In this document: piece by piece, positions 1 to 45,767 of the stretch
Numbering within the stretch: position 1 is the first letter of the stretch
Layout: the number at the start of each line of letters is the position of its first letter
NCBI GenBank assembly: GCA_017409905.1
Contig: JAFQRV010000002.1
Span: 1-45,767 of the forward strand
DNA: 45,767 bases
Direction: 5' to 3'
From: Bacilli bacterium
GTDB lineage: Bacteria > Bacillota_I > Bacilli_A > ML615J-28 > CAG-313
Notes under the pieces: generated by a model
Database searches by the model: none
Seen by the model: only the letters and a program-made list of their open reading frames with translations
Told to the model about the DNA's origin: nothing
Made by a program: the position numbers and the translations under genes

Positions 1-3000
1 ATCATTAGTAGAAGATATGAATAATATTATTGAAGCTTTACATCAAGTAGTAGACTTCAATGTATTAGGAATTGTATTACGTGATGAACATATTGAATGG
101 AATAATACAGATCCAATTACTAACTTAATTGAAACAATCTTTAGCTTAAATTACTTAGATGTTAAATTAGATGATATCTTTGAATATGTATCTGATAATA
201 TCGTTGATTTATATGCTGTAGATCAAGAATCAATTAATTTAGTTAGTGATGGTAAATTAATCGCTGAAGCTGTAAGAATTATTATGGCTGAAATCATGGC
301 AACAGGAATCATCCCTGTTTACAAGTTAAGCGATTTAGAAGAATTAGTAATTTATAGAGAAGAAGTATTAACAAGAGAAGTATTACATACTGCATTAGAC
401 GCTGTTCAATGTATTGTTGATACAACACTTGTTAAAGCAGCTGTAAACTTTGTAAATGATAATTATGTAAATATCGTTCCAGAAGACTTCCAATTCATCT
501 TCGAAACAGGAATTACTGGTGATGAATTACATGAAGATTTAAGTTCAGTAGTTGCTATTTCAAGAGCAATAATTGATTCTGAATTATACAACTTAATTAT
601 TGAAGAAGATTTTGCATTAGCAGGTATTTCAACTCAAATTAATGCAATCTTAGATGATATCTTACACTTAAATATTGTTACTATTAATACTGCTTATGTA
701 TTACAAAATGCATTATTATTAGCAGGTATTGAAGTATCATATGATGAATTATCTAAAGTTGATTATGATGTTGATTATGCTAAGATTTATGAAATCATTT
801 CGATTGTTGAGTACATGTTAGTTAATAATATGGACGTTGAAACTTACTTTGCATTAGAAGAATTCATTGCAGAATTAGGTGCTATGGAAAATATTATTGA
901 CAATAAACAAATCGTTTCAAATTCTAACTTACATCAAGTATTATATATCTTATCTAACGTAGTAAATACACAATTATTCTCTGCTATTTTTGATGAGGTA
1001 TATGAACAAGTAATTAACCCAATGTTTGAAGGATTAGAACCTACTTACATGGCTTTAACTGACTTAAGTAATTACTCTGTTGAATTATTAGTGGAAGATA
1101 TGAATAATATTATCGAAGCATTACATGATGTTGTTGACTTCAATTTATTAGGTATCTTAAGAGATGATGAAGTTATTGATTGGACAAATAAAGCTGCTGT
1201 TCAAAATGTAATTACTTCTATTTTCAGTAGTAATTATGTAGAAATCAAAGCTGATGCAATCGTTGATATAATTGTTTCTATGGTTGATTTATTAGCTGAT
1301 TATGAAGTTGCAATTGACTTTGCAAACGATGGTCAATTAATAGCTAATATTTATGGTCATATAGCAGACATTATGAATGAATGTGTTAAGGTTAATACAA
1401 TTTCAGGAATGAAAGAAATCAATAAAGTTTCTCAATATATTGATGATACAAGTGCTGCATATATTGTTAAGATTTTAAGAGAAACTGCTGAATTCTCATT
1501 CTTACCATTGGTAATTGAAATTGCATTTGATAAACTTATTGAAGCTCTTCCTGAAGAATTAGCATTCTTAGCTAACCCTGGCACTGCTGGTATCGAAGGA
1601 ATAGTTGAAGATTATAGTTCTATCATTGATATTATTGAAATTTTAGTAAACGCAAAAGTTGCTGGTGCTTTATTCCAAGACGAAAATATCAATGTTATGT
1701 TAGAAACAGAAGTTGATGAAATTATTGATATCCTATTCGGATTAAATTATATTGATTTAGACAATGCTTCTAACAAGTTAGAAAAATTATTAGAATATGG
1801 AATTGATAATATTGATAGTAGTTATGTAGAATACTTTGATGCAGATATGATTGATTGGGATTATGAAGTTAATACTACAATTAAGAATATCGTTGCTGAA
1901 ATATTCGATATAATCGCAATCAACACTGATGGAACTTCTGATGGTTGTGAAAATTATTTAGCTAATTTAACAGCTAATGGTAGTTTCGATTTAAGATTAT
2001 TCTTATCAATTTCGAACGCTAATATCTTATTAAATATTGTTGAAGATATACTTGACTCTACAATTATTGATGCAACTGCAGAAGTAATTTACGAAGTATT
2101 AATTGACAAATTACAAACAACTGATTTTGCATTCTTATTAGAAGATATTACACCTAGTATGTTATTAGACGATGTTTCTACAATCTTAGTATCTGTAAGA
2201 AATATGGTTAATGATAATATGATTCCTATGGTATTAGACTTTATTAAAGATGTTGATAATACTGATTTAATTCCAGTTATCAGATCAGCTCTTGATGAAC
2301 TTCCAAATATCTTAAGCGTTAAAGTATTAAGTATGCATAAGAATGATTTAGTTAAATATTTAGTTGATAGACTTGAATTAGATGATACATACCTAGATTA
2401 TGAAGCTATCGTTTGGGCTGAAGAAACTCAAATTATAACTGAAGTTCTTCATATCTTAGTTGATATGTTAGAAGAAAGTAATGTACGTACTATCCAAGCA
2501 TTATTATCAATTATTGAAGCTGGTGAATTCTTAAGTGATGTAAGAATCGTTAATAACCCTAACCTTACTTCATTTGTAAGTATCCTAGCTGTATTAACAG
2601 AATCTAACTTAGTTGCTGAACTTGTTATCCCTGCTTATGATAAGTATGTAATTCCAATTGTTGAAGGATTAGAAAGCGAAGCAATTCGTGAATTCTTAAC
2701 AATCAATTACACTAATTATTCTGCTTCAATGTTCAAAGAAGACTTTGCAACATTGGTAGATTTATTAGAAGACTTAGATAATGATAAGTTATTAGTTAAA
2801 GTTATCGATTTAGCTAACTTAATTGATACTGAAATTATCTATGCTGACGCATTTGAAAATATTGCTCGTCATATGTATGAATTACATTTAATTAAAGATC
2901 GTACTGTATCAATTCATAAAGTTATTTGTGAATTAATCGGTATTGAATATGAAAATATTAATTCTGAAATTATTGATACTGATGCAGACTTAGAAGTAGT

Positions 3001-6000
3001 TGTTGAAATTATTCATATGGTTTGTGAATTATTAAGAAATGAAGGATTAATTATGATTGGTGATATTACTAATGCAATCAATAATCCATTAGATTACTTA
3101 ACTAATGAAAATGCTATTAAGGTATTAGATATTGTTGATAAAGCTTTAGAATTAACAACTATTAAAGCTATGATTATTGATATCTTAGATACTCATGTAG
3201 CAGACTTATTACCAGAATCTCTTGCTGGTATTTACAGTAATGAAAATTATAGTTTAGATAACTTATACTCTGATTTACATAGCTTAATTAGTATTGCTAA
3301 AGAAGCTGTTTACTTCGATGTAATTAATATAGTATTCCATGAAGCTGAAATTGATTGGTCAAATACAGCTCCAGTTGAAGCTATTATTAAAGAAGTTTGC
3401 AAACTATTAATTATCAATAATAACTTAGGTTCATTCGTTGATTATATTAACGATAAAGATTTACCAATCGAATTAGTTCAAGTTAATGTTAATAATATTG
3501 ATTTAGCTGCTGATGGTGAATTATTCGCTGCTGCATACGCTATTGTTGCAAAAGCTATCTTCACACAAGATGCATTCCCTGTTCATTATTATAAAGACTT
3601 AACTTCACCTGACTTTGCTCGTCAAGCTTTATTAACAGATGAAAATATTAAGACTGTTATTGAAGCAATGCATTTAGTTGTTAATACAACTGTTGTTTAT
3701 GAAGCATCATTAGACATATTAAGAGCTATTAATAATGAATTAGTACCTGCAAGTGCAATGTTCATTATTCAAGATGCAGACTTAACTAAAGCTGAAGCTG
3801 TTGAAGATTTACATACATTACTTGATATTGCTGATATAGCAGTTGACTTTGGTGCAATCGATTATTATAATGCTGGTGTATTATACTTAATTCAACCTGA
3901 GTTCATTAGAAGCTTAATTGCTAAAGTTTATGATTTACATGTTCTTGAAGATTCTGAAACTAGAATTAGAGCTATCAATGCTGTTTTAGGCAAACTTGAT
4001 ATTGCTGGATTAGAATCAGTATCTGATTGGGATAATGAAGAAGCTGTAATGATTAGTTTAGTTGGTGATGTATGTGACTTCTTAGAAGAAAACAACATTT
4101 GCTACTTAGCTGATTTATTAGACTTCATTAGTTCTGGTTCATTTAAAGATGAAGAATTCTTAACTAAAGAAAATCTATATGCAATTTTAGATATCTTAGA
4201 AAAAGCTTCTGACTCTGAAGTAATCGCTCATGTATTAGCTGAACTTTACAATAGTAAAGCTGTTCCACAAATTGGTTACGAAGCTGTTATTGAATTATTA
4301 GAATTCGGTACAGATGAACGTGATTATAATAAAGAATTATTTGTTGAAGATATTAAACCTATTATTCAATTAGCTAGAAAAGCTGTTGACTTAGGTATCA
4401 TTGAATTATACTTTGATAGAGATGCTGAAATCCCTACTGCAAGTGTAATTAATGAAGTTCTTGAACAAGTATTCACATTGAATTTATTCGATGGACGTTT
4501 AGATTTATTTGCAGGCGTTGTATTCGGTAAATTAGGTGTTGAAGTTGACTTGACTGGTATTGATTGGGATAATGAAGTAGAAGTACTTTACAACGTTGTT
4601 GATTTAGTAATTCCTGCAGTTCATAATTCTGGTATCTTAAGATTAAGAGAGGCATTAGACGTATTAAGATTAGCTAAGAATGATATCGTATCATTCGTTA
4701 AAGATAATCGTACTTATGTAAACTTAGCTAATGCTTATGTTGGTATAGACGTATTAGAAGAATTAAGTAATTCTGAAGTATATATGAGATCATTATTAAA
4801 ACTTTATAATAGAGCTCAAGGTTTACTTCCAGAAGTAATTACTTCAAATATTGATATTAACTTATACTTAGAAGAAGAAATGCGTGCTGATTATCCAGTT
4901 ATTATTGGTATTATGAGAAATGTATTAGATTCAGGTGTATACCGTGTTCTTGTTGATAGAAGAGCATATGCATTCCCTGAAAGTGCTGTGGAACCAATTG
5001 AAGAAATTGTTGCTGCAGTATGTGATTTACATTTCGTTGCTCACTATACTGATGATATGATTAGAATTGTTGCTGATTTCTTAGGAATTGATGTAAGCAA
5101 TGCTAATTTAGAAGATATTAGTTTAGCTCAAGACAAAGAAGAATTAGTTTCTATGGTTGCTCCATTAAGAAATATCTGGTTAGCTTCAAATGGCTTAAAA
5201 GTAAATATTCCATTATTTGCTAATAAAGAATTATTTGAAAATATCAGTGTTATCTTAACTGCATTCCAAACAACTACATTACATAAAGTTCTTACTCCAT
5301 TTGTATACAATGAATATATGGTTGATATGATTTATACTATCGCTGATGCAACTGGTATTGAAATTTTATATGACTTAGCAGTATACACAGATGAACAAGT
5401 ATACGATGCATATAACGACTTAGTATTTGTATTCAATGAAATGATAGCTATGAACGTATTTGGTACTAGTGGTATTGATTTCACAGATGTTTCACACTTA
5501 ACAAATATTTATAATATTATGTTAAAACATGTAGCATTAGGTGATAACATTACTAAACACTTAGATATTATGGTAGCTAATAGTTACTTAATGGGTGTTA
5601 TCTATGTTCCATATGCTGAAGTTGCTTCAACTAGAACAGAATTAAGTACAATTAAACAAATCGCAGTTGCTGCATTAGATATTTTAACTACTTACTTAGG
5701 TGAAGTATCTACAAGTGATTTAAGTGTACTTGCAAATGATCAATTTGAACAAGATGTTATGGATTTATTAGATTTAATTGAAGATTCAGTATTATTATCT
5801 GAAACATTCATTCCATTAATTAATGGATTAGTAGATGCTAGATTAGGTGCCGATTATGCTGAATATGATGCTATTCCAGTAGCTACTTATGCTGAATTTA
5901 AAGATGCTGTTTCTCAAGTATTTGATATCGTTGATAAAGCCGATGAAGTTGGTATCTTATCTATGAATATTAAATATAAAGATACAGTTGGTATTGCTGA

Positions 6001-8542
6001 ATTATTCCACTTAATTGAAAATTGTCCATTTACAGCTGATCAAGAAACTATCCTTGTTAAGATTATGTTACGTGTAACTAAGATTTTAGATCCTGAAACT
6101 ATTGACTTAAGTCATATCATTTGGGCTGATGAATATCAATACATGTATGCATTCTTAGCAAAAGCTAACGCTCCATTAAATATGGATGGTGTAAATATTT
6201 CTAGTGATATTAAAGCTTCACTTTCTGATCCTGACTTTGTAAGACCAATGACAGATGCATTAAAAGAATTAGCTGCTTCTCATGTATTAGTTGCATTCTA
6301 CGAAGAAGTATTACAACAAATCGTTGCAGATAAGTATCCATCAATTACTGATTATCTAAATTATGATCATTTAGATTCATTAGGATATGATGAATATGCA
6401 GAAGCTATTCAAGGCGAATTCGTTAAAGCTCTTGATGCTATGGCATTAGCTTCTGAAGTTGGATTATTAGCAGAGGATTCATCAGTTGTTAATGTTGATA
6501 CATTATTAGCTTTATATGATAATATCTTCGCTTTAGAAGGTACTAGATATACTAAACCTGAAATATTTAATAAACTAGTTACTGTATTACCAGCTATTGG
6601 TGGTGAAACAGTAGTTCCTGAAGATATCGATTGGGATGCTGAAGTAATTGCAGTTCGTGGTATTATTGAAGCATTAGGAGGATTTGCTGATGTTGATGGT
6701 AACATCAATAAAGATCAAGTAAATGACATTGCTACAAGTTCTACTGATGTTGCTGCTTTAGAACAATTATTCACAGCTCTTAATAGATCTCAAATCTATC
6801 GTCCTTCATTCTATAACTTAGTTAATGATCATATTGATGAATTTGGTACTGGTGATCTTGCTATGCCTCAATTCTTAACTGAATGGTTCAAAGAACAAGA
6901 AACAGGTATGAGACCAATTGCTGAATGGGAATCAGAAGTTATCTTACTTGCTAGATTAGTTGCAATCGTAAATAATCTAAGAGCTAACAATGCTGATTTT
7001 GCTAACATTAAAGATATCGAATTAGGTGTAGTTGATTCAACAAATGCTGCTGAAATCGCAACTGAAGACTTCCATGTTGCTGATTATGGTCTAAGACAAT
7101 TATTACAAATCATTGGTGCTTCTAAGTCATTCACTTTAACTGCATTAAATAATGTATTTGAAAATGTATTAATTGACAGAACTGCTGATGGTAGTGGTAG
7201 TGGAATTATTAAGACTGATAAACATATTGCTGAATTAACAGAAGAACAATGGATTGCTGAAATCGATGATATCATCGTATTATTACAAGATGTTCAAACA
7301 TTAGGATTATTAGATAGTAGCGATGCTATGGCTTCTCAATTAACTCAACTTTCAGCTGATGAAGTTGCTAAGTTAATTAAGTCATTCAACCACTGTGAAC
7401 CATTACGTTACTTATTACCAGACATGATCGCTGATGCATTAGAAGAATCTCATGCTAGTGATTATAAAGCTGAATGGTTAACAGCACAATGTGGCACAAC
7501 TGATGGTGTAAATAATCCGATGGCTAGTGAAGAAGAATGGGATGCTGAAGCTGAAAAATTAGCTGAAATCATTACTCATTCTGAAGCCTTTGACTTCAAT
7601 AATTTAGTATTAAATAACTTAACAAATGATCAATTAGATACTTTAGAAGACTTATTATTAGCAATTAATGCATGTCAATCTTTAGTATTAGATCCAATGG
7701 TTGATACAATTAATCAATTATTAGATGCTCAAGGTTATGAAACTAAAGTTCTTGGTGTATTTGATGGACCTGATGCAGGTTCTTCAAATACAGAAGAATG
7801 GGCAGATGAAATTCCAACATTAATTTCAATCGTTAAACAAATCAATAATGGTTTAGGTATTAGTTCTGATATCGTTAAGAATAATCCAGAAGATTTAGGC
7901 GTATTATTAAATACAATGAAAGAATCTCGTTTATTCGGTAATGATGTTAAACATGATGGTACAACAACAGTAACTGATAATGTTTACAACACTTTAGTTT
8001 GTGAAATATTAGAAACTACTAAGTTAATTAAAGATCCAGCTAATCCAAATGGCTTTATTGACAAAGCACAAGCTTATAGTACTGATTGGACAATCTATAA
8101 TTGGGAAACAGAATTAGCTATTATCAAGAGTTTTGATACTGCTGTTGGTACTCAATCTGATGATACAATTAAAGTTCTAGCAAGCTCACAAATCATTAAA
8201 GATTTCTTTGATATTGCATCAATCATTAATGATAAGGTTGACGGCGTTTCAATGACTATCGATATTGTAGTACTTGGAATTCCTTATCAAGCAACATTGT
8301 CATTAGGAGATTATGTTTCTGGATATCCATTCACTAATGATGAATTAAGAGGATTAGATTGGGCTCAAGAAATTGATGATATGAACGCTATTGTTGCTAT
8401 ATTCGACGCTGGTTATAGAACAGGATTCAGAGCAGACTTAGAAAACTTAATCGCAACAGGTCATGACACAATTGCTGTTAATACTGCTGCTGCATTAAAA
8501 GCTAAGTTCGTTGCTGATGGCGTATGGAGTTATTTAGCTTAA
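1..8542 (+). CDS. Giant acidic alpha-helical repeat protein (5' partial)
   Basis: The frame is already open at position 2, and the residues before the first Met (position 17) match the repeat found again near 1090, so the true start lies upstream. At least 2846 residues are visible. The protein is rich in D, E, I, L and V, poor in Lys, Cys and Trp, and looks almost wholly helical. Repeats of roughly 180-360 residues can be followed by a helix motif (V/L-E-D-[MIL]-x3-I-x2-[AL]) and by a Trp motif (D/I/E-W-[DNA]-x-E-[VAI]), with Trp at codons near 98, 1181, 1856, 2414, 3356, 4028 and 4565 and closer together towards the C-terminus. There is no C-terminal membrane segment or LPxTG. I do not recognise the family. 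A secreted or surface scaffold/adhesin is an inference; the signal-peptide region is outside the window. Its many ATC, TTC and AAC codons resemble those of rpmE and malic enzyme, which may mean high expression. An intrinsic terminator follows the stop. Confidence 0.85.
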   Translation, partial: SLVEDMNNIIEALHQVVDFNVLGIVLRDEHIEWNNTDPITNLIETIFSLNYLDVKLDDIFEYVSDNIVDLYAVDQESINLVSDGKLIAEAVRIIMAEIMATGIIPVYKLSDLEELVIYREEVLTREVLHTALDAVQCIVDTTLVKAAVNFVNDNYVNIVPEDFQFIFETGITGDELHEDLSSVVAISRAIIDSELYNLIIEEDFALAGISTQINAILDDILHLNIVTINTAYVLQNALLLAGIEVSYDELSKVDYDVDYAKIYEIISIVEYMLVNNMDVETYFALEEFIAELGAMENIIDNKQIVSNSNLHQVLYILSNVVNTQLFSAIFDEVYEQVINPMFEGLEPTYMALTDLSNYSVELLVEDMNNIIEALHDVVDFNLLGILRDDEVIDWTNKAAVQNVITSIFSSNYVEIKADAIVDIIVSMVDLLADYEVAIDFANDGQLIANIYGHIADIMNECVKVNTISGMKEINKVSQYIDDTSAAYIVKILRETAEFSFLPLVIEIAFDKLIEALPEELAFLANPGTAGIEGIVEDYSSIIDIIEILVNAKVAGALFQDENINVMLETEVDEIIDILFGLNYIDLDNASNKLEKLLEYGIDNIDSSYVEYFDADMIDWDYEVNTTIKNIVAEIFDIIAINTDGTSDGCENYLANLTANGSFDLRLFLSISNANILLNIVEDILDSTIIDATAEVIYEVLIDKLQTTDFAFLLEDITPSMLLDDVSTILVSVRNMVNDNMIPMVLDFIKDVDNTDLIPVIRSALDELPNILSVKVLSMHKNDLVKYLVDRLELDDTYLDYEAIVWAEETQIITEVLHILVDMLEESNVRTIQALLSIIEAGEFLSDVRIVNNPNLTSFVSILAVLTESNLVAELVIPAYDKYVIPIVEGLESEAIREFLTINYTNYSASMFKEDFATLVDLLEDLDNDKLLVKVIDLANLIDTEIIYADAFENIARHMYELHLIKDRTVSIHKVICELIGIEYENINSEIIDTDADLEVVVEIIHMVCELLRNEGLIMIGDITNAINNPLDYLTNENAIKVLDIVDKALELTTIKAMIIDILDTHVADLLPESLAGIYSNENYSLDNLYSDLHSLISIAKEAVYFDVINIVFHEAEIDWSNTAPVEAIIKEVCKLLIINNNLGSFVDYINDKDLPIELVQVNVNNIDLAADGELFAAAYAIVAKAIFTQDAFPVHYYKDLTSPDFARQALLTDENIKTVIEAMHLVVNTTVVYEASLDILRAINNELVPASAMFIIQDADLTKAEAVEDLHTLLDIADIAVDFGAIDYYNAGVLYLIQPEFIRSLIAKVYDLHVLEDSETRIRAINAVLGKLDIAGLESVSDWDNEEAVMISLVGDVCDFLEENNICYLADLLDFISSGSFKDEEFLTKENLYAILDILEKASDSEVIAHVLAELYNSKAVPQIGYEAVIELLEFGTDERDYNKELFVEDIKPIIQLARKAVDLGIIELYFDRDAEIPTASVINEVLEQVFTLNLFDGRLDLFAGVVFGKLGVEVDLTGIDWDNEVEVLYNVVDLVIPAVHNSGILRLREALDVLRLAKNDIVSFVKDNRTYVNLANAYVGIDVLEELSNSEVYMRSLLKLYNRAQGLLPEVITSNIDINLYLEEEMRADYPVIIGIMRNVLDSGVYRVLVDRRAYAFPESAVEPIEEIVAAVCDLHFVAHYTDDMIRIVADFLGIDVSNANLEDISLAQDKEELVSMVAPLRNIWLASNGLKVNIPLFANKELFENISVILTAFQTTTLHKVLTPFVYNEYMVDMIYTIADATGIEILYDLAVYTDEQVYDAYNDLVFVFNEMIAMNVFGTSGIDFTDVSHLTNIYNIMLKHVALGDNITKHLDIMVANSYLMGVIYVPYAEVASTRTELSTIKQIAVAALDILTTYLGEVSTSDLSVLANDQFEQDVMDLLDLIEDSVLLSETFIPLINGLVDARLGADYAEYDAIPVATYAEFKDAVSQVFDIVDKADEVGILSMNIKYKDTVGIAELFHLIENCPFTADQETILVKIMLRVTKILDPETIDLSHIIWADEYQYMYAFLAKANAPLNMDGVNISSDIKASLSDPDFVRPMTDALKELAASHVLVAFYEEVLQQIVADKYPSITDYLNYDHLDSLGYDEYAEAIQGEFVKALDAMALASEVGLLAEDSSVVNVDTLLALYDNIFALEGTRYTKPEIFNKLVTVLPAIGGETVVPEDIDWDAEVIAVRGIIEALGGFADVDGNINKDQVNDIATSSTDVAALEQLFTALNRSQIYRPSFYNLVNDHIDEFGTGDLAMPQFLTEWFKEQETGMRPIAEWESEVILLARLVAIVNNLRANNADFANIKDIELGVVDSTNAAEIATEDFHVADYGLRQLLQIIGASKSFTLTALNNVFENVLIDRTADGSGSGIIKTDKHIAELTEEQWIAEIDDIIVLLQDVQTLGLLDSSDAMASQLTQLSADEVAKLIKSFNHCEPLRYLLPDMIADALEESHASDYKAEWLTAQCGTTDGVNNPMASEEEWDAEAEKLAEIITHSEAFDFNNLVLNNLTNDQLDTLEDLLLAINACQSLVLDPMVDTINQLLDAQGYETKVLGVFDGPDAGSSNTEEWADEIPTLISIVKQINNGLGISSDIVKNNPEDLGVLLNTMKESRLFGNDVKHDGTTTVTDNVYNTLVCEILETTKLIKDPANPNGFIDKAQAYSTDWTIYNWETELAIIKSFDTAVGTQSDDTIKVLASSQIIKDFFDIASIINDKVDGVSMTIDIVVLGIPYQATLSLGDYVSGYPFTNDELRGLDWAQEIDDMNAIVAIFDAGYRTGFRADLENLIATGHDTIAVNTAAALKAKFVADGVWSYLA
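2..1210 (+). repeat. Near-identical repeat copies within the giant gene
   Basis: The first ~100 bases (from position 8) and the segment starting near 1091 are almost the same DNA. Both encode V-E-D-M-N-N-I-I-E-A-L-H followed by V-V-D-F-N and a D/E-W motif about 20 residues later. They are two units of the long protein repeat; units further downstream are diverged and recognisable only at protein level. Confidence 0.8.
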
Positions 8543-8550
8543 TAACAATT

Positions 8551-8586
8551 AAAGGGTTTAGGATTTTATCCTAACCCTTTTCTTTT
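8551..8586 (+). terminator. Intrinsic terminator after giant gene
   Basis: AAAGGGTTTAGGAT pairs with ATCCTAACCCTTT (one bulged T), followed by a T-rich run. It begins 8 bases after the stop codon. Confidence 0.9.
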
Positions 8587-8595
8587 ATATATGAC

Positions 8596-8624
8596 TTGAC
8601 TAAATAATCAATTTTTGGTATAAT
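8596..8624 (+). promoter_or_regulatory. Consensus sigma-A promoter of rpmE
   Basis: TTGACT (8596-8601), a 17-base spacer and TATAAT (8619-8624). Transcription is expected to start near 8631, giving a leader of about 48 bases before the L31 start codon. Confidence 0.9.
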
Positions 8625-8640
8625 AATAAAGTAAAATAAA

Positions 8641-8665
8641 CCCACTATGGCTACCAGGCTATGGG
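8641..8665 (+). promoter_or_regulatory. Candidate L31 autoregulatory leader hairpin
   Basis: In the short rpmE leader, CCCA-(C)-TA-TGG (8641-8650) can pair with CCA-(GGC)-TA-TGGG (8654-8665) around a CTA loop. This leaves a single C bulge on the 5' side and a GGC bulge on the 3' side. The hairpin ends directly before the Shine-Dalgarno (AAAGGAG, 8666-8672), so a bound protein could block initiation. L31 leaders with bulged hairpins at this place are known in Firmicutes; membership of that class here is inferred. Confidence 0.5.
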
Positions 8666-8678
8666 AAAGGAGATAAGC

Positions 8679-8897
8679 ATGAAAAAAGGAATTCATCCAA
8701 ATTATCAAAAGTGTAAAGTAGTTTGCGTATCATGCGGCGCTGAATTTGAAACAGGTTCAGTATTAAAAGAAATCAGAGTAGATACATGTTCTAAATGTCA
8801 TCCATTCTACACTGGTGAACAAAAATTTGTTCAAACAGCTGGTCGTATCGATAAGTTCAACAAACGTGTTGCACAAGCTCAAAAAGCTAATAAGTAG
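8679..8897 (+). CDS. rpmE: Ribosomal protein L31 (zinc-binding, type A)
   Basis: 72-residue large-subunit ribosomal protein. It begins MKKGIHPNY and has four cysteines, C16/C19 and C37/C40, the zinc-binding (C+) form of L31. An ATG 18 bases upstream (8661) is in frame, but the strong AAAGGAG at 8666-8672 lies correctly before 8679, and L31 proteins start at MKKxIHP, so 8679 is the start. The gene has its own promoter, a probable leader hairpin and a terminator, so it is monocistronic. In Bacillus rpmE is next to tdk; here tdk is 7 kb further on. Confidence 0.97.
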
Positions 8898-8899
8898 TA

Positions 8900-8926
8900 A
8901 AAAAACCAACTTATGTTGGTTTTTTC
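8900..8926 (+). terminator. Intrinsic terminator of rpmE
   Basis: AAAAACCAAC, loop TTAT, GTTGGTTTTT and a following T-run. Confidence 0.92.
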
Positions 8927-8955
8927 TTTTTTCTTATATATAAATAAATAGTTTG

Positions 8956-8964
8956 TGATATAAT
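8956..8964 (+). promoter_or_regulatory. Extended -10 promoter of the aminopeptidase operon
   Basis: TGATATAAT (TGn plus TATAAT), 23 bases before the start codon, without an obvious -35. The ribosome binding site GGAAGG follows. Confidence 0.75.
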
Positions 8965-8987
8965 ATATAATAAGGAAGGTAAAAAAT

Positions 8988-10220
8988 ATGAATAAAGAAT
9001 TAAATAGAAAATATGCCAAATTATTAGTAGAATGTGGAGTTAACTTACAAGAAAATCAAGGGCTTGTAATTAATGCAAGTATTGAAGCTGTTGAATTAGT
9101 AAGAGAAATTGTGAAAGCTGCATATGAAAGAAGAACATGTGATGTAATAATTAACTGGAGTGATACAGAAATTAGTAAAACTGTTTTGGAACATGCTACT
9201 GAAGAACAATTATATATTCAAGAATATCAACTTGCTAAACAACATTACCTTGTTGATAATAATTATGCTAAGTTATCAATATCTTCACCAAAACCAGGAT
9301 TCATGGCTGGTGTTGATATGACTAATTCTAATAAAGCCCAAATGCACAATGCCCCTTTAATTAGGTTTGTTATGGAACATACAATGAATAATCATGTTCA
9401 ATGGTGTGTAGCTGCATATCCAAATAAGACTTGGGCTAAACAAGTATTCCCAGAACTTAGTGAAGAAGAAGCATTAGAAAAATTATATTACGCAATATTA
9501 GATGCATCTCATGTTACTATTGATAATGATCCATTAGAAGAATGGAATAAATTAAATCAAGAAATGACAGAAAGAAATAATAAATTAAATGATTTAAATT
9601 TTGTATCATTACATTTTAAGAATGAAATTGGTACTGATTTAGAAGTTGGTTTAGTTGAAAATCATATTTGGGCAGGTGGTGGAGAATATAATACTAAAGG
9701 TGTTTATTTTAATCCAAATATTCCAACAGAAGAAAATTTCTGCATGCCTCATAATAAGAAGATTAATGGTGTAGTGTATTCTACAAAACCATTAGAATCT
9801 CATGGCAAATTAATTGAAAACTTCTATATTAAATTTAAAGATGGAAAAGCAGTTGAATATAATGCTGAAAAAGGTTTAGATGCATTAAAAGAATTAATTG
9901 AATTTGATGAAGGTTCTAAGTCTTTAGGAGAGGTTGCAATAGTTCCATACTATTCTCCAATTTCATTATCAAATATTTTATTCTATAATACTTTATTTGA
10001 TGAAAATGCATCATGTCATTTAGCTTTAGGTGCAGCATATGTTAGCACTAATTTAAAAGATGGTATCAATTATAGTAAAGAAGAATTAGATGAAATAGGT
10101 TGTAATGATTCTAATATCCACGTAGACTTTATGTTTGGTTCTAGTGATATGACAATTGTTGGTACTAAACATGATGGTAGTCAAGTAGTAATCTTTAAAG
10201 ATGGTAAATATGTTATTTAG
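8988..10220 (+). CDS. Aminopeptidase, M29 family (AmpS/PepS-like)
   Basis: 410 residues, the usual length for the M29 (thermophilic) aminopeptidases: cytoplasmic metallo-exopeptidases with two metal ions that remove N-terminal residues from short peptides. The expected metal/catalytic residues are present with close to family numbering: E248/E249 (in P-T-E-E-N), E315 (L-G-E-V-A), H344 (C-H-L-A-L-G), H378 and D380 (I-H-V-D-F-M-F-G). No signal peptide. It is the first gene of a pair with the M18 aminopeptidase, only 8 bases apart, driven by an extended -10 promoter. Together the two suggest recovery of amino acids from peptides. Substrate preference cannot be read from the sequence. Confidence 0.93.
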   Translation: MNKELNRKYAKLLVECGVNLQENQGLVINASIEAVELVREIVKAAYERRTCDVIINWSDTEISKTVLEHATEEQLYIQEYQLAKQHYLVDNNYAKLSISSPKPGFMAGVDMTNSNKAQMHNAPLIRFVMEHTMNNHVQWCVAAYPNKTWAKQVFPELSEEEALEKLYYAILDASHVTIDNDPLEEWNKLNQEMTERNNKLNDLNFVSLHFKNEIGTDLEVGLVENHIWAGGGEYNTKGVYFNPNIPTEENFCMPHNKKINGVVYSTKPLESHGKLIENFYIKFKDGKAVEYNAEKGLDALKELIEFDEGSKSLGEVAIVPYYSPISLSNILFYNTLFDENASCHLALGAAYVSTNLKDGINYSKEELDEIGCNDSNIHVDFMFGSSDMTIVGTKHDGSQVVIFKDGKYVI

Positions 10221-10228
10221 GAGTATTT

Positions 10229-11494
10229 ATGAAAGGTTTAATCGATTTTTTAAATAAAAGTGTTAATGAATACTTAGCAGTTGAAGAAATTAAAAGAATA
10301 CTAGATAATGCTGGTTTTGAACAATTAGAATTCTCTCAAAATTGGAATTTAAAAAATGGTGGTAATTATTACGTAGTTAAAGATCAAAGTTCTCTTATTG
10401 CGTTTAAAATGGGCCTTAAATTCGAAAATAGAGGGTTTAATATTGTTGCAAGCCATTTAGACAGCCCTTGTCTTAAAATTAAACAAAATGGTATTATTAG
10501 TGTTAAAAATAATACAATATTAAATACTGAAGTATATGGTGGACCAATTTTAGCTACTTGGTTTGATAGACCATTAAGTATTGCGGGTAGAGTTATTGTT
10601 AAAGAAAATGAAGAATTAGTATCTAAAATAGTTAATGTAGATAAAGATTTACTAATAATTCCATCTGCTGCAATTCACTTAAAAAAAGATGTAACAACAA
10701 ATCCTCAAAAAGATTTATTACCAATAGCTAGTCTTACTAATTATGAATCAATCAATGTTTTATTAGAAAAAGTCTTAGGAATAAATAAAGATGATATCAT
10801 TAGTTTTGATTTAAGTGTTTATAATAAAGATCAAGCAAAACTCGTAGGTGTTAATGAAGAATTATTAGTATCTCCAAGAATCGATAATTTAGAATGTGCT
10901 TATACTTCTTTACAAGCTTTTATTAATAGCGTAAATGAAAATAAAGTAAATGTCTATGCTGCATTTAATAATGAAGAAGTTGGTTCAAATACTAAACAAG
11001 GTGCTGATTCTACAATTTTATATGATGTATTAAGAAGAATTGTGAAAGACGAAGTAGAATTAAATATTAATCTAGCTAATTCATTCTTAGTATCGGCGGA
11101 TAATGCACATGCGCAACATCCAAATTATATGGAATTATCTGATCCAACTAATAATGTTTTAATGAACAAAGGTATTGTAATTAAACATAATTCTAATCAA
11201 CGTTATACAACTGATGGCGTATCTAGTGCAGTTATGCAAGTGATTTGTGAAAAGGCTAATGTTCCATATCAACACTATACTAATAGAAGTGACCAAAGAG
11301 GAGGGGGAACACTTGGTGCTATATCATCAAGTCATGTAAGTATCCATTCAGTAGATATTGGTTTAGCACAACTTGCAATGCATTCAGCAAATGAAACAGC
11401 GGGTTCTCTTGATGCTGAATACATGATAAAAGCATTAGAAGAATTTTATCGTTCTAATTTAAACATAAAAGATAATAAAATTAGTTTAAAATAA
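10229..11494 (+). CDS. apeB: Aspartyl aminopeptidase-like, M18 family
   Basis: 421-residue dinuclear zinc exopeptidase that removes acidic or other N-terminal residues from peptides in the cytoplasm. M18 landmarks are in order: H76 and D78 in S-H-L-D-S-P, the E-E pair at 249-250 in N-N-E-E-V-G-S, D291 in A-D-N-A-H-A, and G-G-G-T-L-G followed by S-S-H near the C-terminus with the last metal-binding His. The start at 10229 follows TAGGAG at the preceding stop codon, so translation is probably coupled to the M29 gene. A bidirectional terminator follows. The exact name (apeB versus other M18 members) is by family resemblance. Confidence 0.93.
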   Translation: MKGLIDFLNKSVNEYLAVEEIKRILDNAGFEQLEFSQNWNLKNGGNYYVVKDQSSLIAFKMGLKFENRGFNIVASHLDSPCLKIKQNGIISVKNNTILNTEVYGGPILATWFDRPLSIAGRVIVKENEELVSKIVNVDKDLLIIPSAAIHLKKDVTTNPQKDLLPIASLTNYESINVLLEKVLGINKDDIISFDLSVYNKDQAKLVGVNEELLVSPRIDNLECAYTSLQAFINSVNENKVNVYAAFNNEEVGSNTKQGADSTILYDVLRRIVKDEVELNINLANSFLVSADNAHAQHPNYMELSDPTNNVLMNKGIVIKHNSNQRYTTDGVSSAVMQVICEKANVPYQHYTNRSDQRGGGTLGAISSSHVSIHSVDIGLAQLAMHSANETAGSLDAEYMIKALEEFYRSNLNIKDNKISLK

Positions 11495-11517
11495 AAACCA
11501 GCAATGCTGGTTTTTTA
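11493..11517. terminator. Bidirectional terminator between the M18 and TspO genes
   Basis: AAAACCAGC, loop AAT, GCTGGTTTT with T-runs on both strands. The minus-strand stop codon (11515-11517) lies in the plus-strand T-tail, so both convergent genes can end here. Confidence 0.88.
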
Positions 11518-11973
11518 ATTTAATAAATAAATTACTATACTTAATATTGTTCCAAATAAACTCCAAATAACATTAGGGATTATTAAATATGAATGCTTTT
11601 TATTGATGAGTACCATTTCCATATAACAAAATAAGATACTAACAAAACTAAATATACACATGACAAATGCCCAAAATAGTAAATGAAATTTAAACATAAA
11701 GACCATAAATAAAAAGTTCGATAAATAGTTAATAATTAAATAAACTAGTACTCTTCTTTTATCTTTAAATATTACATCAAAGTTTTTACATAAAACATAA
11801 GATAATAGTAAGTAAAGAATAGTCCAAACAATTATAAAAACAATTGGTGGAATATTAATTTTATTTAAAGAATTATAAAACTCTTTATCAACAGGAATAA
11901 AAATATATGGAAGCATATATATTCCAAAAAACAATAAGAATGTAAATATTTGTCTAAAATTAATTTTTTTCAT
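11515..11973 (-). CDS. TspO/MBR family integral membrane protein
   Basis: 152 residues with five predicted membrane helices, the size and topology of TspO (bacterial homologue of the mitochondrial translocator protein, which binds porphyrins and other hydrophobic ligands). The family signature in the second helix is visible as P-P-x-V-F-I-I-V-W-T-I-L-Y-L-L-L-S-Y, and the last helices carry the P-N-V-I-W-S-L-F-G pattern. An AGAGGTAC ribosome binding site precedes the start. It is one of only two minus-strand genes in the window. Ligand and role are unknown; the sequence is divergent from better studied TspO proteins. Confidence 0.8.
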   Translation of the reverse strand: MKKINFRQIFTFLLFFGIYMLPYIFIPVDKEFYNSLNKINIPPIVFIIVWTILYLLLSYVLCKNFDVIFKDKRRVLVYLIINYLSNFLFMVFMFKFHLLFWAFVMCIFSFVSILFCYMEMVLINKKHSYLIIPNVIWSLFGTILSIVIYLLN

Positions 11974-12059
11974 AAAGTACCTCTGTTATAATATATACAT
12001 TATTTATGAAATTATGCATAATTGGGTAAAAAAATCACAAAAGTATCGCATTATTAATA

Positions 12060-12088
12060 TTGTAATTTATATAAAAATATGATATAAT
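12060..12088 (+). promoter_or_regulatory. Promoter of the GHL10 gene
   Basis: TTGTAA (12060-12065), 17 bases, TATAAT (12083-12088), also with TGA just before the -10 (extended -10). Confidence 0.8.
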
Positions 12089-12117
12089 TAATTGAAAATT
12101 AAAGAAAGGTAATATAT

Positions 12118-15100
12118 ATGAAATTATTTAATAAGTTTAGCAAAATTCTTTTAATTGTATTAATTAGTGTTCTATTTTTAGGAAATGGGGCACAAAAAAA
12201 GAAAGTAGATGCAGCATCTACTTATGAAGAAAAAGTTCAAGAATATCGTGCTGTATGGGTATCTCATTTTGTAGGTGATATAGCATCGTATAAAAATGAA
12301 ACTCAATATAAAGCAGAAGTTGATAAACTGATTGCACAATTAGTTGAATGGAATATGAACGCAATGGTATTCCATGTTCGTACACATAATAATGCTTTAT
12401 ATAATTCAAAGTTAAATCCACTTGCACGTTGGTGGGATGGTGTTGATTTTGATACATTTGATCCACTTCATTATATTATTGAACAATGCCATGCAAATGG
12501 AATAGAATTCCATGCTTGGATGAATCCTTATCGTATAACTACAACTGGAACTTATCCAATGAATAGTAATGAAACAACTTTCCCTGAAGGCAATCCGGCA
12601 AATGATCCATCTAATTTTATTACTGTTGGTAATAATATTATTCTTGATCCAGGAATTCCAGAAAATAGAGATTTTATTGTTGATACATGTATGGAACTTG
12701 TAGAAAACTATGATGTTGACGCAATTCATTTTGATGACTATTTTTATATTAGTGGAGCAGATGATACTGCAACTCGTAATAAATATAATACAGATGGTTT
12801 ATCTTTAGGTGATTTTAGAAGAAAACAAGTTGATTTATTTATTGAACAGTTACATAATGCTATTTCAAAATATAATAGTGAAAATAATAAGGCTATTGAA
12901 ATCGGTATTTCACCTAGTGGTGTTTATCGAAATGAGGGTTATAGTAGTTCTACAATTCCTCAATATGATGCAAATGGATCGTTAACATATCCATTAGGCT
13001 CAAATACAGCAGGATTTGCACATTACGATAATTATCTATATAGTGATACAAAATATTGGATTGATCAAGAATGGATAGATTATATTACTCCACAAACTTA
13101 TCATGCAACTGATAATCCATCTTCTCCTTTTGGAAATCTTGTTGAATGGTGGAATTGGGTAGTAAAAAATAAAAAAGTAAACTTATCTTTTGGTATCGGT
13201 ATATATATGACACTAGGTAATGATGGTGGTTGGGATACACCAGATGAATTTGAAAAACAAATGTTGTTAGAAAATCAAGCAGAATATTCAAAAGGTTTAT
13301 GTTTATATAAATATGCTTCATTATTTAGTACATCTGCTAATATGGTTAGTCATGTTAATGCGATGAAATCTAATTGGACTAAAAATATTCCAAGTGCTAT
13401 TAAACCACAACATACAAATTTACCTGAACCAGTAGTTGAAAATTTAAATATAAATGGTAATTTAATTTCATGGGATAAGTTAGATAATGTTCGTGGCTAT
13501 ATAGTATGGCAAGTTAAAAAAGGATCTTTTGTTGATACAACAAATATAAGTCATTTATATGATTATATTCAATCAACTTCAATTGAAGTAGAAGATGGTT
13601 ATGATTATTATGTATCAAGTGTGAATCTTGCTAATGAAATATCTAAACCTGTGCTTGCTAGTTCATTAAGCGAAACAGAACAATTAGTTGTTGCTTTTAA
13701 TTCAATAAAATTCCCAGTAACTATTAATGATGAAAGTTATTTTAATTCCTTAAAAGCAAGATATGATGCATTAACAGAATCTGATAAAGCAAAAGTATCT
13801 AATTATATTTTATTAGAAACAGCTTTTGAGCAGTTAGAAACAATAAAATCACTTTCAACTGATGTTGAGGTATTTAAACAAACATTAAAAACTGAAGTTT
13901 TAGATAAATATTTATTACCACTTTTATATGAAGGGTATTCTATCTCTTGGGAATATGTAGATAGTAGTGATGCTAATTTGTTTGATATTGAAACAGGTGA
14001 AGTACTAGTTGAATATCTTGCAACTACTATTGTCGAATTGAAATATACAATGTCTAAAAATGGTGTCAGTATTAGTGGAACTCATAATTTTAATATTGGT
14101 TATATTAAACAATCAGAAACTGGATTGATTTATCGTAATACACCAAATGCATTAAATAAATTAGAAGATCCAACAGCAAATGCGAATTTCATCGGTTGGG
14201 CAGGAGTTGCTTTAAAGTTTAGTTTAAATGGAATAGACTATGTGTATTATCCAGCTGAAGGTAACTATCATGATTTAACTTCAAGTGAAATTCCAGAATC
14301 TAAATGGCCTTCATGCGGATTTATATTTCGCAACGTATCATCATCTTCAATAATTGCAAGCGGTGAAGATTTTGTTGTTAATGAAGGAAATGGATATGGT
14401 TATTTTATTGTCGGTAGTGATGGTCTAGTAAATTACTGTGTATCTAGTGCTTCATATTCAGATTCCATTACACTAAAACCTGGAGAAATGATATTTATTC
14501 CAAATTATTTAAATTCTAAAATGACTGATCCAATCCTAAGATGTGGAACAAATATCCCTGTTGGAACAAAAATAGAACTTGTTACAGTTAAGTGGTCAGA
14601 AGAAGATACTAATGAAAGTTTAGCTCAAGAAATTATTGATCAAATTGAATTGATTGGAAATAATATTACTCTCGACTCGAAAGATCAAGTTGAACGAGCA
14701 GAAAAACTGTATGCTGCTGCTAGCCCTACAGTCCAAGCAATGGTAACTAATTATGATAAATTAGTTATTATCAGAGGTATTTTAGATGAGTTAATTGAAA
14801 GAAATAAAGAAATTGAAACTGCTAAACAAAATGCCAAAAATACGATTGCAAACTATTTGGACAGAGCTTTATATAGTGATACTAACCAAGCAACAATTGA
14901 ATCTTTAATTTCATCTTTTAATTCTTTAGTAGAAACAAAAGATACAACTAGTTCTATAAATGAATTAGTAAATGAATACAAAATCAAATTAGATGCAGTT
15001 AAGACAATTAAAGAAGAAGAAGCTGAAATAATAATTGATTTTAGAAAAGATGCAATTGAAGAATTAAAATTAATTAATAAAGATATTGATTTATATAGTA

Positions 15101-15951
15101 AAGAAAATCAAGGAAAAATCAATGCAATCATCAGCGAATATGAAATATTAATTAATAAAGCAGAAACAACTGTTGAAGTATTAGAATTAACAGCAACAGC
15201 TTCTGGCTTATTAAAAGCGATTCCTACTATACTTGATGAAGCTAAATCTAATGCATTAAAAGATATTGAAGCTTATTATGCCGGTATTGATTTTACAAAT
15301 TATTCTAGTACAAATTCATCTAAAATTAGAGTATTAATTGCGAGTGCAAAAGCAAAAATTAATACTGCAGTTACAGTAGAAGCTATAAATGAATTAGTAA
15401 CTAATTTAAAGAAAGATGTAGAAGCTGTAGAGACCATTTCAAGTGCCAATGCTGAATTAGAAAATGCAAAAAAAGATGCCATTGCAAGTATTAAAAATTA
15501 TAAAAATTTAGATGAATATAGTGATTCACAAAAAGAAAAAATTGAAACAATAATTGAAGAATACACAACTAAAATAAATGCTTCGACAACTGTTGAAAAT
15601 GTTAATTCTTTAAAGGAAGAAGCTTACTTAAAAATGGATGAATTTGAAGCTGATCCATTTGAAAAATTAAGAGAAGAAGCATATAGAAAAGCTGTTAATT
15701 ATGCTGAAGAAAAAGGTATAGAAAAAGGAAATAATCAATTAACAACTTTATTAGAAGAATTAGAAAAAGATTTAGAAAAAGCTAAGACTTCTACAAAAAT
15801 TGATGAATTATTAGATGAATTTAAAATGGAATGTGATAAGTTAGTTGACAAAAAACCTGGCACAATTTCATGTTTAAATGCTACTTATATTTCTTCTATT
15901 ATAATGATTTTATCATTATCATTTATTCTTATTTCTAAAAAAAGACATTAA
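12118..15951 (+). CDS. Secreted GHL10 (YngK-like) glycosidase with helical repeats and C-terminal anchor
   Basis: 1277 residues. Residues 1-34 are a signal peptide (K-rich start, hydrophobic core, cleavage probably after V-D-A-A). Residues ~42-410 form a GHL10/DUF187 TIM-barrel like Bacillus YngK: E-Y-R-A-V-W-V-S, M-N-P-Y-R at 135 and a probable catalytic F-D-D-Y at 205-208. Residues ~425-525 resemble a fibronectin type III domain. The middle (~525-860) looks like mixed beta domains. Residues ~900-1245 contain five ~60-residue FIVAR-like helical repeats. The end has K-P-G, a Cys and a ~20-residue hydrophobic stretch closed by K-K-R-H, a membrane anchor or sorting-like signal without LPxTG. 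It has its own promoter and terminator. Probable role: surface-attached hydrolysis of a glycan, possibly peptidoglycan- or host-derived; the substrate is unknown. Confidence 0.88.
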   Translation: MKLFNKFSKILLIVLISVLFLGNGAQKKKVDAASTYEEKVQEYRAVWVSHFVGDIASYKNETQYKAEVDKLIAQLVEWNMNAMVFHVRTHNNALYNSKLNPLARWWDGVDFDTFDPLHYIIEQCHANGIEFHAWMNPYRITTTGTYPMNSNETTFPEGNPANDPSNFITVGNNIILDPGIPENRDFIVDTCMELVENYDVDAIHFDDYFYISGADDTATRNKYNTDGLSLGDFRRKQVDLFIEQLHNAISKYNSENNKAIEIGISPSGVYRNEGYSSSTIPQYDANGSLTYPLGSNTAGFAHYDNYLYSDTKYWIDQEWIDYITPQTYHATDNPSSPFGNLVEWWNWVVKNKKVNLSFGIGIYMTLGNDGGWDTPDEFEKQMLLENQAEYSKGLCLYKYASLFSTSANMVSHVNAMKSNWTKNIPSAIKPQHTNLPEPVVENLNINGNLISWDKLDNVRGYIVWQVKKGSFVDTTNISHLYDYIQSTSIEVEDGYDYYVSSVNLANEISKPVLASSLSETEQLVVAFNSIKFPVTINDESYFNSLKARYDALTESDKAKVSNYILLETAFEQLETIKSLSTDVEVFKQTLKTEVLDKYLLPLLYEGYSISWEYVDSSDANLFDIETGEVLVEYLATTIVELKYTMSKNGVSISGTHNFNIGYIKQSETGLIYRNTPNALNKLEDPTANANFIGWAGVALKFSLNGIDYVYYPAEGNYHDLTSSEIPESKWPSCGFIFRNVSSSSIIASGEDFVVNEGNGYGYFIVGSDGLVNYCVSSASYSDSITLKPGEMIFIPNYLNSKMTDPILRCGTNIPVGTKIELVTVKWSEEDTNESLAQEIIDQIELIGNNITLDSKDQVERAEKLYAAASPTVQAMVTNYDKLVIIRGILDELIERNKEIETAKQNAKNTIANYLDRALYSDTNQATIESLISSFNSLVETKDTTSSINELVNEYKIKLDAVKTIKEEEAEIIIDFRKDAIEELKLINKDIDLYSKENQGKINAIISEYEILINKAETTVEVLELTATASGLLKAIPTILDEAKSNALKDIEAYYAGIDFTNYSSTNSSKIRVLIASAKAKINTAVTVEAINELVTNLKKDVEAVETISSANAELENAKKDAIASIKNYKNLDEYSDSQKEKIETIIEEYTTKINASTTVENVNSLKEEAYLKMDEFEADPFEKLREEAYRKAVNYAEEKGIEKGNNQLTTLLEELEKDLEKAKTSTKIDELLDEFKMECDKLVDKKPGTISCLNATYISSIIMILSLSFILISKKRH
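14818..15850 (+). repeat. Five FIVAR-like helical repeats (coding)
   Basis: Repeats of about 60 residues, each of the form A-K-x-x-A-x-x-x-I-x-x-Y then Y-S-x2-[NQ]-x3-I-x2-[IL]-I-x2-[FY] and a helix with T-T-V-E-x-[VI]-N. They form a stalk between the catalytic part and the membrane anchor of the GHL10 protein. Confidence 0.75.
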
Positions 15952-15983
15952 AATAAAGCCCTTATAAAGGGCTTTATTATTTT
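15952..15983 (+). terminator. Intrinsic terminator after GHL10 gene
   Basis: AATAAAGCCCTT, loop ATA, AAGGGCTTTATT, followed by ATTTT. The long stem also reads AT-rich on the other strand. Confidence 0.9.
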
Positions 15984-16037
15984 GGAAAAAGTCCATAAAC
16001 AAAGTTTTTTGATTAATTAAAAATATAATTTCTTTAC

Positions 16038-16066
16038 TTGAATTAAAATAATAATAAGCGTATACT
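16038..16066 (+). promoter_or_regulatory. Promoter of tdk-tadA
   Basis: TTGAAT (16038-16043), 17 bases, TATACT (16061-16066). The ribosome binding site AGAGGT follows at about 16078. Confidence 0.8.
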
Positions 16067-16091
16067 TTAATAAAAGAAGAGGTAGAATTTT

Positions 16092-16685
16092 ATGGAATTA
16101 CGTGGAAGAGATGGATGGATTGAAGTTATTTGTGGAAGTATGTTTGCGGGAAAAACGGAAGAATTAATTAGAAGAATAACAAGAATTAAGTTCGCAAAAA
16201 AAGATGTATTAGTGTTTAAACCTGTGATTGATGATCGTTATTCATATTCAGAAGTGGTATCACATTCTCAAAGAAAAGTTAAATCAATACCAGTAGTTGA
16301 TTCTAAAGCTATACAAGAGTATATGAATAATTTATCAAAATTACCTTATGCTGTTTGTATTGATGAAGCACAATTTTTTGATAGAGGTTTAATAGATGTA
16401 TGCGAATCTTTAGCAAATAAAGGGGTTAGGGTAATTGTGGCAGGACTTGACTTAGATTTTAGAGGTGAACCATTTGGCATTATGCCTGATATACTTTCAA
16501 GAGCTGAATATATAACCAAACTTCAAGCAATTTGCCAAATTTGTGGAGATCCAGCTACACGTACTCAACGTTTAATTGACGGTAAACCAGCCAATTATAA
16601 TGATCCAATAATATTAGTAAGTGCGCAAGAAAAATATGAAGCAAGATGTAGACATTGCCATCAAGTGCCAAGAGATGATAAATAA
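16092..16685 (+). CDS. tdk: Thymidine kinase (type II, TK1-like)
   Basis: 197-residue cytosolic kinase making dTMP from thymidine and ATP (pyrimidine salvage). The P-loop G-S-M-F-A-G-K-T is at 15-22, the Walker B/catalytic segment D-E-A-Q-F-F-D near 95-101, the A-G-L-D-L-D-F-R segment near 117, and the structural zinc is held by C148, C151, C186 and C189. The lasso-loop region with Y-x-N-D-P-I-I-L-V precedes the last two cysteines. The start follows AGAGGT at a good distance. It overlaps tadA by 11 bases, so the two are co-translated. In Bacillus tdk follows rpmE and precedes prfA. Confidence 0.97.
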
Positions 16686-17139
16686 AGATATTTATTTTAT
16701 GAAAGAAGCCTTGAAAGAGGCAAAAAAAGCATTTCAAAAAAATGAAATACCAGTAGGTTGTGTTATTGTTCACAATGATAAAATAATTGCGAGAGGACAT
16801 AACCTCAGACAAACAAAAAAAAGTGTACTATGTCATGCCGAAATAATTGCTATTCAAAAAGCTAATAAGAAGCTAAATGCTTGGATTCTTGATGAATGCA
16901 CAATGTATGTTACATTAGAACCATGCGCAATGTGTGCTGGAGCTATTCTTCAATCCAGAATTAAAAGATTAGTCTTTGGTGCATATGAACCAAAACATGG
17001 TGCATGTGGCAGCATTATTAATTTATTAGATAATAATGAGTTTAATCATCAAGTTGAAATTACATCAAACGTTTTAGAAAATGAATCAAGTGCAATTCTT
17101 AAAAACTTTTTTCAAATTTTAAGACAAAAGAATAAGTAA
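16675..17139 (+). CDS. tadA: tRNA-specific adenosine deaminase
   Basis: 154-residue zinc deaminase converting A34 to inosine in tRNA-Arg(ACG), which widens decoding at the wobble position. Catalytic H54-A-E56 and the zinc motif P83-C84-A-M-C87 are present, with the N-terminal E-I-P-V-G-C-V-I-V strand of the family. An in-frame GTG exists upstream (16621), but it would lie deep inside tdk; the ATG at 16675 gives the normal family N-terminus, overlaps the end of tdk by 11 bases and probably uses translational coupling (only a weak AAGAG precedes it). The SRP RNA gene follows at once, the same tadA-ffs order as in Bacillus. Confidence 0.95.
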
Positions 17140-17140
17140 G

Positions 17141-17149
17141 TGGTATAAT
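17141..17149 (+). promoter_or_regulatory. Extended -10 promoter of the SRP RNA gene
   Basis: TGGTATAAT directly after the tadA stop codon, placing the RNA start near 17156-17158. Confidence 0.78.
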
Positions 17150-17157
17150 AAATTGAT

Positions 17158-17270
17158 AATCCCATTTTAGGTACCTTCACCCAAGGTTAGGCGGCGAATC
17201 AGGTCAGGTCTTGAACGAAGCAGCCTTAAACTTGTTTAACTTGTGGGTGGGGGTACCTAAGATGGGATTT
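17158..17270 (+). ncRNA. ffs: Signal recognition particle RNA (short, 4.5S-type)
   Basis: The diagnostic apical domain is present: GGTCAGGTC at 17202-17210 and GAAGCAGCC at 17217-17225. The ends close with a long helix: AATCCCAT plus TTTAGGTACC pair with GGTACCTAAG plus ATGGGATT. CACCCA and AAGGTTA on the left also find partners on the right. At about 112 bases it has only the S-domain hairpin and no Alu domain, unlike the ~270-base RNA of Bacillus. The loop is TTGAAC (17211-17216) in place of the common CGGAAG. A T-run follows the closing helix, giving termination. The RNA works with Ffh in targeting membrane and secreted proteins. Confidence 0.95.
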
Positions 17271-17274
17271 TCTA

Positions 17275-17303
17275 TTTACAAAACTAAAAAACTATTGTAT
17301 AAT
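17275..17303 (+). promoter_or_regulatory. Promoter of the Cys/His lipoprotein-GH18 operon
   Basis: TTTACA (17275-17280), a 17-base spacer and TATAAT (17298-17303), immediately after the SRP RNA. Confidence 0.8.
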
Positions 17304-17320
17304 AATTATGGGTGATAAAT

Positions 17321-18904
17321 ATGCATAAGAAAAGTCTATTATTAATTTTATTTATTTTTGTATTATTTTTTATAGTAGGTTGCAATGAAGAGACAAATGA
17401 TACTTCTTATACAGTTAAGTTTGATACTAATTGTGATCTTATATACGATAATATTGTTTTGGAGGAAAAAACAACTATTAATCTACCAGTACCAAGTAAA
17501 TTTGGCTATATCTTCGCGGGTTGGTATCCAAGCGAAAAATATGTTTTAGGTACAGAAGTAACAAATAAGACTGTTATTTCAAAAGACATAACTTTATATG
17601 CCAAATGGAATCCTATTCCTTTAGTCGTTACATATGATTTAGGAGGTGGACATTTTGCAGATGGTACAAGTAATAAAACAGTAACAGCTTATTATAATGA
17701 GAGTGCTTCTTTTGAAAGAGCATATTTGGATAATCATTTATTTATGGGGTGGTACATTGGAGATGAAGAAGTTACTGAAGATACAGTATTTACTTCTGAT
17801 GTAACGGTTACAGCAAAATATCTAAGTATGGAAAACTTAAAAGATTCATATAGTATTAGTTTAGAATATTATGATGGTTATTATTATAGTGATTTTTGGA
17901 CATATATTCCTGATAGTTTTTATGGTGTCGTTTTTACAGCTACAAAATGTTCAGGACATGATCATATTCATATAAAATGTCCAGAATGTAATTTATGCAT
18001 TGATGCAAATTGTAATGGTAAAACTGAAGATATGTGTTCTGGACATGAAGAACATGTACATACTAAATGCTCTGCTTGTGAACTTTGTGTTGATAAAAAT
18101 TGTACTGGTGAAGCAATAGAAAAGTGTCAAGGCCATAGTCATATTCATAGAAAATGTTCTAACTGTGGACTTTGTATTGATGCGAATTGTGATGGAACGG
18201 TTTCTGAAAAGTGTCAAGGTCACTCTACCCATACACACACTGAATGTTTAGGTTGCAGATTATGTGTTGATGTTCATTGTGATGGCTTAACTTTAGCTGA
18301 GGTAGAACAATTTCCATGGCTATACAGAAAAACTGTTACCGGTTTTATGAATGATTTATTTACATTCAGAAATGAATTGGAACATAGAAGAAAATCTTAT
18401 ACAAGAGGAAATTTCTTTATACTATCTAAGGATTATTTAATTGGTCAAGACGGATTCTTTGGAAATCAATCAAATTTTGATAGATGGGTTTGGTTATTAG
18501 AATACTTATCTCGTAATTGTCATCAAGAAAATAAAGTTTATTTTGAACAGTTGATAGATGGAAAATATGAGAAAAAAGCTTCAAATTATGTAGAAGAATC
18601 AGCAATTATTGCAGCTGAAATTCATGCATTCTTTAATGGGTTAGATAATTACTCATATAAGACTTCTACGTATGAAACAGGCGATTATTCAAATAAAACA
18701 ATTTTATATGGCTTTGACAAATTATTTTATGTGTATGAATATAAAACTGGAGAAGGAATAGTATTACTATCTCCTTATAAGAGAGATCATACTTTCTTAG
18801 GATGGTATGATAATCCAGAATTTGAAGGGGAACCAATAACAGAAATTAAATATAATGAATATGGGGATAAAACATATTATGCTTATTGGCTAAAGAGAGG
18901 TTAA
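17321..18904 (+). CDS. Lipoprotein with InlB-type repeats and four Cys/His-rich repeats
   Basis: 527 residues, of unknown family overall. It starts with a lipoprotein signal peptide (lipobox F-I-V-G-C), so it is anchored outside the membrane. Two InlB/Listeria-Bacteroides repeats follow (G-Y-I-F-A-G-W-Y ... L-Y-A-K-W, and a second with F-M-G-W-Y), then four ~28-residue Cys/His repeats (17948-18286), a helical region of ~200 residues with no match I recognise, and a last InlB-type repeat (F-L-G-W-Y ... Y-Y-A-Y-W). GGTGAT at 17312-17317 fits the ATG at 17321; a GTG 9 bases upstream would leave no Shine-Dalgarno. Four bases separate it from the GH18 gene, so both are in one operon. The Cys/His repeats suggest metal (zinc) binding; function otherwise unknown. 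Confidence 0.88.
   Translation: MHKKSLLLILFIFVLFFIVGCNEETNDTSYTVKFDTNCDLIYDNIVLEEKTTINLPVPSKFGYIFAGWYPSEKYVLGTEVTNKTVISKDITLYAKWNPIPLVVTYDLGGGHFADGTSNKTVTAYYNESASFERAYLDNHLFMGWYIGDEEVTEDTVFTSDVTVTAKYLSMENLKDSYSISLEYYDGYYYSDFWTYIPDSFYGVVFTATKCSGHDHIHIKCPECNLCIDANCNGKTEDMCSGHEEHVHTKCSACELCVDKNCTGEAIEKCQGHSHIHRKCSNCGLCIDANCDGTVSEKCQGHSTHTHTECLGCRLCVDVHCDGLTLAEVEQFPWLYRKTVTGFMNDLFTFRNELEHRRKSYTRGNFFILSKDYLIGQDGFFGNQSNFDRWVWLLEYLSRNCHQENKVYFEQLIDGKYEKKASNYVEESAIIAAEIHAFFNGLDNYSYKTSTYETGDYSNKTILYGFDKLFYVYEYKTGEGIVLLSPYKRDHTFLGWYDNPEFEGEPITEIKYNEYGDKTYYAYWLKRG
17948..18286 (+). repeat. Four tandem Cys/His-rich repeats (coding)
   Basis: Each unit has the form C-[SQ]-G-H-x(1-4)-H-[IVT]-H-x-[KE]-C-x2-C-x-L-C-[IV]-D-x-[NH]-C-x-G, spaced by 27-30 residues. 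That is five Cys and three His per unit in fixed positions. The DNA of the units has diverged while the Cys, His and Gly stay, which suggests selection for the ligands. Confidence 0.85.
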
Positions 18905-18908
18905 AAAA

Positions 18909-21368
18909 ATGAAAGTATTAAGTAAATTATTTAGTTTGTGTGGCTTATTTATATTAGTTTTTACTCTTGCTGCTTGTGAAATGGGTGGATTCGGTTCAGG
19001 TAGTGGTAGTAATACTAGTGGTATTAAGTTTGTAACAAATAGCGAGGATACAATTTCAGATATGGATTCACTAACAAAGGGAGACGTTGTAACATTACCT
19101 GAACCTACAAAAAAAGGTTATTTATTTGCGGGTTGGTATGAAACAGAAGATTTTAGCTCTCCTAAATTAACAAAAAAATATACATATACAGAAGGCGTGA
19201 CACTTTATGCAAAATGGATGCCTATTGGTTATACAATTGAGATTATTGATGAAAAAGGAGAAATAGAAGAAACTAGATATTCATATAATTATGGAGATAA
19301 AATTGATATTCCAAATCCTACAAGTAAATATTTTGATTTTATTGGTTGGGTAGATGAAAAAAATAATCCAATTCAATTAACTACTATGCCGGATTATGAT
19401 ATGACTATTTACCCTTTATGGGAAGGAAAAGATATTGTTTTAACATTTGATTTGCAAGGAGGAATTGCTCCAGAAGGATTCAAAGCTACTATTGATAATA
19501 TTAAATCTGGTGATACAGTTACTTTATTAAATCCTACTAAATCAGGACATATTTTTAAAGGTTGGTATGATGGAACAGATAGTTCTGCAAGTAAATATAC
19601 TTCAAATACTCCAATTCTTGAAACTATGACTTTATATGCAAGATACGACTCATTAGAAAATTATGAAAGTGAATATAAAATTAACTATAATTTAAATGAT
19701 GGTACTCTTCCAAGTGGAACTGCATACACATATGAGGTAGGTAAAAAAGCTACTTTAGCAATTCCAACAAGATCTGGATATGAATTTATGGGTTGGTATG
19801 AAAGCCCAATACTATTTGGCCAAGAAATTAAAGAAATAAGTGAAATTTCTATTGGTGATGTTACTGTTTATGCTAAATGGAGAGAAATTAAAGATCAATA
19901 TACAGTTACTTTCGTTGATTATTTAGGTTATACAACAGAAGTAAAAGTTAATGCTGGATCAAAAGTAAATAAACAAGCACATGATAATATTGAAGGTTTA
20001 GAAATTGCTTGGTATCAAGGAAATAAAGAATTTGATTTCAATACAGCTATTACTGAAGATATTAGATTACAAGCTAACTGGGCTATATTATCTGGAAAAC
20101 TAGACAAATATGTTCCTGATGTATTCAATGACAATGTTGCGTTAAACACTGTCTTTGCTGCTGAAGGTGTATCATTTAAAACAAGTTGGAAATCTAGTGA
20201 TGTAAATACTTTAACAAATGAAGGTATTACTAATCCAGATAGAATAGATACATTAATAAACTTAACTGGTAAATTCACTTATGGAAATACAACAATTACA
20301 CAAGAATTCGAAGTGGTGATTCCAAAAGTTGTATTCAAAGATTTAAATGACGGTAAACCAGTATTTGGTTATGTTTATGCAGGAAGCTATAAAGGATTTA
20401 CAACAACTGCTATTGAAACTTTAGACGTTGTTAATTTAGCTTTTGGTAGAGTAGAAAATGACTTTACTGTTGGAATGCAAGATGTAGAAAGATATTTATT
20501 GACTATTAATCAAATAAGAAAATCTGGAGTACGTGTTGTATTATCTTTAGGTGGTGGTGGCGCAAGCTTAATCAAATGGAGTAATATGGCAATGACACCA
20601 GAATCAAGATTAAAATTTGCAGAATCTTGTTTAGAAGTAATTCAAAAGTATCATTTAGATGGTATCGATGTTGACTGGGAATATCCTGGATATGGAGAAG
20701 GAACAAGTGTTGAAGTAGACAGTCCAAACTATACATTATTAATGGCTACAATTAATAAAGTTCTTAAAGAAGCAAATCCTGATTATTTAGTGACAGCAGC
20801 ATTACCAGGTGGTAGATATGGTATTGATAGATATCAAGTTTCACAAGTAATTGGATACATGGATTATTTACATTTAATGACATATGATTTTCATGATTCA
20901 CAATATGCATATCACCATACTGCATTATATGGTTCAACTAATACTTCACTTTCTTCTAATGTTCATGATTCTGTTAATTTATATAATCAAAGGGGCGTAC
21001 CAATGTCTAAAATTGTAGTAGGTGTAGCTTTCTATGGACGTGTATATAAATTATCAGGTACACCAAGTGGAAATGGATTAGGACATCCAGTATCATCTAG
21101 TGGTGATCATATGACATATACAGAAATCTACAACTTTATGAAAAATAATAAAGGACAATATGTGACTGCATATGATTCTACAGCAAATGCAACCGCAATA
21201 TATATTCCATCTGAAAATAAATTAATCTCTTATGACAATGCAGGATCAATTAAAGCTAAATGTTCTTATGTATGGAATAGAGATTTAGGCGGCATAATGT
21301 ATTGGGAAAATGGTGAGGATACAACTGATATTTTATTAGGAGCATTAAAAGAAGGAATGAAGAAATAA
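18909..21368 (+). CDS. GH18 (chitinase-like) lipoprotein with five InlB-type repeats
   Basis: 819 residues. The lipoprotein signal has lipobox L-A-A-C near residue 23, followed by a short Gly/Ser linker. Five ~70-residue InlB B-type repeats come next (G-Y-x-F-x-G-W-Y; L-Y-A-K-W), then a ~90-residue bacterial Ig-like domain. The GH18 barrel runs from about 483 to 815, with the full catalytic motif D584-G-I-D-V-D-W-E591 (E591 is the acid/base), the S-L-G-G-G-G strand and L-M-T-Y-D-F. The enzyme should therefore be active on beta-1,4-GlcNAc linkages (chitin, peptidoglycan or N-glycans). The ribosome binding site lies in the end of the upstream gene, so it is co-expressed with the Cys/His lipoprotein. 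A terminator follows. Confidence 0.93.
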   Translation: MKVLSKLFSLCGLFILVFTLAACEMGGFGSGSGSNTSGIKFVTNSEDTISDMDSLTKGDVVTLPEPTKKGYLFAGWYETEDFSSPKLTKKYTYTEGVTLYAKWMPIGYTIEIIDEKGEIEETRYSYNYGDKIDIPNPTSKYFDFIGWVDEKNNPIQLTTMPDYDMTIYPLWEGKDIVLTFDLQGGIAPEGFKATIDNIKSGDTVTLLNPTKSGHIFKGWYDGTDSSASKYTSNTPILETMTLYARYDSLENYESEYKINYNLNDGTLPSGTAYTYEVGKKATLAIPTRSGYEFMGWYESPILFGQEIKEISEISIGDVTVYAKWREIKDQYTVTFVDYLGYTTEVKVNAGSKVNKQAHDNIEGLEIAWYQGNKEFDFNTAITEDIRLQANWAILSGKLDKYVPDVFNDNVALNTVFAAEGVSFKTSWKSSDVNTLTNEGITNPDRIDTLINLTGKFTYGNTTITQEFEVVIPKVVFKDLNDGKPVFGYVYAGSYKGFTTTAIETLDVVNLAFGRVENDFTVGMQDVERYLLTINQIRKSGVRVVLSLGGGGASLIKWSNMAMTPESRLKFAESCLEVIQKYHLDGIDVDWEYPGYGEGTSVEVDSPNYTLLMATINKVLKEANPDYLVTAALPGGRYGIDRYQVSQVIGYMDYLHLMTYDFHDSQYAYHHTALYGSTNTSLSSNVHDSVNLYNQRGVPMSKIVVGVAFYGRVYKLSGTPSGNGLGHPVSSSGDHMTYTEIYNFMKNNKGQYVTAYDSTANATAIYIPSENKLISYDNAGSIKAKCSYVWNRDLGGIMYWENGEDTTDILLGALKEGMKK

Positions 21369-21393
21369 AGTCAAGTTAAACTTGACTTTTTCT
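21367..21393 (+). terminator. Intrinsic terminator after GH18 gene
   Basis: AAAGTCAAGT, loop TAA, ACTTGACTTT and a T-run. The stem begins within the stop codon. Confidence 0.92.
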
Positions 21394-21398
21394 TTTTG

Positions 21399-21427
21399 TT
21401 GAAGAATTTATATAGATATGATATACT
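21399..21427 (+). promoter_or_regulatory. Promoter of the RNA-modification operon
   Basis: TTGAAG (21399-21404), 17 bases, TATACT (21422-21427) with TGA before the -10. Confidence 0.8.
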
Positions 21428-21446
21428 AATTAAAAAGGTGATAGTT

Positions 21447-22142
21447 ATGAGACTAGATAAATATTTAGCAGATATCTTAAATCTTTCCAGAACAGATGCA
21501 AAAAAAATAATAAAACAAAAAAAAGTATCCGTTAATGAAGAAATATCAACAAATACAAATTTAATAATTGATGAAATTAATGATATAATTAAAGTAGATA
21601 ATATTAAGATGGAATACAAAAAGTATATCTATTTAATGTTAAATAAACCTCGGGGTTATTTATCCGCAACTTTTGATAAAAGCGATCATACGGTTATAGA
21701 ATTGATACCAAATAATTTTAAAATGAAAGATTTATCAATCGTTGGTAGACTTGATAAAGATACAGAAGGTTTATTATTGTTATCCAATGATGGAAGTTTT
21801 ATTCATAATTTAACATCACCTAAAAAACATATTTCAAAAAAATACTATGTTGAATATAGTGGCACATTAAAAGAAAATGCTTGCGAATTAGTAAAAGAAG
21901 GTATTAACATTGATAATGAATATACAACATTACCTGGACTATTAGAACCTATTAATAATAATAGTGCTTATATTACTATATATGAAGGTAAATTTCACCA
22001 AGTTAAGAAAATGTTTGAATATTTAAATACAAAAGTTACTTATTTGAAAAGGGTAAAGATTGGAAATTTAGAATTAAGCAATTTAAAAATGGGTGAAACC
22101 AAAGAATTAACAAATGAAGAATTAGAAAAACTAAAAGGATAA
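21447..22142 (+). CDS. rRNA pseudouridine synthase, RsuA/RluB family
   Basis: 231 residues. An S4 RNA-binding domain covers ~1-55 (M-R-L-D-K-Y-L-A), followed by the pseudouridine synthase domain with N-K-P-R-G-Y-L-S-A and the catalytic G-R-L-D-K-D-T-E-G-L-L-L-L motif (Asp). It isomerises a uridine in rRNA; the short length and Y-L-S-A segment favour the 16S-acting RsuA-like group, but the target cannot be fixed here. An in-frame ATG lies 51 bases upstream, but AAGGTGA right before 21447 and the family N-terminus set the start. It is the first gene of a four-gene RNA-modification operon, ending 3 bases before ttcA. Confidence 0.92.
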   Translation: MRLDKYLADILNLSRTDAKKIIKQKKVSVNEEISTNTNLIIDEINDIIKVDNIKMEYKKYIYLMLNKPRGYLSATFDKSDHTVIELIPNNFKMKDLSIVGRLDKDTEGLLLLSNDGSFIHNLTSPKKHISKKYYVEYSGTLKENACELVKEGINIDNEYTTLPGLLEPINNNSAYITIYEGKFHQVKKMFEYLNTKVTYLKRVKIGNLELSNLKMGETKELTNEELEKLKG

Positions 22143-22145
22143 AAT

Positions 22146-22979
22146 ATGGAAAAAGAAATTCAAAGAGCTTTAATAACAAAATTTAGAAAACATATATATG
22201 CAAAAGTTATTAATGCTTGTGAAACATATAATTTAATTGAACCAAATGATAAGATTGCGGTTTGTATTTCTGGTGGAAAAGATTCCATGCTACTTGCAAA
22301 ATGTATGCAAGAATTACAAGCTCATGGGAATATTCCATTTGAAGTAATATATATTTCTATGAATCCAGGATATAACACTAAAAATCTTGAAAAGATTAAA
22401 GAAAATGCAAAACTTTTAAATATTCCTATTGAGATATTTGAAGCTCCTATCTTTCAGTATACAAAAACAGTAGAGGATAATCCATGTTATTTATGTGCTA
22501 GAATGAGAAGGGGGTATTTATATAATTTTGCAAAAAAACATGGTTGTAATAAAATAGCATTGGGCCATCATGCTGATGATGTAATAGAAACAACATTATT
22601 AGCTTTACTTTATAGTAATGAGATTACTTTTATGAGACCTAAACTTTCAAGTAAGAATTATCAAGGAATGGAATTAATTAGACCTTTATATGAAGTAAAA
22701 GAAGAATCAATTATTGCATGGCAAAAATATCATAAACTTGAGTTTATTGCTTGCGCATGCCCATTACAGGAAAATTATGATAAAGAAAATCAGTCTAAAA
22801 GAAAAGAAGTAAAACAAATCATAAAAGATTTAAAGAAATATAATCCTGAAGTAGATGATTGTTTATTTAGAAGTATTCATAATTTAAATTTAGGTACTAT
22901 TGTCGGTGCTAGAAAAGATGATAAAAAATATGATTTTAATTACATATATGAACATGAAGTAGGTGATACCAATGAATAG
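22146..22979 (+). CDS. ttcA: tRNA 2-thiocytidine synthase family (TtcA-like)
   Basis: 277 residues. The N-type PP-loop ATPase motif S-G-G-K-D-S is at 42-47, the iron-sulfur cysteines C114-x-x-C117 at the family position, and further cysteines at 203/205 (A-C-A-C-P) can supply the third ligand. G-H-H-A-D-D is the family's second ATP-site segment. TtcA adds sulfur to C32 of some tRNAs using ATP and an Fe-S cluster. Firmicute relatives are less well studied, so the exact base is an inference. Its stop overlaps the start of tcdA by 8 bases. Confidence 0.88.
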   Translation: MEKEIQRALITKFRKHIYAKVINACETYNLIEPNDKIAVCISGGKDSMLLAKCMQELQAHGNIPFEVIYISMNPGYNTKNLEKIKENAKLLNIPIEIFEAPIFQYTKTVEDNPCYLCARMRRGYLYNFAKKHGCNKIALGHHADDVIETTLLALLYSNEITFMRPKLSSKNYQGMELIRPLYEVKEESIIAWQKYHKLEFIACACPLQENYDKENQSKRKEVKQIIKDLKKYNPEVDDCLFRSIHNLNLGTIVGARKDDKKYDFNYIYEHEVGDTNE

Positions 22980-23658
22980 TAGAACTGAATTAATGATTGG
23001 TTTAGATAATATAAATAAATATTCAAATAAGCATATCGCAATATTTGGGGTAGGTGGTGTTGGAGGATATGTATTAGAAGGATTAGTTAGAAGTGGTTTT
23101 GAAAAAATATCTATTTTTGATTTTGACAAAGTTGATCTATCAAACTTAAATAGACAAATCATTTCAAATATTAATAACATTAATAAAGTTAAAACAGATG
23201 AAGCTATAAATCATGTATTAAAAATAAATCCTAATATTAATATAGTAGGATATAATATATTTATTGATGAAACAAATATTGATGATATTAATTTTGAAGA
23301 TTTTGACTATGTTGTTGACGCAATTGATACAGTATCTTCAAAGTTATTAATTATTCAAAAATGTAAACAATTAAATATACCAATTATATCTTCAATGGGA
23401 ACAGGTAACAAACTAGATCCTACAAAGCTATCTATCACTGATATAACTAAAACTACCACTTGCCCTCTTGCTAAAATTATTAGAAAGAAATGTCGTGAAC
23501 TTGATATAAAACATTTAACGGTTTTAGCCTCTACCGAAGACCCTATTAAAACTAATACTAGAAATCCAGGATCAATGATTTTTGTTCCTGCTTCTGCTGG
23601 ATTGCTTATTGCATCATATATATTAAGAAGTTATATAGAAGATGAAAAAATTAGCTAA
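22972..23658 (+). CDS. tcdA: tRNA threonylcarbamoyladenosine dehydratase
   Basis: 228-residue ThiF/E1-like ATPase that cyclises t6A37 to ct6A in ANN-decoding tRNAs. It has the Rossmann loop G-V-G-G-V-G-G-Y, the D-F-D-x-V-D-L-S-N-L-N-R-Q segment, D-A-I-D-T-V-x-x-K, and the TcdA-specific S-S-M-G-T-G-N-K-L-D-P and C-P-L-A-K-I-I-R. AGGTGAT (22961-22967) fits the ATG at 22972, which overlaps the ttcA stop. It ends by overlapping dusB by 17 bases. TcdA separates from MoeB/ThiF by these motifs and by the lack of CxxC zinc pairs. Confidence 0.93.
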   Translation: MNSRTELMIGLDNINKYSNKHIAIFGVGGVGGYVLEGLVRSGFEKISIFDFDKVDLSNLNRQIISNINNINKVKTDEAINHVLKINPNINIVGYNIFIDETNIDDINFEDFDYVVDAIDTVSSKLLIIQKCKQLNIPIISSMGTGNKLDPTKLSITDITKTTTCPLAKIIRKKCRELDIKHLTVLASTEDPIKTNTRNPGSMIFVPASAGLLIASYILRSYIEDEKIS

Positions 23659-24610
23659 TATTCAGTTAGATTCGCCATTAATTCTTGCGCCAATGGCTGG
23701 AATTACTAATATGGCTTTTAGAACTATTTGTATAGAACATGGTGCTTCAATGGTATATGCAGAAATGGTTAGTGATAAGGGTTTACTTTACAATAATGCT
23801 AAAACAAAAAGTATGTTAAGGGTATCAAATAATGAACATCCAATCGCAATGCAGTTATTTGGTTCAAGTGTTGAAACATTAACAGAAGCTGCTAAAATTG
23901 TTGAAAAAGAATGTGACAGTGATATTATAGATATTAATATGGGCTGCCCTGTAAATAAAGTGATAAAATCTGGAAGTGGAAGTGCTTTATTAAAAGAACC
24001 AGAAAAAATCTTTGAAATAGTTAAAAGTTTAAAAGTCAATATTAAAAAACCAATTACTATTAAAATCCGTGCAGGATGGGATCATGATTCTATTAATTGT
24101 GATGAAGTGGGAAGGCTTGCAGAACTTGCTGGAGTTGATGCCATAACTATTCATACAAGAACTCGTTCGATGATGTATAGAGGTAATGCTAATCTTGAAT
24201 ATATTAAATTGATTAGGAAAACAACAAAATGTTTTCTAATTGGAAACGGTGATATTAAGACTGTAGAAGACGTTAAGGCTTATTTAGATGCAGGATGTGA
24301 TGCAGTAATGATAGGTAGGGCTGCTCTAGGGAATCCTTGGATATTTGATAAAATTAGAAAAGAACTAAATGGAGAAGAGTTTACTGAACCAACAAGTGAA
24401 GAGGTAATAGAAACACTATTGTTACATGCAAGAAGATTAATAGAACTTACTTGTGAAAAAGTTGCAATGGTAGAAATGCGTACACACGCAGTATGGTATT
24501 TTAAAAGATTACCAAATTCTAAACAATATCGTTTAAAATTGGTAAATGTTTCAAACTATGAAGAATTAAAAAATATATGTGATGAATATCTAAAACAAAA
24601 GGCCTGTTAA
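23642..24610 (+). CDS. dusB: tRNA dihydrouridine synthase
   Basis: 322-residue FMN enzyme that reduces uridines in the tRNA D-loop using NADPH. Family landmarks: L-A-P-M-A-G-I-T-N near the start, N-M-G-C-P-V-N-K-V with the catalytic Cys, H-T-R-T-R, G-N-G-D-I and M-I-G-R-A-A-L-G-N-P-W. The C-terminal helical domain for tRNA binding is present. It overlaps tcdA by 17 bases and has no good Shine-Dalgarno, so it depends on coupling. Its stop codon lies in the loop of the downstream hairpin. Assignment to the DusB subgroup (rather than another Dus) is by general similarity. Confidence 0.93.
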   Translation: MKKLANIQLDSPLILAPMAGITNMAFRTICIEHGASMVYAEMVSDKGLLYNNAKTKSMLRVSNNEHPIAMQLFGSSVETLTEAAKIVEKECDSDIIDINMGCPVNKVIKSGSGSALLKEPEKIFEIVKSLKVNIKKPITIKIRAGWDHDSINCDEVGRLAELAGVDAITIHTRTRSMMYRGNANLEYIKLIRKTTKCFLIGNGDIKTVEDVKAYLDAGCDAVMIGRAALGNPWIFDKIRKELNGEEFTEPTSEEVIETLLLHARRLIELTCEKVAMVEMRTHAVWYFKRLPNSKQYRLKLVNVSNYEELKNICDEYLKQKAC

Positions 24611-24626
24611 ATACAGGCCTATTTTT
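24600..24626. terminator. Bidirectional terminator shared by dusB and hflX
   Basis: AGGCCTGT, loop TAAAT, ACAGGCCT, with T-runs on both strands. The dusB stop (24608-24610) is in the loop and the hflX stop (24619-24621, minus strand) is at the edge of the stem. Confidence 0.9.
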
Positions 24627-25947
24627 CTACGTTATATTCTTCTAACATATTATGTATTTTCTTAGATACTTTTGCGGTAATTTTAGTTCCTTCATTTAAA
24701 TACTCAGTAGATAATACTTCACTTGTCTCTAATACGATATTTAAAAGATTTCCCTTGTCATATGGGAATAAAAAAGTATCAAGATATATTTCACTGTAAA
24801 GAGATTCATCTATTTTTTGGATTAATTCTCTAATTCCTTCTTTTAATTTCGCACTAATTTGAATATAGTCTTTATAGTTATTAATCGTAATCATATTTCG
24901 AACTAGGTCACATTTGTTAAGCACAGTAATCATTGGTATTTCTTTTGCCCCTAAACTTTCTAAAACTTCTAGAGTAGTTTCTATTTGTAGGTCTCTATAT
25001 GGGCTATTAGCATCAACAATGTGAATAATTAAATCAGCTTCAAGTATTTCTTCTAATGTAGATTTGAAAGATTCTACTAAATGGTGTGGAAGTTTAGAAA
25101 CAAAACCAACGGTATCTGTTATTAAAAATGAATGGTTGTTGGGTAACTTAATTTTTCTTGTTTGTGTTTCAAGAGTTGCGAATAACATATCTTTTACGAA
25201 TACTTCTTTATCTTCGTTCTCATTAGCATATAACTTTAATAATGCATTTATTGTAGAAGATTTCCCAGCATTAGTATATCCAACAAATGCGACAGTTTTA
25301 ATATCATTATTTAAACGCATTTTTCTAGAAGTAGCACGAGCAAGTTTTATACTATCTAGTTCGCTTTTTGCTTTAGAAATTTTCATCTCTATATGTCTTC
25401 TATCAAGTTCTAACTTTGTTTCACCAAGTCCACGTCTTGCACCACCACCACCAGCACCACCACCAGTAGTTCTAGACATGTAACTTCTTGTACCAATAAG
25501 TCTTGGTAACATATATTTAAGTTTAGCAACTTCTACTTGTAAAGAAGCTTCTTTAGTAGTTGCTCTTTTTTCAAAAATTTCAAGAATTAGCATAGTTCGA
25601 TCAATGATTTCAAAATCACCATCTAGAGCCTCATTAATATTTTTAATTTGAGCGGGTGTTAATTCATCATTGAAAATAATTTTTTTAACGTTTAAAGAAC
25701 TTGCAACTTGTTTAATCTCTAGTAATTTACCACTACCAACATATGTGGCCGGAATTGCTCTTTCAAGATTTTGAGTAATTGTTTCTATTACTTCATAATT
25801 ACAAGCTTCGCATAAACTTTTAAGTTCAGTCAATTGGTAATAAAATTCTTCATCTTTTCCTACATTAATACCAACAATAACAATTTGCTCTATTTCAATT
25901 AGATTCATATCTTTTTGTACATGAGATATATATACATTTGAGTTCAT
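24619..25947 (-). CDS. hflX: Ribosome-associated GTPase HflX
   Basis: 442 residues. The N-terminal HflX domain (~1-175) ends in a Gly-rich linker (G-G-G-A-G-G-G-G-A) and R-R-G-L-G-E-T-x-L-E-L-D-R-R, then a coiled coil and the G domain: G-Y-T-N-A-G-K-S (G1), D-T-V-G-F (G3), N-K-C-D (G4) and S-A-K (G5). HflX splits stalled or stressed 70S ribosomes. An upstream in-frame ATG at 25965 is possible, but GGAGTGAT (25951-25958) lies just before the ATG at 25947, which I prefer. The gene has its own minus-strand extended -10 and converges on dusB. Confidence 0.95.
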   Translation of the reverse strand: MNSNVYISHVQKDMNLIEIEQIVIVGINVGKDEEFYYQLTELKSLCEACNYEVIETITQNLERAIPATYVGSGKLLEIKQVASSLNVKKIIFNDELTPAQIKNINEALDGDFEIIDRTMLILEIFEKRATTKEASLQVEVAKLKYMLPRLIGTRSYMSRTTGGGAGGGGARRGLGETKLELDRRHIEMKISKAKSELDSIKLARATSRKMRLNNDIKTVAFVGYTNAGKSSTINALLKLYANENEDKEVFVKDMLFATLETQTRKIKLPNNHSFLITDTVGFVSKLPHHLVESFKSTLEEILEADLIIHIVDANSPYRDLQIETTLEVLESLGAKEIPMITVLNKCDLVRNMITINNYKDYIQISAKLKEGIRELIQKIDESLYSEIYLDTFLFPYDKGNLLNIVLETSEVLSTEYLNEGTKITAKVSKKIHNMLEEYNVEK

Positions 25948-25969
25948 AACATCACTCCATTTCATATAT

Positions 25970-25978
25970 AGTATACCA
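25970..25978 (-). promoter_or_regulatory. Extended -10 of hflX
   Basis: On the minus strand TGGTATACT, about 23 bases before the hflX start codon. Confidence 0.65.
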
Positions 25979-26067
25979 TGAATTGTAAATTAATACAAAT
26001 AACTTTTTTATAAATTATATTTTTTATTTTAATTTCATATAGTGTATTGTTGAAGGAGGCTTAAAAA

Positions 26068-27792
26068 ATGTTAGAAAACTATAGCCCTCAAGCTGTAAAA
26101 CTGATTGAATGTGCAGAAGATATTGCTGAAAAAGAACATAAAAAGTTAATTGGTACAGAACACCTTTTACTCGCAATGTTTAATACAGAAGACACAATAT
26201 GTCATTTTCTATTAACTGAAGAACAAATTACTAAACAAGAATTGATTGATGAAATTAATTTAATTAACAACAATTCTTATTCTTTAGAAAATTCGAAATT
26301 TACATTAAAATTTAATGAAATAGTAAAAAAAGCAAGTGATGCAACTAAAATATTTAAAACCGAATATGTTTATGATGAACATTTATTTTATACTCTTTTA
26401 AATGATGAAGAAAATAATGCTACTAAAGTATTGATTAATTTAGGAATAGATCCTAAAGTTATGATAGAAGATATACTAGATATGTTTAATGTAAAAAAAG
26501 AAAACATTGAAAGTTATGATTTCCTTACTAATCTTACTGAATTAGATACGGTTCATCCATTTATTGAAAGAAGTAATCATATTGAAAGATTAAATGTTAT
26601 TCTAAATAAAAAACAGAAAAATAATCCAATGTTAATTGGGAGCGCTGGAGTTGGAAAGACTGCATTAGTTGAAGGATATGCAAAAAAATATCCTGAGGTT
26701 CCTATCTATAGATTTGAATTAGGTAGTGTTGTTGCGAATACTAAATATAGAGGAGAATTAGAAGAAAAGATCATTAAAGCAATGAACTTTATAAAAGATA
26801 ATAATGCTATTTTATTTATAGACGAAATACATAATATTGTAGGTGCTGGTTCTAATGAAGGATCTTTAGATATCGCTAATATATTAAAACCATATCTTGC
26901 AAGAAATGATATACATTGTATAGGCGCAACAACACTCGATGAATATTATAAGTATATTGAAAAAGATAAAGCATTAATGAGAAGATTTCAAAATATATAT
27001 ATTGATGAACCAGAAATAGATGAAGTTAAGAATATTTTAAATAAAATTAAAAATAGTTATGAAGAGTACCATAATATTGATATTTCTTTAGACATTATTA
27101 ATTATATTGTTCAAAAGACAAACCAATATTTACCTAATAAAACTTTTCCAGATAAAGCCATAGATGTATTAGATGAGTTAGGTTCAAGATCTAGATTATG
27201 TGCTGAATCAAGTGACTTTTATAAAGTCATAGATAATATAATAAGAGACTTAAGTGGAATTAGTTTCAAAGAAGAATATGCTGATTTAAACTATGAACAA
27301 TTAAAACCATATTATGAGAACTATATAAATGGTAATAGTATTGATAAACCAATAGTAACAATTAATTCATCCAAGACTTTTAAAATTAAAAAGTTAATTG
27401 AAGATTTGAAAAAAATATCTTCTTTTAAGATGGAAAATTTTTTAGAATTAGATTTAGAAAATTATTACGATTTTAGTAGTATAAATAGTTTGATTGGTTC
27501 TACAAAAGGCTATGTTGGTTATGATAGTGGAGGATTATTATCTGAACAAATTATCAAGTATCCATATAGTTTAATATATATAAAAAACTTGAATAAAGCG
27601 CATTTTACTATCCAAAATTTTATTAAAAAATTGATTAATAATAATTTTTTTATAGATAATAAGGGAAGAAAAATATATATAAATAATACTATTATAGTTG
27701 TTCAAGATACTAATTTAACAAAAAAAACTATCGGATTTATAGAAAATAAAAACTTAAATTTAAACAAAAACAATTATGATATTACCTTGTGA
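26068..27792 (+). CDS. Clp/ClpC-like ATPase with degenerate, truncated second AAA domain
   Basis: 574 residues versus ~810 for ClpC. The N-terminal double Clp-N domain is at ~1-145. The first AAA module is complete: Walker A G-S-A-G-V-G-K-T near 191, Walker B I-L-F-I-D-E-I-H near 250, and R-R-F with the arginine finger. The second module is recognisable (L-I-G-S-T-K-G-Y-V-G-Y-D at ~476, then K-A-H, and N-T-I-I-V-V) but lacks Walker A altogether. Its Walker B position reads L-I-Y-I-K-N-L-N without the D-E pair. The protein stops soon after I555-G-F, which aligns with the ClpP-docking loop; sensor 2 and the small subdomain are gone. No D2 remnant follows, so this is not a recent frameshift. A strong GGAGG precedes the start. 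Partner and substrate are unknown. Confidence 0.9.
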   Translation: MLENYSPQAVKLIECAEDIAEKEHKKLIGTEHLLLAMFNTEDTICHFLLTEEQITKQELIDEINLINNNSYSLENSKFTLKFNEIVKKASDATKIFKTEYVYDEHLFYTLLNDEENNATKVLINLGIDPKVMIEDILDMFNVKKENIESYDFLTNLTELDTVHPFIERSNHIERLNVILNKKQKNNPMLIGSAGVGKTALVEGYAKKYPEVPIYRFELGSVVANTKYRGELEEKIIKAMNFIKDNNAILFIDEIHNIVGAGSNEGSLDIANILKPYLARNDIHCIGATTLDEYYKYIEKDKALMRRFQNIYIDEPEIDEVKNILNKIKNSYEEYHNIDISLDIINYIVQKTNQYLPNKTFPDKAIDVLDELGSRSRLCAESSDFYKVIDNIIRDLSGISFKEEYADLNYEQLKPYYENYINGNSIDKPIVTINSSKTFKIKKLIEDLKKISSFKMENFLELDLENYYDFSSINSLIGSTKGYVGYDSGGLLSEQIIKYPYSLIYIKNLNKAHFTIQNFIKKLINNNFFIDNKGRKIYINNTIIVVQDTNLTKKTIGFIENKNLNLNKNNYDITL

Positions 27793-27835
27793 TTCCTTCA
27801 TTTTTACCTTTTTTCTTTTATAAAATAACATTTCG

Positions 27836-27844
27836 TGTTATAAT
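27836..27844 (+). promoter_or_regulatory. Extended -10 before the DUF4011-helicase gene
   Basis: TGTTATAAT, 23 bases before the start at 27867; no clear -35. It would make the downstream operon independent of the Clp-like gene. Confidence 0.7.
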
Positions 27845-27866
27845 AAGAAATAACAATGGTGATAAT

Positions 27867-30800
27867 ATGAAGTCATATAGAAAAACAAATTTTCGTATAC
27901 AACAACGTAATCAACATTTAATAAATATCTTAGAGGAAGATTATTATATTGAATTAGGTACAATTGATATTCCTGTTATGGATAAGCTTTTAAATGGTAG
28001 TGTTATCGACTTAAATGAATTAATTTATGAAGACATTGCTATTGAGGGGACAGGAAAAGTATTTGATAATTGTGATCAAGATCTTAAATATCAATTGTTA
28101 TTTTTAGAAAGCCTACGATATAAAAATACTTCTAATAAGATTTTTTTGACGTGCGGTGTATTACATTTTAAATTACCACAAGAAAACAATTATTCATACG
28201 CTCCAATTGTTTTAATTCCAGTTGATATTGATTATGAAAATAATAAGGTTACAATTGCTTCATCACCAATAATCAATACAATTCTAACTAATAAGATTCA
28301 AGCCTCACTAGGTATTAGTGCGGATACTTTACCACATAATCCTGAAGTATATCAAATTACTAATTACTGTTTGAATTATGCGGAAAAAACAAATTTTGAA
28401 TTTTCAATGGGAAACTATCTAACAGTATCTTCTATTGAATATAATGAACATGCTCCATCATATGATGATTTATCAACACAAAGATCAATTTATGAAAAGT
28501 CTGTAAAAGAAGTACATGATTTGTTCTATCAAAATATTAAAGCTGTTCTACCTACTAATGTTTATCAAAAATGGGCATTGGTAAAAATTGATAATGGTGA
28601 AAGTTTTGTTGTTGATGGTGCCTTAGGTAGTGGAAAAACATATACTATTGTTAATGCTTTAGCCGATTCAATTCTTAAAAATAAAAAAGTCTTATATGTT
28701 TCCCAAGACTTTGACAATATTAAAGATATGTATAAAGAATTGAATAATATACAAGCTTCTAGTTATACATATAATCTTTCTAAAAACACAATATATGAAA
28801 AACTAGAACCAGAAGATATTCCATCAATACGTGATGAAAAAGTAAGTGCAGAAACTTTATCTCAAATATTAGAATATGAACAAGCATTAGAATCAAGTAT
28901 TCATGGTTGTCGCTATTTTAAAGTAATTACAAAACTTGCGGAAATTAAAAATACAATACCTGATATTGTTAAAATACCAATAGATGTCAGTTTACAAAAT
29001 CACGAAATACAAAAAGTATATAATGAATTAAAAGAAATCGAAGAAATTTTAGAAACAATTGAACCTTTAGACATTAATGTTTGGTCAAAAGTAGAACAAT
29101 ATTACGCAAAGAATCATATTAAAGAAATTAGTGAAGCAACACAAAGATATGCAAATATTATTAAGACATCAAATAGAGCATTAAAAGCATATTGTAATAA
29201 GTATTCTATAAACTTACCATCTAATTATTTAAATGCTCAAAGACTATTATCATATATATCACCTTTTACTAAGATTACACCACCTAAGTGTTGGGTAAAA
29301 AGATATGATTCAGATAAGATAAAAGAAATATTAAATGTTATTAGTAATTATCAAAATACAGATAAAATAATCAAACAAGTTTTAACAGAAAAACTTGTAG
29401 TTGATTATCAAACTGGTGAAGTAGAAGAATTACTAAATGTGTTATGTTATAAACATTTAACTACTAATAACTTTGAAGAATTAAATAATATTTTGAAAAA
29501 GAATGATTTAATAAACGAAATATTATTAACAGTAAAAACAGAACAAAAAAATATACAAGACATTATTAACAAATTAAGATTTAATTTAGATTTAGATAAA
29601 TTTGAAAAGAATGAAATTGAATATTTTACTAAATTATATGATTTATTAAAATATACTAATATTTCTTCTTTATGGACGACATTCTATGTAAAAAATCGTA
29701 ATCAAATTGATGAAATATTTAAGACTTTTGAAAATTTATTACAAAAATTTAATCAGATTAAAGAAATATTAAAACCTTATTTAATTAAAGAAGATAGTTT
29801 AAGTTATGATAATATTAAGCTAACTTTAAAAGATCGTAATTATATAAAATCTATCCAAGACTTGTTTGATAAAAAATCAACAAGAAAAAATAAAATATCT
29901 TCTTCTACTTTAAATCATCAATTTTTAGAATTATTTGATTTAGGTCAGAAAATTGAAACAGAAGCTAAAAAATTTGGATTGCTAGATAACTTATCTTTAG
30001 ATAAATTTATTTGTTATTTTTCAAATTGGATTGATTTTATTAATAATCTTACAGATAGAGAAAGAATTATATTTAGACATCAAATTACTCATGATGACAA
30101 AACAATCACTCAAAATGATTTCATTGTTAGTTTATTTGAGAAATTTGATAGATCTAGAAAGATCCTATTAAAGAATTATAGTTTATTATCTCAATTTGGT
30201 ATTAACATTAAAGGTGATACAATTGTCGAAAAAACATATGATTCTTTAGATTGGTTGATTTATTTAAGAAAAGTAGTTCAAGCAAATGATAGGTTAAGAG
30301 TTTTATTTAAAAATACTACTCCGACACTAGATGATATGATAATAATTATTAATACTGATAAAGAGTATGTTAATTTATTAGAAAATCTTGATAAAGATGC
30401 AAACGAAATGAAGAAATACTTAGGAGAAACGTATAAAGGTTTAGATACTGATTGTATGTTAATAAGTGTTTTGGAAAACAACTATGGCTTATTTTTAAAA
30501 CAACTAAAAGATGAGACTGTAATTGGCAAATTATTTGAAAATAATTTAATAAATGATTTAATTAATGAATTTGGACCACTACATTCACTTATTGAAAAAA
30601 GATTAAGTGAACATAATTTGTTTAGTAGATATTTTGTTGGGGGACAATATGATTTACTAACATGTTCACTCAATGAATCACAAATAATAATTAATAAATA
30701 TGAAGAAAGAATAGTAGAAATTAGACCAGTATTCCAAGTATTTGAATATTTACATCGTTTTGAAAAACTAGGCCTTAAACAATTATGTGAAATAATTTTA

Positions 30801-32159
30801 AGTGCTCAATATTCTAAAGGTATTGGTGAAATATTTATTTATTCTATTTATTCTGACTATCAAAATGAATTAATTAATAAAAATCCAATTTTATTAGAAA
30901 GTAATAATATTTTAACTTGGATAGAGAATTTTAATTTCTTTGAAAGAAATCATTGTCAAATTAATATTAGAAGCTTACAAAGAAATAAAGTGACTTTAGA
31001 AAAAAGACTTGTTAACCATATTACAAATTTAAAATTTAATGATTACAATAAAATTGTTGATGCTTTGTTACCATATAAGAATGTTTTCTTAGCAGATGTT
31101 GATATATTTAATAGTGATTTAGATTTATCTAAGTTTGATATTGTATTTATAGATGATGTTCATTTGTCTTCAGCATTTAAATACAATAGAATTGTTCAAA
31201 CAAAACAAGTAGTTATGTTTGGTACATCTACAAATAAATCTATTAATAACAATAATTTGTTTAAAAACATTCCAAATAAATATATATTAAGATTTGTACA
31301 AAGTTATGTGAAAGATAACCCAAGACTAGGCAATAATCATAATATTAAAAATCAATATATTTTAGATTTTAGTAGAACAGAAAGCTTTAAAAAGTTTAAA
31401 ACATTAAAAGATCTTGTATCAACTATCGTAGGTAATTATTATACTGATATGACAAAAACTTTTGATATTATTTTTAATTCAGTTAGTTATAAATTTGCTT
31501 TCTATAAAAGACTTGTTGAAAAGTTAAAAGAAGTAAATAGTGATGAAGAAATATTCCAAATTCTAAATAATAATATTCGTATGGTTAGAGTACCATATGA
31601 AAAGTCAAAAGTCGTTGATGAAGTTTATTACTTATTTGATGATTTAAAAGATTTAGATATTCTTCAATTAAAATATATTATTCCTAATTATGCTAGTGGA
31701 TGTTCTAAAGTAAATGTGTATACAACTAATGAATATTCTAATGATTTTAATGCAACACAACTTTTTAAGAGTATTATTGAACACGAAATAGAAGGAACAC
31801 AAATGCCTCCACTCACAAAAATTATATGTGATGAATTGAAAGAAAGAGGAATTTCTGCTGAGGCTGGTATTGGTAGAATTGATTTAATGATTAAAGGTGG
31901 AAAGTCTAAAACAAATGAATCTATTCCTAATATTGGTATCATTATTGAAGGACTAAATACTAAAACTCCTTATTCTATTTTGGACGATTATGAATATTAC
32001 TACAATGAATATACTAAAAAAGGATGGCAAATATATATCTTCTATGTTGGAGATATAATTGACAACCTACAAGAAAAACTAGATATTATTTCTCAATTTT
32101 TGGCAAATAAAGACTCTCAGTCAATGCATCAATTAAAAATAGATGAGTTTATTAAGTAG
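27867..32159 (+). CDS. DUF4011 / SF1-helicase-like / Vsr-like protein with degraded motifs
   Basis: 1430 residues. Residues ~1-190 match the DUF4011-type N-domain (L-T-C-G-V-L-H-F ... Y-A-P-I-V-L-I-P-V). Walker A is G-A-L-G-S-G-K-T near 251-258 with K-K-V-L-Y-V-S-Q after it. A ~800-residue helical region follows. Motif II is near 1091 as D-I-V-F-I-D-D-V-H instead of DEAxQ, and motif III is V-V-M-F-G-T-S with no GDxxQ; the second RecA lobe is very short. The C-terminus (~1310-1430) resembles the Vsr-like nuclease domain of such helicases: G-R-I-D-L-M-I near 1337, then I-I-I-E-G and K-K-G-W-Q-I-Y. GGTGAT before 27867 sets the start over an in-frame ATG at 27789 that overlaps the Clp-like gene. 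Related intact proteins have been linked to phage defence; this copy may have another role. The ankyrin gene follows 6 bases later. Confidence 0.72.
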   Translation: MKSYRKTNFRIQQRNQHLINILEEDYYIELGTIDIPVMDKLLNGSVIDLNELIYEDIAIEGTGKVFDNCDQDLKYQLLFLESLRYKNTSNKIFLTCGVLHFKLPQENNYSYAPIVLIPVDIDYENNKVTIASSPIINTILTNKIQASLGISADTLPHNPEVYQITNYCLNYAEKTNFEFSMGNYLTVSSIEYNEHAPSYDDLSTQRSIYEKSVKEVHDLFYQNIKAVLPTNVYQKWALVKIDNGESFVVDGALGSGKTYTIVNALADSILKNKKVLYVSQDFDNIKDMYKELNNIQASSYTYNLSKNTIYEKLEPEDIPSIRDEKVSAETLSQILEYEQALESSIHGCRYFKVITKLAEIKNTIPDIVKIPIDVSLQNHEIQKVYNELKEIEEILETIEPLDINVWSKVEQYYAKNHIKEISEATQRYANIIKTSNRALKAYCNKYSINLPSNYLNAQRLLSYISPFTKITPPKCWVKRYDSDKIKEILNVISNYQNTDKIIKQVLTEKLVVDYQTGEVEELLNVLCYKHLTTNNFEELNNILKKNDLINEILLTVKTEQKNIQDIINKLRFNLDLDKFEKNEIEYFTKLYDLLKYTNISSLWTTFYVKNRNQIDEIFKTFENLLQKFNQIKEILKPYLIKEDSLSYDNIKLTLKDRNYIKSIQDLFDKKSTRKNKISSSTLNHQFLELFDLGQKIETEAKKFGLLDNLSLDKFICYFSNWIDFINNLTDRERIIFRHQITHDDKTITQNDFIVSLFEKFDRSRKILLKNYSLLSQFGINIKGDTIVEKTYDSLDWLIYLRKVVQANDRLRVLFKNTTPTLDDMIIIINTDKEYVNLLENLDKDANEMKKYLGETYKGLDTDCMLISVLENNYGLFLKQLKDETVIGKLFENNLINDLINEFGPLHSLIEKRLSEHNLFSRYFVGGQYDLLTCSLNESQIIINKYEERIVEIRPVFQVFEYLHRFEKLGLKQLCEIILSAQYSKGIGEIFIYSIYSDYQNELINKNPILLESNNILTWIENFNFFERNHCQINIRSLQRNKVTLEKRLVNHITNLKFNDYNKIVDALLPYKNVFLADVDIFNSDLDLSKFDIVFIDDVHLSSAFKYNRIVQTKQVVMFGTSTNKSINNNNLFKNIPNKYILRFVQSYVKDNPRLGNNHNIKNQYILDFSRTESFKKFKTLKDLVSTIVGNYYTDMTKTFDIIFNSVSYKFAFYKRLVEKLKEVNSDEEIFQILNNNIRMVRVPYEKSKVVDEVYYLFDDLKDLDILQLKYIIPNYASGCSKVNVYTTNEYSNDFNATQLFKSIIEHEIEGTQMPPLTKIICDELKERGISAEAGIGRIDLMIKGGKSKTNESIPNIGIIIEGLNTKTPYSILDDYEYYYNEYTKKGWQIYIFYVGDIIDNLQEKLDIISQFLANKDSQSMHQLKIDEFIK

Positions 32160-32165
32160 GTATTT

Positions 32166-32681
32166 ATGAAGACAAAAACACAATTTTTTCAAGAATTAAT
32201 TAGAGAAATAAAAGATAAACAATGTAAAGCATCAAAAATTAAGAAGATAATTCATGATTTAAAGTTAGTAAATATTGATGTTAATAGTAAAAGATATCGT
32301 GGTAGAACATTACTTCATTACGCAGTAAAATATCAAAATAATAAAATTATTAAAGTGTTAATTAAATTAGGAGTAAATCCTGAAATATGTGATGATGATT
32401 ATAATACTCCACTTCATTATGCGGTAACATTAGGTAAAATTGATTCTGTTATTGAATTGTTAAATAATGGTGCTAATATTAATGCAACTGGTGAATTTGA
32501 ACAAACATCATTACATTTAGCTATTACAACAAATAATTTAGAAATTGTAAAAGTTTTGATTGAAAGAGGTGCTGATCAAGAATTGGTTGATGAAAAGAAT
32601 TTAAGACCTATTGATTATGCAATTGATGAAAAGAATCAAGAAATTATTGAATACTTATCTTTGAGAAAAGGAGGAAACTAA
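32166..32681 (+). CDS. Ankyrin-repeat protein
   Basis: 171 residues, no signal peptide, so cytoplasmic. A Lys-rich helical N-terminus (~1-45) is followed by about four ankyrin repeats: R-T-L-L-H-Y-A-V, N-T-P-L-H-Y-A-V, Q-T-S-L-H-L-A-I, and a last weaker L-R-P-I-D-Y-A-I. Ankyrin repeats mediate protein-protein contacts; the partner is not visible. It is tightly packed between the DUF4011-helicase gene (6-base gap) and cdaA (1-base gap), so the three are probably one transcript. Confidence 0.92.
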   Translation: MKTKTQFFQELIREIKDKQCKASKIKKIIHDLKLVNIDVNSKRYRGRTLLHYAVKYQNNKIIKVLIKLGVNPEICDDDYNTPLHYAVTLGKIDSVIELLNNGANINATGEFEQTSLHLAITTNNLEIVKVLIERGADQELVDEKNLRPIDYAIDEKNQEIIEYLSLRKGGN

Positions 32682-32682
32682 A

Positions 32683-33504
32683 ATGTTATTTGGTAAAGCA
32701 ATTTTAGGTTCTCAATTATTAGGAAGACTTGTAGAAAAAATCCAATTTTATATTGAATATCAAGGATTACCAAAGTTTATTATTGAAGCAGTAATTCTAT
32801 TATTAATCTTTGGATTTATATTATATTTCTTATATCGTTATACAAATAAGAAATGGTTAACATTTAGCATTATTTTCTTTGTTGCATTATTTGGTGTAAC
32901 TGTATTACTAAATTTAACTTACATATATAAGATTTATAAATACTTAGTTTTAATATATGCATTTGTATGGGCAATGTATTTTGCACCTAATATTAAGAAC
33001 GTATTTGAAGGTTTAACAAAACCTAAGAATGTTAAAAACTTTGTAAACAATGAAGAACAACAAAAAGTTTTAATTGATACTTTAATTAAAACTGTTACAC
33101 ACTTATCAGAGCGTCAAATTGGCGCAATCATTACAATTGAAAAAGAAGATTCATTAAATACTTATATCGCAAAAGGAACACACTTAAATTGTGAAGTGTC
33201 TTGTGAAATCCTAGAAACTATTTTCATGCCTGGTACGGCTTTACATGATGGTGCTGTTATTATTAGAGAAGATAAAATTATGAGTGCTGGTTCATTCTAT
33301 CCAACTAGTGAAACAACAAAGATTTCAAAAACATTGGGTTCACGTCACAGAGCAGCACTTGGTATTAGTGAAGTAAGTGATGCATTCACAATAGTTGTAT
33401 CTGAAGAAACAGGTAATATTTCAACTACTCATGAAGGATCACTTACAACTGTTACAATTGATGGTTTACAATCTTTCTTAAAACAACATATTATTGTTAA
33501 GTAG
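32683..33504 (+). CDS. cdaA: Membrane diadenylate cyclase (c-di-AMP synthase)
   Basis: 273 residues: three N-terminal membrane helices (~35-105) and a DAC domain. The two catalytic motifs are intact: D189-G-A and R221-H-R, in L-H-D-G-A-V-I-I and L-G-S-R-H-R-A-A-L-G-I-S-E. The enzyme makes c-di-AMP from two ATP, a second messenger for potassium and osmotic balance and cell-wall control. A full AAAGGAGG precedes the start. In Bacillus cdaA is followed by cdaR and glmM; here neither follows. Instead there is a membrane protein with PAS-like domains, which may take the regulatory place. Confidence 0.95.
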   Translation: MLFGKAILGSQLLGRLVEKIQFYIEYQGLPKFIIEAVILLLIFGFILYFLYRYTNKKWLTFSIIFFVALFGVTVLLNLTYIYKIYKYLVLIYAFVWAMYFAPNIKNVFEGLTKPKNVKNFVNNEEQQKVLIDTLIKTVTHLSERQIGAIITIEKEDSLNTYIAKGTHLNCEVSCEILETIFMPGTALHDGAVIIREDKIMSAGSFYPTSETTKISKTLGSRHRAALGISEVSDAFTIVVSEETGNISTTHEGSLTTVTIDGLQSFLKQHIIVK

Positions 33505-33512
33505 GTGATTAT

Positions 33513-34703
33513 ATGTTATTTAGTATTGCACAAACATACTCACTTGCCGCACTAATTATTGCGTTAGTTGTAATTTTATTATTAGTTATATTTAAAAATG
33601 TATATTATCGAAGAGCTTGTAAAATTGAATACTTAGGTTTTGGTATCATTTGTGTAATTTATGTAGCATTAAAATTATTAGTTAAACAACCAATTGTGAA
33701 AGATATTGTTTCAACAGTTTTATTAATTGGTTTAATTGTATATTCTTTAAAAGATTTATTTGAAAAAGAAGGAATTAAAAATGCTTTTCTTAATAAAGCT
33801 AATAATTTAATTAAAAATGCTCAATTTGATTATTATTATGCAAGTAATAACAAAGATATCATTATCGACTTTTCTGAATCATTCACAGAATTGACAAGAT
33901 TAACTCCAGCTGAATTATATGATACATTAGGATTTCAAACAATACTATCTAAATTATATATTACTCATATTAATGGAGAAGATATAACAAGTTCTATAGC
34001 GTTAAAGTTAAATTATGATTATTCAGAAGTTGAATTCACAAAACAAACTGCTTATTTTGAAATGTCAATTACCGATAATAATGAATCATTTGATTTATTA
34101 GGTGTTGTTGAACCAATCTTTTATAAAAATAAATTTATTGGAAGAAATGTTTATTTTTCAAAAAACAATAAACACACTTTAAATAAACTACAACAAGGTT
34201 TAACAGATGCATATAATGTTATTAAAGATGATAGAGCTCAACTATATGTAATGATGTCAATGATGAAAGATGTTGTTTTATACTACGATTATAATACAAC
34301 TACATATATTATGACTGAAACTATCGCGAAAGCTCTAAACTTAAATCAAAGAGAATATTCAATAAATGAATTTGTAGAAATGATTCATCCAAATGATATT
34401 CAATATTATCAAGAACAAAGTAGTGTTATTGGTTCACTTGAAGTAACAAGAATTAAATATCGTTTAAAACTAGGACTTGGTTATTATTATGTATTTGAAG
34501 ATGCAATGTATTTAAATAGAGATGGTAAATTGATTTCAATTATTCATTTGGCGAATTACACACCTAAGGATGAAATAAAAGAAGAAGAATCTGAAGAAAT
34601 AGTCGAATCAACTAAAGAAGTAGTTAAAGAAAAACCACAAGTTGATTACAAAGAAAAATTAGAAGATACAATGAAGGTATTAGAAAAATTATTAGGTGAA
34701 TAA
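33513..34703 (+). CDS. Membrane protein with two PAS-like domains, next to cdaA
   Basis: 396 residues. Three membrane helices cover ~8-90 (one just after a short periplasmic start), then two PAS-like sensor folds: ~105-220 (D-Y-Y-Y-A ... L-T-R-L-T) and ~240-350 (V-L-Y-Y-D-Y-N ... I-H-P-N-D-I, R-Y-R-L-K-type strands, and L-N-R-D-G-K-L-I-S-I). The tail is an acidic/Lys-rich linker with a last helix. No kinase, GGDEF or EAL domain follows, so it is a sensor or adaptor rather than an enzyme. It sits 8 bases after cdaA and overlaps ispDF by 1 base (TAATG). Role as a regulator of CdaA is inferred from place only; I do not recognise a named family. Confidence 0.78.
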   Translation: MLFSIAQTYSLAALIIALVVILLLVIFKNVYYRRACKIEYLGFGIICVIYVALKLLVKQPIVKDIVSTVLLIGLIVYSLKDLFEKEGIKNAFLNKANNLIKNAQFDYYYASNNKDIIIDFSESFTELTRLTPAELYDTLGFQTILSKLYITHINGEDITSSIALKLNYDYSEVEFTKQTAYFEMSITDNNESFDLLGVVEPIFYKNKFIGRNVYFSKNNKHTLNKLQQGLTDAYNVIKDDRAQLYVMMSMMKDVVLYYDYNTTTYIMTETIAKALNLNQREYSINEFVEMIHPNDIQYYQEQSSVIGSLEVTRIKYRLKLGLGYYYVFEDAMYLNRDGKLISIIHLANYTPKDEIKEEESEEIVESTKEVVKEKPQVDYKEKLEDTMKVLEKLLGE

Positions 34704-35809
34704 TGAAAGAAGTTAGTGTTATTCTATTAATGGCAGGAAATTCTTCTAGAATGAACGTTGAGGTAAATAAAGTTTATTTACCCCTTGGAAATAAAAAAGT
34801 CTTTAATCATTCACTAGATAAGTTTTTAAAGATTTCATCAATTAATAAAATTATTATCGTTTATAATCAAAATGATTTAAATTTACTAAAAAAAGAACTA
34901 GAAAATTATGAAGGATATAATATTTTTCTAACAGAAGGTGGAAAGACAAGAAACGAAAGTGTTTTAAATGGTTTAAAATTAGTAGATACTGAATTTGTCT
35001 TAATTCACGATGCGGCTAGACCATTCACATCACTTGATGATATTAATTCATTAATTAATAGTTTAAATGATTATGATGTTGTAACACTATATCATGATGT
35101 TGTAGATGCGATTAAAATGGATGGAATATCAATTGATAAAAACAAATTAAAAGCTGTTACTACACCACAAGGGTTTAACAAAAAAGCATACAATTATTTA
35201 TTAAATAATCCAAATAGTGTTGCACAAGACGATTTAGAAATAATTGAAAATACTAATTATTCTATAGGTTACATAAAAGAAACAACTAATAATAAAAAGA
35301 TTACTTTTAAAGAAGATTTACAATCATTAGAATATAAAGTCGGTTATTCGATGGATTTTCATCCTTTTATTGAAAAAGATTATTTATTATTAGGTGGTGT
35401 AAAGATTCCTTTTAACTTAGGATTAAAAGGTCATAGTGATGCAGACTGTGTTTATCATGCTTTAACAGAAGCCGTATTAGGAAGTCTTCATCTAGGTGAT
35501 ATGGGATATAATTACCCAGATAATGATCCTAAATATAAAGATTATGATTCTAGTAAATTCTTATTAGATGTGAAAGAAAAATTAAAAGAACATCATTATG
35601 TAATAGTTAATATTGATATAATGATTTATCTAGAAAAACCAAAACTAGTAAATTATAAAAAACAAATGGAAGAAAACATTAGTAAATTATTAGAAATACC
35701 TAGTGATTTAGTTTCTATAAAAGCTACAACTTTTGAAAAGAAAGGACCAATTGGTTCAAGTGAAGGAGTATGTAGTGAAGCATTTGTTTTAATTAAAAAA
35801 GTATATTAA
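34703..35809 (+). CDS. ispDF: Bifunctional IspD-IspF enzyme of the MEP pathway
   Basis: 368 residues joining two enzymes of the non-mevalonate isoprenoid pathway. Residues ~1-210 are IspD (cytidylyltransferase making CDP-methylerythritol; M-A-G-N-S-S-R-M at the nucleotide loop, with the Lys in N-K-V-Y-L-P-L, and I-H-D-A-A-R-P-F). Residues ~212-368 are IspF (cyclodiphosphate synthase; D-F-H metal ligands, H-S-D-A-D, and L-G-D-M-G with Y-P-D-N-D). IspE, between the two steps, is not in the window. The start codon overlaps the previous stop (TAATG). A terminator follows. Such fusions are known from alpha- and epsilonproteobacteria and scattered other lineages. Confidence 0.93.
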   Translation: MKEVSVILLMAGNSSRMNVEVNKVYLPLGNKKVFNHSLDKFLKISSINKIIIVYNQNDLNLLKKELENYEGYNIFLTEGGKTRNESVLNGLKLVDTEFVLIHDAARPFTSLDDINSLINSLNDYDVVTLYHDVVDAIKMDGISIDKNKLKAVTTPQGFNKKAYNYLLNNPNSVAQDDLEIIENTNYSIGYIKETTNNKKITFKEDLQSLEYKVGYSMDFHPFIEKDYLLLGGVKIPFNLGLKGHSDADCVYHALTEAVLGSLHLGDMGYNYPDNDPKYKDYDSSKFLLDVKEKLKEHHYVIVNIDIMIYLEKPKLVNYKKQMEENISKLLEIPSDLVSIKATTFEKKGPIGSSEGVCSEAFVLIKKVY

Positions 35810-35838
35810 AGAACCATTATTGGTTCTTTTCTTTTTTG
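35808..35838 (+). terminator. Intrinsic terminator after ispDF
   Basis: AAGAACCA, loop TTAT, TGGTTCTT, followed by a long T-run. Confidence 0.9.
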
Positions 35839-35846
35839 TTTATATA

Positions 35847-35855
35847 TGATATAAT
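35847..35855 (+). promoter_or_regulatory. Extended -10 promoter of the ASCH gene
   Basis: TGATATAAT, with GAGGTGA following at a normal distance before the start at 35873. Confidence 0.75.
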
Positions 35856-35872
35856 ATAATTGAGGTGAAAAT

Positions 35873-36211
35873 ATGGAACATCAAATGAAATTAGTAAGTG
35901 GTGCATTTAATGCAATAAAAAATAAAACTAAAACAATTGAGATGCGGTTAAATGATGATAAAAGAAGATTAATTAATATTGGGGATTATATAGTATTTCA
36001 AAATATTAATACTTTAGAATTATTAAAATGTGTTGTAATAGATTTATTTAAATATCCAAGTTTTAAAGAACTATATATGAATCATGATAAAATATCAATT
36101 GGCTATATGGAAGATGAAGAAGCAAGATACCAAGATATGTACGAGTATTACTCAATAGAGGCTATTAATAAATTTGGTGTATTAGGAATAAAAATAAAAG
36201 TAGTAGATTAA
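35873..36211 (+). CDS. ASCH-domain protein
   Basis: 112 residues, a single ASCH domain (PUA-like fold). The hallmark K-T-I-E-M-R-L-N-D-D-K-R-R is at ~22-34, followed by I-G-D-Y-I-V-F, and the C-terminal G-x-L-G-I-K-I strand. ASCH proteins are thought to bind RNA or modified nucleosides, and some are nucleases or amidohydrolases; the role here is unknown. It is expressed alone between the ispDF terminator and the malate/lactate operon. Confidence 0.85.
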   Translation: MEHQMKLVSGAFNAIKNKTKTIEMRLNDDKRRLINIGDYIVFQNINTLELLKCVVIDLFKYPSFKELYMNHDKISIGYMEDEEARYQDMYEYYSIEAINKFGVLGIKIKVVD

Positions 36212-36216
36212 TATTG

Positions 36217-36234
36217 TGAAATGGTTTTCATTTC
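36217..36234 (+). other. Weak hairpin after the ASCH gene
   Basis: GAAATG pairs with CATTTC around a short T-rich loop. No T-run follows directly, so it is at best a weak terminator. Confidence 0.3.
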
Positions 36235-36248
36235 TTAAGTATTTTTGT

Positions 36249-36277
36249 TTGATAAAAAAAAGTATAAGTGATATACT
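36249..36277 (+). promoter_or_regulatory. Promoter of the malate/lactate operon
   Basis: TTGATA (36249-36254), 17 bases, TATACT (36272-36277) with TGA before the -10 (extended -10). Confidence 0.82.
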
Positions 36278-36323
36278 AATAAAGTAAGAATAAAAAATAT
36301 TAAAAAAGAAAGGTGTGTATTTT

Positions 36324-37442
36324 ATGGCATATATTAATTATTCTCGTGAACTATTAGACAAATTCTGTATGGAAGCATTCCAAAAATTTGGATTCACTGA
36401 ACCCGAAGCTAGAATTATTTCTGACGTATTATTAATGTCTGATGACTTTGGTATTGAATCTCATGGTATGCAAAGATTAGTTCGTTATCATAAAGGTATT
36501 GAAAGTGGTTTAATCCACGTGGACGCAAAACCTGAAGTTGTATTCGAAACTCCAATTAGTGCAGTTATCGATGGTCATTCAGGAATGGGTCAATTAATTG
36601 GACATAAAGCTATGGAAATGGCTATTGAAAAAGCAAAAACTGTTGGTGTTGGTATTGTTACAGTTCGTAATTCTAACCACTATGGTATTGCTGGTTATTA
36701 TGCAAGAATGGCAATGGATCAAGGTTTAATTGGTTTTTCTTGTACAAACTCTGAAGCAATCATGGTTCCAACATTTGGTAAAAAAGCTATGTTAGGTTCT
36801 AACCCATTAGCATGGAGTGCTCCTGCTGATCCATATCCATTCTTCTTTGATGCATCAACTACAGTTGTTACACGTGGAAAACTTGAAATTTATAATAAAA
36901 AACAAGCTCCAGTTCCAACAGGATGGGCAGTTAATAAATTAGGTGCATCTTCTAATGATGCAAGTGAAGTATTAGGTAATATCAAAGCCCATGAAGGTGG
37001 AGGTATTGTTCCAGTTGGTGGTGACACTGAATTATTAGGTGGACACAAAGGTTATGGTTATGGTATGATTTGTGAATTATTCTCATCAATCTTATCACAA
37101 GGTATGACTTCAGCTCATACAATGCAAAATGGTTTCTCAGGTATTTGTCATGGATTTATGGCAATTAATCCTGCTTTCTTTGGTGATCCAGAAGCTATCA
37201 AAAAACATTTTGAAGTATATCTAGAAGAATTAAGACAAAGTCCAAAAGCTGATGGACAACCTAGAATTTATACTCATGGTGAAAAAGAAATGGAAGCTAT
37301 TAAGAAAGTTCAAGCAGAAGGTATTCCAGTAAATGAAAATACAGTTAAAGAAATGATTGAAATGGCTAATTATTTAGGCATGGATGTTAAAGCTTACTTT
37401 GGTGATTTCAAATCTACAAGTGAAGTTAAGAGCTTCTACTAA
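36324..37442 (+). CDS. Malate/L-lactate dehydrogenase, LDH2/MDH2 family
   Basis: 372-residue NAD(P)-dependent 2-hydroxyacid oxidoreductase of the LDH2/MDH2 (YlbC, AllD) family, which has a fold different from classical LDH. Family segments: E-S-H-G-M-Q-R-L-V-R-Y near residue 45 with the proposed catalytic His, R-N-S-N-H-Y-G-I-A-G-Y-Y-A, G-F-S-C-T-N-S, and G-S-N-P-L-A-W-S-A-P; L-G-G-H-K-G-Y-G binds the cofactor. AAAGGTG at 36310-36316 fits the ATG at 36324; a GTG 9 bases upstream is less likely. The substrate (malate, lactate, ureidoglycolate) cannot be set from sequence; malic enzyme and LarA as neighbours point to malate or lactate. Confidence 0.9.
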   Translation: MAYINYSRELLDKFCMEAFQKFGFTEPEARIISDVLLMSDDFGIESHGMQRLVRYHKGIESGLIHVDAKPEVVFETPISAVIDGHSGMGQLIGHKAMEMAIEKAKTVGVGIVTVRNSNHYGIAGYYARMAMDQGLIGFSCTNSEAIMVPTFGKKAMLGSNPLAWSAPADPYPFFFDASTTVVTRGKLEIYNKKQAPVPTGWAVNKLGASSNDASEVLGNIKAHEGGGIVPVGGDTELLGGHKGYGYGMICELFSSILSQGMTSAHTMQNGFSGICHGFMAINPAFFGDPEAIKKHFEVYLEELRQSPKADGQPRIYTHGEKEMEAIKKVQAEGIPVNENTVKEMIEMANYLGMDVKAYFGDFKSTSEVKSFY

Positions 37443-37459
37443 AATAAAGGAGAATTAAA

Positions 37460-38641
37460 ATGGCTGAAAAAACTGTTTATGAAAAAAGTTTAGAACTACA
37501 TGAAGAAAAACATGGTAAAGTTGAAGTTATTTCTAAAGTAGTTGTTGAAAACAAAGAACAATTAGCACAAGCATATAGTCCAGGTGTTGCGGAACCTTGT
37601 AGAAGAATTGCTGCTGATGCTAATGATGTTTATAAATATACTGCAAAAGGTAACTTAGTTGCAGTTGTATCTGATGGTACTGCAGTATTAGGTTTAGGTG
37701 ATATTGGACCATTAGCTGCTATGCCAGTTATGGAAGGTAAAGCAATCTTATTTAAAGAATTCGCAAATGTTGATGCTTTCCCAATTTGTTTAGATACTAA
37801 AGATACTGAAGAAATTATCGAAACTGTTAAAAGAATCGCACCTACATTTGGTGGAATTAACTTAGAAGATATTTCAGCTCCTAGATGTTTCGAAATTGAA
37901 AGAAGATTAAAAGAAGAGTTAGATATTCCAGTATTCCATGATGACCAACATGGTACAGCTATCGTAGTATGTGCTGGTTTAATCAATGCATTAAAAGTTG
38001 TTGGTAAAAAATGGGAAGATGTTAATATTGTTATTAATGGTGCAGGTTCTGCAGGTATTTCAATTTGTAAATTAATTTTACAATTTGGTGTTGGAAATGT
38101 TGTTTTAGTTGATAGACAAGGTGCATTATGTCCAGGAGAAGAATGGATGAATCCTGCTCAAAAAGCTATGGCAGAAATTACAAATAAAGAAAAACAAAGA
38201 GGACCTCTTGCTGAAATTATTAAAGGTAAAGATATCTTCATTGGTGTATCAGCACCTAATTTAGTAACTGCAGAAATGGTTACAACAATGGCTGAAAAAC
38301 CAATTATTTTCGCAATGGCTAACCCAACTCCAGAAATTATGCCAGATGTAGCTAAAGCTGGTGGAGCTGCAGTTGTTGCGACAGGAAGATCTGACTTCCC
38401 TAACCAAGTTAATAATGTATTAGTATTCCCTGGTATTTTCCGTGGTGCTTTAGATGTTAGAGCAACTAATATTACTGAAGAAATGAAACTTGCTGCAAGC
38501 CGCGCAATCGCATCATTAATTACTGAAGAAGAATTGAGTGCAGATTATATTATTCCATCTCCATTTGACAAACGTGTTTGTAAAGTTGTTGCAGAAGAAG
38601 TTGGAAAAGTAGCTAGAGAACAAGGAATAGCTCGTATATAA
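37460..38641 (+). CDS. NAD(P)-dependent malic enzyme (short bacterial type)
   Basis: 393 residues. It decarboxylates malate to pyruvate and CO2 with a divalent metal and NAD(P). The malic N-domain has A-Y-S-P-G-V-A-E-P and the catalytic Lys region in T-A-K-G-N-L-V-A-V-V-S-D-G-T-A-V-L-G; metal-binding E-D and D-D lie in L-E-D-I-S-A-P and P-V-F-H-D-D-Q-H-G-T; the Rossmann motif is G-A-G-S-A-G-I-S; and M-A-N-P-T-P-E-I closes the cofactor site. AAAGGAG precedes the start. It is 17 bases after the dehydrogenase gene, in one operon. Base use is rich in C-ending codons, as in the giant gene and rpmE, suggesting high expression. A hairpin before larA may reduce readthrough. Confidence 0.95.
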   Translation: MAEKTVYEKSLELHEEKHGKVEVISKVVVENKEQLAQAYSPGVAEPCRRIAADANDVYKYTAKGNLVAVVSDGTAVLGLGDIGPLAAMPVMEGKAILFKEFANVDAFPICLDTKDTEEIIETVKRIAPTFGGINLEDISAPRCFEIERRLKEELDIPVFHDDQHGTAIVVCAGLINALKVVGKKWEDVNIVINGAGSAGISICKLILQFGVGNVVLVDRQGALCPGEEWMNPAQKAMAEITNKEKQRGPLAEIIKGKDIFIGVSAPNLVTAEMVTTMAEKPIIFAMANPTPEIMPDVAKAGGAAVVATGRSDFPNQVNNVLVFPGIFRGALDVRATNITEEMKLAASRAIASLITEEELSADYIIPSPFDKRVCKVVAEEVGKVAREQGIARI

Positions 38642-38649
38642 AAACAAAT

Positions 38650-38680
38650 AATGTGCAGTCATTTGATTGCACATTTTTTA
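38650..38680 (+). terminator. Terminator or attenuator between malic enzyme and larA
   Basis: AATGTGCA (38650-38657), ~10-base loop, TGCACATT (38668-38675) and T-run. No promoter is obvious between it and larA, so it probably lets part of the transcripts read through, lowering larA expression. Confidence 0.8.
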
Positions 38681-38694
38681 TGAAAGGAAAACTT

Positions 38695-39972
38695 ATGGCA
38701 AATTTTAAATTACCTTATTATAAAGGTCATATTGATTTACATTTAGATGATGAATTAGTTAATGCTGTCTTAGTATCAAAAGTAGAAGAATATCATCCTG
38801 AAAAATCAGAATCTGATTTAGTAAGAGAAGCATTAGAAAATTCAATTGGATCTATTCCACTATCAGAACTTGCAAAAGATAAAAAACATGTAGTAATAAT
38901 ATCAAGTGACCATACTAGACCAGTACCTAGTCATATTACAATGCCTATTCTTTTAGAAGAGGTAAGAAAATATAATCAAGATGTAAGAATTTCAATCTTA
39001 ATTGCTACAGGTATGCATAGAGCATCTACTCATGAAGAATTAGTTAATAAGTATGGTGAAAAGATTGTTCAAGAAGAAGAAATCGTAATGCATGATGCTT
39101 ATGTTGATAGTGACATGAAATTCTTTGGTACACTTCCAAGTGGTGGAGAACTTTGGCTTAATAAACTTGTAGGTGAGGCTGATTTAGTAATTAGTGAAGG
39201 TTTTATTGAACCACACTTCTTTGCGGGATTCTCTGGTGGAAGAAAATCAATTCTTCCAGGAGTTGCTTCAAAGAAAACAGTACTTTGGAATCATAATGCT
39301 AAATTCATTGCATCAAAACATGCAAGAGCAGGATCAATTGATGAAAATCCAATTCATAAAGATATGCTTTTTGCAGCAAAAACAGCTAATTTACAATTTA
39401 TTTTAAATGTAGTAATTAACGGAGAAAAGAAAGTTATTAAGGCATTTGCCGGTAACTTAGAAAAAGCTCACAGTGAAGGATGCAAACTTGTTAAAGAAAT
39501 CGCAATGGTAGATCCTGTATATTCTGATATTGTTATCACTACAAATGGCGGTTATCCACTTGATCAAAATATATATCAAACAGTAAAAGGAATGACAGCA
39601 GGCGAAGCTTGCGTTAATCCTGGTGGTGTGGTAATTATTTGTTCATCATGTGCTGATGGTACTGGTGGTGAATTCTTCTATAAATTACTTGCTGAACAAC
39701 CAGATGCTAAAACAGCTTATCAAAGTTTAAATGATGTTGAACCTAAAGATACAGAATTTGATCAATGGGAAGCTCAAATTTTAGCGAGAATCTTATCTAA
39801 AGCAAATGTAATTATTGTATCTGATAAATGTGATCCAAAAATTATTACAGATATGCATATTATGCATGCCTACAATATTGAAGAGGCTTTAGAAAAAGCA
39901 AGAAGTATTGTTGGTAATAAAAAGATTACTGTTATCCCAGATGGAATAAGTGTAATATTTCCAAACAAATAA
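38695..39972 (+). CDS. larA: Nickel-pincer lactate racemase family protein (LarA)
   Basis: 425 residues, the length of Lactiplantibacillus LarA. Residues I recall as important in that enzyme fall at the same numbers: D72 and R75 (S-D-H-T-R-P), H108 (A-T-G-M-H-R), H174 and K184 (E-P-H-F-F-A-G-F-S-G-G-R-K, where K184 holds the pincer cofactor), H200, Q295 and K298. This is a strong sign that the protein binds the nickel-pincer nucleotide and racemises a 2-hydroxyacid. AAAGGA before 38695 sets the start; an upstream in-frame ATG at 38653 would lie inside the hairpin. Cofactor genes larB, larC and larE are not in the window. LarA relatives include malate and other hydroxyacid racemases, so lactate is likely but not certain. 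Confidence 0.93.
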   Translation: MANFKLPYYKGHIDLHLDDELVNAVLVSKVEEYHPEKSESDLVREALENSIGSIPLSELAKDKKHVVIISSDHTRPVPSHITMPILLEEVRKYNQDVRISILIATGMHRASTHEELVNKYGEKIVQEEEIVMHDAYVDSDMKFFGTLPSGGELWLNKLVGEADLVISEGFIEPHFFAGFSGGRKSILPGVASKKTVLWNHNAKFIASKHARAGSIDENPIHKDMLFAAKTANLQFILNVVINGEKKVIKAFAGNLEKAHSEGCKLVKEIAMVDPVYSDIVITTNGGYPLDQNIYQTVKGMTAGEACVNPGGVVIICSSCADGTGGEFFYKLLAEQPDAKTAYQSLNDVEPKDTEFDQWEAQILARILSKANVIIVSDKCDPKIITDMHIMHAYNIEEALEKARSIVGNKKITVIPDGISVIFPNK

Positions 39973-39998
39973 GAAGTAGATTAATTCTACTTCTTTTT
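39971..39998 (+). terminator. Intrinsic terminator after larA
   Basis: AGAAGTAGA, loop TTAAT, TCTACTTCT and TTTT. The stem starts at the stop codon. Confidence 0.9.
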
Positions 39999-40309
39999 AT
40001 TATCAAAATAATATATTGGAATTTAACTATAAAATTATCTTGAAAATACATTATCTAATTGTCTTTTTTGATTAATTTGTTTTTATTAAGATATTGAGTA
40101 TAATAGTTATTAGCCAAATAAATATTAAGAAATTTTAATAATGTTATAATTAAAAGTAAAATAGTATAAAAAAAGTCAAGTTGTAATTTATTGCATATTA
40201 TATTAATATATGTTATTATATAGTTGTTTAAGGGAAAAATTACCTCTTGGTGTATAGTATCTAGCATATAGTCATACTATGTAGAGAATGAGGAGAAAGG
40301 AGAATAGAA
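39999..40309. other. Non-coding AT-rich spacer with leader
   Basis: The gap from 39973 to 40309 (337 bases) holds the larA terminator, then AT-rich sequence in which I see no gene, and the promoter and ~90-base leader of the next gene. An inverted repeat in the leader (ATAGTAT at 40254-40260 and ATACTAT at 40274-40280, 13-base loop) could be an operator or RNA hairpin. Confidence 0.6.
40191..40219 (+). promoter_or_regulatory. Promoter of the lipoprotein at 40310
   Basis: TTGCAT (40191-40196), 17 bases, TATTAT (40214-40219) with TGT before the -10. The transcript would have a leader of about 85-90 bases. Confidence 0.72.
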
Positions 40310-41389
40310 ATGAAAAAAATATTTATATTTGTATTTTTTATTTTAAATTTTTTTGTTTTGACATCATGTGTTGATCCTAATGCTGATCCTAATGAAGAAA
40401 AAGTTTCTTGGAAAAGTGGATTTTATACTAATGTTGTAGATGTAAAAAATCTAGGATTAAGACTTGGTTTAAGAACAGATGGATACTATCAAATTATACA
40501 AATGAATTCCGATCTGAGTAATTTATCTAATAAAAACGTATTAATATTTCCATCTCATTATAAAGGTATACCGATAATGGGATTAGGAACAGCTGATGAT
40601 AGAACGTGGTTTTCACCTGAGCCACCAACTTATACTAATGATTATTGTAGTATGCATGGTATGTATAATTACAGTTTTAGTATGGCGCAACAAGCTCGTG
40701 AAAGTGATGTAAAAATTGACACTTTTTATATTTGTAATCATCATGGTCCAGGAATGGTACATAGTTCCTCTAAAGATTTTTCAAAAGTTTTCAGTATGGA
40801 CTCATTTAAAAAATATGTATATATGAGTGATATATTTAGAAAACAAAATCCAACAATTCCTGGGTGTAGTCATTATAATCTCTATTTTGATATTCATCCA
40901 ATTGCTGAAGATTTTAGAAAAACGTTTCCACTTATTTATAGAATACATAAAAAAAGTGAAATTGAGTCACTTTTGAAAATGAACTTAAAAATTGTAGCTA
41001 CTAAGGAATTTCAAGAGTTCGTTCTTAATAGTTATTTAGAATATAAAATTAATGCTGGAGTTGAAGAACAATATTTGTATGATTTAGAATACTTATTACA
41101 AGGTAGATATGGTTATTATGTTTGTTATATCGATATCTTACTAAAAAAATGGTTTATTGAACCTAATATTTATTTTTATAATAATACAAGTGAAACTGAT
41201 GAAGATATTTATTGGATAGATCATAATGATAATGGAGAAACATTATTTACACCATATGAACCATATAATAATGGTAAAACATTCTTAGGATGGTATACAG
41301 AAAAAGAATGTATTAATAAATGGAATTTTGATACAAAAATAGAATTAGGGGAAAATGAAGTATTAAACTTATATGCAAAATGGGGATGA
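40310..41389 (+). CDS. Lipoprotein with C-terminal InlB-type repeat, unknown function
   Basis: 359 residues. Signal peptide with lipobox V-L-T-S-C near residue 20, so membrane-anchored outside the cell. The middle (~25-300) is unlike anything I recognise; it contains a His/Cys-containing stretch (I-C-N-H-H-G-P-G-M-V-H) near 140-150 and a hydrophobic/aromatic composition. The end is an InlB B-type repeat (K-T-F-L-G-W-Y ... L-Y-A-K-W). The start has a strong AGGAG and an inverted-repeat leader. It precedes the large lipase/leucine-rich protein, separated by a terminator. TGA is its stop. Confidence 0.85.
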   Translation: MKKIFIFVFFILNFFVLTSCVDPNADPNEEKVSWKSGFYTNVVDVKNLGLRLGLRTDGYYQIIQMNSDLSNLSNKNVLIFPSHYKGIPIMGLGTADDRTWFSPEPPTYTNDYCSMHGMYNYSFSMAQQARESDVKIDTFYICNHHGPGMVHSSSKDFSKVFSMDSFKKYVYMSDIFRKQNPTIPGCSHYNLYFDIHPIAEDFRKTFPLIYRIHKKSEIESLLKMNLKIVATKEFQEFVLNSYLEYKINAGVEEQYLYDLEYLLQGRYGYYVCYIDILLKKWFIEPNIYFYNNTSETDEDIYWIDHNDNGETLFTPYEPYNNGKTFLGWYTEKECINKWNFDTKIELGENEVLNLYAKWG

Positions 41390-41406
41390 TTAAATCAAAT
41401 AATAAT

Positions 41407-41430
41407 ACTCCCTTTTTAGGGAGTTTTTTT
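41407..41430 (+). terminator. Intrinsic terminator after the lipoprotein
   Basis: ACTCCCT, loop TTTT, AGGGAGT and a run of seven T. Only 12 bases separate it from the next start codon, so the next gene needs readthrough or a promoter inside the upstream gene. Confidence 0.92.
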
Positions 41431-41442
41431 AATGGAGGAAAA

Positions 41443-44400
41443 ATGAGAAAAATAGTTATTTTAATAATGTTTTTGTTTATATTTGTTAATTTAAATGTAA
41501 GTATTTATGCAGAAGATGATGAAAGTGAAGAAAAGGTATTTGATGAAACTCAATATATATATGAGGATTTTGATGAATTTTTAAAAACAAGTAATAATTT
41601 TGATGAAAACCCAAGTATAACTTTTTTGGTTCCGGGTTTATCTAGTGATGCTAAAACATGGGGTATTGATCAAGAAATGTTGTTAAAAACAGAAATAAAA
41701 GATGGAGAAGAAATCGAAAGTTATAGTGAAGATGGTTATTCACTTTTGGAAAACTCAATTGTATCTTATACATTAAGGAGAAATTCTGAAGTATGTATTT
41801 TAGGTTTTAGTGATGGTAATAAAGTTATTGATAAAGATTTTCATTTAAATAATATATATGCAATAAAGAGTATTGTTAGATTAAAAAAAACTAATCTGTA
41901 TGGATCTAGTTTAAAAAGCTATATACGAATCAGTTTTAATAAACCTTGTGTTGTTGTCATCAATCCCATAAATACTAGTCTAGGACATAACATATTTGAA
42001 GATGAAGGAAATGAAGCTTATCAAGAATTAGAAGCATTAATAAATGGTTTTATATATCAATATATGAAACAAAAAGGTGATGGCGTGAATAGCAAAAAAC
42101 CAAAAATCAATTTGGTAGGTCATTCTAGAGGTGGAATATTGAATATGATGTATGCTTTAAATCACCCTGATATAGTAGATACTCTAGTAAGCATAGGTAC
42201 ACCATATTTAGGAACTTCACTCGCAAATATAAAAGTCGCTGACGATACTACTAATGATAGTATTGATGGTCATGAACACGTTTATGTTAATAAAGTATGC
42301 GAATGCGGAGCGGTAGAAATATCTAATGTAGATGGTAGTGTAGGACTTTTAAAATATATTATGGATTTAGGAGAAGATAATGCTCAAGCACTTTTTGATT
42401 GCTGTAATCCAGAAATTTTTACAAAATTAAAAGATGAATGGAACGATGCCATAGATAACGGAATGAAAACAAAACTCGTCGCAATAGGCTCTAGTATGAG
42501 TTTAGATTTAATTGGAGATATATTTAATTCTCTAAACATTAATGATTATGTAGATCCTATTGAAATTCCTGACATTGGTTTTTTGGATGAAATGAAAGAA
42601 AAAGTAATAGAGTTGGGAATTGAAGAATTTAATAATATTACAAATAACTTTAATAACTTCATAGATTCCAGCTATGCAAATATACAAAATGAAGGATCAT
42701 ACTATGATAAATTATCAGTTAGATCTTCTGAAAAAAGAGTTCATAAATATTTATCAAGCAGTAAAGTTGATAATAATTTGTTAGATTTTATAGCTGATGC
42801 ATTAATAGAGTTTTTAAATTCAGATGAATATGTATTTGATTCATGTTTATATTGTACAAATGGCACATGCGATTGTACTGATGATGAATTGAGTATAATT
42901 AAAGTCTTATATTATTTATTCAAACATATTTGTGAAAACACATATTATGATTTTACAGTTCAATCAGAGAATGAATATGGAGATTTTATATATGAGGGAG
43001 ATTTATTTGTCGATCTAGATTCCCAACTTGCAACAGGATATAAAAATGTAATTGCTTATGAAAAAGTGTTCACAAAAGATTATGATTTAACAAAGTATTT
43101 AGATGATGATAATTTTAGAACTGGGGAAATCATATATAATTATGATAAAAAGGATGAGTTATATGTTGACTCAGAAAAAAAAGAAGAATTTATAAATGAA
43201 GTTTATAATTTAACTTTATCTAAAGCAATAGGTCATAATTTAGAAAGAATAGATGAAGATATTATTAGATGCGTATTATCTAATCTATATTTAGGTAATA
43301 ATGATAATGGTTTAATAATAAATGAAAATAATAAAATAATTGGTTATAATCATGAAGCAATAACAAGAAATGTAAGTAACGGAGTATTAAAAATACCAGG
43401 TGGTTATACAATTAGTTCTAAAATGTTTGGAATAGATAAAAATAGTGCACAAGCAAAAAGAGATGCTGATTTTTTAGATGAAAATGAAGAATTTAGATTA
43501 TCGCATAATATAAAAGAAATTAGATTTTTAGGCGAAACATTTATAGAAGACGGTGCCTTTACTTACCTAACTAATCAAGTGAATTTTTCCAAAATTGAAG
43601 GTGACTTTGATTTAACGGGTGAAAATAATAAGGTATACAGTGTTGAAAATGGTAGTTTATATTCTTATATAAATAACAAAAAAATATTAGAAAAGTTTGG
43701 AACAAAAAGTGTCAATGAATACTCAAAAATGGTGAATTTATCAAATATAGATATAATCCAAAGTGGAGCTTTCTTTTGTCAAAATATCGAACAAATAGTT
43801 ATTTATAGCGAGTTAAAAGAAATTGGGGATTATGCTTTTTATGGCTGTAACAATTTAAAAGAAATACTTTATGAAGAAGATTATATTAATAACGTAAATA
43901 ATATAGGATCATGGGTTTTAAATCATACAAACATTTATAAAAAAAATCGAAATCTTGTAGTATGCGGATATTTAGTGAAACATGATAAAACAAAAGATGT
44001 TCTAAAAACATCTGACTTTAGTAATTTAAAAGGAATAGCTAGTGGAGTATTTATAAAAAATAAAAATTTAAAAACTTTAATTTTAGATACTCCAAATATT
44101 AAAATAAATTCCAATGCTTTTATTGATACACCAATAGAAGGAATTTTTATTGAAACGGTTACTGAAACAGGAAGTTTAGGTTTAATTATAGATGATGATT
44201 CATTTGTAAGAATAGGAAAAATAGAAATTAATGAAAATGGTAGAAGAACAAGAATCTTTAAAGTATATTCAGAATATCCAATTAATTTCTTGGGTGTAGA
44301 ATCCAACCAAGAAATCGAAATAAAAGTTGTTGATACAAATGGAAACGATGTTACTACAGAAAATATTAACTTTGTCGCAGAAAATTATCAAATTTCAATA

Positions 44401-45767
44401 AATGAATTTGAATATACTAATAATTTATTATTAGGGTATTCATATAACAATGAGAAAAAAGATTATAGAGAATTATTAGAAATAGTAGATATTACAAAAG
44501 TTTATAATTCAAATTTATATGCCTTGTTTTCATGTGGTGAAGATCACAGTGAATTGCCATCTAATTATACTTATGAATCTATAGATTATGAATTACATTT
44601 ATTAATGTGTCAAAATTGCGATTATAGTATAAAAGAAAATCATGATGGTTCTAATATTGAAAATAGTAATAATCAGTTTGATAGATTTACATGTGCAAAA
44701 TGTGGATATGAAACTGCACATATTCACGATTATTATGAAGAATTCAAAGAGATAAATGGGATTATTCAACATGAAAAAACATGTAATATTTGTAGTTATC
44801 ATTTTATTTGTTCATATGAAATGAATGTTGAAGTACAAGGCAATAATCATATTGTTTCATGTGGTGAATGTAATAGTGAAATAATATATGAAAATCATAA
44901 TTATTATACAATTGATTATGAAAACTTTGATATATTAGTTTGTATATACTGTGAAGAACATATTTGTAATGGTGTTAATTATTATATAAATAATACTACT
45001 CATTCTGTATTATGTTCATATTGTAGGGAAGAAAAAATATGTAGTCATGTTTTTAATGAAGAAAGTGAGTATGTAAATCAAAATAGTAACCCTGATAATG
45101 GTTATCATACAAGCACATGTTTAATTTGTGAAGAAACAATTCAGTTAGAACATTATTATCAAATAGCAGAAGATAATCATACCTTAACATGTAGGGATTG
45201 TAATGTTGTATATGTATTAACTTATCCTGATGCTTGGAATAATTATAATCCTGATTTATATCATATCTATTATTGTGATATGTGCGAAGTGTATCATACA
45301 GAATTACATGATTTGGAATATTTTGAAGATGGAGTTTCTTGTATAGATGGTCATTATCAAAGATGTTCTATATGTCAAAGAGTTGATATATTAGAAGAAC
45401 ATTCCTTTGAAATAAAGAGTATTGGTAGTATAGGCCATGTAGATGAATGTAGTATTTGTGGATATCAAACAGAAATTGAAACTCATACATTGGTTGCTAA
45501 GTGTAGCGATAGTTCCATAGAGTTACATCATTATGAGTGTGTTGATTGTGATTATTATGCTCATATTCCAAAAGAATATGAAATATATCATGAATATGAA
45601 CACTTCATAATTTGTAGTGAGTGTAATGGAAGACAAACACAAAATCACTTAGAAGATTGTTATCCAATAGATGGTGAATGTCATATGTATACATGTACAA
45701 TATGTAATATAGCATATGAAATGCCACATTATGTAAATGGTATGGGTGAGGCAATATATTATGATGA
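41443..45767 (+). CDS. Large secreted lipase / BspA-LRR / CxxC-repeat protein (3' partial)
   Basis: Open to the end of the window; at least 1441 residues. It starts after GGAGGA (41434-41439) with a signal peptide (~1-23, cleavage likely after Y-A before E-D-D). Residues ~55-300 are an alpha/beta hydrolase: oxyanion segment F-L-V-P-G-L, nucleophile elbow G-H-S-R-G-G and S-I-G-T-P-Y-L-G-T, as in triacylglycerol lipases and PGAP1-like esterases. The domain has an insertion with H-E-H-V-Y-V and C-E-C-G-A. Residues ~640-905 carry BspA-type leucine-rich repeats (I-G-D-Y-A-F-Y-G-C-N-N-L-K-E-I). From ~1056 on there are 14 CxxC units, each with nearby His. The catalytic Asp/His were not located with certainty. 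It may be a surface-bound or released enzyme; the end, with any anchor, is missing. Confidence 0.85.
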   Translation, partial: MRKIVILIMFLFIFVNLNVSIYAEDDESEEKVFDETQYIYEDFDEFLKTSNNFDENPSITFLVPGLSSDAKTWGIDQEMLLKTEIKDGEEIESYSEDGYSLLENSIVSYTLRRNSEVCILGFSDGNKVIDKDFHLNNIYAIKSIVRLKKTNLYGSSLKSYIRISFNKPCVVVINPINTSLGHNIFEDEGNEAYQELEALINGFIYQYMKQKGDGVNSKKPKINLVGHSRGGILNMMYALNHPDIVDTLVSIGTPYLGTSLANIKVADDTTNDSIDGHEHVYVNKVCECGAVEISNVDGSVGLLKYIMDLGEDNAQALFDCCNPEIFTKLKDEWNDAIDNGMKTKLVAIGSSMSLDLIGDIFNSLNINDYVDPIEIPDIGFLDEMKEKVIELGIEEFNNITNNFNNFIDSSYANIQNEGSYYDKLSVRSSEKRVHKYLSSSKVDNNLLDFIADALIEFLNSDEYVFDSCLYCTNGTCDCTDDELSIIKVLYYLFKHICENTYYDFTVQSENEYGDFIYEGDLFVDLDSQLATGYKNVIAYEKVFTKDYDLTKYLDDDNFRTGEIIYNYDKKDELYVDSEKKEEFINEVYNLTLSKAIGHNLERIDEDIIRCVLSNLYLGNNDNGLIINENNKIIGYNHEAITRNVSNGVLKIPGGYTISSKMFGIDKNSAQAKRDADFLDENEEFRLSHNIKEIRFLGETFIEDGAFTYLTNQVNFSKIEGDFDLTGENNKVYSVENGSLYSYINNKKILEKFGTKSVNEYSKMVNLSNIDIIQSGAFFCQNIEQIVIYSELKEIGDYAFYGCNNLKEILYEEDYINNVNNIGSWVLNHTNIYKKNRNLVVCGYLVKHDKTKDVLKTSDFSNLKGIASGVFIKNKNLKTLILDTPNIKINSNAFIDTPIEGIFIETVTETGSLGLIIDDDSFVRIGKIEINENGRRTRIFKVYSEYPINFLGVESNQEIEIKVVDTNGNDVTTENINFVAENYQISINEFEYTNNLLLGYSYNNEKKDYRELLEIVDITKVYNSNLYALFSCGEDHSELPSNYTYESIDYELHLLMCQNCDYSIKENHDGSNIENSNNQFDRFTCAKCGYETAHIHDYYEEFKEINGIIQHEKTCNICSYHFICSYEMNVEVQGNNHIVSCGECNSEIIYENHNYYTIDYENFDILVCIYCEEHICNGVNYYINNTTHSVLCSYCREEKICSHVFNEESEYVNQNSNPDNGYHTSTCLICEETIQLEHYYQIAEDNHTLTCRDCNVVYVLTYPDAWNNYNPDLYHIYYCDMCEVYHTELHDLEYFEDGVSCIDGHYQRCSICQRVDILEEHSFEIKSIGSIGHVDECSICGYQTEIETHTLVAKCSDSSIELHHYECVDCDYYAHIPKEYEIYHEYEHFIICSECNGRQTQNHLEDCYPIDGECHMYTCTICNIAYEMPHYVNGMGEAIYYD
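44608..45705 (+). repeat. Fourteen CxxC / His repeats (coding)
   Basis: The coded pairs are CQNC, CAKC, CNIC, CGEC, CIYC, CSYC, CLIC, CRDC, CDMC, CSIC, CSIC, CVDC, CSEC and CTIC, spaced mostly 20-35 residues apart with a His before each and often another 8-12 residues after. The pattern resembles a chain of small zinc-ribbon-like units and may continue beyond the window. Confidence 0.85.

Follow-up and report, generated by a model that had tools for sequence, protein, structure and literature searches.

The gene at positions 26068–27792 (+) of the window, the whole 45,767-nucleotide stretch of DNA that was analysed, encodes a 574-residue ClpC-like protein in which only one of two AAA modules has an ATPase site. 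As judged by sequence comparison, the first module (D1) was intact, the nucleotide site of the second (D2) was absent, the pore loop and IGF tripeptide of D2 were kept, ClpP was present alongside, and descent from ClpC was likely. Hexamer formation, docking on ClpP, unfolding by D1 alone and degradation are inferences. We consider it probable that this protein, hereafter stripped ClpC, is a ClpP-docking unfoldase driven by D1 only, with D2 as a passive pore-and-docking collar, the docking and the D1-only unfolding being the inferred parts. We lean, only slightly, towards the further proposal that this unfoldase with a working D1 ring and a nucleotide-free D2 collar is now the sole ClpP unfoldase in a family without ClpX.

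The open reading frame was intact. Pfam models matched Clp_N twice (from residue 16), AAA at residues 188–310 in D1, AAA_lid_9 at residues 318–397 and AAA_2 only partially, at residues 443–546 (positions 19–122 of the 166 in the model); the closest solved relatives of the protein were ClpC chains. The Clp_N double-repeat domain (PF02861; residues 1–140; 26068–26487, +) was a helical bundle in the AlphaFold2 model. D1 (residues 153–398; 26524–27261, +), with the sole ATPase site, contained the Walker A motif GSAGVGKT (G191–T198; 26638–26661, +), the Walker B motif ILFIDE (residues 248–253, including D252–E253; 26809–26826, +), the arginine fingers R305–R306 (26980–26985, +; assigned by sequence comparison) and a KYRG pore loop. 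The D2 remnant (approximately residues 420–550; 27325–27717, +) consisted of the large-subdomain helices and four strands. Its P-loop stretch was rewritten, leaving no Walker A motif, and K506–N507 (27583–27588, +) stood at the position of the Walker B D-E pair. The pore loop GYVGYD (residues 481–486; 27508–27525, +) was kept, as was IGF (residues 555–557; 27730–27738, +) at the position of the ClpP-docking loop. A tail of 17 residues followed (27739–27792, +; pLDDT <50) before the stop codon after residue 574, and sensor 2 and the small subdomain were absent. A preliminary description of this DNA had assigned all ATPase motifs to the first module and, to the second, no Walker A, K-N in place of the acidic Walker B pair, no sensor 2 or small subdomain, a retained GYVGYD and an end just after IGF; each of these features was recovered.

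Motifs were counted in 43 near-complete stripped members and 46 normal Clps. The D1 Walker A lysine, Walker B aspartate and glutamate, both arginine fingers and the pore tyrosine were each present in 43/43 stripped members. Across 26 relatives, the D1 motifs were invariant at all but two positions, the final Walker A residue (T or S) and the KYRG lysine. In D2 of the 43 stripped members, the Walker A, Walker B, sensor-1 and arginine-finger positions were unconserved and the catalytic Walker B glutamate was never found (0/43), whereas normal ClpC had the D-E pair in 46/46 cases. Sensor 2 and the VIGQ box were deleted. The coiled-coil M-domain was gone as well, the linker from PDKAID to D2 measuring 37–47 amino acids versus approximately 112–121 in normal ClpC. 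Only six D2 columns were invariant among 36 members: G477, G481, Y482 and G484 (the last three in the pore loop, which read GYVG or GYIG in every member), D530, and G556 of IGF.

The IGF glycine was present in all 44 readable sequences and was followed by F (38), Y (3), L (2) or I (1). The triplets were IGF (18), VGF (6), LGF (4), MGF (4), TGF (3), IGY (3), VGL (2), AGF (2), LGI (1) and KGF (1), and the columns on both sides were hypervariable among stripped members. To judge from the alignment, an invariant glycine amid hypervariable flanks is the pattern expected of a hook for docking that is carried by a flexible loop. Most relatives carried a fast-evolving tail of 60–90 amino acids after IGF, which is probably what is left of the D2 small domain, reduced in size and lacking sensor 2. 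The earlier statement that no D2 remnant follows IGF therefore holds for the window protein and six other members, not for most relatives. The seven tailless members (G000, G001, G004, G018, G020, G034 and G044) required four changes on the D1 tree, and each shortened protein ended 0–18 residues past IGF. That the protein was trimmed repeatedly as far as IGF, but never into it, speaks strongly, if circumstantially, for selection acting on IGF. Between close pairs, the dN/dS of the D2 remnant was 0.02–0.20, close to the D1 value; the tail after IGF was looser, with values up to 0.8 in one genus.

In a protein search of 60 relatives, full-length homologues with 38–66% identity came from the same family and order and from other families of the class. 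D2-remnant profiles gave a clean separation: no stripped member scored below 144 bits in one search or 156 bits in the other, and ordinary D2 modules reached 112–113 bits at most. Two class-wide searches with different profiles returned the identical 45 of 395 sampled genomes, from 24 of 192 genera in five families (f1, f2, f4, f8 and f21); a phylum-wide draw gave matches only within the class. The class search added 18 members from f8 and f21, and every one proved stripped when its sequence was read. In a deeper draw of f21, 18/55 genomes were carriers (six of those sequences were unread) and 37/55 had no match to stripped ClpC. A scan of genome contigs yielded mainly normal ClpC or ClpA sequences. 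The carriers are mostly uncultured Bacilli, and one relative was a Bacilli metagenome-assembled genome from a roe deer cecum (L051).

The missing D2 motifs and C-terminus might still point to a decaying pseudogene or an assembly artefact. We give this next to no credence, since it is refuted by conservation: five families share the architecture, the frames are open and the D2 remnant evolves under the low dN/dS given above. No carrier had a full-length D2 in this gene, and a misassembly joining two genes was excluded by the recurrence of the same layout in 45 genomes, the truncation being conserved in relatives. The earlier proposal of a stable one-engine variant rather than decay is thus strongly supported by the conservation in five families, the low dN/dS of the D2 remnant, the grouping as one clade on the D1 tree and the syntenic chromosomal locus.

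In an AlphaFold2 monomer model based on an alignment of 48 sequences (mean pLDDT 80), the D2 remnant folded as strands 1–4 plus helices, with block means of approximately 70–89; strand 5 and the small domain were missing. IGF lay at its usual location, in a disordered loop following strand 4, and not away from the ClpP face, a placement that would have counted against the preliminary description. Since this loop was disordered in the monomer model (pLDDT <50), the docking geometry can only be presumed. The best fold matches of the model were ClpC chains of ClpC–ClpP complexes, among them the Staphylococcus aureus MecA–ClpC–ClpP complex (9gi1_f; 441 columns, rmsd 4.3).

The stripped proteins formed one group in the D1 tree, with long branches and an SH-aLRT support of 93 (threshold 95). 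The nearest intact sequence was a compact ClpC of an uncultured Firmicutes (SI.B24; L097, positions 5986–7947), placed tentatively because of its long branch, and possibly an intermediate towards the stripped form. In f8, the gene was followed by radA and, a short distance on, by ispD and ispF (clpC-radA-...-ispD-ispF). This matches the order in Bacillus subtilis, clpC-radA-disA-yacL-ispD-ispF, and the f8 position is the ancestral clpC locus. In f1, f2 and f4 the clpC neighbourhood was altered, yet ispDF was still near: the usual order was stripped ClpC, a helicase-like protein of 1280–1456 amino acids, an ankyrin protein, CdaA, mostly at least one further gene, and IspDF or IspD-IspF. Given the f8 order and the nearby ispDF in f1, f2 and f4, the stripped protein is regarded as the ClpC of these Bacilli, despite failing two defining ClpC features, namely two functional AAA modules and the M-domain. 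It met other ClpC traits (the Clp_N double repeat, an IGF, VGF or LGF loop after D2 strand 4 and the f8 neighbourhood) and not those of ClpB (a ClpB M-domain, no IGF), and the true ClpB paralogues differed from it. Descent from ClpC is likely on this comparison.

Directly downstream in the window was a P-loop helicase-like protein of approximately 1440 amino acids (ProA/PDC-S37/DUF4011-like; 27789–32159, +), conserved at this place in f1, f2 and f4, followed by a conserved cluster of an ankyrin-repeat protein and the diadenylate cyclase CdaA (32166–33504, +). Up to position 34703, the ankyrin protein, CdaA and a protein that no Pfam model matched (its counterparts in relatives had GGDEF/PAS) formed a fixed cluster with stripped ClpC. 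The helicase-like protein showed a weak likeness to the anti-phage proteins ProA and PDC-S37. A defence-island operon, considered on account of matches to ProA, PDC-S37 and IetA, was rejected: the NCBIfam scores fell far short of cut-off, and HflX, Dus and IspDF mark the locus as housekeeping. The Walker A motif of the helicase-like protein was degenerate in f4 (L044, L046) and its C-terminal part had nearly no invariant residues; judging by these sequences, it may also be losing its motor. A very large open reading frame of 2841 amino acids was located at the contig start (17–8542).

In f1, f2 and f4, stripped ClpC and the helicase-like and ankyrin genes stand in a conserved order, which would fit a chaperone or remodeller that works with these operon neighbours independently of ClpP and uses IGF for another contact. 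However, at the f8 and most f21 loci these neighbours were absent or different and IGF was still kept, and the ClpB paralogues of the same genomes, which act without ClpP, lacked IGF. Such a role appears rather improbable to us.

A ClpP gene was found in 44/45 carriers, including 35/35 good-quality ones, and the ClpP sequences read contained the catalytic Ser, His and Asp. A normal ClpC, which the preliminary description had proposed to look for elsewhere in the genome, was absent from all carriers in a search for the D2 small domain. The other double-ring Clp in carriers was ClpB, without IGF in every case read. A companion Clp of 700–725 amino acids was ruled out as a normal ClpC or ClpE, being a ClpB that lacks both the N domain and IGF; such ClpB proteins lacking the N-terminal domain occurred in many genomes of the class (L131–L141, L227–L238). 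MecA was absent in 32/32 genomes tested; this is in keeping with the missing M-domain and suggests a different control.

Most f1, f2, f4 and f8 genomes also carried a ClpX that had IGF or a closely similar motif, so ClpP does not depend on stripped ClpC in most genomes outside f21. The ClpX of the window genome had IGF. The idea that ClpX had lost IGF in this family was therefore dropped; the ClpX of G001 had IGL. Phenylalanine-to-leucine changes in step between the docking loops of ClpX and stripped ClpC were seen in G001 only (IGL and VGL, respectively) and not in G004 or G005.

In f21, no ClpX reached the cut-off in any of 55 genomes, the one weak match coming from a contaminated assembly, and the other weakly matching AAA proteins that were read were not ClpX and had no IGF loop. 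This apparent absence throughout the family was unexpected for Bacilli outside the Mollicutes. All 12 f21 carriers tested for ClpP kept it. With ClpX missing and ClpB devoid of IGF, f21 carriers, which conserve ClpP, have no recognisable IGF unfoldase other than stripped ClpC. Three genomes (G018, G252 and G347; loci L203, L204 and L205) encoded a protein of 605–610 amino acids with a single intact ClpC-like D2 AAA module, an unrelated N-terminal part and no IGF. In the f21 genome G553 (genus g118; 1.115 Mb, nearly whole), in which the stripped gene was absent, ClpP, ClpX, ClpB and Lon were absent beyond weak local matches, and Dus and IspDF were found. This agrees with a joint loss of stripped ClpC and ClpP, in a single reduced genome. 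G553 seems also to have lost HflX together with these proteins.

The presence of ClpB in most carriers, and of ClpX in most of those outside f21, leaves room for stripped ClpC as a regulator subunit in mixed hexamers with either protein. We regard this as very unlikely, because neither partner was universal (ClpB was not found with PF10431 in G001, G004, G044 and G056, which are 93–97% complete, and ClpX was missing from f21) and D1–D1 pairing across different clades is not expected. Docking on ClpP is inferred without biochemistry and is well supported indirectly, by IGF in all members, ClpP in all good-quality genomes and the lack of another IGF unfoldase in f21.

The favoured D1-driven unfoldase would have started as a ClpC that lost the coiled-coil M-domain and the second ATPase. 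Six subunits would assemble via D1, and the D1 ring alone would bind and hydrolyse ATP and thread substrate brought by the Clp_N domain. The D2 remnant would form a nucleotide-free collar, with its tyrosine pore loop lining the channel and its IGF hooks hanging down to dock on ClpP. In ClpA, D2 is the principal motor, while D1 is auxiliary, improves processivity and serves as a back-up (PMC9663308). Stripped ClpC would thus have kept the weaker motor, and D1 alone may unfold only weakly; the protein may handle loosely folded substrates. Our main doubt concerns assembly. Mycobacterium tuberculosis ClpC1 no longer oligomerised when deletions reached into its D2 small domain (PMC3527473). The window protein lacks this domain, so it cannot be taken for granted that it forms hexamers.

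The loss of both the main motor and the D2 small domain, with no D2 feature other than the pore loop kept as well as IGF, could also be read as docking without threading, the protein acting as a gate-opener, plug or adaptor of ClpP and binding ATP in D1 for assembly only. We hold this to be unlikely, as the retention of the D1 Walker A motif, the Walker B glutamate, the arginine fingers (43/43) and both pore tyrosines points to hydrolysis and threading.

Whether D1 alone can drive unfolding, and what a dead AAA ring contributes, are aspects of ring specialisation usually studied with engineered mutants. Evolution ran that one-motor experiment in these Bacilli, and its result was kept over many genera; this offers a minimal docking module found in nature and allows ring specialisation to be tested directly where only a single ATPase ring works. 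For proteostasis, an annotation as 'ClpC' in these bacteria would not equal a normal ClpC. Searches of an open-access literature collection, subscription journals being outside our scope, yielded no description of a double-ring Clp with a nucleotide-free D2.

Compared with ClpC, the class I Hsp100 known from B. subtilis as ClpC/MecB, stripped ClpC has the same Clp_N domain, D1, pore loops, IGF-type loop and, in f8, locus, but it lacks the M-domain and the Walker motifs, sensors and arginine finger of D2, its D2 small domain is shrunken or absent, and there is no MecA in the 32 genomes tested. The compact 654-residue ClpC of L097 likewise has no M-domain and carries an LGF loop, whereas its D2 Walker A, Walker B and arginine finger are still there. 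ClpX also combines one working ATPase ring with IGF docking; it is, however, just one ring, of the HCLR clade, and its N domain binds zinc, while in stripped ClpC the working ring is of the D1 type and IGF sits on a separate dead module. ClpA resembles stripped ClpC in its two AAA modules, the absence of a long M-domain and an IGL/IGF docking loop, yet both of its modules are ATPases, with D2 as the main motor (PMC9663308), and the stripped D2 has no nucleotide site; if our preferred reading is true, stripped ClpC inverts this arrangement, with D1 rather than D2 as the motor. The nearest named class is ClpI of the Actinomycetota, likewise a genome-defined ClpC-like class, with members with and without an LGF motif, but ClpI has both ATPase modules intact and an M-domain (PMC10149685).
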